NCBI RefSeq assembly: GCF_000715075.1
Contig: NC_134082.1
Location: forward strand, 103,022,399-103,086,398
Direction: 5' to 3'
Length of the DNA: 64,000 nt
Source of the DNA: Nicotiana tabacum
Taxonomy: Eukaryota; Streptophyta; Magnoliopsida; Solanales; Solanaceae
Shown: in pieces, positions 1 to 64,000 of the stretch
Layout of the letters: every line of letters starts with the position of its first letter
How positions within the stretch are numbered: position 1 is the stretch's first letter
Notes under the pieces: generated by a model
Seen by the model: only the letters and a program-made list of their open reading frames with translations
Databases searched by the model: none
Told to the model about the DNA's origin: nothing
Position numbers and translations under genes: made by a program

Positions 1-1054
1 AGATAGAGGAGATCTTATAATCCACAGTCTAGCCTAGCTTCTTGTTTTTCCCTTTTAGAACAATGTAACAAGGAGATCGGTGAGCGATAACATTCTACAG
101 CAGCGTATAAGCAGCACACAACAGCGGCAAACACTACAGTCACACGGTAGTCCCAGCTACCAGAATTTTCCTGAACTACATTGACCTAATTCCTGTTCAG
201 CCCAGGATATGTAGGAAACCTCTGAAGCAAAGGTTCGGTCAAATTTTTTTCAAAAAACGCTTCACACGGAGTACTCGGACGAGCAAAAATCGCTCGTTTT
301 ATCTTTGCGCGAAAACCCTTCGTGTCTTCGGGCAAAGAGGGGTAGCTGTAAGCACGTGATTTTTGCTCCGCGGACAATCACTCCAAAAAGAAATCAAAAA
401 GAAATCAAAAATAATGGCAAATGGCCTCCCTGTACAATTTTTCGATTTTTGCGTGACACGTGTTGGCAGTCATTTATGGTTCTGTCCATTTTTCGTTTAA
501 TCTTATCAAACAAAATACAAAATATGTATGTCATGTGTAATTAAACCACGATTCGGTCATTAAAAGGAAATTCAAAATATATACATGCATCTTTATTCTA
601 GGTTGGGATTTAGCCTACTTAAATATTTTCATATGCGTGTGATAATTGTGTTACAATATTGTTTGTTTTAATTTCATTTTTTATTTATTTTTATTTTAGT
701 TCATTTAGTTTAAAACTAGAAAATAAAAGAAAGAGTGATGAAAATCGGTTTGGGCCAAAAATGAAAAAAAATAGGCCCAAGTCCAGGACACAAGTCCAGT
801 CCAAACACAGGCTGCCCAGGCCTGGACCCAAAACGACGCCGCATAGGGCGTCTAATCGGAGCCGTCCGTTCAAACTCATCCAACGGTCCACATCCGCGTC
901 CATAATCCGATTCGTTTAACCGGTCCAACCCAACCCCTCACTTAACCAAAACGACCCCGTTTCTATACCAAACGACCCCGTCCAGTCACTCACCAGTAGA
1001 TCCAAACCGTTGAGATCATTTGATCTAACGGCCCCGATATATCCTCCCTTTCCG

Positions 1055-1062
1055 TATATAAA
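1055..1062 (+). promoter_or_regulatory. TATA box, probable LTR promoter
   Basis: TATATAAA is followed by a C-rich, CT-rich leader (CCCCCCATCGCACCCC and AAACCCTAGCC). This looks like a plant RNA polymerase II start region with transcription beginning roughly 30 bases downstream. No long ORF follows, so I read it as the promoter of the surrounding LTR and not of a host gene. Confidence 0.45.
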
Positions 1063-3521
1063 CCCCCCATCGCACCCCACGCCCCATCCAAACACCCCCC
1101 TCCGGCTTCGTCATCTCCAAAGCCTAAACCTAATATCCCAAACCCTAGCCGCCCCCCTTCACCTTCATTGAAAAGCCGGCGGCAAGGATGCCGGTGACTC
1201 CTAAAACAACACCCCCGATACATCCAACCACCCTGAACACGAATCCACTAACCATGTACCTCGAATCACCTTCCATCGTCTCGAATCTGGATTTGAAGAT
1301 TCGAGACAAAAACTCGATCTATGCCAAACCACCCCAGATTCACACTAGACAACCCCCTGACCTCCCTCGTGACCAAACCAAGCTTGGTTTGGTCCGAATC
1401 TACCCACAAATCCTCAAACCCCAAATCTGAGGATTCAAACCTTAGAACACAAGAACCTGAGGAATCCGACCTGCTTCATAGAGGGTTTGAGGTCTAATAG
1501 ACCTTAACCAAGGTGTTCTCGGTTGAGAACACCCTGGTTAAGTTTGTTTGTCCTCAAATGGTCAAATCTAATTCGGACTTGGGTCGGCCTGCTTTGAACA
1601 TTTTTAGTAAGTTTTCCTTTTTTGTTTTTGTTTTATTTGAATAGTGATTGAGTCTGTTAGCATGTTCTGTTGTGTTTGTTTGGTATTTTCTGGTATTTTT
1701 CTTAATTTCTTCCGTCTTTGTAAAGACCTTTTATTTGGTCATTTGTTCTTCTGTGTACATGTCTGAATGCATTCTGTGATATCCACGTTCGATTAGATTA
1801 GTCGTCATATAAATAATTCGTATGGCCTCCCAGTATTGTGCAAAGTTAGCTGAAGTTATTCAGGACCCCGTACGTATTGTTTATTTAATCGACTTGTTAT
1901 ATCTGGTTATCATTAGTATAGTCGACCTAATAAACGTCGTCGATTAATTTTCTAGGGCTAAATGATCAAATGGACTAATAACTTCACATGACTGATTGAA
2001 CCCTGTCGTTGACTGAATGCCCGACATTGTTTGAAATTGGTTTGTTTGCATTGCAAAACGACTGAAAAGCTTCAGTCCAGGGCAGTTCTGAATCTAAACT
2101 TTCAGAAGTTCAAAAATGCCATACTGTTGCAATGGGTCAAGACAGTGATAACCAGGGATTAACAGGGGTAATTTGGGTGTTGAAAAGAACAGAAATGATT
2201 AGTTTAAATGAGCTGACAAATAGGGTACTGGATTAGGATTAAAATAAGGTAATAGTGGGGAGCCAAACTTTGTGGTATGGGGCTGATTGAATAAAAAAGG
2301 GGTGCCCATGTTGTTGGGCAGAAAATACAGGCTAAAAGCCTGTCGAATGGATGGGTATAGGGAATATTTTGATTAGTTTAGAAAAGGAAGTTATGGGCAG
2401 GAAAGAGGGGAGGGGTTCAAGGCAGCTGAGTGCTTGCCATTTCTGCCTATAAATAAAGCTGTTGCAAAACTTAAAAGGGTGGACATTTTTTAGTCTTCAG
2501 AGAAAACAAGAAACATAAAGTCTCAGAATTTTGTAACCAAACCCTGTCTAAAAACTACATAAGAGTTCAAGTTGGTCAAGTTGTCTTGGCCAATTGCTGT
2601 TGGTTGCATGTTGAGCTGCTTGTGATTGTTGAACTGCTGGTGTTGTTACATTTAATACTCTGTTGTTTCTGCTGGTTCATTACTCTTTTTCTGGGATTTG
2701 TCTGTCTGATGCTCGATCACCTGTGGGCTACATAGTTGTTGCTGGTTGTGTTGCTGTGTTGTTGCTATTTGTTGTTGCTGTTGGTTGCTTGCTGCTGATA
2801 CTCTTTCTCTTACTCTTCTTATTGTGCAAACATCCAGGTACACGACTAATACTGTCAATGTAACTTGAAGTTGAGTATGAATGCAAAAAGAGAAGAATTG
2901 AAGATTGTTTATTTTAAGCATAGACTGTTACATTGAATATCATATAATGCATAATAGTTTACATTTTGTATGGATACTGAAGGTAACTTGCACGCCTAGT
3001 AGATATCAATGTATGGTGATTGAATGTTAGTTGTATATGTATGCTGTTAGGTAAAAATATTACCAATGCAGTAGGTTGTATCCCAGACTTAGTTTAATTG
3101 TGTAACATATTCTTTAATACATGCCAAGCATGAAACTATCCATTACTAGTTAAGTTCATCTCCTTTTGATAAACTGCTTTGTTATAATTATTGATAAGCC
3201 ACACCTTTAGAACAAAGAACATAAGTTTACGGTCTCAACCTCATGGGGGTCGAGCCCAGGTCGAAACAGACCAAGCAGGCCCGCATCAGATAAACAGTGG
3301 CCCAGGTCTGGCCCATCTCGCATGAGCTGGATTTGGGCCCATAATGTTCGATCAGCTGTCCGTGCGCGTAGCCACATTTTCCTATTCTGTAAAAGCATTT
3401 TGAATCCTGCTATAAATAACCTGCAAGCATGCAATTAACTAGGACTATCTCTGTTTTCAGTTAGTAAAGACAAACGCGACAAGAAACGTAGTTGCTATAG
3501 GATATCCTTTTAAAATAAGGA

Positions 3522-4131
3522 CGAGATGAGCCTCGCCAAATAAAAACGCACAAGCTGCGGGGCCCTCGTTAAATGTATATATCGAAGCATTCAGTTTCCA
3601 AGGCAGGTCGTTTAGCAAATCTCACAACCCTCCCGGAATAATAACGCGATAGCCTCTTTTAAGCGCGCATCTAATAATCTTATCTCCCTAAACTCGGGTG
3701 CACATTTATGTGACCCAAATCCAAATCTCGACGGAGTCGAAATATGTCTCTAGTCACGGGCACATTGATTGTGACGTGGCCCGAGATGCATTTTCATGAC
3801 GTTGTAAATTCCTTTTAATAACAAAGTGAGACGAGCCTCGACAAACAAGAAATGTAGAAGCTGCGGGGCCCTCTAGATGTATATATATTAAAATACTTAG
3901 AATTCGGGACACGCCGTTTAGCAAATTTTACGGTTTTCCCCAAAATAACAATACGTTAGTTGCTTTAGGCGCGTCTTAATAATTTATTTTTCTTAATTCG
4001 GGTGCACATCTATGTGACCCAAATCCAAATCTCAACCGAGTCGAGATATGTCAATAACCACGGGTGCATTGATGTAACGTGGTTCGAGATATATTTTCAC
4101 GACGTTGCAATTCTCGTAAAAGATAATAATA
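3522..4131 (+). repeat. Diverged two-copy tandem repeat, unit about 305 bp
   Basis: Two head-to-tail copies (about 3522-3826 and 3827-4131) share ordered landmarks: GAGATGAGCCTCG/GAGACGAGCCTCG, AAGCTGCGGGGCCCTC, CGTTTAGCAAAT, GGTGCACATTTATGTGACCC and TTTTCATGACGTTG/TTTTCACGACGTTG. Landmark offsets are 304-305 bp. The copies differ at many positions, so the duplication is old and probably predates insertion of the LTR. Confidence 0.8.
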
Positions 4132-4473
4132 AAAGCGGTTAAAAGTTAAAATTTGCACATAAGTTCATATTCGTATAAAATCAGATAATCAAGCCAAATA
4201 TAACAGTTGAGCGACCGTGCTAGAACCACGGAACTCGGGAATGCCTAACACCTTCTCCCGGGTTAACAGAATTCCTTATCCGGATTTCTGGTACGCAGAC
4301 TGTAATATGGAGTCATTATTTTCCTCGATTAGGGATTAAAATTGGTGACTTGGGACACCCTAAATCTCCCAAGTGGCGACTCTGAAATAAATAAACCAAT
4401 CCCGTTTCGATTGTCCTTTAATTGGAAAAACTCCTCTGGCACCCTCGCGGGTGCGGAAAAAGGAGGTGTGACA

Positions 4474-5098
4474 ATGAGTTGTTAGTTGGATTGCTTGTAT
4501 TGACTGAGATGACGTTCTTAGACCTGAGATTAGTGCTATGGTGAGTGTTTGGAAGTGAGACGATGTTTCTGCTTAGATTTGGGTAATGGCCCTAGCGGGC
4601 GAGAGAGTTTCGTGACTTGTTGACTTCATGGGCAGCTATGAGTTTCCACATGTCTCTTTATCGTGGGTAGTGTTGTGGAAGTCCGGAACAAGGTTGTATT
4701 CAATATGAAGTATATTGTCAGCATCCAGGATGTTATTTGAGCAGCTATAGTGGTTAGAGGTTATTGCTTCGAGTATGTGAGTTGTGTGGAACAACATGTG
4801 ATTGTATTCTGGATTGGAATTTTTGGCTCGATTCAGCTTGTTTGGGTGTGTTCAGTGTGATGATGTGGAATTCGGGTCCTATGATGAATTTCGGATGTTG
4901 AGGTTCGGGTCATGTTCTAAGGTTATAGACTAAGTAGGAGATGAGACCTTCAGTTAACTTGCATTGTCAGTTCTGCATAAGTTGGATGATGGGGAATCAC
5001 CCCTGAGTGTATGTATGAGGAGCTCATGCAGTGGTTCGATGGCCTTGGAACGACTCCGGGCACGTTTGAGGACGAACATATGTTTAAGTGGAGGAGGA
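4474..5098 (+). mobile_element. Remnant of Ty3/gypsy internal region (end of pol plus polypurine tract)
   Basis: The stretch has no open frame. It ends with the typical 3' end of a plant gypsy internal region: TTTGAGGACGAACAT, then the purine tract AAGTGGAGGAGGATG directly before TGTAACGACCC at 5099. The preceding 600 bases look like decayed pol tail. The 5' side is cut off at 4473 by the neighbouring LTR, so the rest of the element is missing. Confidence 0.6.
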
Positions 5099-7477
5099 TG
5101 TAACGACCCAACTACTCATTTTGAGTAATTGCATCCAGTTCGACAGTTTGAGGTTATGAGCAGCTTCATATATGTGTATCGACTTGTGTGCGCAATCCGG
5201 GTGTGAAACCGGAAAGCTTTTATGTGAAAATATAAAAATAGTAATTTCTAGAGTTAAAACTTGGTTTTTAGTTGACTTTGGTCAATATTTTTAGTAAACG
5301 GACCCAAATCTGTGTTCCGAAGATCCCAAGAGGTCCGCGGTAAAATATGGGACTTGGGTGTATGCCCGGAATTGAATTTCGAGGTCCCTAGCTTTAGAAA
5401 ACAATTTTTGAAGAAAATGGTTGTGCTGATTTTTAAAAGAAATAAAGAAATGAATTAATATTTGAACTCATTGTTATCGGGACCGTATTTTAATTTTGGA
5501 TCTCGGTACAAGTTTGTTATGATATTTAAGTCCTATCTGTGAAATTTGGTGAGAATCGAAATTGATTTGACGTGATTTGGACGTCCGATTGAAAAGTTAG
5601 AAAATCATGAGTTTTGAGGTTAAATTTATAGTTTTGATGTTATTTTGATGATTTGATCGCACAAGCAAGTCCGTATGATATTTCTATACTTGCGTGCATG
5701 TTTGGAGCCACGAGGGCTTGGGTGAGTTTCGGATAGGTTTAGGTTATGTTGCGCTTGTTTTTGGATGCTTCATCATCATTTCTTCAAGCAAAAATAATAC
5801 TACATTGAGAAAATGAGATCCAAATTCAGTTTTTATTAAACCAACAAATCCGTATCGAAATTATGGAGCCATAGGAAAAAGAATCATTGAATTCGGACAT
5901 CGTATGAGAAAGCTATGCTCATTTCCGTGTCGGGAAAAATTGTTGATTTCTAGTGTGGTCGCAATGCAAACTTTTTCATAGCAATTGCGATGCCCAGTTC
6001 GCAAATGCGAACTTTTTATCGCAAATGTGACTTCTGCCAGCCCTGCCTTGTTCCCAAATTGCGCGGGTTCGCAGGGTCGCAAATGCGACATCTGAGGCCT
6101 GTTAAGTGAGATTTTTGACGGGATTTTTACCCATTTTTCAACTTTCTCAAACCCTAAACCTCCATAGGCGCTTTTTCAAAAACCTAAACTTCTCCAAATC
6201 ATTGGTAAGTGATCTCTAACTAATTCCTTTCATTCCTTAACAACTTTTAACTAGATTTCAACAAAAAAATCTAGAGTTTTTATGGTAAAAATTGGGATTT
6301 TTGGGTAGAGATTAGGATTTTTAAATTTTCGGGATTTAGACCACGATTTGAGGTCGGATTTCAAAACCAATTACATATTTGGGTTTGTGGGTGAATGGGT
6401 GTTCAGTTTTTGTAAATTTTGTCGGGTTCCGAGGTGCGGGCCCGGAGAGTTGACTTTTGTTGACTTTTTGTAAATTATATAAGAATCATAGTTTTGTCAA
6501 TTGAAATTGTTTTCTCTTGCATTGTTTGATGTATTCAGGTTGTTTTTGGCTAGATTGAGACAAACGTTGATGAATTGGTAAAGGAAAGCTAAATTAAGTA
6601 TTGAATTGGTCGGATTGAGGTAAGTATCTTGCCTAACCTCGTGTGGGGGACTTCCCCTTAAGATTTGAGTCTTCTATGTTGATTGTAGTCCATGTACGCG
6701 AGGTGACGAGTACGTGTTCAGACTTATTTGTGAAAAGTTGGCATTTTAGAGTTCTTAGGTCCTTGTATTCACTGAGTATGAAGTTGTTCTTGATATGATT
6801 GAGCTTTCATTTACTAGGTTCACCTCTACATGATTTAATTGGAATTAATTGTTGTATGATTCATTCTAATTGCCTATTTGACTCTTATTTTGCTTAATTG
6901 AAGATTTTTACCTCTTTTATTGTCATGCTATCTTTCATAACTGGTTGTCTTTATTGGAAACCATTATTATCTCTCCTGTAATTGTTTAGTCTTAACTGAG
7001 GTTATGATTATCTTCCCACTGCTCATCCTTAATTGAAATTATTGTATATTCTTCGTAATTTGCCCAACCTTCAAGAAGTTTAGGTATCCTATATTTAGTT
7101 GACATTTTCTTATTTGGAATCATTTGATTCATGTTAGCTTCCTTGTTATTGAACTACATATTGTGGGATCGTTGCTTCACATTATTTTCTCCCTTGTTAA
7201 GTTGTTCTTATTACGCTTAGTATTCTCTATTGTGGTTATTCCTTGTGAGCTAGTTTTACCGTCTCCTTGTGATCGAAAGTTCTCGAATTGATTTAGTTGT
7301 CGTGGTGTTGTATATATTGTCATTGTTGTTGTGGTACTTATTGTGGTTGTGCACGAGGTTTCTGTCGTGCGGTTGTTGATATTGTGATGCACGAGATTTC
7401 TGTTGTGCGGTTATTGTTATGGGGTTGCATGAGGTTACTGCCTTGCTATTGCTACTATTGACATATTGCACATGCGG

Positions 7478-7517
<40 letters not shown>

Positions 7518-8755
7518 TTATATGTGGGTTGCACATCTGGCGAGACAAGGTGGGAATATTATGATGCACGTGTGGCGAAACAAGGCGGGCACTTATTATG
7601 TTATTATTAGCACATGTGGCGAGACAAGGTGGGTTATGCCAGGGATTGATTGTGATGTTTTGTGATGGCCTGAGGGAATTCTTGTTGTTTGATACTGTGT
7701 TGTGGTACGCTTACCTGTATGAGTTTTATCTCGTGAAAGTTGTGAGAAAACATCTTACGTGTTGTCCGTTCTTTTCCTTATGCTTATTAGTTGGTAGGAG
7801 TTATGTTAGAGCACTTGCACAAGCATACACGTAGTTGAACACTCCCCTTTGGATATGAAGTTCTCCTGATATAGTTGAGTATAGATGTACACCCTCGTTT
7901 ACTTGTTATATATGTGAGAGTGGATCTAGTTAGCAAGTGAGTTGTCAGCATAACCATGAGGTGTGATGAGGGCACAAGAGGCCAAGTATTAGGGTTCCGG
8001 TATTGAGACCAGTGAGTTGCAATTTGTCTGAGATTTGGTATTTCGCGGAGTTTGTTGGCTAAAACCTTATGTGAACACTGTCGTAGGTTCTGGGTTATGG
8101 CTTACTTTTCCTTTGTTTTGAAAATTTGGACTTGGGTTTGTGTTTTCGCTCGCTCTTCTATATCATTATTTTGGTATTTTCGCTATTGCTTGTTGTTTTC
8201 TTCCCTTATTGTGATTATAGTATTGTTAGTCATTTTGTGTAGTCTTTATATATATACATCATGTTCCGTCGTTCCTATGTTTATACTTGCACAGTTTATT
8301 GGACCGGTAGGTGTCTTGACTGTTCCTCATCACTACTCCACTGAGGTTAGTCTTGATACTTACTGGGCACCGCCGTGATGTGCTCATGCTACTCTTCTGT
8401 ACATTTTGTTGTGCAGATTCCAGGTATTGATCGTTAGTAGCTATGCGGATTATTGCTGAAAAGACTCAAGGTAAACCTGCTGCTGTGTTTGTAGGCTTCG
8501 GAGTCACCTTCTTACTTGTATTCAACTGTTTTCACTCTCTTCTAAACAGTTTATATAGAAGTGGTAGTTAATTCTGTAGAGCTTATGACTTGTACTACCG
8601 GGTTTTGGAAATATGTTCATTGTATAAAGGATTCATTCCAGAAGAAGTTTAAGATGTTATTTGTTATTGTTGTTCTTTCGTAAATGTTAGGTTTACCTAG
8701 TCCTTAAGAGTAGGTGTCGTCACGAAATCCAACGGTGGGAAATTGGGTCGTGAAA
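5099..8755 (+). mobile_element. 3' LTR of a truncated Ty3/gypsy element (element D)
   Basis: The LTR starts TGTAACGACCC right after a polypurine tract and ends GGGTCGTGAAA, a one-base variant of the usual TGACA end. It belongs to the same family as the solo LTR at 60737-63825: both share a CGTGTCGGGAAAA block and the GCGAATTGCGA-like palindromes (here 5957-6090). Inside are an AAACCCTAAACC leader, a GAGGTAAGT donor-like site at 6616, a (TA)n run, three copies of a GGCGAGACAAGGTGGG-like motif (7540-7635) and a GTGCAG acceptor-like site near 8416. ORFs predicted in it are by-products of repeats. Confidence 0.75.
7482..7515. repeat. (TA)n microsatellite
   Basis: An uninterrupted AT dinucleotide run of about 34 bases inside LTR D. 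It makes the Ile/Tyr-repeat ORFs predicted on both strands here, which I do not regard as genes. Confidence 0.95.
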
Positions 8756-9545
8756 ATATAATATAGAGAATTTTCTGAAACTTATCTTCAATTGTAACCA
8801 TAATAAGCCTAAATTATCATTTCTGGTGGTCATAGGCATATACCACTTTTGATGGTTAATAAAATTTAGTTACAATGAGATATATGAATCATTGCCAGTT
8901 TTAGCGGCCGTACTCTACTAGAGTCCAAGTGAACCATAAAATTAAGCAATAACAAGACTTAGGAAATATTGCCACTACTGGTTGCTATATATTTCTTGGA
9001 GACTCTACTGAAGTTTAAGTGGACCTAACAATGTTATCCACTTTGTCATTTTTGTATGGAGATGACAACATCATGAAAACAAGTATAAAAAAAATTAGTT
9101 GTTATATGCTAATACGTATACATAACACGTAACACAGCAAGTTGATTCAACGTACCATTGCCTTCTTAGTCTTCAAATTTGTATTTCAAATCATAATATA
9201 CCCGGAAGTCCTGCATCACTAGTTTCTTAGCATTAGCATGTGATGGACACAAATAATAATCATAATTTTTCAAGTTCATGAAAGAAATCAAATAAAATTA
9301 TAAATTAATAAGGCTTATCTTTGAGAAACGACATCAGAAGGATTTCATCTCTTCATAGAGTTGGAAAATTAACAAAACCAACGTATTGTTCACCACCTTA
9401 AGGATATAATCTTCCTTATGATGCTTGAAATGAACAAGATTTAACTACGGACGTAAAAGCATAGCCTCACACCGGAGATGAACACTAAAACAGAAATTAA
9501 ATTCGAAGTAAGTGCTCAAAATGGTAGAGTCTCATGTTGATAATG
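8756..9545. other. Unclassified AT-rich DNA, no gene seen
   Basis: No ORF, RNA gene or clear element boundary was found. The sequence adjoins a leftward LTR-like unit (9546-9995) and could be the decayed internal region of that element read on the minus strand, but I see no gag or pol motif to prove it. Confidence 0.4.
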
Positions 9546-9995
9546 TGTTATAAAATAAAGACTGTAAAGTAAAGACAAGTATAGAGAGAAACTAATGTAT
9601 TATTCAATTTTCAAACTGATGTACATAATGAACTGAAATCTCCTCTATTTATAGAAGAAAGGAAGTTGTTGTGTAAGCTGCTCCTGCAAGCTGCTGTGTA
9701 AGCTGTTTGTAAGTTGCTATTACAAGCTGTTGTGTAAGCTACTTGTAAGTTGCTTGTAAGCTGATACTGTACCAGATATAGATAATCTTCTACCGGGGAT
9801 AATATTTATCCATAACGGAGTACCGAAATGATAAGCTTCTTTAGGAGGCTTATTTCCAATAGAGTACCAAATAGATAAACATATTTACGGCGAATTCACA
9901 TATGGATAAGCTTCTTCAAGAAACTTATTTACAACGGAGTACTAAATGAACATTCATAATATAATTATATTTATAACAAAATACGAATTGTTTTG
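9546..9995 (-). mobile_element. Probable LTR of a decayed copia-type retrotransposon, minus orientation
   Basis: Read on the minus strand, this has an array of short AGCTTACA-type repeats (9665-9770), a TATA box (CTATAAATAG at 9648-9657) and a downstream TTTATTTTATAACACATTAT followed by TCAACATGAGACTC. This arrangement recurs at LTR/leader junctions of Solanaceae copia-like elements. I could not define both LTR ends or a target duplication, and no partner LTR is visible. Confidence 0.4.
9665..9770. repeat. Short tandem repeat of GTAAGCTG/GTAAGTTG units
   Basis: Imperfect repeats of about 10-20 bases built from TGTGTAAGCTG, TTGTAAGTTG and CTGCAAGCTG lie just upstream, on the minus strand, of the TATA box of the LTR-like unit. 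The position suggests U3 promoter repeats. Confidence 0.7.
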
Positions 9996-10261
9996 TTAAA
10001 AACGATAAATTTGTGTACCCAATAAAACTAAATCAAATGGTCAAAAATCAGTCGTTTGAATTCTTTTCTTTTTGACAAAGCAGTCTTGGGGTTTATTTGG
10101 ATTAGAAATCTAGTCCAAATTAACCTAATCTTTTGGATGAGTTAATATAAGAACTCATTTTGACCCAAAATGAATATTTACCTAGTCATTAAATTATGAA
10201 CGGATTGAGAGTACACTATCATTTGCTAGAAATTCCACATCTGATGCAAAGGCTCAAGATT

Positions 10262-10396
10262 TGGGCTTCCCCATTATCCTAAGGCCCAAAGAGAAGTTAT
10301 AGTCCATATTAAAGGTCGGGCAGACACTCAATCAGAAGCCCACAAAAGCCCAGAAAGCTTAAACCCTCCAAACTGTATGCAACAGAACCCTAACCC
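10262..10396 (+). promoter_or_regulatory. Promoter with site II elements and a telo box for the bL25m gene
   Basis: Upstream of the ATG at 10452 are TGGGCT (10262), GGCCCA (10282-10287), AGCCCA (10337 and 10347) and AACCCTAACCC (10386-10396). Site II (TGGGCY, either strand) combined with a telo box (AAACCCTAA-like) is a known signature of plant promoters for ribosomal and nuclear-encoded mitochondrial proteins, which matches the gene downstream. Confidence 0.65.
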
Positions 10397-10451
10397 GGAT
10401 TTTCCAAACTGAAGCTACCCATTTCCCCATAGACGCTTTCACAGGAAGATC

Positions 10452-13055
10452 ATGTCGAAATGGTGGCGCGCGGTGGCAACCACCGCCGGAGCTAGGAGGG
10501 CGGCGGAGGAAACAAACCGGAGATCTTATTTCACAATCCAAGCCATTCCTAGAGAGGTCACCGGAAACAGAGTTTCCAGCAGGGACCGAGCCCAAGGTCG
10601 TATTCCGGCCATCGTATTCGCACAGAACTACGTCCAATCAAAACCTAACGATCCTACTTCTATTGTGGCCGCAAGTTCTGTTTCTAGAAAGTTCCTCCTT
10701 ACAACTGAAAAGAAGCAGATAAAAACGATCCTTAAGTCGGTTGATCTCCCTTTCTTCTATTCTACGACCTTTCCCCTTCAGATCCGGGCAGGTTCGGGTT
10801 CGTCAACTTTACTTGAATCCGGAAATGTGCTTCCCATTAAGGCAAGTGATGCTTGTTCGTGTTCATTCAGTACATTCGTTCATGTGCTAGTCGGCTACTC
10901 CCTTTGTTCTAGTTAATATGACTGCGTTTGGCTTTGTATGGAGTGTAAGATATTGATTTGACTTGTAGTGATAAAGAAAAAAATGTACTCCAGAATGGTT
11001 GAAGAATTAGTTTGATAGAAAAAAGTACTTTAAAGGTTACATTTTAATAGATTAATGAATTTGAATTAGGAAATTGTTTTAAAATTAGAGTTATGTCAAT
11101 CATTTGGCAGTGTTGCAAATGGATTGTCGTAGGGATAGTAGTTGGTGGTAGTTTTAACTCATGGTTTCTTTCTGTTATTTACATAGATTCATAGGGATGA
11201 AGAGACTGGGAAGATATTGAATTTGGTCTTCGTATGGGCGGAAGAGGGAACAAAATTAAAGGTGGACGTTCCTGTTGTATTCAAAGGGGAGGAAGAGTGC
11301 CCTGGTCTCAAGAAAGGTTTAGTCTTTTTCTTCTCCCTGTATCTCCATGTTTTATTTTCTCCATAATTCCTTTCCACTTTGCTTATGGACAAGCGTATTG
11401 TTCTGAGAAAGGTCAATCATTTGTAATTAGTAGGACCTATCTCATTTCGGAAACTGTTTTTTGAAATACTCTAGTGTGTCATTTGTAGACTGATGAAAAA
11501 GAAAAATGGTGAAGCATGCTTGTTAGAATTCTTTCACAACACTATTTTTTATATATGTAGTTGTTTGCCAATTGTTTCTGTGAAACCAACTAATCAATTA
11601 CACCTCAATCTCAAATTAGTCGTAATTTAAACCGTCAAACAATGATTATTATCGAACAAGAGTGACATATTGTAACATTTTGAGTTTGTAACTATATATA
11701 TGAGCTTCTGTATATATGCGGTAGTTTGCTAAAGTATTGCCAATTATTATCAGAAACACCTATGGGCTCATTTGAACCTGCAAAGCCAGCATGTCCAAAC
11801 ATCCAAGAACTCCTATTTCCTTTTCTGACCAAGGAAGATCATTTGAAAGAGAGTATTTTTACTGTTTTCTTTGTTAATAACCTTATGAGGTAATATTACC
11901 GTGGAAGAGCATACTCAGGTAAACTGAGGAATTTAATTACTCTGCAACCTCATGGCATATATGCTGTCTTGAAGGGTATCGAGGGGAGTATTTCATTTAA
12001 TCCATTGAGATATTAACTGCATTTAGCAAACAGCTTAAAACATTGAACTTAAATATCAAAGGAAGCAGATGGTCTCTACAAGTTTAATACTCCTATAAAG
12101 AAAACACGTATAACATTCTTATAAAGAAAACAAGTATAACACTCTACTGTATTTGTCTAATTCCAAACTCCTGTTCTGGCGTTAGTAAGCTCCTATCTTT
12201 GTATCCTTGGAACATAATAAGAGGAACTCCTAAATATGTGAACGAGAATTTTCCAAGTAGTTCACCTAAGATACTGCAAAGCCTGAACTTTCTCTAATAG
12301 AAACCCATGATAAGCTAAATTTGGCTTAAACCTAGATATGTTACCAAAGCTGTTTTGTATATGCTTTCTCCAAAAACATGCCTTCTCAATAACTGCATGT
12401 GGAAGGGTTATCCTGTTTAATGAGATTAACTTTTCTGTCCAAATTCTGTGAAGTAACTGCCTTCTTAAGTTATATACTACTTGTTGTCTTGACATTCGAA
12501 AGTGGAAACTAATGGCAATTCTTTGTTCGAAATATTATGGTACCATCATTTTCTTAGTTTCTTTGACGTGCTATTTTTGTTATTTTGTCAATTGTTACAA
12601 ATACACTCTACCCTCCCCAGACCCCACTTGTGGGACTACGCTGGGTATGTTGTTGTTGTCAATTGTTACAAATGTTAATAGGGAGCTGTAATGCATAGAT
12701 TGTCTTGGACTAGATTACTATTGCTCTTTGATATGCTTTGAAACAGTGCTGTGCTGCCTTTTGCATTACTCCATGAGATAATCCGGCATGCAGATGATTA
12801 TTGCAATTTCAAAGAAGATGATTATTATCTTTTAATGTGAAAGCAGGTGGCTCTTTAAACAAGATAAGACCTACTCTAAGGTTCTTGTGCCCAGCTGAGC
12901 ATATACCTCAAAAAATTGAGGTTGATGTAAGTCAGCTTGATGTTGAAGACAAAGTGTCCCTGCATGATATCGATCTTCATCCGACGTGGAAGCTCTTAAG
13001 CAAGAATGAGGCGATCCCTGTTTGTAAGATTAAGGCAACTTCAATTGATAGCTAA
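10452..13055 (+). CDS. bL25-family ribosomal protein, mitochondrial type (3 exons, 242 aa)
   Basis: Exons are 10452-10841, 11187-11316 and 12847-13055, joining in frame to 242 residues plus stop. The protein matches the plant bL25/TL5-CTC family, which binds 5S rRNA in the large ribosomal subunit. Visible blocks are a basic N-terminus (WWRAVATTAGARRAAEE) suiting an organellar targeting region, the GRIPAIVFAQ motif of the bL25 domain, VFVWAEEG, CPGLKKGG across the exon 2/3 junction, and the C-terminal CPAEHIPQKIEVDVS typical of this family. Intron 1 begins GC, not GT (AAG|GCAAGT); it keeps frame and joins conserved residues, while the GT six bases on does not. Intron 2 is 1,530 bp and holds a SINE relic. 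Mitochondrial location is inferred from the N-terminus and family; the gene looks intact. Confidence 0.9.
12587..12673 (+). mobile_element. 5'-truncated TS-type SINE tail with 16-bp target site duplication
   Basis: About 55 bases (12603-12657) contain CTACCCTCCCCAGACCCCAC, then TTGTGGGACTACGCTGGGT and a TTG-repeat tail, the 3' end of the Solanaceae TS SINE family. They are flanked by exact copies of GTCAATTGTTACAAAT (12587-12602 and 12658-12673). The insertion lies in intron 2 of the bL25m gene. Confidence 0.88.
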
Positions 13056-13235
13056 TTTTGTCGAAGCTATTGTGCAACTACTGCAAGAGGCATTTGAAGT
13101 CCATTAGTTCAACAAGGTTTGTTCTAATTTGACCAAGCTTTGTAGGTTGAGTACTGTATATGGTGCTTGGTCAAATGAAATTTGAAGCTTTTGCTATACT
13201 GCAGTAAATTGTTTTTTTATAGGGACTTGTTCTAG

Positions 13236-13245
13236 AATAATAAAC
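13236..13245 (+). terminator. Possible polyadenylation signal of the bL25m gene
   Basis: AATAATAAAC lies about 180 bases after the stop codon in AT-rich DNA, a reasonable plant near-upstream element. No cleavage site can be read from sequence alone. Confidence 0.35.
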
Positions 13246-13259
13246 TTGTGCGTTAAAGA

Positions 13260-13980
13260 GTAAATGGCAACTGGAACTGCAGTCTTTTTAAGTTTTTTGC
13301 ATCAAATAATTTTCAAGTCCACTGCGGAGGGAATCACACATTGATACAACTTTAGTCACCGGTGGTGTGCGACATGAGTTCATTTGTTTCTAAGCAGGAA
13401 TCGCGCTCTTATTGTTAGAGGATACTATGTTGAAATTTGATAGTCTTATATGACTTATTCTAAAATCGAATTTCCCCAAATAAAGAAATATATCCTTTCA
13501 TCTAACCACCGGATGACCGGAAGACCTGGCAACTAATCAGTTTTGCTGCATAGAATGAACGGGTCAGCACGATGAAGGGAGTGAGTTGACTGCTGGGCTG
13601 AACTAAGGGGTCGTGGTTACAAGGATAAAAGGATTATAATTTTGAGATAAAATGTGAGATTATTTTATTTTCTGTTTGGTAGAATTTTTGTTCTAGAATT
13701 ATCAATTCCGGGCTTGTTTATTCCAAATTATGGTGTTATTTTTGGTACCATATTTTAAGTGGTCTAACAATTCCAGGATTACTATTCCCAAGATAAAACA
13801 ACATGATACTTTTGCCCTTTTCCAAATATTTTTCTTCCAAAGTCTTTTTAAAGTCAAGGTTAAAATTGAACATAAAAATTTATTTAGGTTCATCTAGTTT
13901 AAAGCAAACTCATATTTTATGTTATACTCCGTATGTTTTATTTTTAGTCCAAAAGGATTAAACATCTATTAATAAAAAAT
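13260..13980. other. Intergenic DNA, possible MITE remnant
   Basis: No gene was found. Between about 13608 and 13900 the phrasing (GGTCGTGGTTACAAGGATAA, CTGTTTGGTAGAA, repeated AATTCC/GGATTA) resembles small non-autonomous DNA transposons of Solanaceae, but I could not pair its ends or find a target duplication. Confidence 0.35.
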
Positions 13981-14108
13981 TTAATACCCTCAAACTCGCT
14001 TAAACTATATAATCTTTGTCAGTTTCCTAAATAAATTATCGTCTGTCCCCGAAAACCTCCTGAGCTATATCCCCCTTCATAATACCCCCCTCCCCACCCC
14101 CCGACAAC

Positions 14109-14117
14109 AACTAAGAG
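14109..14117. repeat. Left 9-bp target site duplication of the MULE
   Basis: AACTAAGAG immediately precedes the left terminus GGGCAATTTGCAG. The same nine bases follow the right terminus at 29291-29299. Nine base pairs is the usual duplication length of Mutator-like elements. Confidence 0.92.
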
Positions 14118-14559
14118 GGGCAATTTGCAGCCGTACCCTATATTTATTCCACCTTTTAACCTATACCCTATTTTTAAAAATTATTGATTTCGTAACCAAC
14201 TAACAAAAAATCCATAATAATATGACCATTATACCCTTCCAAAACATATAAAAGATGCATCAAGCATACCCAGATTCAAATTCCAAAACTCCTTCGTATC
14301 TCTTCCATTGCTCCGTCTCTCCTGAGATCGCCTCTCGCAAATCAGTTTTGAACCAAATTCAAATTCCAAATTCAAAATTACAAAATACATTGCAAGTATT
14401 CAAATTCATCTTCAGAATTCAAAATAATTTTGATTGATTGAAGTTGTTTGACGAACTTCACTGATATGCTGAATTTGCATTCTAAATCTGTTTGACGTTG
14501 AATTCTAACATTCTAATCCGACAAATATGCTGAAAGTTTTGGTTTATTTGCTAAACAAG

Positions 14560-15640
14560 CTGAAGTTATTTAGTTCATATCTAAAAAATTCAGCAAAATG
14601 AGCTGGCAAATAACACAACGAAGAAAAAATTATATTAAAACATTATATGAGTGTTATCGTTGTTTATTTGCTAAACAATCTGAAGTTATTTAGTTCATAT
14701 TTAAAAAATTCAGCAAAACAAGCTGAAGTTTTCCTCCTACACTAGTTAAAAAATAAAACATAAATTAAAATTTCACATTGCTCAAAAACTTAAGCATTAG
14801 TTGCTGAAGTTTTTTACGTAATCTTTAAAAACTTCAGCAATATGAGCTGAAGTTTTCCTCCTACACTGGGTAAAAAAAACATAAATTAAAATTACATATT
14901 TCACAAAAAACTTTAGCATAGGTGCTGAAATTTTTCAGTTAATATTTAAAAATTTCAGCAGGAAGAGCTGAAGTTTTCCTATTACACTGGGTAAAAAAAT
15001 AAAACATAAATTAAAATTATATATTGCACAAAAAACTTCAGCATAGTTTTTTAGTTAATATTTACAAACTTCAGCAGGAGGAGCTGAAGTTTTCCTCCTA
15101 CACTGGGTAAAAAATAAAATATAAATTAAAAAATAAAACATAAATTAAAATTTCATATTGCACAAAAAACTTCAGCACAGGTGCTGAAGTTCTTTAGTTA
15201 ATCTGTAAAAACTTCGGCTGATGGAGCTGAAGTTTTCCTCTCGCACTATGTATTTTATTATCATTTTTTGGAAAAATTTCATACCAAAAAATGCTTATGT
15301 TTTCAGGAATATGTAAAACATTTTTCATATAAATTTTTGTATGCTGAAGTTTTTTTTAGTTCATCTGCTAAAAATGCTTAATATTTTGTCGTGCAATATG
15401 TAATTTTAAGATAAGTTTTTGTTAATTGCTCTGTTATTTTTTAAGTTTAAATAGAATTTTTAGTTCATGCTTGAAAACTCAACAAAGGGAGCTGAAGTTT
15501 TCATCAAGCACTGTGTATTTTATTATGATTTTTTGGAAAAACTTCATACCAAAAAATGCTTAATTTTCGGATTAGTTTTTGTTAATTCCTGCTGAAGTTG
15601 TTTAGTTCATTTCCTCTCCTATTTTTCGAGTTTGAATAGA
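14560..15640. repeat. Tandem array, about 120-bp units each with GCTGAAGT/ACTTCAGC hairpins
   Basis: At least five units carry the landmark TTTTCCTCCTACACT or a variant (near 14730, 14851, 14972, 15092, 15231; spacing about 120-140 bp) next to paired ACTTCAGC and GCTGAAGT motifs. Less regular copies continue to about 15600. The array lies between the left terminus and the transposase and avoids coding sequence. Confidence 0.85.
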
Positions 15641-15754
15641 ATTAATATTAAAAAAACGCACAAAAAACTTAAAATAAAAACTGAATATTTCATTAAACAT
15701 TAAAAAGGATAAATTAAATTACATAAATAACAAAATAAGATTAAAAAAAAAAAA

Positions 15755-15982
15755 CTAATCGTCCATATCATCATCATCATCATCGTCGTCACTACCAGAT
15801 GGACGAGCATCTTCATCAGCAAGATTATCAAATCTTGCATACATCACAAGCGTATCAAGCTTGTTGTTGATTTCTTCCAGCTCCTTGTCGTACTTGTCTA
15901 TGAGCTCATCCAGTTTGAGCTCAAAAGCCTCTATAATGTCTTGCTTGATTTCTTCCACTATTTGACTGATGACAACATTCAT
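15755..15982 (-). CDS. Small acidic coiled-coil-like ORF of the MULE, 75 aa, function unknown
   Basis: I do not recognise a family. The frame is intact, unlike the transposase. Residues 1-50 are rich in E, K, I and L with heptad-like spacing (IVEEIKQDIIEAFELKLDEL), suggesting a coiled coil. The C-terminus is an Asp run (SGSDDDDDDDDMDD). A TATA-like element lies about 75 bp upstream of the ATG on the minus strand, in a motif-free spacer. The minus-strand ORF at 20045-20671 has the same acidic-tail design, so these may be related accessory proteins of the element. The Asp run comes from an ATC/ATG-type trinucleotide repeat, so partial chance origin cannot be excluded. Confidence 0.5.
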   Translation of the reverse strand: MNVVISQIVEEIKQDIIEAFELKLDELIDKYDKELEEINNKLDTLVMYARFDNLADEDARPSGSDDDDDDDDMDD

Positions 15983-16056
15983 TTTTCTCCTTTTTGTATT
16001 TTATGTCTGCTAAAATATATGTGTTTGAGTGAATAAACTCACAAGGTATAGCGTGC

Positions 16057-16064
16057 TTATATAT
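16057..16064 (-). promoter_or_regulatory. TATA box upstream of the 75-aa ORF
   Basis: On the minus strand this reads ATATATAA, followed about 75 bases later by the ATG at 15982. The short leader ends in AAAAAGGAGAAAA directly before the start codon. Confidence 0.45.
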
Positions 16065-16629
16065 GGGAAAAAAACTTCTGCATGGTATATGAAAAGGAAA
16101 AGAAGAATTTTAAACGTTGTCTAATGAAAAGCCTGCATGAATGTGACAGGAATGTAATTATTACACTAACACATACCCCCAACGCAATATAATTACTACT
16201 TTAATTGTATTTGTTATGTTTACTCCTGTATACTATGCAATTAATGCTGAAACATGCTCAAGTTTGTTGAATTCATTTGGTAAAACTTCAGCCCAATGTG
16301 CTGAAGTTATTTAATTCATTTCTAAAGCTTCAACACTTAATGAGCTGAAGTTGTTTTCCCTGCATTCATGAATCCCTGTCATACAGCTTTTTCAAAAAAA
16401 CTTCAGCTGATATGCTGAAGTTATTACGCTTATTTCTAAAAATTTCAGCACTTAATAAGGTGAAGTTTTCTGTGCAGGATTCATTAATTATGTCATACAT
16501 CTTTTTCCAAAAAACTTCAACAGAAGATGCTTAAGTGATTTAGTTCATTTGTAAAAACTTCAGCACAAACAACCTAAAAATTCTTCTGTTCACTTTCCTA
16601 ATACTTGCCACTAAACATGAATTTGCAGG

Positions 16630-19375
16630 ATGAGTTCGATTTGCGTTGTTATAACTTTCAATGGGGGGTGGACTTTTGATTTCAAATACTTGGATCATGA
16701 TACAAAACTTGTTCTACTTAATAAGCACATATCATTCAATACTTTCCTGAAGAAAATTAGTGAAGTTGCAAATATTGATTCAACCATATATGCACTAAAA
16801 GTATGATTTGATATCAAACTAAATACAAGCAAAGGAATGCTTGTAACTTTAGATGAAGAACTCAGTACCTGTATATATTTTCTTACAACTGATTCAGCCT
16901 ACAAGAATTGCCATTTCGCCATCGAAAAAATACAACCTTCAGAATCTGCAGCATTCAAACAATCTCTTGCATATTCGATAGATTCAGAACCTTTTGCTGA
17001 TTATCAACATGAAGTAGGACAACCAATAATGGAAGTAGACAAAGAGCAACAACCTTCTAACATTACAGCTCCTTCAGAATATATAATGATGCAACAATTA
17101 CCCCCTCCTCCAATAAATTCATACTAGTTTGTCGATGACTAAGAAGAAGGACAACTAATAATGCAAATTGACAACCAATATACAATCCAAGAAAGTTTTT
17201 TGTTATCTTCTGCAATGATAAGCAACAACGAAGATGAAGTAAACATGGAGCTTATACCGATAACATCAGATAGAATTGAAGAAATTGCTGAAACTTCTTA
17301 TGCTTCTCAGAAATCAAGAAAAAGAGTGAGGAGAAAGCTGAAAGAATCTCCACTATGTAAAATACTTAGGCACGATGCGTTGCCTGAGGAAGTAAGAGTT
17401 GGATCAATTTTTGAGAACAAACAAAACATGACTAAATTTTTCTGCAGCTTGGAGATAAACTAGAAAGTTGAATTCACTGCTGTTAGATCATGTTCAAAGA
17501 GATACGAGCTGAAATGCATCGTGGACAAATGTGGTTGGAATGTACGTGCTACCAGAATAAAAAATTCCACGCTATTCAGGGTGATAAAATATCATAACTT
17601 CTATGAATGCTCGGTTGATGCAAGAAAATCATATCAGAAGCATGCTACATCAAATTTTATAAGTGAACAAATTATAGAACATGTTCGATACAAAAAGATA
17701 GAGGTTACACTAGCTTTTGTAGAAAATGAAATGAAAAAGAAATTTGGAATTGACATTGGTTATCACAAGGCATGGCGTGCTATTCAAAAAACTATTGCTT
17801 GCATAAGGGGAACACCTGGAGAGAACTACCAGATTCTTCCTTCATACCTACACATGATGGTGTGCAAAAACCCAGGAACGTACACAAGCATAAAAAGAGA
17901 TGAGCAGAATAGGTAAGCAAAACAATACTAACCATCAGCCTGAAGTTTCAAATGTTCCTATTTGAAAAACTTCACACCTTATGATTTATTTTTGTGTGTT
18001 TTACTGTACAGATTTGCTTACATGTTCTTTGCTCCTGCGGCATCAGTAGCTGGTTGGTTCAACTGTAGACCCGTTATTGCAGTAGATGCAACGTTTTTAT
18101 AGTCAAAATATCGTGGTGTTCTATTTGTTGTTGTATCAAAGGATGCAAACAATCAAATCTTTCCTCTATGCTTTGGTGTAGCAGATTCAGAAAACAATGA
18201 GACATACATTTGGTTCTTCAGGGAAATGAGAAAAGCAATTCAAGTCCGTCGTGAACTGGTTTTCTTGTCAGATAGAAACCAATCGATCGCAAATGGGATT
18301 AGAAAAGTGTTTCTTGAAGCTCACCATGGTATCTGCCTCTATCACTTTGAGAAAAATTTAAAGCAAAGACATCCAAAAGCCACGGTAATAAATCTTTTTC
18401 AAAGTGATGCAAGGTCATACAAACGTAAAGATTTTAATCAGTTAATGCCCCAACTCAAAAGTATTGACAAGAAAACATACAATTACATAATGGAAGAGCC
18501 TCCAGAGAGATAGGATCGATCGTGGTTACCACGACGACGTTATGATATGCTAACAACAAACATGGTAGAATTAATGAATTCCGTTTTACTAAAAGGGAGA
18601 GAAATGTCTATTTTAAGGATGTTAGATTTCATCCAAGAAAAGTTGGGAGAGTGGTTTTACGAACGGAGAAAAAAGGCAAATGAAACTTTTCACAGAGTAT
18701 CAATATGGGCAGAAGAAGAGATGACTAAGAAGATAGACTTGGCTTGCAAAATGTTTGTGAGTATATTTATTAACTTTAGCTTTTATATCTGTTGCAGTCA
18801 TTTACTGCTTACATTTAAAAAAATTCATACTTTTTTCTTTTTGAAGCAACAATACACTAATATAGTTTGTCTTAATTTTTTATTCCTTGTTAGGTGTTCA
18901 ACCTTGATTCAATGTTGTTTAGAATAAATAGTGAAGGAATCGAATTCATTGTGGACTTAAAGAAGAGAACTTGTGACTGCCTGGAATTCCAACTTGATGA
19001 ATTGCCATGTCCACATGCAATTGCTGCTATTAATAAGAGATATATCTACAGAAATCTAATTACTTCTCAAATTGGTATTCAAAGGAAACATGGTTGAAAA
19101 CATATGAAGGACATGTGAATACCGTGGGAGATCAAAAATCATGGGATATACCACAAAATGTACAATCTGAGATCACAAAACCTCCCGATGTAGAGATTTT
19201 ACAAGGAAGAAGACAAAAGAAGAGACATATACTTGTGACTGAATCAGTACCATTCAAGTCTACCAAATGCAGTCGATGTAAACAAGTTGGACATAACAGA
19301 ACAACTTGCTTGTCTTCTCCAGCACCTCATCCATATTCCAAGAAACACACTGAAAAATACTCCAACCTTCAATAA
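16630..19375 (+). pseudogene. MuDR-type MULE transposase, broken by stops and a frameshift
   Basis: The reading frame starts at ATG 16630, just after a TTTGCAG acceptor-like site, so an upstream leader exon is possible. Order: an N-terminal PB1-like region (16630-16930), a MuDR-type DNA-binding/DUF region (17395-17660), the MULE DDE catalytic core (first D in VDATF at about 18085, second in FLSDR at about 18270, the CLYHFEKNLK block, then NMVELMNS), a SWIM zinc finger (CDCLEFQLDELPCPHA, 18974-19021) and a CCHC knuckle (CSRCKQVGHNRTTC, about 19268). Introns with canonical borders lie at 17913-18011 and 18757-18893. In-frame stops occur at 16804 (TGA), 17125 (TAG), 17140 (TAA), 17461, 18100 and 18511 (TAG), and the frame slips near 19058. 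It cannot make full-length transposase. Confidence 0.92.
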
Positions 19376-19603
19376 TCCTTGGTCTGAATTTAGACTTTCA
19401 TTATTGTATGACATATTTGAAATGTGATTTTCTTCATAGGAATAAAAAAATAAGCTCTTGGACTATTTTATATACTGCTAAAGTACAAATCACTCATTTT
19501 TGTTGCGCAGGCTTACAGGTTTGGTTGCATTTTAAAAAAGTACGCAATGACTTCTGCGAGAAAAAACTTCAGGTTACAATATGTGAAATACATATCCTTA
19601 ACA

Positions 19604-19634
19604 AACACACACACACACATACACACACGCATAC
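19604..19634. repeat. (CA)n microsatellite
   Basis: A CA dinucleotide run with TA interruptions lies 3' of the transposase; it produces spurious Thr/His and Cys/Val ORFs. Confidence 0.9.
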
Positions 19635-19659
19635 ATGTATAACACACAAAAGAAACGCA

Positions 19660-20040
19660 TGTACAAACAAAAGCTTCAGCATCTCTAAGCTGAAGTTATA
19701 GAAAAAGAACTTTATAACTTCAGCATATTCTCGAATATGCTGAAGTAAACAAAAAAGCACAGCATAAAAACATAAAAAATAATTACAAAAACTAAACATA
19801 AAAACCAACTAAGAAGTATAAAGCAAATACCAACAAATAACAAGGATAATGCAATAGAAAGCTAAGAAGAAAGAGGATGAGAATTACGTTGATATAAAAA
19901 GAGATGAGAACAACGCACAAAGTACAAACAAAACTTCAGCTCTTTGGGCTGAAGTTATACAAAATGAACCTAAAAACTTCAGCTCTCTCGGCTGAAGTAA
20001 ACAAAAAATCACAGCATTAAAACATAAAAAAAGGATTACA
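19660..20040. repeat. GCTGAAGT/ACTTCAGC hairpin cluster between transposase and the 208-aa ORF
   Basis: Pairs of CTTCAGC and GCTGAAG separated by 5-12 bases occur at about 19673/19690, 19720/19738, 19935/19950 and 19977/19991. They fill the spacer between the convergent 3' ends of the transposase and the 208-aa ORF. Confidence 0.85.
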
Positions 20041-20044
20041 AACA

Positions 20045-20671
20045 CTAACAATCATCACCATCATCATCATCACAGTACTCCTCAATTTCTCTAAACTTCT
20101 CATCATCATCAGTATCGGGGATAACTATAGGGTACTCAGCCAAAAGACCACAAAGTCCAACGAGATCATTCTTCAACTTGTTGAATTCATCACACATCTG
20201 ACTTTGTTCGATGATTACTCTGTCCATAAGAGAAAGAAGAGTCTTCAGGTTGTTTTGCAGCTTGGAATAGTCGTCCCCGATGGGAAACTTAAAACTATCA
20301 AACTGCTGCACAACCTTGTCGAACCAGGTTGAATAACCTACACAACTACGTTCCGGGTTAAGCCTGTTCTGGAATGATTCATTGGCAAAGAACTGTGGTC
20401 TGATTCTCTCCCAATCAGCCTTTATTTGATCCCACAAAAGCATAAGATTAGCCATCGGTTTGTTATTGTACCACTCACACTTCAAAGTCTCCCACTTCTG
20501 CATAATTTCATCCATATTAGGCTTCCTACTTCCGCTTGCACCAGATATTTTTTCTTTAACAAAAGCTGAAAGACTAAGGATGAATATAAATTTAAAGAAA
20601 TATGATGGAAGTCTATGAATGACTATGAAATTTTCAAGTGAAGAGATTGTTAATATAGATAAAGAATTCAC
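20045..20671 (-). CDS. Accessory ORF of the MULE with acidic tail, 208 aa, function unknown
   Basis: I do not recognise a family. The N-terminus (ILTISSLENFIVIHRLPSYFF, residues 5-25) is hydrophobic and could be a membrane segment or untranslated leader; an internal Met at GSRKPNMDEIMQKW is a plausible alternative start, and a TCTTTCAG acceptor-like site precedes it. The middle is Trp-rich and helical-looking (WETLKCEWYNNK, LLWDQIKADWERIRP), followed by a leucine-rich stretch and a strongly acidic end (DTDDDEKF ... DDDDGDDC). The frame is uninterrupted, in contrast to the transposase and protease. The leader is repeated at 22291-22510 in front of the captured polymerase fragment. Confidence 0.5.
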   Translation of the reverse strand: MNSLSILTISSLENFIVIHRLPSYFFKFIFILSLSAFVKEKISGASGSRKPNMDEIMQKWETLKCEWYNNKPMANLMLLWDQIKADWERIRPQFFANESFQNRLNPERSCVGYSTWFDKVVQQFDSFKFPIGDDYSKLQNNLKTLLSLMDRVIIEQSQMCDEFNKLKNDLVGLCGLLAEYPIVIPDTDDDEKFREIEEYCDDDDGDDC

Positions 20672-20815
20672 CTAATCAATTTAATATCTATAAATGTAAA
20701 AGTAATTTTTCAGCTGTTTTTACTGTTTTACGTTCAGAGAAATTGAATGAAATAAGATAAGTAGGTGGTAAAACAAGTATGTGGTAAATACAAAAAAAAA
20801 ATGTAACTTCAGCCC
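20577..20815 (-). repeat. Leader/promoter segment, copy 1 of an internal duplication
   Basis: This segment (AAATTTAAAGAAATATGAT, then GAAATTTTCAAGTGAAGAGA, TTAATATCTATAAATG, TTCAGAGAAATTGAATG) recurs at 22291-22510 with roughly one difference per 10-15 bases. It contains the start of the 208-aa ORF and the DNA upstream of it. Confidence 0.85.
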
Positions 20816-20989
20816 TAATAAGCCCATAGTTTTTCTATAGTAAAAAAAATAACTTTAGCCTGAAAAATAACTTTTCGGATCATTTACTATATGGTCAAAC
20901 AAATTTAAATAAAAGATGAAGTAGGTGTTAGAAGACAAAAAGTAGATAGTAAATGCAAAAAAGATAAATATCAACTTAATAAAATACCA

Positions 20990-21290
20990 AAACGTGCTGA
21001 AGTTTTTGTCATAAGCTTTTTCAAAATCTTCAGCCCAATGTGCTGAAGTTATTTAGTTCATTTCTAAAAACTTCAGCACATCATAAGCTGAAATTTTTCA
21101 TCGTGGATTCAATAGTTTTGTCGTGAAGCTTTTTCAAAACTTCAGCCCAATGTGCTGAAGTTATTTAGTTCATTTCTAAAAACTTCAGCACATGATAAGC
21201 TGAAGTTTTTGTCCTGGACTCGATAGTTTTTGTCGTAAAGCTTTTTCAAATAACTTACGCAGAAACTGCTGAAGTTATTTAGTGTATTTA
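20990..21290. repeat. Tandem array, about 111-bp unit with two hairpins per unit
   Basis: CTTCAGCCCAATGTGCTGAAG occurs at about 21029 and 21139, each followed by TTATTTAGTTCATTTCTAAA, then a second pair CTTCAGCACAT-ATAAGCTGAA. Further diverged units follow to about 21390. The same unit recurs at 16285-16560 and 22560-22770. Confidence 0.88.
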
Positions 21291-21625
21291 GTGATGAGTT
21301 GAAGTTTTTATCCTACATTTGACACTTTTGTTATGACTTTTAACCAAAACTTCAGCTTAAAAAGTAGAAGTTATTTACTTCATGCTGAAGTTTAGCATAT
21401 TTGAATCAATCCAAGTCAACTAAAAAACTAATTAATGCGAATAGAAATTTTTTTTAAAAGACATCACATAAATGACACAAAATAATGTATATTCACAAAA
21501 TCCAATTTTGTTTTCACTTACATCCTTGAAAAAAAAAAGAAAAAATTAGTTTTTTGTTTACAAGTTATTCTCTATTCAAAAAATTCCCAGTGTCTTCATA
21601 TTCTCCATAGTCAAATCCTAGTTGC

Positions 21626-21957
21626 TCATCTTGGGTTTCTTAACCACATTCCATGAACCTTCACTATGTCTTCAACTGATTCACAGAAGGGGCAATACGA
21701 GCACCTTACTTTACCACCTTGTACGGACCTTTGAATTACATTTGCCATATTCTTGCATTTTCCACATATGTGCATCTGGGAGGAGTCACTAAGTGTGAAA
21801 AGGCGTCCATTCAAATTCGCTGCAGCACCATGAGCTATAAGACAGTCACGCTCCATTTCACCAAATTTAATTCCACCAAAGCGTTTTCTGTCAGACACAT
21901 GTTGACGAAGTTTAGTACTATGATTTTTTTAGTAACTCCCGTCTTCTTTCATAAGAA
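21626..21957 (-). pseudogene. Captured C-terminal fragment of an RNA polymerase second-largest subunit (NRPD2/NRPE2-like)
   Basis: Open in frame from about 21937 to 21626 on the minus strand, it carries the hallmark end of RPB2-type subunits: [19 protein letters not shown], then [27 protein letters not shown] and the zinc ribbon pair CGKC...CSYCPFC, VEDIVKV. The wording SDRKRFGG and SDSSQMH fits NRPD2/NRPE2, the subunit shared by plant Pol IV and Pol V (RNA-directed DNA methylation), rather than Pol II, which has a GRSRDGGLRF-type block. Similarity stops after VEDIVKV, and the clamp-binding C-terminus is missing. Upstream in frame, before a TAA, KEDGSY...TKLRQH may be a second, non-contiguous block of the same gene. 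This is a transduplicated host fragment inside the MULE; Pol IV/V assignment is from memory of family motifs. Confidence 0.85.
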
Positions 21958-21967
21958 AAAAAAAAGA

Positions 21968-22285
21968 AAATATTGGCAAAGACATGCTTACTGGTGTGCA
22001 GTTGGGAATTCGTAGGAAGCAAAGATAATGAAGGAGAAGTCCAAAATACTTCATATGTGACGGAAAGTGGCCACATCAAAAATTTGAGCCCTAGGAAATT
22101 TGCTCTTTTTCCTAAAAGTTAGATTTATCAACTAGTAAAAAGAGCAAATTGTCTTGGAGCTCAAGTTTTTGATCGGCCACTCTCCTTCACATATGAAGTA
22201 TTTTGACTTTTCCGTCATTATCTTTGCTTTCCATGAACTCCGTGCTACACCCAATAAGCATGTCTTTGCCAACATTTTCTTGTTT
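21968..22285. repeat. Imperfect inverted repeat, arms about 145-150 bp
   Basis: The left arm (TTGGCAAAGACATGCTTA, AGCAAAGATAATGAAGGA, AAAATACTTCATATGTGA, AAATTTGCTCTTTTT) is inverted at 22137-22285 with the same landmarks. The loop is about 25 bases (CCTAAAAGTTAGATTTATCA). It lies between the captured polymerase fragment and the duplicated leader, all of which would be on one minus-strand transcript. Confidence 0.82.
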
Positions 22286-22372
22286 TTCTTTGAATACAAA
22301 TTTAAAGAAATATGATAGAAGTCTATGGATGACTACGAAATTTTCAAGTGAAGAGATTGTTAATATAGCCAA
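22187..22372 (-). CDS. Duplicated-leader ORF of the MULE, 61 aa, uncertain
   Basis: Residues 3-26 (ILTISSLENFVVIHRLLSYF and on) match the N-terminus of the 208-aa ORF at 20671 with conservative differences; then the frame runs into one arm of the inverted repeat (GKDMLIGCSTEFMESKDNDG) and stops. It is probably the 5' part of a chimeric minus-strand transcription unit that continues into the captured polymerase fragment. Whether it is translated is unknown. Confidence 0.35.
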   Translation of the reverse strand: MAILTISSLENFVVIHRLLSYFFKFVFKEKQENVGKDMLIGCSTEFMESKDNDGKVKILHM

Positions 22373-22510
22373 AGAGTGAACCTAATCAATTTAATATCTA
22401 TAAATGCTGAAGAGATTGTTAACTGTTTTTTGTTCAGAGAAATTGAATGTAACAAGATAAGTAGTTGGCAAAACAAGTAAGTGGTAAATGCAATAAAAAA
22501 ATAGTAAAAA
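22291..22510 (-). repeat. Leader/promoter segment, copy 2 of the internal duplication
   Basis: This is the partner of 20577-20815. It lies upstream, on the minus strand, of the inverted repeat and the polymerase fragment, so the captured sequence is placed behind a copy of an element-encoded leader. Confidence 0.85.
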
Positions 22511-22559
22511 ATAAGGCCACAAAAAGTAGGTGATATAGGTGAAACACATGCTAAAGTTC

Positions 22560-22850
22560 GTAAAGCTTTTTCAAAAAACTTCAGCCCAATGTGCTGAAGT
22601 TTTTTAGTGTATTTATAAAAACTTCAGCTCCTGATAAGCTGAAGTTTTTGTGTTGGATTCAATAGTTTTTTCGTACAACTTTTTCAAAAAACTTCAACCC
22701 AATATGCTGAAGTTTTTAGTGTATTTCTAAAAATTTCAGCACTTGATAAGCTGAAGTTTTTGTCCTACAATCGACACTTTTGTTATGACTTTTAACCAAA
22801 ACTTCAGCTTAAAAAGCAGAAGTCGTTTACTTCATGCTTAAGCTTTTTCA
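22560..22850. repeat. GCTGAAGT/ACTTCAGC hairpin array, third block
   Basis: Two and a half units of the about 111-bp repeat (CTTCAGCCCAATGTGCTGAAG at about 22579; a mutated copy near 22695), ending in ACTTCAGCTTAAAAAG, which also ends the block at 21350-21370. The block therefore belongs to the same internal duplication as the leader. Confidence 0.82.
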
Positions 22851-23006
22851 ACAAAAATGTACTTAAAATTCATGATAAAAGACACAAACATATTTGTATG
22901 AACAAAAGTGAACTAAAAAAATAATTAATGTATATTCACAAAATCCAAATTATGTGAAACCAATCCTCTAATCAAAAAATTCACACACAGTCTCTTCAAA
23001 ATATCC

Positions 23007-26000
23007 CTAATCATGTCCTTCTTGTTCTTCTGGAGTTTCATAGCTGCTATCTTTTTTCCACTTTCCATGAGCCCAAAGATTGGCAGCCAATTCTCTCATG
23101 AATGTCAATGACTGACTTTGATCGAAATTGAAGACATCTTCTTTCTTCAACGGCATATCAATTAACTTAAGAGCAAATATACCACAATCAACAATACAAA
23201 AAGAACATGAAAAAGAAATTGAAGAATAGTTAACACAAGGGCAAAAAATAATAAACATCAGATGCATCGTAAAACATATGCGAAACACGTACTTGTTAGT
23301 CTGCTACGGTGTGTTCATCCACTTAATTTGAAAATATTCCACAGGACGTTTCCCATAAAATCTATTGTGTGCCCCAAAATCCAAGCATTTGAGATATGGG
23401 ATCAACCGAGCATAATTTCTGACATGTTCAAGCGCACGTTCATATGTTACACTGCCCATAGAATCATACACATATATAATCTTATCTTTAACGTCCAGAA
23501 TTCCAAAAAAGTAGTGCATAGATGTCTGGCCCATCCTTGGCTTAAGTCGAAATGGAAAGAATACTTTTCTGGCAGATGCCCATGAGATACCACAGGAAAG
23601 GTCGAGGCATTTTATGTAGTTGGCCACCTTTTCATTCGTTAATTCTTCCTCAAACCAACTAAAGTCTGTAAGTGGCTGAATAACTGCTTCTTCTTCTTCA
23701 GCCTGTTGTTTGGATATCCTCTTTCTCTTTGATTTGCTCTTTTTTTGATCATCCATTCTCTTTTGCTTCATTTTTTTAATTATCTCCATCTGTTATACTG
23801 AAAGATGAATACCAGCCAGCTTAGTCATATACTGATCAAAAAGTAAATCTGTTACTGCACATTTTGATTTTGGATAACCTGAAAGGTGATAGCAGTATTC
23901 TTTGCGCAAGTAATATATGCCCACTTCAATATGCTGCAAATGAACAACAACAAATGATAACATGTGAAATAACAACTTCAGCATGCATAACTATGAAGTT
24001 TAGAAAAAATGCATTACAAAACTACAAACAGCATGACGAAAACTTAAGCATATTCAGTTTGAAGTGTTAGGCTGAAGTATTAGCAAATAAGCTAAAAAAC
24101 TTCAGCAGTTTACTATGAATAAAGTTGATGTTTTCAAATTACAGTACAAAAACTTTGCTATGAAAAATAAGCTGAAGTTTTGGGAAATACAGTTGAAAAC
24201 CAATTTAAAAAACAAACTTAATAACTTACTTCATTCGCAAGATCAGAGTTAGGATCCATAAGCTCGGTAAAGAATGATTTTGCAATATCAACTCCAGCTA
24301 ATCTGAATCGATTGGAATCATATTCACTAGCATCCATCTCCAACCACTCTGTAAATCTTTGCATCAATCCATTGTCTTGATTAACATAATGGAAGGGACA
24401 CCTTCGTGTATTCTTTCCTACTTTCCAATCTTGACCCCTTTGCTTTTGTTTATGAACTACGTAAGGAGATCTCAACCAAATACTCTCCATACGAATCTTT
24501 TTCCCTTTTTTATCTGGTTTTCCTTTTGCTTACTCTTCCTGCTGTTCCGTCACAACTAACTGCTGTTGTTCAGCAGCAGGGGGGAAACCACAGCCATTGT
24601 GGCAGATGCTTGACCAACTCCCTGCTGTTCACGATGTTCTTATCTCTCTTCACGAACAACAACATCAACAGAATTACCTTCTGAATTAGTCCCTTGTGTA
24701 CTACCAAGTGAAAATGAACATAAATTAAAGTTGGAGATATCACTGGTGTCACACATAGGAGAACTGGAAATCTTCCTTCTCTTAGGATTTGGAAGAAGTT
24801 GCGATGCATCAGATGAGATCTGCAAAAACAAGGAAAATATAAACATAAATAAAACTTATACAAAACACACAAAAAACAGTTTGTAATCGAACTACAGAAA
24901 ATAACTATCTGGTCTAAGTGTTGAAACACAGATAGTGTTTGCATTCCACCAGATCCTGTATCTTCATGCAAAAAAAAATATTGACTAAATTTTATAAAAT
25001 AATACCAACACACTTCACACCTGTCTGTGAGGCAACATGTGTGAATATATGTATTTCTCCTTTTTGATATAGCTGCATAAGCTCACCAAATTCTTTTTGA
25101 GCTGCCTCGAGTCTTTCTGAAAAATCATTCAAAAACATAACAAAGAAAATAAAGTATGTAAAATTTCAAACTGTAAAAAATATACTTCGATCAAATATAA
25201 TAAATTCATGATCTATAGAATACCTTGATGTTTGTCTTCCGTTGTGGTTTCCCCAGGCTACATGCCTTTCACGATATCAGCATTTCCAGCTTTATTCAAT
25301 TGTGAACCAACGTCGAGGAGCATTGGAGTATTCTCTGGAAGGTTTTTCTCAACTCTACCTTCATTCAATTCAGCATCATCAGAGAGTTTTTGAGTTGTGT
25401 CAATTGAAGCACAACTAGTTTCAACTTCCACTGCATATTCATAAAGAGGGGGAATTGATCAACTAGTTTTTCTATATATATAACATAGAAAAAATTTATA
25501 CCTATAGTGAAAATTTCACTACAGGATATTATAAAAGAACAGTCAAACTTCAACTCTAAGAAGGCTGAAGTTTGCCAGTCACAAACAAAAACTTCGACAG
25601 TTTAAAAAAAAACTTCAGCTCTAGAGCTGAAGTTCACCAATTACAAAATAAAACATTCAGCAAAAAAAACATGCTGTAGTTTTTACAAAAAACACAAAAA
25701 ATGAAACAAAACTCCAGCTCCTATCTAAGGTATCATTGAACTATTATAAACTTCACACTTTATACTTGTAGTAACAATTTCCTGTGTATCACCACCTAGA
25801 AGTTCTTTGCAAATAGCTAGTGCTCCTGCATACCGATCGTCTTTCCCAATAGTGCTAGACACATCACTCGCTTTCAGTTCTAAAGTACCAACAGGTCCTT
25901 GATCTCCATCGCCAAATAAATTACCTTTTGCAATATCACTTTCCAAAGCACAACTCGGTGCATGTTTTTCAGTACCAACAACTTGATCATCTGCACCTTT

Positions 26001-28361
26001 CTCAGTTGCTAACTCTTCATCATTTCTATCTTTACTTTATCTACAAACACTGGATTGTTCCTCTCCACCTTGTTGTTGAACATGTTCATCGCCTTCAACA
26101 GCCGATTCCTTACGTGTAGCATTATCATCTGCGACTTTACGCAATGCATCATGAGCAGTATGTTCTTCAGTCTCAACAACTTGATTATTGGCACCTTGCT
26201 TGCTTCCAATATTCTCAGTTGATAATTGTGCTTCATCATTTCCATCTCTGCTCAATCTATCAGCACTGGAACGTTCCTCTTCAACTTGTTCTTGAACATG
26301 TTGATCGCCTTCAAAAGCCGCTTCCTCACGTGTAACATTTACATCTACAACTTTATCTGATGCATCATCAACAACATTAATATCCGATGGATGTTCGTAA
26401 CAGACATTCACCCTATCATATTCTCGATGGTTACTCAAATCGGTTGATCGCCTTCAAAAGCCGCTTCCTCACGTGTAACATTTACATCTACAACTTTATC
26501 TGATGCATCATCAACAACATTAATATCCGATGGATGCTCGTAACAGTCGTTCACCCTATCATATTCTCGATGGTTACTCAAATCAAAATTGTCATAGTCC
26601 ATTCCATTTGATTTGTTGATAATCTTAACCAACTGTTCAAACTTCTCATCGAAATATTCCTAGAAAAATAATTACTAACAATGATTAATCTGAATAACAT
26701 CAGCAAAAATAAAAAGACTTCTCTATAAATTAGCTTACCTTCACTTTTATAAAAACCGCATCCACAATAGCAGATCGCTCCTCCTTTTTAAATTTATTGA
26801 AAACTTCTTTCACGATCGTGCTTCTTTCTTTTTCTGCATGCCTTTGAACCTCCATCGTTAACCTCTAGAATAGACACACAACAAAAATTCAGATATAGAA
26901 GAAAACTTCAGCTCAAAAATATGTTGTATTTTTACAACAAAACCAAAAAACTTCAAATCAAAACTTACAGAACATATTGTGTCGAGTAATTCATTGTCAT
27001 CAAAGTCAGTTGTAGAATGGTTAGAACGACTCTGGATACGAGATGATTTATCAATAAAATGAGTTCGATTCACTTCTTTTGATCGACTTCGACTACGTGG
27101 TGATTCACCAATAATATGAGTTCGATTCACTTCTTTTGATCGACTCAGAGTACGTGATGATTCACTAGTTGAAGGAACCACGTTAAGTACCTTTGAACGA
27201 ATCCGGGTGCATGGTGATTGTCCAATTAAAGGCATTGAATTCAATTCTTCTTCTGTAGGAATTATTTCCAATACCTTAAAGTTACGATATCTCTGTTTAA
27301 TACAAAAAAGTATATTATGAGAAGAAAAAAACTAATACGTCAACATATTAACACAAAGACAAAAAAAGTAACTTACTTCATGACTACTGAACATATCAAA
27401 AAGTTCGGGAAATTTAGGCTCTCCCACACATACATAACGTAACATCCTGGGAACCTGAGGGGTATCAAGGTACTCATCCTCTCTTATATACTTCTCCCGA
27501 ATATCTGGGAAGCGCTCATAGAACCAAGCACATAACGGATATGGAAATCCACCAAGTTTATACTCAGTTGAACGTAATTTGTTCTGCTTGTCCAATACAT
27601 GTTTTAGTGAGTAAATGAGCTTCTCATAAGCCACATTACCCCAAGGATATTCACCACAAACCTTATCATCTTCAATAATAGATGCATACTCCTCCATCAC
27701 AAATGACTCGGTCTTTTTCCCAAACAAAATAGACTCTACAACAAGAATTTTCATAAGTTTCACAGCATCATCATCGCTCTCTCATACGTGTATGTGATTC
27801 ACAACATTCTTTGGAATTTCATTCCGAGTCATAAAATCTCGAATATCCTTCAAAATCACACCCTTGGACTTACCAAAATAGCGCTTCAGAATATTGCTCT
27901 CTCGATTAATTGGTTTTTTCAACATTATGTGTTGTGATCCGCAAACCGCACATAATGTGAAAATTTTCAAGGGTGAAGGAAACATCATGGCCAAAAATCT
28001 TGAAACTAATGGAGTCTCGATCATTGGTGAATATTCTAGAAAGACACAGACAATGAGCCACCTTCTTGCTGTATTTGAAATTCTCTATATCCATAATGTA
28101 TCGAAATGTACCATTATTAAGCTTATCCAGTTGTGTAGGAGTCAAGAAATTTACAATTAAACTCTTCAAATCGTGGTTCCCCTTCTAGTAACCCTTACAG
28201 TTAAACTAATCTCGAAACTCAAAATATCTTTGCTCTGGTCTTGTAGGTGGAGGAGCAGTGACATAAGGACCTGGAGGTATTATAGGTTGTCTAGGTGCTT
28301 TAGGTTGTCTAGGTACTTTAGGTGCAATTTGTTCAAAAAAAGTAAAATATACAAAAAATAA
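23007..28361 (-). pseudogene. DUF1985 plus Ulp1-like C48 cysteine protease gene of the MULE, broken
   Basis: Read right to left: a Pro-rich lead (PPGPYVTAPPPTRPEQRYFEF) with two in-frame TAGs; DUF1985 (28169-27379; FKIFGHDVSFTLENFHIMCG, YKLGGFPYPLCAWFYERFPD) with a frameshift near 27930 and a TGA near 27783; exons with SRSKEVNRTH repeats (27291-26969) and an acidic repetitive linker (26632-25730); a helical exon (24490-24230); then the Ulp1 domain (23933-23007; IEVGIYYLRKEYCYH, catalytic-type His in SMHYFFGILDV, Asp in IYVYDSMGS, Cys in VDCGIFALKL). Exons end with good GAA|GTAAGT donors (24230, 27377). A TAA at 23795-23793 and a TAG near 23288 interrupt the protease, and the acceptor before VDCGIF lacks AG. 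Ulp1 proteins remove SUMO-like modifiers; the role in MULEs is unknown. Exact exon borders are tentative. Confidence 0.85.
26303..26584 (-). repeat. Recent tandem duplication, unit 143 bp, in the protease-gene linker
   Basis: The copies 26303-26445 and 26446-26584 both start GATCGCCTTCAAAAGCCGCT and end GATGGTTACTCAAATC; I see only a few differences (e.g. ATGTTCG/ATGCTCG). As 143 is not a multiple of three, the duplication shifts the reading frame of the linker. Older, more diverged copies of the same module lie at about 25960-26300. Confidence 0.9.
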
Positions 28362-28410
28362 CATCAAGACATTATCAAAAAGATCAGTTAAAATTTCAAT
28401 CTCTAAGAAG

Positions 28411-28600
28411 GCTGAAGTTCAACAGTTACAAAACAAAAACTTCAGCTCTAGAGTTGAAGTTCGATAGTTACAAAACAAAAACTTCCGCTCTAGAGCTGAA
28501 GTTCGATAGTTACAAAACAAAAACTTTAGCTCTAGAGCTGAAGTTCACCAGTAACAAAAACAAAAACTTCAGCTCCTAAAGCTGAAGTTCACTAGTTACA
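28411..28600. repeat. Tandem array, 42-44-bp hairpin units near the right end of the MULE
   Basis: GCTGAAGTTC or GTTGAAGTTC starts at 28411, 28453, 28495, 28537 and 28581 (steps 42, 42, 42, 44), each unit containing CTTCAGCTCTAGAGCTGAAG-type palindromes and GTTACAAAACAAAAA. A shorter stretch of the same unit lies at about 25550-25640, and its reverse complement forms the core of the small element at 41003-41807. Confidence 0.9.
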
Positions 28601-28609
28601 AAACACAAA

Positions 28610-29290
28610 ACATTTCAGCAAAAAAACATGCTGTAGTTTTTACAAAAAACAAAACACAAATTCAAATCCAAAAATAAATGCCAAAACATGAAAAAAACTT
28701 CAACTCCTATCTAAGGTATCATTATTTTAATAGTATCATCTATTTAACTCTCAAAATTTTTAAAAATTTGGACGTCTAATCACTGAAGAATTTATAGAAT
28801 TTTCATCAACAACATAAAAACTCGTTCAAAAAACCTAAAAACACAATCGTAAAAGTAAAACTAATGCACTTATCAAACTAAAACCCTAAGAAACTATTTA
28901 ATCATAAATACATGACTATCAAAACCAAAACCAGAAATCGTAAAATAAAACCTAGAAAGTTAATGCAATGTGGGAACAACGATTGTGTTCCCAATCGTAA
29001 AATACCTGTGATTAAATCGTAATGTGGGAACAACGACGACTAGCAGTTGAAAAATCAAAACAACGACGAAAATTGTTTTATTTCAGAGAAGAACAAATCA
29101 AAAAACGCGAATAACGGGAGAGAGAGACAGAGACAGTAGAGGACTAGCGTATACTTGGAGAGAAAATAGTCTTTTAATAAAGAATGACAAAATAGTCTTT
29201 TTAAAAGGCTTTTCACATAAAAACAGGTACGGGTGCAAACATAAAGACAAAGCGGCTACGGGTTAAAAAAGGGCACCCTGCAATTTACCC
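28610..29290. other. Right subterminal region of the MULE, no gene
   Basis: AT-rich DNA with two copies of AATGTGGGAACAACGA (28967 and 29030), a CTCTCTC/GAGAGAG-rich leader-like stretch (29110-29165) and the right terminus. It probably holds the promoter and 5' leader of the minus-strand protease gene. Confidence 0.5.
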
Positions 29291-29299
29291 AACTAAGAG
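29291..29299. repeat. Right 9-bp target site duplication of the MULE
   Basis: AACTAAGAG follows the right terminus and is identical to 14109-14117. Confidence 0.92.
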
Positions 29300-30154
29300 T
29301 TAATTAGCCCCCTTTTTTCAAAACTTATATTTTCTCCTCTTTTTCTTTATATCACACCTTTCTTCTCCATCTTTTCACCTTTCTTCTCTATTTCTTCATC
29401 TTAATCCATTTGAAATTCTCTTTCTCTTGTTATTATTGAGTTTATTTCTTATCTTTCTCATTTTATCCATCCTTCATTCTTACACAAATTTATTTGAAAG
29501 AAGGAACACAAAATCCCCAACAAAAAGGAAAATGCATAAAACCTTTTTAACAAAACACAATGGTACCCAACAAATATTTCTTACTCGTCTTCTCTGTTTC
29601 TTACCCAACAAATATTTGAATACTTATTCGTCTTCTCTGTTTCTGTTCTTCTTCTTCTACTGATAAAAATCACAAATCTAAAATCTCAATAAACAATTAC
29701 AAAACCCTAGATATAATCCCGATTTCGAGTAGCAACAACAATAGATAGAGAAATTGATGGTAAAAACCTTGATTAATGAAGAGAATTGCTACTTAGAGTA
29801 GGTGTCTCTCATTCCCAATGAGAGAATTTTTCCGATGAGAGCAACACAACCATACTTTGAGAGTTAAATACGGACAAAATCCCCTTTTTATTTTTATTTT
29901 TTTCACGTAATTAGATTAACATATATTAGTTAAGCATGTTTTTAAGATTAACGCAATCAAATATCCACGTGGATTGCCACATGGAAGGTTTTAAAAATTA
30001 TTTAGAGTGTGTATCATACGCACTAGTAAGGATGAGACGGGGGGGTATTTTAATATGAAGGAGGATATAGTTCATGGGAGTTTCGGGGACAGGTGATAGT
30101 TTAGGTAGGAAACTGACAAATATTGTATAGTTTAGACAGGTTTGATGGTATTAA

Positions 30155-30746
30155 CTCTTAATAAAATTATATATTGATTAATAATCTCTTCAATATTTAA
30201 CTCATGTAAAATACTATAATATAATTTCAGTATAACTGGAGGCGAACTCACCCCAACGGTAGGAGGCCACCGGCCCTCGATAACCTCGGGAGAAATGTGC
30301 GTATTTATTTTGGGTATATATTTGAATTGGCACCATAAACTACAAAGGTATGACACCTGCATTGGTTGATTTGGGTGAACAAGACATTTGATTCCCACTT
30401 CAGCATACCAAAAAAAAAAAATTGACATTAATGATAATGGTGCAACTCCCACTTTTAAATCTTGAGTCCGACTCTTGATCATAACTTGTTCACAAATCAA
30501 TATAAAAAGGACAGGCCAGCGGGAACACAGAAGCCGCGCTATCTCGCTGGCATGTTTTGGTTTGTTTTGTGCTGACTTTCATATAAATTTTTGTCTACTC
30601 CAAGTCCTTGCTCCGTACAAATCTTGTCCCTTTCAGATTTTGCAATTTCCTGAGAAATAGATGCCGAAATAAATCGTTGAAATGCTTGATAAGCATAAAT
30701 GAAAAACACGTTCTGTACTTTAAGAGGAAAAACGAAAAACACCTTG
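30155..30746. other. Intergenic DNA, no gene supported
   Basis: An A-rich run near 30410 and a stretch with TGGTGCAACTCC and GAGTCCGACTC (30437-30475) faintly recall tRNA-derived SINE promoter boxes, but spacing and ends do not make a convincing element. No ORF is credible. Confidence 0.4.
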
Positions 30747-31008
30747 CTCCTCCGGTCCAAAATAAGTGATTTTTTGGATGTTTTCACACAGATTAAAAAA
30801 TCTACCTTTTAGCATTAATTAACAATGAAATTGACCATATTAACCTTTACTATCTCACATAAATACTCCTAACACATATTCCAACACTATTTACTCCAAG
30901 GACAATATAGAAAAAAAATAATTAATTAATTCTTGAAATCTAAAAAAATCACTTATTTTGGATCACAAGAAAAAGGCCAAAAAATCACTTACTTTGGACC
31001 GGAGAAAG
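30747..31008. mobile_element. Stowaway-like MITE, 262 bp
   Basis: The terminal inverted repeats are CTCCTCCGGTCCAAAATAAG and, inverted at the right end, CTTTCTCCGGTCCAAAGTAAG, next to TG/TA (diverged TA duplication). The interior has ATTGACCATATTAACCTTTA and TTTTTACTCCAAGGACAAT-like blocks shared with 39520-39781. Size and ends are typical of Tc1/mariner-derived Stowaway elements. Confidence 0.82.
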
Positions 31009-31512
31009 TATTTGTTTTTGCTTTTTGGTTGTTAATCTTCTCTTAAATTTTGTGACATTCACAATTTCTCTAGTCCTTTACAAGCCCTGTGGGGTGTGTG
31101 CACAATTAATATACGGAAGATCTGTTATCTTAAAACTAAGAATAAATAAACTGGGTTGAGGGTAATAATGAAAAACCAATCACAAACATTATAATTTCTA
31201 ACGAACTATTTTCCCAGACAAAAAAAAAAGAAAGAAAGAAAGAAATTTCCATAAGAGCAACCTGGCTTAGCAAAAACTAAGAAATTCGTTGCTTTCGAGC
31301 TATTGAAATCTTTAAATTACAGCTTTTATTGTGCATGTTTTTCTATTCTGTCCTTTCCAATAGTGATCTGTGCTTTTTCCACGGTATAACAAATTCTGAG
31401 ATACGTCGTATTTACAATTTTCATATTACAGAGAGCTAAAATTGGTCATACGGACATACCAGCCTAATATACTCCCTCTACCCAATAACTTTACTCTGGG
31501 GTTTAGAACGAC
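31009..31512. other. Intergenic DNA, nothing recognised
   Basis: AT-rich, with an (AAAG)n run near 31225. No ORF, repeat pair or boundary is visible. Confidence 0.5.
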
Positions 31513-31515
31513 TTA

Positions 31516-32206
31516 TAGCCTGTTTGGCCAAGCTGGAAAAATCAGCTTACTTTGAGAAGTGCTTTTGAAAAAAGTACTTTTTTGGAGAGAATCAGTTTGT
31601 GTTTGGCTAATCAGTCTGAAAAGCACTTTTGAAAAATAATTTGTGTTTGGCCAAACTTTTTAGAAAGTGCTTTTAAATGTCAAATTACGAATAAGGACAT
31701 GAATAGATTTACTTAATAATTAATATAAGTAAATAAATAATATCAAAATTTTGTTATTACATGCAATAATTAAAAAAAATTCATTTTATTTAAGTAAAAT
31801 ATGAAAATAAAATTAAAAAGTACTTAATTCTTTTAATATAAGTTAAATATATTAAAATTCCTTCAACAAATATAAAAACATTCACTCCTAAAGTCACTAT
31901 ATATTAGAAAGTTTCCTAAAAATAAGAAGAAATATTTATAAATTAATATCCTAAGTATTGGGTTTAAGGGTTATTTTGGTATATACTATATTTTGTTAAG
32001 GGTATTTTAGGTAAGAAGAAAAGCCAAAACTGCTTCTGCTTTTGGAAAGAAACTACTTTTTTCTGCTTCTTTGAAACTGCTTCTGTTTCTTCCAAAAGCA
32101 CTTTTTTTCCCAAATAAGCTTGGCCAAACACCTCAAATTAGAAAAAAAAGTATTTTTGAAAAAAAAAACACTTTTTTTGTCTTGAGAAGCTTGGCCAAAC
32201 AGGCTA
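31516..32206. mobile_element. PIF/Harbinger-type MITE, 691 bp
   Basis: Exact 19-bp terminal inverted repeats TAGCCTGTTTGGCCAAGCT are flanked by TTA on both sides (31513-31515 and 32207-32209), the duplication preferred by PIF/Harbinger elements. Subterminal GAAAAAAGTACTTTTT and AAAGTGCTTTT blocks repeat in inverted order. There is no coding capacity. Confidence 0.88.
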
Positions 32207-32209
32207 TTA

Positions 32210-32920
32210 AAGTGTTTGCCTATATTTTACAATTGTAGTAATTTGAGATACAAGTTGAAAAAATTTAAACTATAACATACTAGCCTGTTTAATTATTATT
32301 TTAATATTTTTTTCTAATTTAATTAGTATCTTTAGTTTTGAATTTAATAAAATGCTGTTACATGAAATGTAATAAACAAAGTACCACACAAGTAAATGTA
32401 CAAAGAACAAGGAAAAGACCCAAATCATTCAAAGATTCAAAGAGGTGGGTCCAATGTGTTGGTCCTGTCACCGTCAAAAGAATATTGAAAAATGATGTAA
32501 TTATTGTAAGTTTTATTAAAATAAACATCTTCTATTAAGTATTTCTTTTTTTATTTAAAGTTGGAAAAACAGAAATGTACTAGAAGAAAGAATAAAAGGA
32601 GGAGGAAGAAGAAGAAAGAATAGAAATGGGAAGAGGAGGGTATTATATTTTGACCTCAGGATGGAGATATTTTTCTTCTTGTCCTTTTCGTATCATTTTT
32701 CCTTAAAACTCTCCATTCCCTCCTCCTTTTAGAAACTTTTTCCGGGAACCCACCGACGCCGACGAACACGACGCCGGCGAGTTTCCCACCTTTAATTCCC
32801 TTCCTCCAAATAAAAACCATGCTCCTGAACCCAGGTTTGTACAGTATTATCATTTCCTAATTTAGGCGCGCGTACCCATGCATTGTGTAATATTTTTCAT
32901 AACAACAACTAAAACAGGCA
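32210..32920 (+). promoter_or_regulatory. Upstream region of the MAPKKK gene
   Basis: No gene. The last 300 bases become purine-rich (GGAGGAGGAAGAAGAAG) and then CT/GC-rich (CCACCGACGCCGACGAACAC), as in a plant 5' leader. ATGs at 32625, 32818 and 32878 precede the main start and could open short upstream ORFs. I see no confident TATA box. Confidence 0.4.
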
Positions 32921-35900
32921 ATGCGTTGGTGGCAGAACGCGTTTTCATCTTCAACTTCCTCATCATCAGCCTCCTCTTCATCCTCTTTATCATCCAAAGT
33001 ACACTCTGACGATAGCCTTATTGCCTCCTCCGGTGGAGGAGGCAGCATTCGTTACCCCTTAAAATCCGCTTTTTTCTTCGCCCGCAGACGCCGTCACGCA
33101 CGTGCCAAAAAACTCCAGAACCTCGCGGAGAATGACGTCGATGACTGGCGTTCGCACTATTCAGAAAACGAGAATTTGTCGTCCTCCAAATGTTCTTCCT
33201 CCTCCGACCGTCGTCCGCCTCCGCAACCTTTGCCTTTGCCGGAACTCCAGCTGTTGCTCCGCCACGACGCCGATGCTGCGGTTTCGAATGAACCCAGCGT
33301 TCCGTTGCCGTCCCCCACAGACGCGCATAATTCGCATCATAAAACTGGAGAGGAAAGAGATGAGGATACACATAAGGATGGTGTAGCGTCCCATGGAAGG
33401 TATACAATCTTTTTTCTCAACATTTTTTTTAGTTTTGCTTTAATTTCACATAGGATTAGATTATTACTTGTCTCATTATATTCCTATTTATTTTGTTTTT
33501 ACTTGTGAATCCCGAATTGGATGTTTGTGTTTCTTTTTTGAAAAAACTCAGGTTACGTTAATACGGAGTGTTCGGTTTTCTTTATAAAATTAGACTTTTT
33601 ATAGTGTTCCTCATTTCGAGGAGAGAGCTGAAAATTCATGGTTATTAACTCTTGAATTAGAGAGGATGGTCTAGTTTATGGATAAATCTTAACTCCTCCA
33701 AAAAGAGGAAAAAGAAACCAATGCTGGAGATGAAAGGATTGAAGTTAATAGATTCGACACTGAAACGTAGCCTAGTGGAAAGGATACTCTGACCTTCAAT
33801 GATTAGATTGGGGTTGGGGTCAGCATTCAGCAAAATGGGCCACTTTCGACTCATTGTTGGTAGTGGCATTTTCCATGAAAAATGATTGAAGTTCAGATTA
33901 TCTTGCACTTTTGCTTTTCTTCTCTTTTCAGATATTTACAAAATAAGAGGAAAAAAAAGAGATAACTTGGAAGGACATTCTGCTTTCTCTTAGCATGGAA
34001 TTGGTCATTCAGTTGGCTAACTCGTGTAAGTTTTGGATTATATTGACACTGTATTTGTGTTCTTCTGTTATCCTGTTTCAGCAGATTATCAAGCCAAGAT
34101 GCTCGAAAGAAGAAAAAGGAGCACTTGGGAAGTCGATTGTCTAGGAAGACACCTCAGAAGCTGCATGTTACTGATAGAGTCTCTGATATCAGGATCAGTG
34201 CGCCCATTAGTGCTCCTACCACTCCTTATGCAAGTCCTGGACTCAGCCCGCTCAAAGCTGAGGATTTTTTAAATCCCAATTGCATGGCATTCCCTGGTGC
34301 TTTTCAAGTTTGTTCTGCCCCGGAGATGCCTCCATCGGACACACCTCATTATCCAGGTTTCTCTTACAAAGTTATTCCGGAGAAAAATGCTTTTAGTGTT
34401 GATAATTCTCCTCATCATAGTCCAAGAGCAAGTCCTCAGAGGAGTAGAAAGATTGCAAGTGGATCTACATCGCCTTTGCATAACTTATTACCAAACGAGA
34501 GCTCAGCACGCCGTGAGAGTAGTGCTCAGGGTAATGTCCATCCACTACCACTTCCTCCTTTAAGTGTCACTCCGTCACAGCAGCCTACGGCAATTCCACC
34601 AGTTTCCCCTAACGCAGAGCTGACGCCAATCAAAGGCCAATGGCAAAAAGGGAAGCTTATTGGGCGTGGGACATTTGGAAGTGTATATGTTGCATCAAAC
34701 AGGTATAATTTGCAAATAGATCTCATTGCATATAAGTTTGTTTCTTCTCGTCCATACACGTGTAGTTCTAAATGTTGCCCGGTGGCTTTTGCTCTTGACC
34801 AGAGAGACTGGAGCTTTATGTGCAATGAAAGAAGTTGAATTATTACCGGATGACCCAAAATCTGCTGAGAGCATAAGGCAATTACAGCAGGTTATATTTC
34901 CTTCATTCTCTTCGTTTCTTAGTCCTTTAATACTTATACTTGTGTCTTGATTTTGATTGTTCATAGTGACATCATTAAATTGTTTTCTCTATCTGTTGCA
35001 ACTGATTCAAATATTTACTGTGGAGCTTCTTATCTGCAGATTTTTCTACACATTTATGAGTTAGTGACATGAATGATAAACAAGTACAACATGTTCTCCT
35101 TCTATTTTAAAAGAATAATAATTTATATTGTGTGTTCAAAGCAGCAGTAGCAAGCACATTGGGTATGAATACTTGAATGTGAATACATCTCGATAGCAGC
35201 CGCCAAGCACTATCATGAGCACATGAAAACATCTCTATTGTAAAATTGTTTCGACTTCTAATTTTCTCCAATTTTTATGATGGTATAGGAAATTAATGTT
35301 CTCAGTCAACTCAAGCACCCAAATATTGTCCAGTATTACGGCAGTGAAATAGTAAGTACTAATTGTTATTCTCCAATTAAGTTATATATCCATCTGAGCA
35401 TGTTGTTCTCAATGAGAGTCTTTACTACTTTGATTGTGCAGGTTGGTGACCGATTTTACATTTATCTGGAATATGTTCATCCTGGTTCTATCAATAAATT
35501 CATCCATGACCATTGTGGAGCAATTACAGAATCCATAGTACGGAATTTCACTCGCCATATTCTTTGTGGATTGGCTTACTTGCATAGCAAAAAAACCATT
35601 CACAGGTAACAGTCTGAGACTTCACTTATGATGAGGACTATACAGAACATTCTGAAGAACAAATTGGAAATTTTTACATGTATAGGGACATAAAAGGGGC
35701 TAATTTGCTTGTTGATGCTTATGGGGTTGTAAAGCTTGCAGATTTTGGGATGGCTAAGCATGTAAGTTCTCAACTCAAATATGGAGTATACTCATTTTGT
35801 TTCAATAATGGAAGTAAACAAGTCGTTCGGAGATTCCCTATTCCTGGAAGCCAGTAAATGTAGAATTACCAATCACTTTGACTACACTCATGACTAGAAT

Positions 35901-37410
35901 AACAACCCCAGTAGGAAAATTAATGTTTAGAATGGCAACTATAACAGTTATAACAAGGATACTTAATCTGTTTTGTTGTAAAGCTTGCAGTTCTTTTAAC
36001 CTTTATAACTTACACTGACTGTGTTGTACTGCTGATTTTTGCTAGTTTTATATTCGATCTTGAACCTTTACTCTTTCTATGCAGCTTAATGGGCAAGCAG
36101 CTAATCTCTCCTTGAAGGGAAGTCCTTACTGGATGGCTCCTGAGGTGCTTTGTTTGAAACATTACTTCTGCCTGATTACGTTCTCTTACCTCTCATGCTT
36201 ATACCTTTTGTTACCTGGCAGCTTTTGCAGTCAGTTATGCAGAAGGATACTAACAGTGATCTCGCCTTTGCTACTGACATATGGAGTTTGGGCTGTACTG
36301 TAATTGAAATGCTAAATGGCAAACCACCTTGGAGTGAATATGAAGCAGTAAGGACTTTGATTCACTCATGCTTAGCTCACACATACTCTTTTGGTTTTCT
36401 CATGCTTAGCTCACATGTAATCTTACTTGAAAGACATGCGTTTCTGTTGCATGCTCCTGTAGGTTCACGTGCAACCCTATCTAGAGTGAGAAGGAGGTTT
36501 TCTCGTAGTTGTAATTACATTCATTAAGACTGATTCTACTATATTTTGCATCATGTCGAGGAGCTTGTTCGATTTCACTACACTTGGGTTCATTTGGTTC
36601 GCAGTAGATGGGTCCATATAGTTTCCCAATTCATAGGTGTTAAACAAATATTTGACTTTCTTTCATGGATCAGTAAGTAATTTCATTTTATTAGTAAGAT
36701 CTGCAGAGATACATTACTGACTCTGCATAGAACCAATAAAGTCAAGCAACTCGTCTAATTGCCCCTCCTTTTGTGTCTTTGCTCTCAAGCACAGAGTTCA
36801 ATAGTTTCTTTCATCCTTTAATTTTACTCCAATCACTAATCAGAACTCACCGTTTAGTTTTCTTCAAATGTATGATCTCGTAAACGGACGCTAAATCTTA
36901 CAACAGTCGAATAAGTCGAATGCTAGTTTATCTCCTATTCTTGCAGGCTTAATTTGTAAATTAACATGTCAGACTGACTATACAGAGCTGCACCACATTA
37001 ACCATATCCATTTTGCAGGCTGCAGCCATGTTCAAGGTTCTAAAAGATACACCTCCAATACCGGAAACATTATCACCTGAAGGAAAAGATTTCCTACGCT
37101 GGTGTTTCTGTAGGAACCCAGCGGAGAGGCCCTCGGCCAGCATGTTATTAGAACATCGATTTATGAGAATCTCTCATCAGCCAGATGTTCCTTCTTTCCT
37201 CAAACCAGCTGGTGGAGTACGAATCAAAGTAAGTACGTTCAATTCCTCTCCCCTCCTCTCCTCTCCAGCTCTTCTTCCTCCTTTTCTTTTTTATGGTGTA
37301 TGAGTTATGATCTTTAATGCAATAATATAATGTAACAGGAAAAGTTGAATTCTCAAAAAGAGCAGACAACATACAATCTTGACCAAGGGCGTTTATCTCT
37401 AGAGAGGTAG
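32921..37410 (+). CDS. MAP kinase kinase kinase, MEKK type, MAPKKK5-like (10 exons, about 652 aa)
   Basis: Exons: 32921-33399, 34082-34702, 34803-34890, 35289-35351, 35442-35605, 35686-35761, 36085-36144, 36222-36347, 37019-37228, 37339-37410; they join in frame. The start MRWW plus a Ser-rich, basic N-terminus and [14 protein letters not shown] match the MAPKKK3/5/YODA group. Kinase features: Gly loop GRGTFGSV (about residue 354), Lys in AMKEVE (376), HRDIKGAN (471-478), DFG (491-493), GSPYWMAPE (ending 517), [12 protein letters not shown]. All catalytic residues are present, so it should phosphorylate MAP2Ks in the cytosol. The acceptor at 34079-34084 is a NAGNAG tandem giving one-residue variants. 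The end is unsure: TAG at 37408 lies inside AGAG|GTAGCT, a possible donor, and protein-like sequence follows 37537. Confidence 0.93.
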
Positions 37411-38258
37411 CTCTCAAAAGAACTGTCAATGAAGTGAAAATTACATTCCAAATGGTGGAATACTTAGGCTAACACATCCTTGATATGGGCATTTCTTCAT
37501 GCCTGGACACTTAATCTATATGTGCAATTGGGACAGGCCAACTGTGTGTCATCGATTCCATCGGAGCCCCATCATTTCGCTCGTTCAACTCCTATGGCCC
37601 TGTCCCCAGTTAATTCCTACCCTGCTCGGTGTATTGATGTTAGCATATTATAAATGTAAGTAATTACCAAAACCAGGTGCAATTACGAAACGTCAACTGA
37701 TTTTGCAATGGAAGTAGCAGGACATATTTTTGGTGTCGCTTTCCATGAGAGCTGGATTTGTGAATACAATGGAGACCTTTATACACGTGCTCTACAGATA
37801 GCTTGCAGGCGAAAAGCGAGTTGGAGCCAGTAGGTACTCCGCCTTGTCTCAATATGTTACACCTTGAGAGGAACATAGTTTTATCGTCCAGGGAAGTCTT
37901 TTTCCTGCAGACCTTGGAGTTTAGAAGTAGGTTTTCTGTAATGACTTCCAAAGGAGGAGCTTCAACAACAATCAAAAGAAAATGAAATGCTTTGACCATT
38001 TATACAATTCATTATTGAATCTCGTACTCTGCATTTTTTCTTTTAAATTTTGACAAGCATGTCTAGTGTTTATGGTGTATGGAATGGTCGTTTTTGTGCA
38101 ACTTGAAGCACTGCTACTCGTGTGTAGAGGCCAGAATATTTTGTTTTGTCAAATGTCATCATGTTCCCTATTACTTCAAGACGAAACCTGAAGTAAAAGG
38201 ATTAAGTAAACGGGTGATTTGCGCAAATAGGATACTTCGGTGTCAGTATTGATTCTTC
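37411..38258 (+). other. 3' region of the MAPKKK gene
   Basis: This probably holds the 3' UTR, and perhaps further exons. After GGGACAG at 37536 one frame reads SSIPSEPHHFARSTPMALSP to a stop near 37635, plausible for a Ser/Pro-rich MEKK tail, but it joins in frame only if exon 10 ends in a different phase from the visible donor. A second candidate segment, 37803-37985, follows TTGCAG. Neither can be confirmed here. Confidence 0.4.
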
Positions 38259-39273
38259 GGAAAAGGTCCAAATATGCCTTTTGTACAGTATGAAATTGAA
38301 CATATTTGCCCTTTGTTAATATTGCAGTCACATAATTGATCTCCCATAGTTGGTCCATATATGCCCTTGCAGTCACATAATTGATCCATATATGCCCTTT
38401 TCGAAACGGAATCCACCCAAGCTAATTAGCTCTTTCTTTAATTGTATTAAAGCGTATTACAAATACTATTTCCTTTTTATTAGTACTTTTTTTCTTTACC
38501 TTTATCTTTTCTTTCTTCTTTTTTCTTTTCTTCTCTTTTTTTTCCTTTTTCTTTCTCCCATATCCGATTTCCTCCATTGCTGATGCCTTCTCCATTTTCG
38601 TCACCAATTTCACGTGATTTTGTTCCTAAAAATCAAACCTACACTATCAAAAGCTTCCTAGCGAGAAGGCACTGGTTCTTCTAAAAAGAAAGAGATGAAA
38701 ATTGTCGGAGAAATTTTTTCGGTGGTGTTAATTTGGTGAAAGTAGGATATGGTTATTCAGATTTTGAAGGTGTTGTTCACCATGGAGCTTCAAATCTGAA
38801 GGGAACAAAACCTTCAAAATCCGAATAACCATATCCTATTTTCACCCAATTAACACCACCGAAAGAATTTCTGCGACAATTTTCATCTCCTTTAGGTCAG
38901 AAGAACCTGTGGGGTTTGTGATAGTTAAATTAGTATGAATTCATGAATTTTGTCAAGTGAAATTGGTGAAGAAAATGGAGAAGGCATCAAAAATGGAGAA
39001 ACTCGGATATGGGAGAAAGAAAAAGGGGAAAAAAAGAGAGAAGAAGAAATAAAAGAAAAAGGTAAAGAAAAAGTACTAATAGAAAGGAAATAGTGTTTGT
39101 AATACACTTTAGTACAATTAACGAAAGAGCTAATTAGTTTGGGTGAATTCCTTTTCTCTAAGGGCATATATGGACCAACTATGTGACGGTAAGGGCATAT
39201 TTGAGCTAAAGTATTAACGAAGGGCAAATGTGCTCAATTTTGTATAATACAAGGGTATATTTGGACCTTTTCC
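38259..39273. mobile_element. Foldback element with arms of nearly 500 bp
   Basis: The ends are CGGAAAAGGTCC (left, from 38258) and its inverse (right, to 39274). Landmarks repeat in inverted order throughout: AAATATGCCC, AGCTAATTAG, GTATTACAAA, a long CTTTTTCTTT tract, CGGATATGGGAG, GGATATGGTTATTC. The centre (38771-38810) is a roughly 40-bp loop. Flanking 8-mers (TGATTCTT and TTATTTTT) agree at 6 of 8, a weak hint of a hAT-like duplication. Lys-rich or Phe-rich ORFs inside come from the homopurine tract. Confidence 0.82.
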
Positions 39274-39519
39274 GTTATTTTTTGACCCACTTGTCCCATA
39301 GGCAAAATTTCAAGTTTAACAAATATTGCCTCTCCCTTGCCTGATGGACAACATTTTTTACTTTTGATCTTAAAGGTTTGCCAATGAGGCAAGCGCAGGT
39401 CAAAAAATTAAGACCATCTATTTTCAAAGTCAATTGATATAATTTCTTGTAAGTGAACGGTATGACCAACTGAATAGTGCTAGAAAGAAGTCTTTAAACA
39501 GTAATTATAAATAATATTA

Positions 39520-39781
39520 CTCCGTCAGGTCTACTTTAATTGATTTTTTGACTATTTTCACACATATTAAAGAATTCACTTTTTAATATTAATTAAAAAT
39601 AAAATTGATCATATTAACCTTTATTATTTCTTGAATTTGTTCATTGGAAATATAACAAATATTCATAAGCTTTTTACTCCAAGGATAATTTTGGAAAAAA
39701 TAAATTAATTCCTTTTTGATATCTAAAAAAAATCAAATGTTATGGACCATAAAAAGAAAACCAAAAAATCAATTAAAGTGG
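39520..39781. mobile_element. Stowaway-like MITE, 262 bp, relative of the one at 30747
   Basis: The left end is CTCCGTCAGGTCTACTTTAA after TA; the right end is the inverse of CCACTTTAATTGATTTTTTG followed by TA. The interior shares ATTGATCATATTAACCTTTA and TTTTTACTCCAAGGATAATT with the copy at 30747-31008 and has the same length. Confidence 0.8.
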
Positions 39782-40141
39782 TATTAACTTGAATAAAGAG
39801 AAGTACAGGAAACCCTTTCGGTGGTAGGATGTAACTGGTATTTAAAATTCATTAGGTAGATGAGTGAGTACAAATTGAACACGGAGTGAACGATGCACTG
39901 AACAATGAAACAAAATAAGCTAAAATTGAGGTGGCACGTAGTGGAACCTTGTTTGGAGCAGATATGGAAAGTTAGGTCAACAGAGAAGTGGAGAAACATT
40001 AATGAAAGAAATAAAAATGATAGAATAAAGCATGTAGCTTAGGCTGTAGCATAAAAACAGAAAGTAGAAAGACTTTTGGTCTTCTTTCCATTTTTGGCCC
40101 TCCAACCAAATCAAACAAACATCCCCCAATCGAAGTGCTAT

Positions 40142-40147
40142 CACGTG
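40142..40147. promoter_or_regulatory. G-box (CACGTG) upstream of the 53-aa gene
   Basis: CACGTG lies 88 bases before the ATG at 40235, in a stretch that becomes CT-rich then GAGAGAGAGAG just before the start, typical of a plant 5' leader. A G-box suggests bZIP or bHLH control; this is inference from one motif. Confidence 0.35.
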
Positions 40148-40234
40148 CCCTTTCTTTTGCCCGTCCATCTCCTTTCAATATCCAAAATTTCCATAAAACT
40201 AAACCTTCATCTTCATCTTGTTTGAGAGAGAGAG

Positions 40235-40522
40235 ATGGATCCACCACAGGTACAAGCCATAGACACCTCCAGCAAAAGCTATCCCCCAATTGAAGACGAG
40301 CAAGACAAAATAGTCGACCAATGGTATATTATTCCAACTTCCCCTGTTTTGCTCCTTTCTACTTAGTACTATTATTCTGTTCTATATTTTCTTACTGTTT
40401 TAATTAGACCGATTTGGTTTACTCTAATCTTTTTATTGTGTTTCTGCAGTTGTTCTTGCTTTTACGACTGTACTGATAGCCTTTTGGAGTACTTGTGCTG
40501 CTATGATTTCTGGTGTTCCTAG
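40235..40522 (+). CDS. Small cysteine-rich protein, 2 exons, 53 aa
   Basis: Exon 1 is 40235-40323, exon 2 40450-40522, with GT-AG borders (CAATG|GTATAT and TTTCTGCAG|T) joining within a Cys codon. The first half is polar (MDPPQVQAIDTSSKSYPPIE, then DEQDKIVDQ); the second is packed with seven cysteines (CCSCFYDCTDSLLEYLCCYD, then FWCS). It resembles short plant Cys-rich proteins with a CCSCxYDC core that end in a Cys-rich tail, possibly membrane-associated or palmitoylated, but I cannot name the family. Evidence that it is real: proper splice sites, a G-box and CT-rich leader upstream, and a clean two-part design. Both exons are too short to show as long open frames. Confidence 0.75.
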
Positions 40523-41002
40523 GGATACAATTTTTCCAAAAGGGAACTTGTTAGATGAACTAATTATGTTCTTTCGCTTTTGGTTAGCTTTATTTTGCAG
40601 TACATTACTCGAGTAACATTAAAAAAATTATAATGAGATTATCGTTGGCTTCTTATTAGGTTATAGTGGTCTTTTTCCAATTATATGCCTATGGTTCATA
40701 AACTTATATGCTAGAAAGAATTTGAACCCTTTTTGATCGTGCATTAATCAATTTTGATAATTAAAGAGGCATTGGTTCTTTCAGCACATTTCTGATAAAA
40801 AGTTTGTGTTTCAGTTGTGAGCCTTAATAGATAAAGTAAAGGGAAGTTGACAAATGATAACTAGTCATAAATTATTGAAGAATGGTCAGGTATTTTCTCC
40901 CTTCTGCCTAGTGCCCAGGGATACTGGTCTGTACATCCATTGGCATTCTGGCCTAAAGTGGGTTTCCCACTGTTGGTGGAGCCCTATATACCACTTTCTT
41001 TG
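40523..41002. other. 3' region of the 53-aa gene and intergenic DNA
   Basis: AT-rich, no ORF of note. The right edge (40994-41002, CTTTCTTTG) is the target duplication of the adjoining small MULE. Confidence 0.5.
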
Positions 41003-41807
41003 GGCATTTGCATCTATATCCGCCTTTTGTGTCACGGTTTAATTTGTGTCCGCTTTGCAAAAAAAATTGCAAGCGTACCTATTTTTTTGCATAACTTCAG
41101 CATACGAGGCTGAAGTAGCAAAAACAATCATGCAAAACTTCAGCATTCTAGTAGACGAGCCTAAAGTAGCAAGTGTGCTGAAGTTTTTGTTTTGTAACTG
41201 GCGAACTTCAGCTCTTTTATTTTTGTAATTGACGAACTTTTGTAACTCGCGAACTCAGCTGAAGTTTTTGTTTTTGTAACTGGCGAAGTTTTTGTTTTGT
41301 AACTGGCAAACTTCAGCTCTACAACTGAAGTTTTTGTTTTGCCTTAGCTATTAATTAATAATACAGGCTGCAAACAACAGTGAATTCCAGAAACTTAACT
41401 ACTGAAGGAAGCATATTCCAAACCAGTTCAAGATAGTAGACGATTTGCGTGAAGAAAGGACGTAAAAATGAACTAGCTTGCAAAAATGTAAATACACGGT
41501 CCCACTGTTACCATCTAACAAATCTATCTATGCACAATCCAATCCAAAGCAGATAAAATAGGGAAAATTTCACATAAGAACAATTGGGCTCCCTACTTTT
41601 CAATTTTATAGCCCATATTTATGGAAATCATCCCATGAACTGAAGTTCCATAGCAGCACCAACAGCAGCAGAAGAAAGAAGAAGAAAACGAAGGAGAAGA
41701 AAGGGAGCTGAAGTTATTTAAAAAATGGGTACAAGTTAAAAGTTTTTAAAAAAATGGGTATAGGTTAAATGGGGACGACCAAATAGCGCGCCCCGTGCAG
41801 TTTTTAC
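41003..41807. mobile_element. Non-autonomous MULE relative, 805 bp, with GCTGAAGT repeats
   Basis: The left end is GGCATTTGCATCTATATCCG; the right end, inverted, is GTAAAAACTGCACGGGGCGC followed inward by TTTAACCTATACCC, a phrase also found just inside the left end of the 15-kb MULE. Flanking nonamers CTTTCTTTG (40994-41002) and CTTTCCTTG (41808-41816) agree at 8 of 9. The core (41085-41345) carries ACTTCAGC/GCTGAAGT motifs spaced by TTTTTGTTTTGTAACTGGCG, the reverse complement of the 42-bp units at 28411-28600. There is no coding capacity. Confidence 0.75.
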
Positions 41808-42045
41808 CTTTCCTTGATCCTGCAAATCGTATTTGACTAGTTTGGATTCGTGTCGGATAAATTCACTAATAAAAGTTAAAAGCTTTCTATCAAGAAATTT
41901 TTGATTCTCAGGCTCGATTACTCTAATGATGCTAAGAATGATTTTTTCTTCCTTTTTAGCGCCGTTATTTTACATTTTGTTGAAAAAGCTACTACCTATA
42001 ACTTTTGTTCATGCTTCCGTTGCTAGTAATTAACGACTTAACGCG

Positions 42046-42785
42046 TAGAGCTGTCAATATGAGCCAGTCCAGTCCATGCTATTTGACGGGCTAGGTTGGA
42101 TCGGTCCATTTGATGGGCCTTAAATGATCAGCCAAACCCAACCCTACGTGGGTCACGAGACCGGCCCATCATTTTTATAAATTATTTTTTGTATTTTTTA
42201 AAATTTAATTTATATATATATATATAAAGCTTTTGCAAAACTTAATAAGTTTTTACATTGTTCCAATAGATTACTATAAAACACAAAAAATGAGGACAAT
42301 ATTTCATTTATTAAAAGTCAATACTCAAATAAACTACTCAAAAAAAAAATTCAAGGTGCTCTTAATATATCCAACACCAATAAATCATCTTTACCAAGCA
42401 CATTTGAATCATCTTATAAAAAAAAAATCTTAATATCTTAATTTTCATCCAAGTCTAATTATATGCTATTAGTTAAACGTTAAGAAATAACTCAAATTTT
42501 AAGAACAAAAAATATTTATATTTACATAAAAAAATATTATCTGTTTGAGATTGGACTACTCTTCTTGTTATTTTTAGTTCCTTATTTTTTTTAATATTTT
42601 TAATTAAATACGTTATTAAGCTCACGGGCCGGCCCAACCCAACCTCAGTGAAGCCTCATGGGTCACGATCTTACTTGGGCCGAGCTTAAAAGTCTCATTT
42701 TTAATGGAATCAAAAAATCTTAGCCCAATACTATTAAATCATGGGCTGGGTCGGCCGAGTGTGCCAAGCCCATATTGATGGCTCT
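42046..42785. mobile_element. hAT-type MITE with TAGAGCTGTCAATATG ends, 740 bp
   Basis: TAGAGCTGTCAATATGAGCC at the left matches the inverse of the right end (TAGAGCCATCAATATGGGCT). Subterminal GGCCGGCCCAACCCAACCT- and GGGCTGGGTCGG-type blocks also pair. This TAG(A/G)GCTGTCAATATGGGC end is common in plant hAT-derived elements. The 8-bp flanks do not match, so the insertion is old or its edges have drifted. Confidence 0.75.
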
Positions 42786-43106
42786 ACATGAAAATATTAG
42801 TCTCAATTGATTTGGAGGAATAGACACCGTATAACAATGCTTAATTATAATGGGCATTTTATTGGCCTTAAATTTAGTTTGGCGGTAGTAGCCCAAAAAA
42901 ATTGGCATTAAATAGCCTAATCCCAACAGACACGATTATATAACCCCTTAAATATAGGGGAGATTTTTAATATTTTGTCCATCCTTCATGCTTGCACGAT
43001 ATATCCCTTCAGAAGCGTAACTACCCAGTCGACCCGAATAAAAACAAATGCAGAAACTATATTTCCTTCACAAATCAAAAATGGTGTGAAGTTTTTTCAA
43101 CAATCA
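42786..43106. other. Intergenic or 5' flank of a decayed MuDR-type element
   Basis: No gene. Its last bases (AATCA at 43102-43106) are the target duplication of element A, so this DNA was once continuous with 60113 onward, where a MuDR transposase pseudogene begins. It may be that element's 5' end, but no terminal repeat is proven. Confidence 0.4.
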
Positions 43107-45825
43107 TGTTACGTCCCATGTTTTCGTACGCGAGAGTACGTCGTAAACCTATTTATGTAAGCTCGGAAATGAGATCGTTTTTGAAAGTACATAATGTAAG
43201 TTCATCATGTTATCTTGGAGGTTACAAATCTTTAAGATCATGAATAACAAGTACCAAAAGGGTTGGAAAGCTTAGACGCTAAACGAATTGAAGAAAATAA
43301 GTTTCGTCGAAAGTCGACAAGTTTGAAATGTTATAACATATGCTTTTGGGGTGATACTAGGGTTATTAACATAATGAGGAGGTTAAGTTATGAGTTATTT
43401 TAGTTATATTATAGTTGTGTGTTATGTTTTTAAGTCAAGCGAGTTGTAGAATAAAAGTTGGCAAAGGTCATCACAAGTTGCATTCATAATGTGCTGAAAT
43501 TTAGGTCAAATATAGTTGCACTTTTATCCCAATATACTTGAAATCAATGGATTATCTACATATAAAATTGAATATCTACGAGTCTAGTTTCTAACTCATT
43601 AAACCGTTCGTCGATACGACATCGGACTAGAGAGATATTCGCATTTTTGTGAGACCGCGCAAGCAACTCCCATGGGACCTACAAAGTCGGTTTAAACTTC
43701 AGCTTGTATTTAGGTCATTTATATGTCGTTTTAACTCATTTTTCTCATCCACAACAGTTCCTAAACCCTCCTAAATTCTCTCTAAGGGTTCCTCATGATT
43801 CTAGGGTGAAAACCTAAGATAAAAACATGAATCCAATGCCAGAAATCTCGTGGTGCTTGCTAGATCGTAATTCTTCATCTTGTGGCTGTTTTGGAGGGTT
43901 TTTTAAAGGTAAGTAACCTTAGATTTCGTGTTGTTCTTTATGATTAAGCTAAGATCTTTCATGTATATTAGAGTTTCAAGGCGAAATACAAGTGTTTACA
44001 CACCAACATAAACACAAAAGTTGATTCAAGAAGAGAATACAACTCCTACAGCGTTGTTGTATGATTGAGGGTTGTTGTGAGCTACACCAGCTAGGGATTT
44101 CAAGTTGTATCTACTGCCTAAGGTAAACAAATCATGTTCTTGGTTGTGCTTAAGTTCAATCATGTGTTGGTTGGGTTGTTTGAGTGAAAATCTACAAGAT
44201 AGTAATTGACATGGCATAAGGAATCATTATCTTTTTTGTGGGCTGTATTGAGGCTATATATATGGTTTGTTGTGGCTGAAATTTTTTATAAATAGTTTTA
44301 TTATGTTGTGGCTGCTGTTTTTAAGCTTATCTATGTGCTAATTTAGTGGATTGAAGAAGATAACATGAAAAATGAGATGTTGACGATAAAGGCTAAGGTT
44401 CTATGTGTGTGGACTATATTTGAAGATTATGCTTATGATGTTTTGGGTTGAAAATGATATGGTAACCATAAGTACGATGCTATATATATTGTAGGCAGAT
44501 TCATGGCGCTCAATGGTTGTTGAACCAATCGGAGAGCTTATTGTGAATTATATTGTTGTTGTTTGGGCTGTTTGGTGACTTTTGGTAACATATGGGATGT
44601 AGTAAAAATAGAGGAGGTGCTGTCTATTTTCTTGTAGAATATTGGTTTCCAAATATGAGAGTTACAACATTTATATGATGATGATGAAGTCAGTTTACTC
44701 ATTGTAGACGTAAGAAGATCATATTGAGCTTGCTTGAAGATTGGATAGAAGATTTCAAAGGTATATTAAGGCACTTACTTCTTTCTTTTCGCATGATCTA
44801 AAACGATAGGAACATAAACGATATGCTAATTCATAACAGATCTACTCCTAGGAACTAAAGCTGTCCATGTTGTTCTTTCCTTATAAAGTTATTCTAAGCA
44901 AGTGTGTATGATCCTTAAATCCTACTAAGGTTCATATTGAGGGTATGGATGTCCATAATATTAATCGAAGGTGCAACGACCTTAAGTCACTCCGAAAGGT
45001 TTAGAACGTGATTCCATGAGTCTAGCATGCATTATATATAGTATCTATTTTACTGTACCGAGCTGCACTATAGTCGGCCGGGTACGACACCTATTGTTCA
45101 ACCACTGATCAGTTGGGTTTACCGAGCTCCACGTGTCCGGGTACGATTCTACCGAGCCTTATGATGGTCGGGCACGTTTTACCGAGTCCTCTTTGAGGCC
45201 GGGTACGATATGATGATGATGATTCCCATAGAGGCACATGTTCTTAAAAGTATATATATATAAAAGTTTATGCATTTCATGTCAGTAGCCCCTAGAGGCA
45301 CTCATATGTTACATGTTGTATCTGCTCTATCTCTCTTTACATTACTGTTCTTATTTATGCTTTCTTGCCTTACATACTCAGTACTTTATTCATACTGATG
45401 TCCCTTTTGCCCGGGGATGCTGCATTTCATGCCCGCAGGTCTCGATTGATAGGTTGATGGTCCTCCTAGTAGGTTATCAGCTCAGCGAAAGGTGTTGGTG
45501 CACTCCACTTGCTCCGGAGTTGCCTATTTGGTCAGTGTGCTTTGGATATGTATTGATTGGTATGATGGGGCCTGTCCCGACCTTTATGATTTTATTTACT
45601 TTTAGAGTCTTGTAGACAGATGTCAAGTGTATGGATACTTGTATGACTTTGTCGGCCTATGTTTTGAGTTTAAAAATAGTCATGTCGGCCTTATAGGCCC
45701 GTATGCCACATGTATAAGTTTGTATATCATGTTGGGTCATCATATATTGAGTATTCCCGTATGTTTTATTCTTGTTATCTCATGCCGGGTTTTCTGGCTT
45801 ATTTACCCATGATAGTATGATAAGA
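43107..45825 (+). repeat. 5' LTR of element A
   Basis: It matches 49336-49462 and 57605-60112. The last 70 or so bases, including the GGGTCGTGACA end present at 60102-60112, are deleted, so the LTR runs directly into the primer site. It contains a GGTAAGTAACC donor-like site (43909) and four copies of an ACCGAGC...GGCCGGGTACG-type motif (45058-45210). Confidence 0.85.
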
Positions 45826-48800
45826 AAGTGGTATCAGAGCAGTTCTGTCCTAGGGAGTCTACAAGTCGTGTCTCGTAGTCTTGTTTATAGGTGTGTTGTG
45901 CACCACACTTATAAGCAAGAGGCTACATGTAATTTAGGACTGTCACTCTTTCTTCTTATTCTAGATCGTGTGGTAGAGCTCAGTTGTAAGAATTCAAACT
46001 CCTAAATTCGACTTTAGTTGTAATACAATGATACCTAAATCCACAAAGACAATTGGTAAGAGATTGCGTGTGGCTCTAGAAGAACTGAGTTGGAGGAACT
46101 CGATTTTGCATCATGCTTATGATGAGTAAATGTAAGGTCTTTAGTAGATTATGTGTATATTAAGACGTGTAAGCTTTTTTTAAGGAGCCCTAAAGCATGA
46201 ATATCTATCCACCCATATAGTAAAAAGCAATAAGAGAATCAGAAGGTAGATACAAGTTTCAACAAGTAAAAGAAGCAATGTGAAGAAGGGTACGATGTCT
46301 CTAGTTAGTGAAGATTATCTGTTTTTACAATTCAGGCAGAGAAACATAAGTATTATGAATTACTTTCAACAATAATAGAGATCTATACAATTGGCCATAC
46401 CCATCTCAGTTATGCCCTGCGGGAGCTAACAGATATTATTTAAGAGACATATAGGATATCAGAGTTTGGTTGGAGTTAGAGCAACCCAAAATGGTGGATG
46501 GATTGTTAGCATTAGCTGACATTTCCCAAAGGATATTGCAAATGTGGTAATAGTTCTCCTTGTGAGACAACTCGATGGTGCACTCTAGAATAATACATTT
46601 AGATATGATACTAGAATGTCCAGAAAAATGTAGATGATTAACACAATCCTAGAAGAGATGAATATTTACCTTTGTATGGCTCCCGTCCCTAGTAAAGAGA
46701 GAATGTTAGGAGACCCGAAGGGCCAGTGGATGGAGCAAGGGGAGCTAAAAGCAAAAGAATATTTTGTTGAAGTTTTCAGAATAAGGTGATATACGGAAAT
46801 ATTAGCAGTAAAATAAAAAGAGAGTAAAAAAAGTATTATGAATAAGATGTGATAAATGGGTGATAACAGTAAATCAAAATATGACACGATTATAGAGTCT
46901 ATAGTTAAGTGAAGGAAAAGACAATAGGTAACAGGCCTTGAGACAATCATAGAGTATAAGCCAAAGGTCATATCCTCATTTTGAGAAATGAGTTGGTGAG
47001 TCCAACGCGATTACCAGAAGGCTAAGTTAGACCCTCTGTAGTAACAGAAATTAGTATGGTCTAGTAAACAAGATAAAACCCAACATGAATTAGGGACCGG
47101 AGGATTTGATAATGGTCGACATCGTGAGAATTTCAGAGATCGTGTTCCAACAATAATAGAATAGACAACAGACGAATAATGGTGTTGCATTTATTCAGTT
47201 CCTATAGATATGTTGCGACTCCAGAACATTATACAAACACGACACCAGGGAGGGGCTGTAAAAGTTTTCGGCCAGGATGTTATTGATAAATAAGTATGAA
47301 TGGACACTTGATACATCAAAAGTTAGTGGCGAGAGGTAAGTTAAGACAAAGGATATATCCCAAGAGAGATTATGCAGAATATATGTATGAGAATGAACCA
47401 ATGAGTAGTTAGTAGTTGATTCAAGAAGAGCCCAGTTATGGCTAGACAAGAGGTCACAAATAAATCAATAGATCATGCAAGATAAATGTAGTGAACCGCA
47501 ACATAGGGAATTAAGTCTCGCAGATACGAGATCGCAATCATCTAAAAATTTTCAGATAGAAGTTGAGGCAGTTAAAGGTACCATTTAAGTTTTATGAAAA
47601 TAAGAGAGAGTGCCACTAAGGAGACAATCAAAATTTGAGCTTAGAAGTAACCGTACGAGCACAAAGGCACGAAGTTATGTAACTAAGGATTATTATAGGT
47701 GAGTAAAAACAACGAAAATTTCCTTCAGGTGTACGATATATCAAGCTTGCAACTTTACAAGAGCCAGAAGGTCTCCCTAAGTACTACAATGAAAGACTAG
47801 CTGAGGAAATAAGGAAGAAGGTTTCCACCTAAGCATAGTGAGCTAAAGAGTAAATGATCTTGTAACAACAGTCTCACTACAAAATACTATACACTCCATA
47901 AGAAAGTGGCACCTATCGTGGCTAATGAATGGGAAAAAAAAATCAAAGGTGATGATTGAGATCATGTGAGGTACGGGAAATTACAATATTTGTGGGCAAT
48001 AAGACAAGCCAAGTATTCATGCAACAAGTGAAAGAACGACCAAGAAAAATAATTGCTTACATTTAAGGACAACTGAGAATGCACGAAAGGAAATTTATGG
48101 TGCTAGCAAGTTAAAGGAAGGTTGCGAGTAGTATAAATAGATAGGTGTAGGTCGTAAGATAAAGTATCATAGAGAAACAAGGTTTTAGGTAGATAGGAGT
48201 AAGGATATGAAAAGATGAGTGAGAAGGTGACGAGAATATGTAAGTCCTCGGGATTAAACCCATTAAAAAAAGGGATCCGATGATTTCCATATGTAATAAA
48301 AAGCTCGGTAAAGCCTGAATGAACATAGAGGAGTCTAAGACTAGGAGCAATTAGAAGATATGAAATGCTGCCCCGGTAACAAAATAAGGGTGTAATTGTG
48401 ATAGATAAGAGGATGACATTTAGGCCTTTGATTGAGGAATAATTTAAAGAAAAAGGATTTTATGAATTGCACGGGATTGAAATACCCCCATAAGATGAAT
48501 CATGTTAGGATGCTATGAAATACGGTTATTGAAGTATAGTAATGTCCCTAGGTGGATCGGGCAAATCACTTCAGATATTCCCCGATGAGACGTGAGCCCT
48601 AGTGACAATGTATTACATAAGAGGTTTCAAGTTATCAGTGGTAGATTATGGATCAATATTAAGGTGAATTACCAATGGATGGATAAAAGTTGCAAAGTAT
48701 GAGATGATATTAGACCGTCATTGTTAATATGAATAGTAATGAGGAAGCATTAAAGGACTTAGATTTATACATATAAGACAAGCAGCGAAAGAGTAACATG

Positions 48801-49335
48801 AAGCTGGGTGGCATACCTAGGCAATAATAAACCGAAGTAAGAGTTAGGATATAGTATGACCTACCTAGATGTAGTAAAACCATAAGCATAGATAACCGAG
48901 GCTATGAAGCAAGGTATTTCAACAATCGTAAGTTTGAGAAAGTACCATGCAAAGAACTTTAGTACACCTATAGATGTCTAGAGGGACATCTTGTCATAGT
49001 TCTGTATATGTTCACAAAGTGAGGCCTAGATATTGGCTAAAAATTGGAGGAAAAAGGAGAGAAGAGTCTCATAGGCCCACATACAAGTACATGAGTTGTA
49101 CATGATGCATGACAGAAGGTAACAACAGTTACGAGATTGGAAGAATTCCGACCACAAGTCGTAGTATGATAAAGAGGCCTAAAGGGGGGGGAAATACCTT
49201 GGACTTTGGATTTATTTACAGAATAGTTTCCTAGATGTTAAGGATAATATAAAGTATTCGTAAGAGCTACAGGTTATGAGACTGATAGATGCATTAGTCA
49301 ACATTCGAGGACGAATATTCCAAAGGGGAGAATGA
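45826..49335 (+). other. Internal region of element A: primer site, non-coding, polypurine tract
   Basis: TGGTATCAGAGC (45829-45840) complements the 3' end of initiator tRNA-Met, the usual plant LTR primer. The next 3.5 kb has no frame over about 100 codons with retroelement motifs on either strand. It ends in GAGGACGAATATTCC and AAAGGGGAGAATGA just before the 3' LTR. The phrase GCATTTATTCAGTTCCTA at about 47188 recurs at the deletion junction of element B. Confidence 0.8.
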
Positions 49336-49462
49336 TGTACATACAATATTTTCATATGTGAGAGTACGTCGTACGCCTATTAATGTAAGCTCGGAAATGA
49401 GATCGTTTTTGAAAGTACATAACGTAAGTTTATCATGTTATCTTGGAGATTACAAATCTTTA
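49336..49462 (+). repeat. 3' LTR of element A, first part (continues at 57605)
   Basis: It aligns with the start of the 5' LTR (GAGAGTACGTCGTA, TGTAAGCTCGGAAATGAGAT, GAAAGTACATAA) until CTTTA at 49458-49462, where element B is inserted. The LTR resumes after the second CTTTA at 57605-57609. Confidence 0.88.
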
Positions 49463-52303
49463 TGTGACGACTCGACTAGTCATCTTATGAGTTACCGCTA
49501 CATTTTCCCCATTTCTGCTTCTTATTGCTTTGTATAATGGTTCTATATGTGATCGGGTTGATTGGTTAGGATTCAGAAAGGAATTGGTAAGGTTTGAGAC
49601 ACTTAGTCTCTTTTGAGGAAGGTTAAGTTGGAAAAGTCAACTGGATATTGACTTATTGTTAGATGGCTCGGATGTGAGTTCCGATGGGGTGGTTAGCTTC
49701 AGGAGGTGATTTGGGACTTAGGAGTGTGATCAGAATGTGTTTTAGAGGTCCAGAGTAGATTTAGGCTTGAATTAGCGAAAGTGGATTTTTGGCGTTTTCC
49801 GGTTGATAGGTGAGATTTTGATATAGGGGTTGGAATGTAATTACAAGAGTTTTAGTAGTTCCTTTATGTCACTTGGGATGTGTGTGCAAAATTTCAGATC
49901 ATTCGGACGTGGTTTGGTTGGGTTTTTGATCAAAAGCGAAATGCGGAAGATTTTTGGGAACTTAGGCTTGAATCCGATGTGTTTTGGTTGATTTGATGTT
50001 GTTTGAGGTGTTTTGAACATTGGTACAAGTTTGAATAAGGTGTTGGGATATGTTGGTGCTTTTGGTTGAGGTCCCGGGGGCCTCGGGGTGATTTCGGGTG
50101 ATTGACGGAAGAGTTTGCGACTTTGTGAGATTGCAGATTTTTGCTGCTTCTGGTATTTCCGCACTTGCGGATTGGGGACAACAGGTGCGATGCCGCATGT
50201 GCAGGAGATTGGTCGCAGAAGCGAAAATGGGGCTTGAAGATCAGGAACTGCAGAAGCGATGAGGAGGACCGCATCTGCAATGTCATAGATGCAGGTATGG
50301 GACCGCAAATGCGGATAATGGGAAGCTTAAGTGATTTCCGCAGAAGCGGATCAAGAACCACAAATGCGGTACCGCAGAAGTAGTAAATAGGGCTGCAGAT
50401 GCAAAAATTCATGGGCATAAGGTATAAATTGTGTCCTTCGCGATTTTGAGCTATTTTCATCATTTCTAATTCAGCTTTGGAGCTTTTTGGATGATTTTGA
50501 AGAGGGATTTCAAGGGAACTTCATTGAGGTAAGGAATTTGGACCTAAAACTCATCCCTATGCTATTATGTCACGGATTATATCTCTAATTAATGGAATTT
50601 AAGGGTTAAAATTGGGGAAAACTAGGGCTTGAAAACTTAGATCTTTGCTTAAGGATTTGAAGGACCTATTGTGGTCGGATTTTGGTACTTTTGATATGTA
50701 TGAACTCGTGGGGGGATAAAGATAAAGAACCTATTGATGTGAATTTTATTGAATTTCGAGATGTGGACCCGGGGGTCGGGTTTTCGTAATTTCGGGATTT
50801 ATATTGTTAATTGATTATTTTTGCTTGGGCTTCATTCCCTTAGCATATTTTGACGCCCCCGTTCTAATTTTGGATAGATTCGGCGCGAGTGGAGGCCGAT
50901 TCGAGGAGCAAAGGCGTCATGAGCTAGAGATTTGACCAGTTTGAGGTGAGTAATGATTGTAAATGATGTTCTGAGGGTATGAAATCCCAGATTTCACATC
51001 GTTGTGCTATATTGAAGTGACTCACATGCTAGATGATGAGTGTGGGGTCGTGCACTGTTGGGGGATTGTGACTTAGTCCGTCCCAAATGACTATTTTACC
51101 GCATATTTGACTGAAATCTATTTGCTATCATCATTATTTGGGCTGAATGCCATATTTGGGCTTCGTGCCAACTATTTGAACCCTTAGGGGACTTTTATTG
51201 ATATTTCCTCACTATTTTGACTTTATACCTGAACTCAGTCATGTTATATTTCATTGTTTTCGTACTCAGCCACGTTTACTTTGTTTTAACACTTAAATGA
51301 TCTTTTAAATGATATTTTGGGTTGAGAATCATGTTTTACTATTGCCCGAGTAGCTTGTGAGGATTTTGACTAAGTAAGGTCGAGGGCCTATGTTGTGAGG
51401 AAACATTTGATATTGATTATGAGGTCGAGGGCATGAGATATGTACGCCATGAGGTGACTTGATTGATATGAGGCTAAGAGTCTAGTGATGATGCCACGAG
51501 ATTGTTTAATATTGCACTTGGGCCGTAAGGCGGCCTCTAGGAGTCTGCACACCCCCAGTGAGCGCGGGTACCAATGTGATGTGAGATATAGCCTGAGGGG
51601 CTAGTATTGTTCTGAGATATTGCCCGAGGGGCGGATTTGTTGATACTGTGCCTGAGGGGTGATCCTTTATGTGTTTATTTTCCTTAATTGCCTGTTAATT
51701 ACCTGCTTAATTGTTGAAAAAGGCTCTTTCATGAAGTTTAATTTGAGTTAAAGTATTTTTACCTATCTTTCACTGAATTACTGTTTTTACTTGTTTTACT
51801 GTTTTATTATAGCATGCTTTGTGCCTTACGTGATTTCCTGCTTTCAGTCTTTATTTATGATTATTATTCATCGAGTTGTAGTACTCACTTTACTTCTTGC
51901 ACCCTGTGTGCAGATTCAGGAGTATTTGGTCCCGCTCCCGAGTGGTGATCATTTCCAGCTCAGGCAGATCCGAGGAGTCTCTAGGTAGCTGTCGACATTC
52001 GCAGCCCAGAGCTCTTTCCTATCTTATTTCTTCATGTTCTTAGTTTCTGTATTAAACTCTGAAACTTTCTCTGAGTATTCTGGATTTGGTTAGATGCTCA
52101 TAACTAGTGACAACCTCGGTATCGGGCTGTGTTGGGTTGTATTGCGCAAATTATGCTATTATCTGCTTAAACTTTAGATTATTTTATCATGCCTAGATTG
52201 TTTCTTACTGTTTAACTATTAAATACCGAATTGGGAAGTGTCGGCTGGTCTTGTCTTCACGAGAGGCGCCATCACGATCGGGTCCGGGTTTAGGTTCGTG
52301 ACA
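49463..52303 (+). repeat. 5' LTR of element B, 2,841 bp
   Basis: TGTGACGAC...CGTGACA is followed by the primer site. It includes a run of CGC-AAATGCGG/CCGCAGAAGCGG palindromes (50140-50400), donor-like GAGGTAAGG (50526) and GAGGTGAGT (50943), GCCTGAGGGGC-type repeats (51590-51660) and an acceptor-like TGTGTGCAG|ATTCAGG near 51912. ORFs of up to 177 codons on the minus strand here arise in these repeats and have no family. Confidence 0.88.
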
Positions 52304-52306
52304 AGT

Positions 52307-52318
52307 TGGTATCAGAGC
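52307..52318 (+). other. Primer binding site of element B (initiator tRNA-Met)
   Basis: TGGTATCAGAGC lies three bases after the 5' LTR end, complementary to the 3' end of plant initiator tRNA-Met. It starts minus-strand DNA synthesis in most plant gypsy and copia elements. Confidence 0.9.
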
Positions 52319-52504
52319 CTAGGTTACATAGGTATCACGAGTCATGAGCAGGTTTAGTAGAGTCTCGCGGATCGGTACAGAGACGTTTATATTTATTCTC
52401 GAGAGGCTGCAGAACCTTTAGGAAAAACTTCATAATCTTGAAATTCTTGTCGTGCGAATTTGCTGATTCGAGTACTAAACTTCTGTTATTTTATTCTCTC
52501 ATAG

Positions 52505-55500
52505 ATGGTGATGACACGTGCTACCAGTCAGGATAGACGACAACCAGTACCACCAGCTGTGGCCACTAAAGGCCGAGGATCCGGTCGTGGTCGCAGTAGG
52601 GGCAGAGGTGTGACCCGTACAGCAGCTAGGGCAGCACCTGTAGATCCACCAGCAGCCCCAGTTCAGGATCAGGTCCCAGTTATGGGTGCTCCAGCAGCAC
52701 CAGCTCAGGCACCAGCGGTGTCCATTATGATTCCGGGTCTTCAGGAGGCCTTGGCTCAGATCCTATCAGTTTGCACTGGCCTAGCTCAGACGGTCTTAGC
52801 TACTACAGCCGTAGTTACTTCTCAGGCCAGGGGAGGCAATCATACTTCCACCGCCCGCACACCTGAGCAGGTCGTGCAGGGACTTTAGACGCCAGGGACA
52901 CATCTAGCCCAGCCGGTTGCAGCTGCTCAAGACTATGTAGTTCCTGCCATGCCAAAGGACGAGCAACATAGGTTGGAGAGGTTTGGTAGACTTCAGCCTC
53001 CGACCTTCAGTGGCGCATAGGGCGAGGATGCCCAGGGTTTCTTGGATAAGTGTGAGAGGATGCTTCGTACAACGGGTATTCTGGAGACAAGCGAGATCGC
53101 TTTCACTACTTATCAGTTTTCTGGAGCTGCCTTCACTTGGTAGGAGGGTTTTGAGAGGCGTAGGCCAGTTGGTGCAACACCCCTTACCTGACAGCAGTTC
53201 TCCGTTCTCTTTCTAGAGAAGTATGTGCCATAGTCCCGTAGAGAGGAGTTGCGTAGGGAGTTTGAGTGGTTGCATCAGGGAGAGATGACTATGATGCAGT
53301 ATGAGATGAGGTTTTCTGAGTTAGCTCGTCATGCTATTTGGTTGGTTCTGACAGATAGAGAGAGAGGATTAGGGGTTTGTTGATGGCCTCATTTATCAGC
53401 TTCATATTCTTATGACCAGGGAGAGGGTGATTGGTGCTACCTTTGAGGAGGTTGTAGACATTGCTCGGGAGATTGAGTTTGTTCGTCGCCAGGAGCGCGA
53501 GGAGAGGGAGGCCAAGAGTCCTCGAGGATTTGGTAGTTACAGTGGTACTACTTCGAATGGTCAATTTCAGCACGGCAGAGGCTATCCATTCAGGCATGCT
53601 CAGCCAGCTCGCCTAGGTTATCGTGGGGCGTTAGTGGGTCATGGTTCTCATAGTTCTCATTAGGGCCAGTAATCCCTTAGTGCCCTTCCAAATTAGAGCT
53701 TGTCCTGCGCTCCATCAGTTCAGGGTTTTTCTATGCCAGGTGCATCTGCTAGTCACTCCGGTGTGAGGGGTCCTTTTCAGTCCCTTCTCCAGCACCTAGG
53801 AGTTGTTATGAGTGTGGTGAGATGGGTCATATGTGGAGGCAGTGCCCTCGTCGTCTTGTGAGTTCATCTCAGTAGAGGGGTCAGTCATCGACATCAGCGC
53901 TAGTTACTTCATCACCACCTGCACAGCCAGCTGGGTGGAGTTCAGTCAGCTAGGGGTCTCCCCAGAGGGGGAGGTCAATCAGGTGGCGGTCAAGCCCATT
54001 TCTATGCACTTCCAGCTAGACCCGATGCTATTGTTTCCGATGCTGTCATTACAGGTATGTTTCAGTCTGCCACAGAGATGCCTCTGTATTATTTGATCCT
54101 GGTTCCACATTTTCTTATGTGTCATCATACTTTGTTCATTATTAGGGCATGCCCAGTGTGTTTCTTGCTTTACCTGTTCATGTATCTACCCCAAAGGGCG
54201 ATAGTATTATTGTAGACCGTGTGTACTAGTCGTATGTGGTGACTATCGGGGGTCTGGAGACCCGTGTGGATCTTTTATTATTGTGTATGGTAGATTTTGA
54301 TGTCATTTTGGGCATGGATTGACTATCTCCATGTCGTGCTATTCTGGACTGTCATGCTAAGATAATCATATTGGCTATACCGGGTGTGCCACATATTGAC
54401 TGGCAAGGTGTGACTGATTATGTTCCCTGTAGAGTGATCTCATTCTTGAAAGCCCAACGTATGGTTGGGAAGGGTTGTCTTTCGTATCTAGCCTTTGTGA
54501 GGGATGTCGGTGCTGAGACTCCCAGTATTGATTCTGTTCCAGTTGTGAGGGATTTTCCCAATGTGTTTCCTGTAGACCTGCCGGGCATGCCACCGGATAG
54601 GGATATTGATTTTGGTATTGACCTGGTGCCGGGCACTCAGCCCATTTCTATTCCACCGTATCGTATGTCACCAGCAGAGTTGATAGAATTAAAGGAGCAG
54701 CTTCAGGAACTCCTTGATAAAGGGTTCATTCGACCTAGTGTGTCACCTTGGGGTCCGATGGTTCAATTTGTGAAGAAGAAGGATGGCACTATGAGGATGT
54801 GAATTGATTATAAGCAATTGAACAAAGTAACAATTAAGAATAAATATCCTTTGCCTAGCATTGATGATTTGTTCGACCAGTGTCAGGGAGCGAGAGTGTT
54901 CTCCAAGATTGATCTCTGTTCAGGTTATCACCAGTTGAAGATCAAGGACTCGGATATTCTTAAGACAGCTTTTTGGACCCGATACAGTCATTATGAGTTC
55001 TTGGTGATGTCTTTTGGGCTGACCAATGCCCCAGCAGCGTTCATGCATTTGATGAAAAGTGTGTTTCGGCCTTATCTCGACTCGTTTGTCATAGTCTTCA
55101 TTGATGATATTTTGGTGTATTCGTGTAGTCAGGAGGAGCACGCGGAGCATTTGAGAGTTGTGTTGTAGAGATTGAGGGAGGAGAAGCTTTATGCAAAATT
55201 CGCCAAGTGTGAGTTCTGGCTCAGTTCAGTGGCGTTCTTGGGGCACGTGGTGTCCAGCGAGGGTATTCAGGTTGATCCGAAGAAAATAGAGGCGGTTCAG
55301 AGTTGGCCCAGATCGTCCTCAGCCATAGAGATTCGTAGCTTTCTTGGTTTGGTAGGCTATTATCGCCGGTTTGTTCAGGGATTCTCATCTATCATATCGC
55401 CCTTGACTAAGTTGACTCAGAAGGGTGCTTCCTTTGTATGGTCGGACGAGTGTAAGGAGAGTTTTCAGATGCTCAAGACAGCCTTGACCACAACTCCAGT

Positions 55501-55750
55501 GTTAGTTTTGCCATCAGCGTCAGGTTCATATACCGTGTATTGTAATGCTTCGAGAGTTGGTATTGATTGTGTATTATTGCAGGAGGGTAGAGTCATTACT
55601 TATGCTTCTCGTCAGTTGAAACCCCATGAGAGGAACTACCCCGTTCATGATTTGGAGTTGGCTGCCATAGTTCAAGCGTTGAAGATTTGGAGGCATTACT
55701 TGTATGATGTGTCATGTGAGGTGTTTACTGATCATCGTAGCCTCTAGCAC
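52505..55750 (+). pseudogene. Ty3/gypsy gag-pol polyprotein remnant, truncated in RNase H
   Basis: Order: gag with an Arg/Gly-rich start (GRGSGRGRSRGRG) and a capsid-like region with many stops (52900-53400); CCHC knuckle CYECGEMGHMWRQC (53804-53845); protease LFDPGSTFSYVS (about 54089) with GMD then TGA where Trp is usual; reverse transcriptase from VFPVDLPGMPPDRDIDF (54560) through [14 protein letters not shown] and [13 protein letters not shown] (about 55085-55125); RNase H beginning [13 protein letters not shown], where the usual first catalytic Asp is Asn. The sequence breaks off after VFTDHRSL, and integrase is absent. Most stops fit CAG to TAG or TGG to TAG/TGA. The gag start, protease and RT share a frame; the middle of gag is shifted. 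Confidence 0.92.
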
Positions 55751-55823
55751 TTGTTCTAACACGTTATGTTGCGAGGCTAGAGGCTACCCCTAGCATTTAT
55801 TCAGTTCCTACAGATATGTTGCG

Positions 55824-57604
55824 ACTGTTGGGGGATTGTGACTTAGTCCGTCCCGAATGACTATTTTACCGCATATTTGACTGAAATCTATTTGCTATCA
55901 TCATTATTTGGGCTGAATGCCATATTTGGGCTTCGTGCCAACTATTTGAACCCTTAGGGGACTTTTATTGATATTTCCTCACTATTTTGACTTTATACCT
56001 GAACTCAGTCATGTTATATTTCACTGTTTTCGTACTCAGCCATGTTTACTCTGTTTTAACACTTAAATGATCTTTTAAATGATATTTTGGGATGAGAATC
56101 ATGTTTTACTATTGCCCGAGTGGCTTGTGAGGATTTTGACTGAGTAAGGCCGAGGGCCTATGTTGTGAGGAAATATTTGATATTGATTATGAGGCCGGGA
56201 GCTTGAGATATGTACGCCACGAGGTGGCTTGATTGATTTGAGGCTGAGAGTCTAGTGATGATGCCACGAGATGACTTAATATTTCGCTTGGGTCGTAAGG
56301 GGCTCCTCCAGGAGTCTGCACACCCCCAGTGAGTGCGGGTACCAATGTGATGTGAGATATAGCCAAGGGGCTAGTATTGTTCTGAGATATTGCCTGAGTG
56401 GCGGATTTGTTGATACTGTGCCTGAGGGGCGATCCTTTATGTGTTTATTTTCCTTAATTGCCGGTTAATTACCTGCTTAATTGTTGAAAAAGGATCTTTC
56501 ATGAAGTATTTGAGTTAAAGGATTTTTACCTATCTTTCACTGAATTATTGTTTTTACTTGTTTTACTGTTTTATTATAGCATGCTTTGTACCTTACGTGA
56601 TTTCCTGCTTTCAGTCTTTATTTATGATTATCATTCACTGAGTTGTAGTACTCACTTTACTCCTTGCACCCTGTGTGCAGATTCAGGAGTATCTGGTCCC
56701 ACTCCCGAGTGCTGATCATTTCCAGCTCAGACGGATCCAAGGAGTCTCTAGGTAGCTGTCGGCATTCGCAGCCCGGAGCTTTTTCCTATCTTATTTCTTC
56801 ATGTTCTTAGTTTTTGTATTAAACTCTGAAACTTTCTCTGAGTATTCTGGATTTGGTTAGATGCTCATAACTAGTGACAACCTCGGTATCGGGCTGTGTT
56901 GGCTAGTATTGTTCTAAGATATTGCCCGAGGGGCGAATTTGTTGATACTATGCCCGAAGGGCAAACCTTTATGTGTTTATTTTCCTTAATTGCTTGTCAA
57001 TTACCTGCTTAATTGATGAAAAAGGAACTTTTATGAAGTTTAATTTGAGTTAAAGGATTTTTAACTATCTTTCACTGAATTATTGTTTTTACTTGTTTTA
57101 CTGTTTTATTATAGCATGCTTTGTGCCTTACGTTATTTCATGCTTTCAGTATGTTTTTATGATTATTATTCACTGAGTTGGAGTACTCACTTTACTCCCT
57201 GCACCCTGTGTGCAGATTCAGGCATATCTGGTCCCGCTCCCGAGTGCTGATCATTTCCAGCTCAGGCGGATCTGAGGAGTCTCTAGGTAGCTGTCGGTGT
57301 TCGCAGCCCAGAGCTCTTCCCTATCTTATTTCTTCATGTTCTTAGTTTCTGTATTAAACTCTGAAGCTTTCTCCGAGTATTTCGAATTTGGTTAGATGCT
57401 CATGACTAGTGACACCCTGGTATCGGGCTGTGTTGGGTTGTATTCCGCAAATTATGCTATTATCTGCTTAAACTTAGGATTATTTTATCATGCCTAGACT
57501 GTTTCTTACTATTTAACTATTAAATAACGAAATGGGAAGTGTCGGTTGGCATTGTTTTCACGAGAGGCTCCATCACGACTGAGTCCGGGTTTAGGGCCGT
57601 GAGA
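55824..57604 (+). repeat. 3' LTR of element B, 5'-truncated and with an internal tandem duplication
   Basis: Homology to the 5' LTR starts at ACTGTTGGGGGATTGTGACT (partner at 51054), so the first 1.6 kb of the LTR is missing. The 532-bp segment 56369-56900 (from GGCTAGTATTGTTCT) is repeated at 56901-57433, which the 5' LTR does not show. Confidence 0.88.
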
Positions 57605-60112
57605 CTTTAATATCATGAATAACAAGTACCAAAAGGGTTGGAAAGCTTAGACGCTAAACAAATTGAAGAAAACAAGTTTCGTCGAAAGTCGACAAGTTTG
57701 GAATGTTATAACATATACCTTTGGGGTGAGACTAGAGTGATTAAAATGTTGAGTATGTTAAGTTATGAGTTATTTTAGTCATATGATAGTCGTGTGCCAT
57801 GTTTTTAAGTCAAGCGAGTTGTGGAACAAAAGTTGGCAAAGGTCATCACAAGTTGCATTCATAATGTGCTAAAATTTAGGTCAAATGTGGCTGCACTTTT
57901 CTCCCAATATACTTGAAATCAAGGGATGATCTACATATAAAATTGAATATCTACGAGTCTAGTTTTTAACGCATTAAACCATTCATCGATATGACATCGG
58001 TCTAGAGAGATATTCACATTTTTGCGAGACTGCGTAAACAGCTCCCAAGGGACCCACAAAGTCGGTTTAAACTTCAGCTTGTATTTAAGTCATTTATATG
58101 TCGTTTTAACTCATTTTTCTCATCCATAACAGTTCCTCCTTCATGTATATTAGAGTTTCAAGGAGAATTACAAGTGTTTACAGACCAACATGAACACAAA
58201 AGTTGATTCAAGAAGAGAATAAAACTTCTATAGTGTTGTGGTGTGACTGAGGGTTGTTGTGAGCTACACCAGCTGGGGATTTCAAGTTGTATCTACTGCC
58301 TAAGGTAAGTAAATCATGTTCTTGGTTGTGATTGAGGTCAATCATGTGTTGGTTGAGTTGTTTGCGTGAAAATCTACAAGATAGTAATTGACATGACATA
58401 AGGAATCATTATTTTTTTTTGTGGGCTGTATTGAGGCTATATATATAGTTTGTTGTGGCTGGAAATTTTTATAAATAGTTTATTATGTTGTGGCTGATAT
58501 TGTTAATCTCATCTATGATCTAATTTAGTGGATTGAAGAAGATAACATGAAAAATAAGATGTTGACGATAAAGGTTAAGGTTCTAAGTGTGTGGACTATA
58601 TTTGAAGATTATGCTTATGATGTTTTGGGTTGAAAATGATTTTGGTAAGCATAAGTATGATGTTATATATGCTGTAGGAAGATTCATGGAAAAGGAATTG
58701 GATTCAAACTATATTTTGTAAATCGAAAATCGAGTTTGCCGCTCAAAATGGTTGTTGACCCAATCAGAGAGCTTTTTGTGAATTATATTGTTGTTATTTG
58801 GGCTGTTTGGTGACTTTTGGTAACATATGGGATGTAGTACAAATAGGGGAGGTGCTGTCCGTTTTCTTGTAGAATATTGGTTTCCAAATATGAGAGTTAC
58901 AACGCTTATATGATGATGATGAAGTCGGTTTACTCATTGTAGACGTAAGAAAATCATATTGAGCTTGCTTGAAGATTGGATATAAGCTTTCAAAGGTATG
59001 TTAAGACACTTATTTCTTTCTTTTGGCATGATCTAAAGCGACAGGAACATAAACTATACGCTAATTCATAACAGATCTACTCCTAGAAACTAAGGTTATT
59101 CTTGAATGAAGTGTGTATGATCCTTGAATCTTACTGAGGTTCATATTGAGGGTATGAATGTCCATAATGTTAATCGAAGGTGCAACGACCTTGAGTCACT
59201 CCGAAAGGTTTAGAACCTGATTCCATGAGTCTACCATGCATTATATAAGCATCTATTTTACTTTACCGAGCCGCGCTATAGTCCGCCGGGTACAAGACCT
59301 ATTGTGCAACCATTGATCAGTTGGGTTTACCAAGCTCACATGAACGGGTATGATTCTACCGAGCCTTATGATGGTCGGGTACCTTTTTTTTTCGAGTCCT
59401 CTTTGAGGCCGGGTATGATATGATGACGATGATGCCCACAGAGGCATATGTTTTTAAAAGTTTATGTATATATCTGTATTATGCATTTCATGTCAGTAGC
59501 CCCCAGAGGCACTCAGGTAATACAGGTTGTATCTCCTCTATCTCTCTTTACATTACTATTCTTATTTATACTTTCCTGTGTTACATACTTGGTACTTTAT
59601 TCGTACTGACGTCCCTTTTGCCTGGGGACGATGTGTTTCATGCCCGCAGGTCTCGATTGATAGGTTGATAGTCCTCCTATTAGGCTATCAGCTCAGCGGA
59701 AGGTGTTGGTGCACTCCACTTGCTCCGGAGTTGCCTATTTAGTCAGTATGCTTTGGATATGTATTGGTTGGTATGGTGGGGCCTTGTCCCGACCTTTATG
59801 ATTTTATGTACTCTTAGAGACTTGTTGACAGATGTCAGGTGTATGGATACTTGTATGGCCTTGTCGACCTATGTTTTGAGTTTACAAATGGTCACGTCGG
59901 CCTAATAGGCCCGTATGTCACATATATAAGTTTGTATATCATGTTGGGTCGTCATACGTTGAGTATTCCTGTATGTTTTATTCTTGTTATCTCATGATGG
60001 GTTTTCTGGCTCATTTACCCATGATAGTATGATAATTAAGATATGTTATGTTGGTACTCGGTTGAGTAAGGCACCGGGTGTTCTTCGCGACCCTTCGGTT
60101 TGGGTCGTGACA

Positions 60113-60255
60113 AATTATGGCAGTTGAATATCAATTTTAAGAATTCTAATTCAATAATTAGTGCTTTCTTCAAGAACAAATTTCTTTATTTTTTGTAATT
60201 CAAAGAAATCGATTGAAGAAGATTTTCAATCTCTCTATACAGAAGAACAGATTCA
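60113..60255 (+). other. Leader-like DNA of the MuDR-type element
   Basis: AT-rich sequence directly after element A's TSD and just before the transposase ATG. It was probably the 5' leader of that gene before element A inserted upstream. Confidence 0.4.
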
Positions 60256-60736
60256 ATGAATACTTTGCCGATTTTGATACAACACGGTGGACACTGGGAT
60301 AACAACAATTGATTTGTCGATTACTCAGTTGAAGGGGTGGTGATTAGTATAGATATTAAATTTGGTGATTTTGTTTCTACAATTTAAAAATAATTGATGG
60401 TTGACACCACAATTAATTTTCTTGAAATCAAGTACAAATTCAATGATGATTCACCACCAATGATGATATACAGTGATATGGGATTGCCTGTATATATCAA
60501 ATTGAAGAAGAAAAATTATGCATTTAATGTATATCCACTGCGTTTAATAGTGAAAGAGAGAGATATGCACGCTTTTAATCTAAATGAGAAAAATTCATCT
60601 ATGCCTACAAATTGCCAGTACATATGATATACATAACGGTGATACACTGTAGTTGATTAGGTTTGATAACGTAGATGATCCTGAAGTTGCAGATTTTGAT
60701 GAAACTCTAATAATAGATGATCCTCTAAACAGTACT

Positions 60737-63700
60737 TGCAACGACCCGACCGATTGTTTTGAGCTCTAGCTCGTCGTTTGGTAGTTTGAGGTCATGAGCA
60801 GCTTCATTTCAGGTATCATGACTCATACGCATGGTCGGAATTGAATTTCGGGAAGTTCGGAGTCGATTTGGAAAAAGAATTCTCATTTCAAAAACCTTAA
60901 GTTAGAAGAATTGAATAAGATTGGATTTTTGAGTAAACAACCTCGAAATCAGGATTTGAAGGTTCTAGCAGGTTCGTATGATGATTTCGGACTTGGGCGT
61001 ATGTTGGATGTCCTGGGAGCATTTTGGTGCCTATTGTGGAAGTTAGCATTTTAGAAGAATTTCAAAAATTTGGGTGGAAGTGCATTTCAATGTTATCGAT
61101 GTCTGTTTGGGATTCCGAGTATGAGAATAGCTCTGTATGGCGATTCTAGTATTGGGAGTGCATACGGAAGTGGATTTAGAGATCCGTAGGTAATTTTGGG
61201 GTCATTTGGCGAAAATTAGAAATTTGAAGGTTTTTGAGAAGTTTGACCGGAAGTGAACTTTTTGATATCGGTGTCGGATTCCGATTCCGGAAGTTGGAGT
61301 AGGTCCATAATGTCAAATGTGACATCTATGGAAAATTTGAGGTCAATCGGACGTGATTTGATAGGTTTTGGCATCGGATGTGGAAGTTAGAAGTTCAATA
61401 GTTCATCAGGCTTGAATTGATGCGAAATTAGTAGTTTTTGATATTATTTGGTATGATTTGAGGCCTCGAGCAGGTCGTGTCATGTTATGGAGTGAGTCAG
61501 TGTGATTGGACGGGGTCCTCGGGGTCTCGGGTGTGTTTCGGGTTGTATCGCGCTCTTATTTGATGTTTCAACGTTGTTTCTTTGGGCATAAAGGATACCA
61601 CATTAAGAAAATAAGCTTCAAATTCCGATTTTATTGAACCACTAGATCTGTATCGTAATTACGGAAGGCATAGCAAGAATCGTCGAATTTGGACATTGTA
61701 TGAGGAAGTTATGCTCATTTTCGTGTCGGGAAAACCGTTGGCTTCTGGTGTGGTCGCAATTGCGAACATCTCTATCGCAATTGCGATGCCCAGTTCGCAA
61801 TTGCGAAATTTTTGTCACAAATGCGACCTTTTCCAGCCTTTCCTTGTTCGCAATTGCGAAGGCTTTCTTCATTTTTGCGTGGGTTCGCAATTGCGAACCC
61901 TGGATCGCAAATGCGACATCTGCAACTTGTTTTCAGCTGTGTAACTCGGGTTTTTACTTCATTTTGTCATATTTTGAACCCTAGGTCCGAGAGTGGGTGA
62001 TTGTGAGAGAGTATTTTCATATCAAATCATTGGGTAAGTGCCTCTAACCAATTTTCAAATATTTTGTGATTATACCTTGGATTTAACATAAAAATTCTTG
62101 AGAATCTAAAGGAAAATTTGGGGTTTTGAAGAAAAATCTAGAAATTGGTATTTTTGGATTTTGACCACGAATTTGGGCATGAAATTAAAAATAAATTATA
62201 TATTTAAGTTCGTGGGATTATGGGTAAAGTTTATCTTCGAATATTTTTGAAATTCGGGCACGTGGGCTTGAGGGTGATTTTATCGACTTTTCGAGCGGAG
62301 TTGAGAATTGTTATAAATTGGATTTTAATTAGTATTAGAAAATATATTTATGGGTTTGCGCCTTTATTGACTAGTTTTGGAGCGTTGGGCATTGGTTTGA
62401 GTCGTTGGAAGGGTTTGGGAGCCAGTTATGGAGTTTCGGAGCGAGGTAAGTCTCCTTTCTAACCTTGTAAGAAGGAATTTACCCCATAGGTGAAATAATT
62501 TAATATGTGCTTCTATTTGTGGGGGCTACGTACGCACGAGGTGACGAGAGTTCGTACATAGCTAATATTCCTATTTATGTACGGGTAGTTTTAGGTTTAT
62601 ACCATGCTTTGTGGACATCGTTCCTTGATTATATTTATTAATTTTATCAAATGGAACTAAGTTGAGGATCTTTAAGGATTTAAAATGCTTCAAGTTGAAT
62701 TGTCTTTATTTTCCTAAAAGAATCAAGAAAAGGGTTATGATTTAATGTTAAATTTATATTTGACCGCGTCGCAAGTATGATCCACGAGTGGGGCAATTCC
62801 TTAAATTTATATTTGACCGCGTCGCACGTATGATTCGCGAGCAGGATATTTCCTTTTGCTACTCTTATGGGATCGGGCCGTTCGCCTCGGCGGGATTTAT
62901 GTACCACACAATCATGGGAGCGGGCCGTTCGCCTCGGCAGGTTAATAGATGTATCTATGGTTCATGTTGTTCGGCCCTCGGCAGTGCACAGTTTACTTTT
63001 TATGTCGATTCGGGCCGTACGCCTCGACATTTCCTATAAAGTATCCTTATGGAATCGTGCGTAATATTTGGCAAGAAGCCAGTGTAGCTGTGGGTTTTTA
63101 CCCTAATTTAAATTATGAAAACCTTTTTAATGAAATTATATATATATGCTCCAGTTAAGAAGGGAATTTGCTAGTTGAAAGCTTGAGTTAATAGTAAAGA
63201 GGGGAATTGTACTACGTATTTTATACTTGTTTATTTCATTTATTTACACCGCATCACATTTATTCACTTTTTTACTGTACCTGATATTATTGGACCATTA
63301 GTAAGTGTCGAAGTCGACCCCTCGTCACTACTTCTTCGAGGTTAGACTGGATATTTAATGGGTACGCGTTGTTTTCGTACTCATACTACACTTGCTGTAC
63401 ATTTTGTTGTACATGCACATGTGTGTTCAGTGGCCTTGTGGGTGCAGTGGCATGGTTTATACGGGGATTTAGGTGAGTTGAATCTTATTAGACTATCCGC
63501 AGCCATCAGAGTCTCCTTCAGAGTACTTGTATTTTCTTTTCTGTCCAAATTTGTATTCCGGACAGTTATTGTATTATAATTTAATTCTTAGTAATTGCTC
63601 ATGCACTTGTGACACCGGGTTCTGGGATAATTATGGGATATTTAGTATTAAGATTTGGAAGTATTGCTAATTACTCTGCAAAGTGCATCTTTTACTATTT

Positions 63701-63825
63701 AAGTTGAAGGAAATTTATGATTTCAAAAGTATTAAAATGAGAATTTAATTAACTATTTAGTGTTGACTTGCTTGACAGTGGTGTCCGACGTCATCACGAC
63801 ATTTAAAGGATTTTGGGTCATGATA
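60737..63825 (+). mobile_element. Solo Ty3/gypsy LTR (element C), 3,089 bp
   Basis: It starts TGCAACGACCC and ends GGGTCATGATA, with flanking pentamers GTACT and GTAAT (4 of 5). It has no primer site, internal region or partner, so it is a solo LTR formed by unequal recombination. It is the same family as LTR D (5099-8755). It contains TCGCAATTGCGA palindromes (61755-61915), a GAGGTAAGT donor-like site (62443), and GGGCCGTTCGCCTCGGC-like repeats (62873-63030). Confidence 0.88.
61755..61915. repeat. Cluster of GCAATTGC / GCAAATGCGAC palindromes in LTR C
   Basis: TCGCAATTGCGA and close variants occur about seven times in 160 bases (for example at 61755, 61784, 61797, 61850 and 61886). The related array in LTR D (5957-6090) is more eroded. 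Confidence 0.88.
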
Positions 63826-64000
63826 GTAATGTTGCGGAAGGCCAACTTACAAGGACAAGGAGACACTAATGATTGTTTGAAAAACTATGCTATTTGAAAA
63901 AAAATTCAGTTTAAGGTTGATCGATCAAGTGAATCAAAGTATGAATGTATATCTAACTTTAATAATTGTATACAATCATTTTTTTATATTAATGATGCAC

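Follow-up and report, generated by a model that had tools for sequence, protein, structure and literature searches.

An NRPD2 fragment at an internal duplication joint of a decayed VANDAL/KI-like MULE in Nicotiana tabacum is probably a neutral passenger

A Mutator-like element (MULE) of 15,173 bp (~15.17 kb) in Nicotiana tabacum carries on its minus strand an 84-codon piece of NRPD2, the second-largest subunit of Pol IV and Pol V. The window analyzed here is a stretch of 64,000 nucleotides (contig NC_134082.1, positions 103,022,399 to 103,086,398), and all coordinates below refer to it. The arrangement is probably that of a VANDAL/KI-like MULE of a Solanaceae genome that underwent an internal tandem duplication, received a piece of host NRPD2 and a fold-back element where the two copies join, through transduplication or as filler in break repair, and decayed afterwards, with the NRPD2 piece now drifting neutrally as a presumably non-functional passenger. 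The route of capture, the order of events, and the lack of function are inferred. As judged from the sequence, the NRPD2 piece is best read as a host gene fragment captured in the ordinary way by a MULE that is now decayed; the chance that it is something more is low. The features on which this reading is built are collected in Table 1.

Table 1 Features of the MULE and of the captured NRPD2 fragment (window coordinates)
Feature	Position	Strand	Basis
Left TSD, AACTAAGAG	14109..14117		Exact plus-strand search
MULE	14118..29290		Short imperfect TIRs GGGCAATTTGCAG / GGGTAAATTGCAG, TSD on both sides, PF10551
Transposase gene, decayed	17161..19375	+	PF10551; translation with stops
Body of 208-aa ORF (residues 42-208, acidic tail)	20045..20548	-	Two N. 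attenuata relatives
Duplication copy B (order as in copy A; its Ulp1 tail borders the fragment on the 3' side)	20580..21650	-	Self-alignment
Captured NRPD2 fragment, 84 codons (RQH...VKV), most of Rpb2 domain 7	21656..21907	-	Pfam, PDB, protein comparisons
Spacer between fold-back and fragment, with in-frame stop upstream of fragment	21908..21957	-	Translation, window comparison
Fold-back (near-palindrome), 330 bp, 18-nt loop	21958..22287	-	Self-complement alignment, RNA fold
Duplication copy A (tail of Ulp1-like gene, ACTTCAGC arrays, region upstream of 208-aa ORF)	22290..23070	-	Self-alignment
DUF1985 and Ulp1/C48 peptidase-like ORFs	23007..28169	-	PF09331, PF02902
Right TSD, AACTAAGAG	29291..29299		Exact plus-strand search

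The original prediction had placed a piece of the Pol IV/Pol V second-largest subunit in a MULE and proposed its comparison with RPB2, NRPD2/E2, and NRPC2. Both the assignment and the location hold. The minus-strand ORF 21626-21898 matches the Pfam family RNA_pol_Rpb2_7 (2.1e-19), and among the best 60 of 70 matches to PDB chains Pol IV/V subunit 2 ranks on top with 115 and 113 bits, compared with 55 bits for the top Pol II RPB2 and 40 bits and less for Pol III; a Pol II or Pol III origin of the fragment is rejected on these scores. Full-length NRPD2 of N. attenuata, aligned to the window via tblastn, matches 21907-21656 with 92% over 84 codons (E 5e-42), and a second NRPD2 query reaches 21653. 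The other matches of the N. attenuata protein in the rest of the window have E values of 4.9 or more, and no further NRPD2 copy in the window is significant, residual matches having E values of at least 1.5 (protein) or spanning 12-14 nt (DNA). N. attenuata NRPD2 is likewise the top match in the protein collection (E 3e-42, 92%; best 120 of 1004 matches), sharing 77 of the 84 residues, followed by four more Solanaceae entries with 76, and the lowest value among the ten compared is 69, for Capsicum. Among the polymerase subunits, NRPD2 is accordingly the one nearest to the piece, which lies inside the element, as expected for transduplication. Clear homology is absent before RQP and after VKV, the piece being truncated at both ends; NRPD2 proteins go on after VKV with a conserved VPYGAKLLCQELFS C-terminus, which is missing from the fragment. 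At the opposite edge, CGTCAAC is preceded by CTT, by eye not a splice acceptor, which makes an exon border exactly at this place unlikely. All four of the paired cysteines are kept, and we take them to be zinc ligands. The capture of a host NRPD2 piece by the MULE is real.

The element itself is well delimited. The exact 9-bp TSD reported earlier was recovered, since AACTAAGAG occurs just twice on the plus strand of the whole window, once per MULE end, and has the length of about 9 bp typical of a Mutator-like element; the terminal sequences GGGCAATTTGCAG and GGGTAAATTGCAG are alike in 11 of 13 bp in inverted orientation. The MULE transposase domain PF10551 scores 31.1 bits in Pfam against a cutoff of 27.6 (3.3e-07), and the transposase frame contains three in-frame stops in stretches that are open otherwise. 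On the minus strand, similarity to PF09331 (DUF1985; 1.6e-06) amounts to 28.6 bits, under the Pfam cutoff of 35.1, and PF02902 (Ulp1, as in the KI type; 1.4e-04) scores 22.2 bits, over its cutoff of 20.7; these ORFs presumably form a single multi-exon gene. No Rfam family matches the window when gathering thresholds are applied. Two further observations concern the surroundings and content of the element. Sequences at 13913-14090 and 30040-30223 form inverted flanks (70% over 184 columns), from which the MULE seems to be nested in another terminal-inverted-repeat element. A small minus-strand ORF at 15740-15982 has, by eye, an acidic Asp-rich end and a setting resembling that of the 208-aa ORF, and it is perhaps a remote sister module of the latter.

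In Arabidopsis VANDAL elements, VANC proteins are shown with a DUF1985 domain, and the target of their anti-silencing activity consists of tandem repeats of a short noncoding motif (PMC5735166, PMC10398659); KI (Kaonashi) elements are presented with an Ulp1-bearing version of VANC in PMC13317346. The tobacco MULE resembles these elements by its Ulp1 domain, its sub-cutoff DUF1985 similarity, and noncoding tandem repeats of one short motif. It differs from them in the motif, which here is ACTTCAGC, and in its short TIRs, VANDAL and KI elements being described as non-TIR MULEs. With 11 of 13 bp alike between its inverted ends, the tobacco element is not of the non-TIR type, and we therefore file it as VANDAL/KI-like and claim no membership. 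ACTTCAGC is found 73 times in the window, compared with 1.8 occurrences expected from shuffles, 60 of them in the MULE and 13 elsewhere. When coding blocks were set by hand (5,931 of the 15,173 bases of the MULE), 59 of these 60 fell outside them, and the motifs form arrays, often in tandem as in the VANDAL targets, at 14.5-15.6k, 16.3-16.6k, 19.7-20.0k, 20.8-21.4k, 22.6-22.8k, 24.0-24.2k, and 28.4-28.6k. By analogy with VANDAL elements, any anti-silencing by this MULE would likelier involve the DUF1985/Ulp1 gene and the ACTTCAGC arrays than the NRPD2 piece. Outside the MULE, eight ACTTCAGC motifs are clustered at 41000-41800. This second cluster shows local matches of 68-88% to the arrays at 25.5k and 28.4k of the MULE and, by eye, a GGGCATTTGCA end; it is possibly a small non-autonomous relative.

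Self-alignment reveals a tandem duplication within the MULE, and the fragment lies between its copies A and B, hence at the duplication joint. Copy B is followed by the 208-aa ORF; copy A is followed instead by the fold-back, the 50-nt spacer, and the NRPD2 fragment, which directly joins the Ulp1 tail of copy B. A duplicate of the leader of the 208-aa ORF had been described before. The upstream region of this ORF is indeed duplicated (22291-22431 vs. 20581-20721, 86%; 22419-22502 vs. 20719-20802, 88%), and the duplicate is larger than described, extending over about 23070-22290 and 21650-20580 and including the Ulp1-like tail, while the term leader probably does not stand. Among 74 candidates, two relatives of the 208-aa ORF were identified, both in Nicotiana attenuata, and their alignments begin only at residue 38 or 42, at which MSGASG in the relatives stands opposite ISGASG in the window ORF; the residues of the longer relative upstream of the aligned part are unrelated to the ORF. 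The first 41 residues of the window ORF are therefore probably 5' noncoding DNA. One N. attenuata entry (P0165) has an unrelated N-terminal part fused to the start of the protein of the 208-aa ORF; this part is Copia gag-like by eye, all its Pfam matches having E values of 0.15 or above, and the entry may be either an annotation artefact or another chimera.

Over longer alignments, copies A and B agree in 77% of 408 columns and 68.5% of 600 columns, and their best parts diverge by 10-14%. The seven replacements that separate the fragment from N. attenuata NRPD2 are in keeping with some 9 random substitutions over its 252 bases, which, set against the divergence between the copies, would suggest that the capture is younger than the duplication, although sequences of these two kinds do not lend themselves to strict comparison. 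The inverted repeat expected upstream of the fragment on the same strand is present: 21958-22287 is 82% self-complementary over 334 aligned columns, and the predicted RNA fold of 21945-22300 reaches -198 kcal/mol (z -24), with none of 100 shuffles equally stable. No convincing TSD that would mark the fold-back as a MITE flanks it, the best flanking repeat (TCAAAGAA/TGAAAGAA, with one mismatch) being one of several chance-like matches, and the spacer at 21908-21957 has no significant relative within the window. The fragment is in sense orientation relative to the presumed promoter. With what is presumably a copy of the promoter on one side and the presumed 3' end of a gene on the other, it looks like part of a transcription unit, an arrangement that counts against a mere passenger.

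MULEs are known to carry host gene pieces, as stated in PMC13317346, and a host gene piece between MULE ends with a TSD is what Pack-MULE transduplication yields. The present case differs from it in that the element is large and has its own, decayed transposase, and in the location of the piece beside a fold-back, at the joint of an internal duplication. Literature searches, which covered a minority of subscription papers and no bioRxiv preprints, turned up no account of NRPD2 capture among the titles and abstract starts compared (20 of 91 and 10 of 25 papers) and no paper naming both Pack-MULE and NRPD2; the one paper that combines NRPD2 with Nicotiana and pseudogene deals with Arabidopsis telomeres. 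The chimeric tail of the fragment is absent from all 43 short related proteins, as it is from the total of 165 proteins compared (the best 120 of 1004 matches, these 43 short relatives, and the two relatives of the 208-aa ORF).

Coding capacity and conservation of the fragment point to relaxed constraint. Reading from 22520, every in-frame AUG that precedes the fragment runs into a stop before reaching it, and the open frame offers only a GTG at 21898. Not until the internal Met of MERDC at 21856 (76 codons) does an in-frame AUG lead to the fragment end free of stops, and 10 other AUGs lie ahead of it, between 22520 and 21857. We defined conserved columns as those conserved in at least 94% of 120 NRPD2 proteins, for which 56 of the 84 columns qualify. 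The fragment departs from NRPD2 at six of these 56, one departure affecting a Glu present in 120/120 NRPD2s. Among the same 120 proteins used as controls, 74 show no departure, 30 show one, ten show two, four show three, and two show four, low counts being favored here because the columns were picked on the control set itself. Random placement of the seven replacements relative to N. attenuata over the 84 columns would put 4 to 5 of them in the 56 conserved ones. Judged by this comparison, the departures are the pattern of a sequence that would no longer be under constraint. The open frame was considered as a sign of constraint and rejected: with the fragment itself as the starting sequence, and substitutions only, no indels, 7-12 random substitutions introduce stops in 25-37% of simulations and leave the frame open in 63-75%, so that an open frame is unsurprising. 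Still, the kept cysteine pairs speak in favor of recency or some constraint, and both they and the kept frame count against the passenger reading. We nevertheless prefer the passenger reading because of the truncation, the departures at conserved columns, the lack of an upstream AUG in the open frame, and the transposase stops.

The source of the fragment could be different from a working NRPD2 gene, namely an NRPD2 3'-end pseudogene family that had already multiplied in Nicotiana, which we consider unlikely. Three N. attenuata proteins among the 43 short relatives (P0130, P0143, and P0144), annotated as RNA polymerase D subunit 2b, have one common odd end, YMVQ..., which at the protein level and by eye reads as the normal NRPD2 end in a shifted frame. 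This common, apparently frameshifted end suggests a multiplication of broken NRPD2 3' ends in Nicotiana, in favor of such a source. The derived residues of the three proteins are, however, absent from the fragment (by eye), and the fragment ends before the frameshift site. At the adjacent changed sites of the fragment (GP of GPYC), P0130 and P0144 have one change each, to other residues.

The original prediction further envisaged a conflict with host silencing, in which siRNAs from the locus, or a decoy peptide, would act against the silencing machinery. As a silencing suppressor, the locus would produce, from the upstream copy, a transcript comprising the hairpin and the sense NRPD2 piece, and hairpin-derived siRNAs would trigger transitive siRNAs lowering host NRPD2, in parallel to miR820 and OsDRM2; we regard this as improbable. 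It would be in keeping with the order of upstream copy, hairpin, fragment, and gene tail, with the high stability of the hairpin, and with the 77 of 84 residues common with NRPD2, which make long identical nucleotide stretches likely. There is also a precedent: as given in PMC3459959, the precursor of miR820, carried by a rice CACTA element, is highly similar to parts of OsDRM2, from which it is possibly derived, and this miRNA cleaves OsDRM2 mRNA. Both cases have in common a transposon with sequence related to a silencing-machinery gene. In rice, however, the hairpin itself is target-like, whereas in the tobacco MULE the gene piece lies apart from the hairpin, both being known from sequence alone. 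The hairpin at 21958-22287 has no significant match to NRPD2 in a comparison that covered the protein, so that target-gene coding sequence was not found inside the hairpin precursor as target sequence is for miR820, and primary siRNAs would have no counterpart in the coding part of NRPD2. In addition, neither a significant antisense nor a second copy of the fragment exists within the window, and the transposase is decayed. Mu killer of maize is another hairpin tied to a Mutator element; according to PMC3440606 it combines transposase and end sequence in an inverted duplication and, in contrast to a locus directed at NRPD2, silences the transposon itself. The more specific version, a MULE-borne RNAi trigger with a duplicated promoter, a diced 5' hairpin, and transitive siRNAs lowering both Pol IV and Pol V, has a slimmer chance still. 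The sequence thus lends no support to the envisaged conflict, the fragment being truncated and in sense orientation and the transposase interrupted by stops. Least probable is a decoy, a translated Rpb2-7 zinc domain competing in Pol IV or Pol V assembly, for which the frame is open and the cysteine pairs are retained, but which would have to be made from a frame with no upstream AUG and only a GTG at 21898, with 10 other AUGs and the hairpin before the internal AUG, without the conserved C-terminus, and with the invariant Glu and other conserved residues replaced.

A decayed element with a passenger NRPD2 piece is thus the reading that the sequence favors. The locus is of interest beyond it because NRPD2 is common to Pol IV and Pol V, so that all of RdDM would be weakened by a transposon able to lower it. 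That conflicts between transposons and silencing exist is shown by miR820 and OsDRM2 in rice, and a MULE copy with an NRPD2 piece is a concrete candidate for such a conflict. If true, the RNAi trigger would be another case beside miR820/DRM2, put together from a hairpin placed beside a captured piece of an exon and not from one inverted gene piece. For the Solanaceae, the MULE is a likely relative of the VANC/KI anti-silencing elements, with ACTTCAGC as a clear candidate motif.
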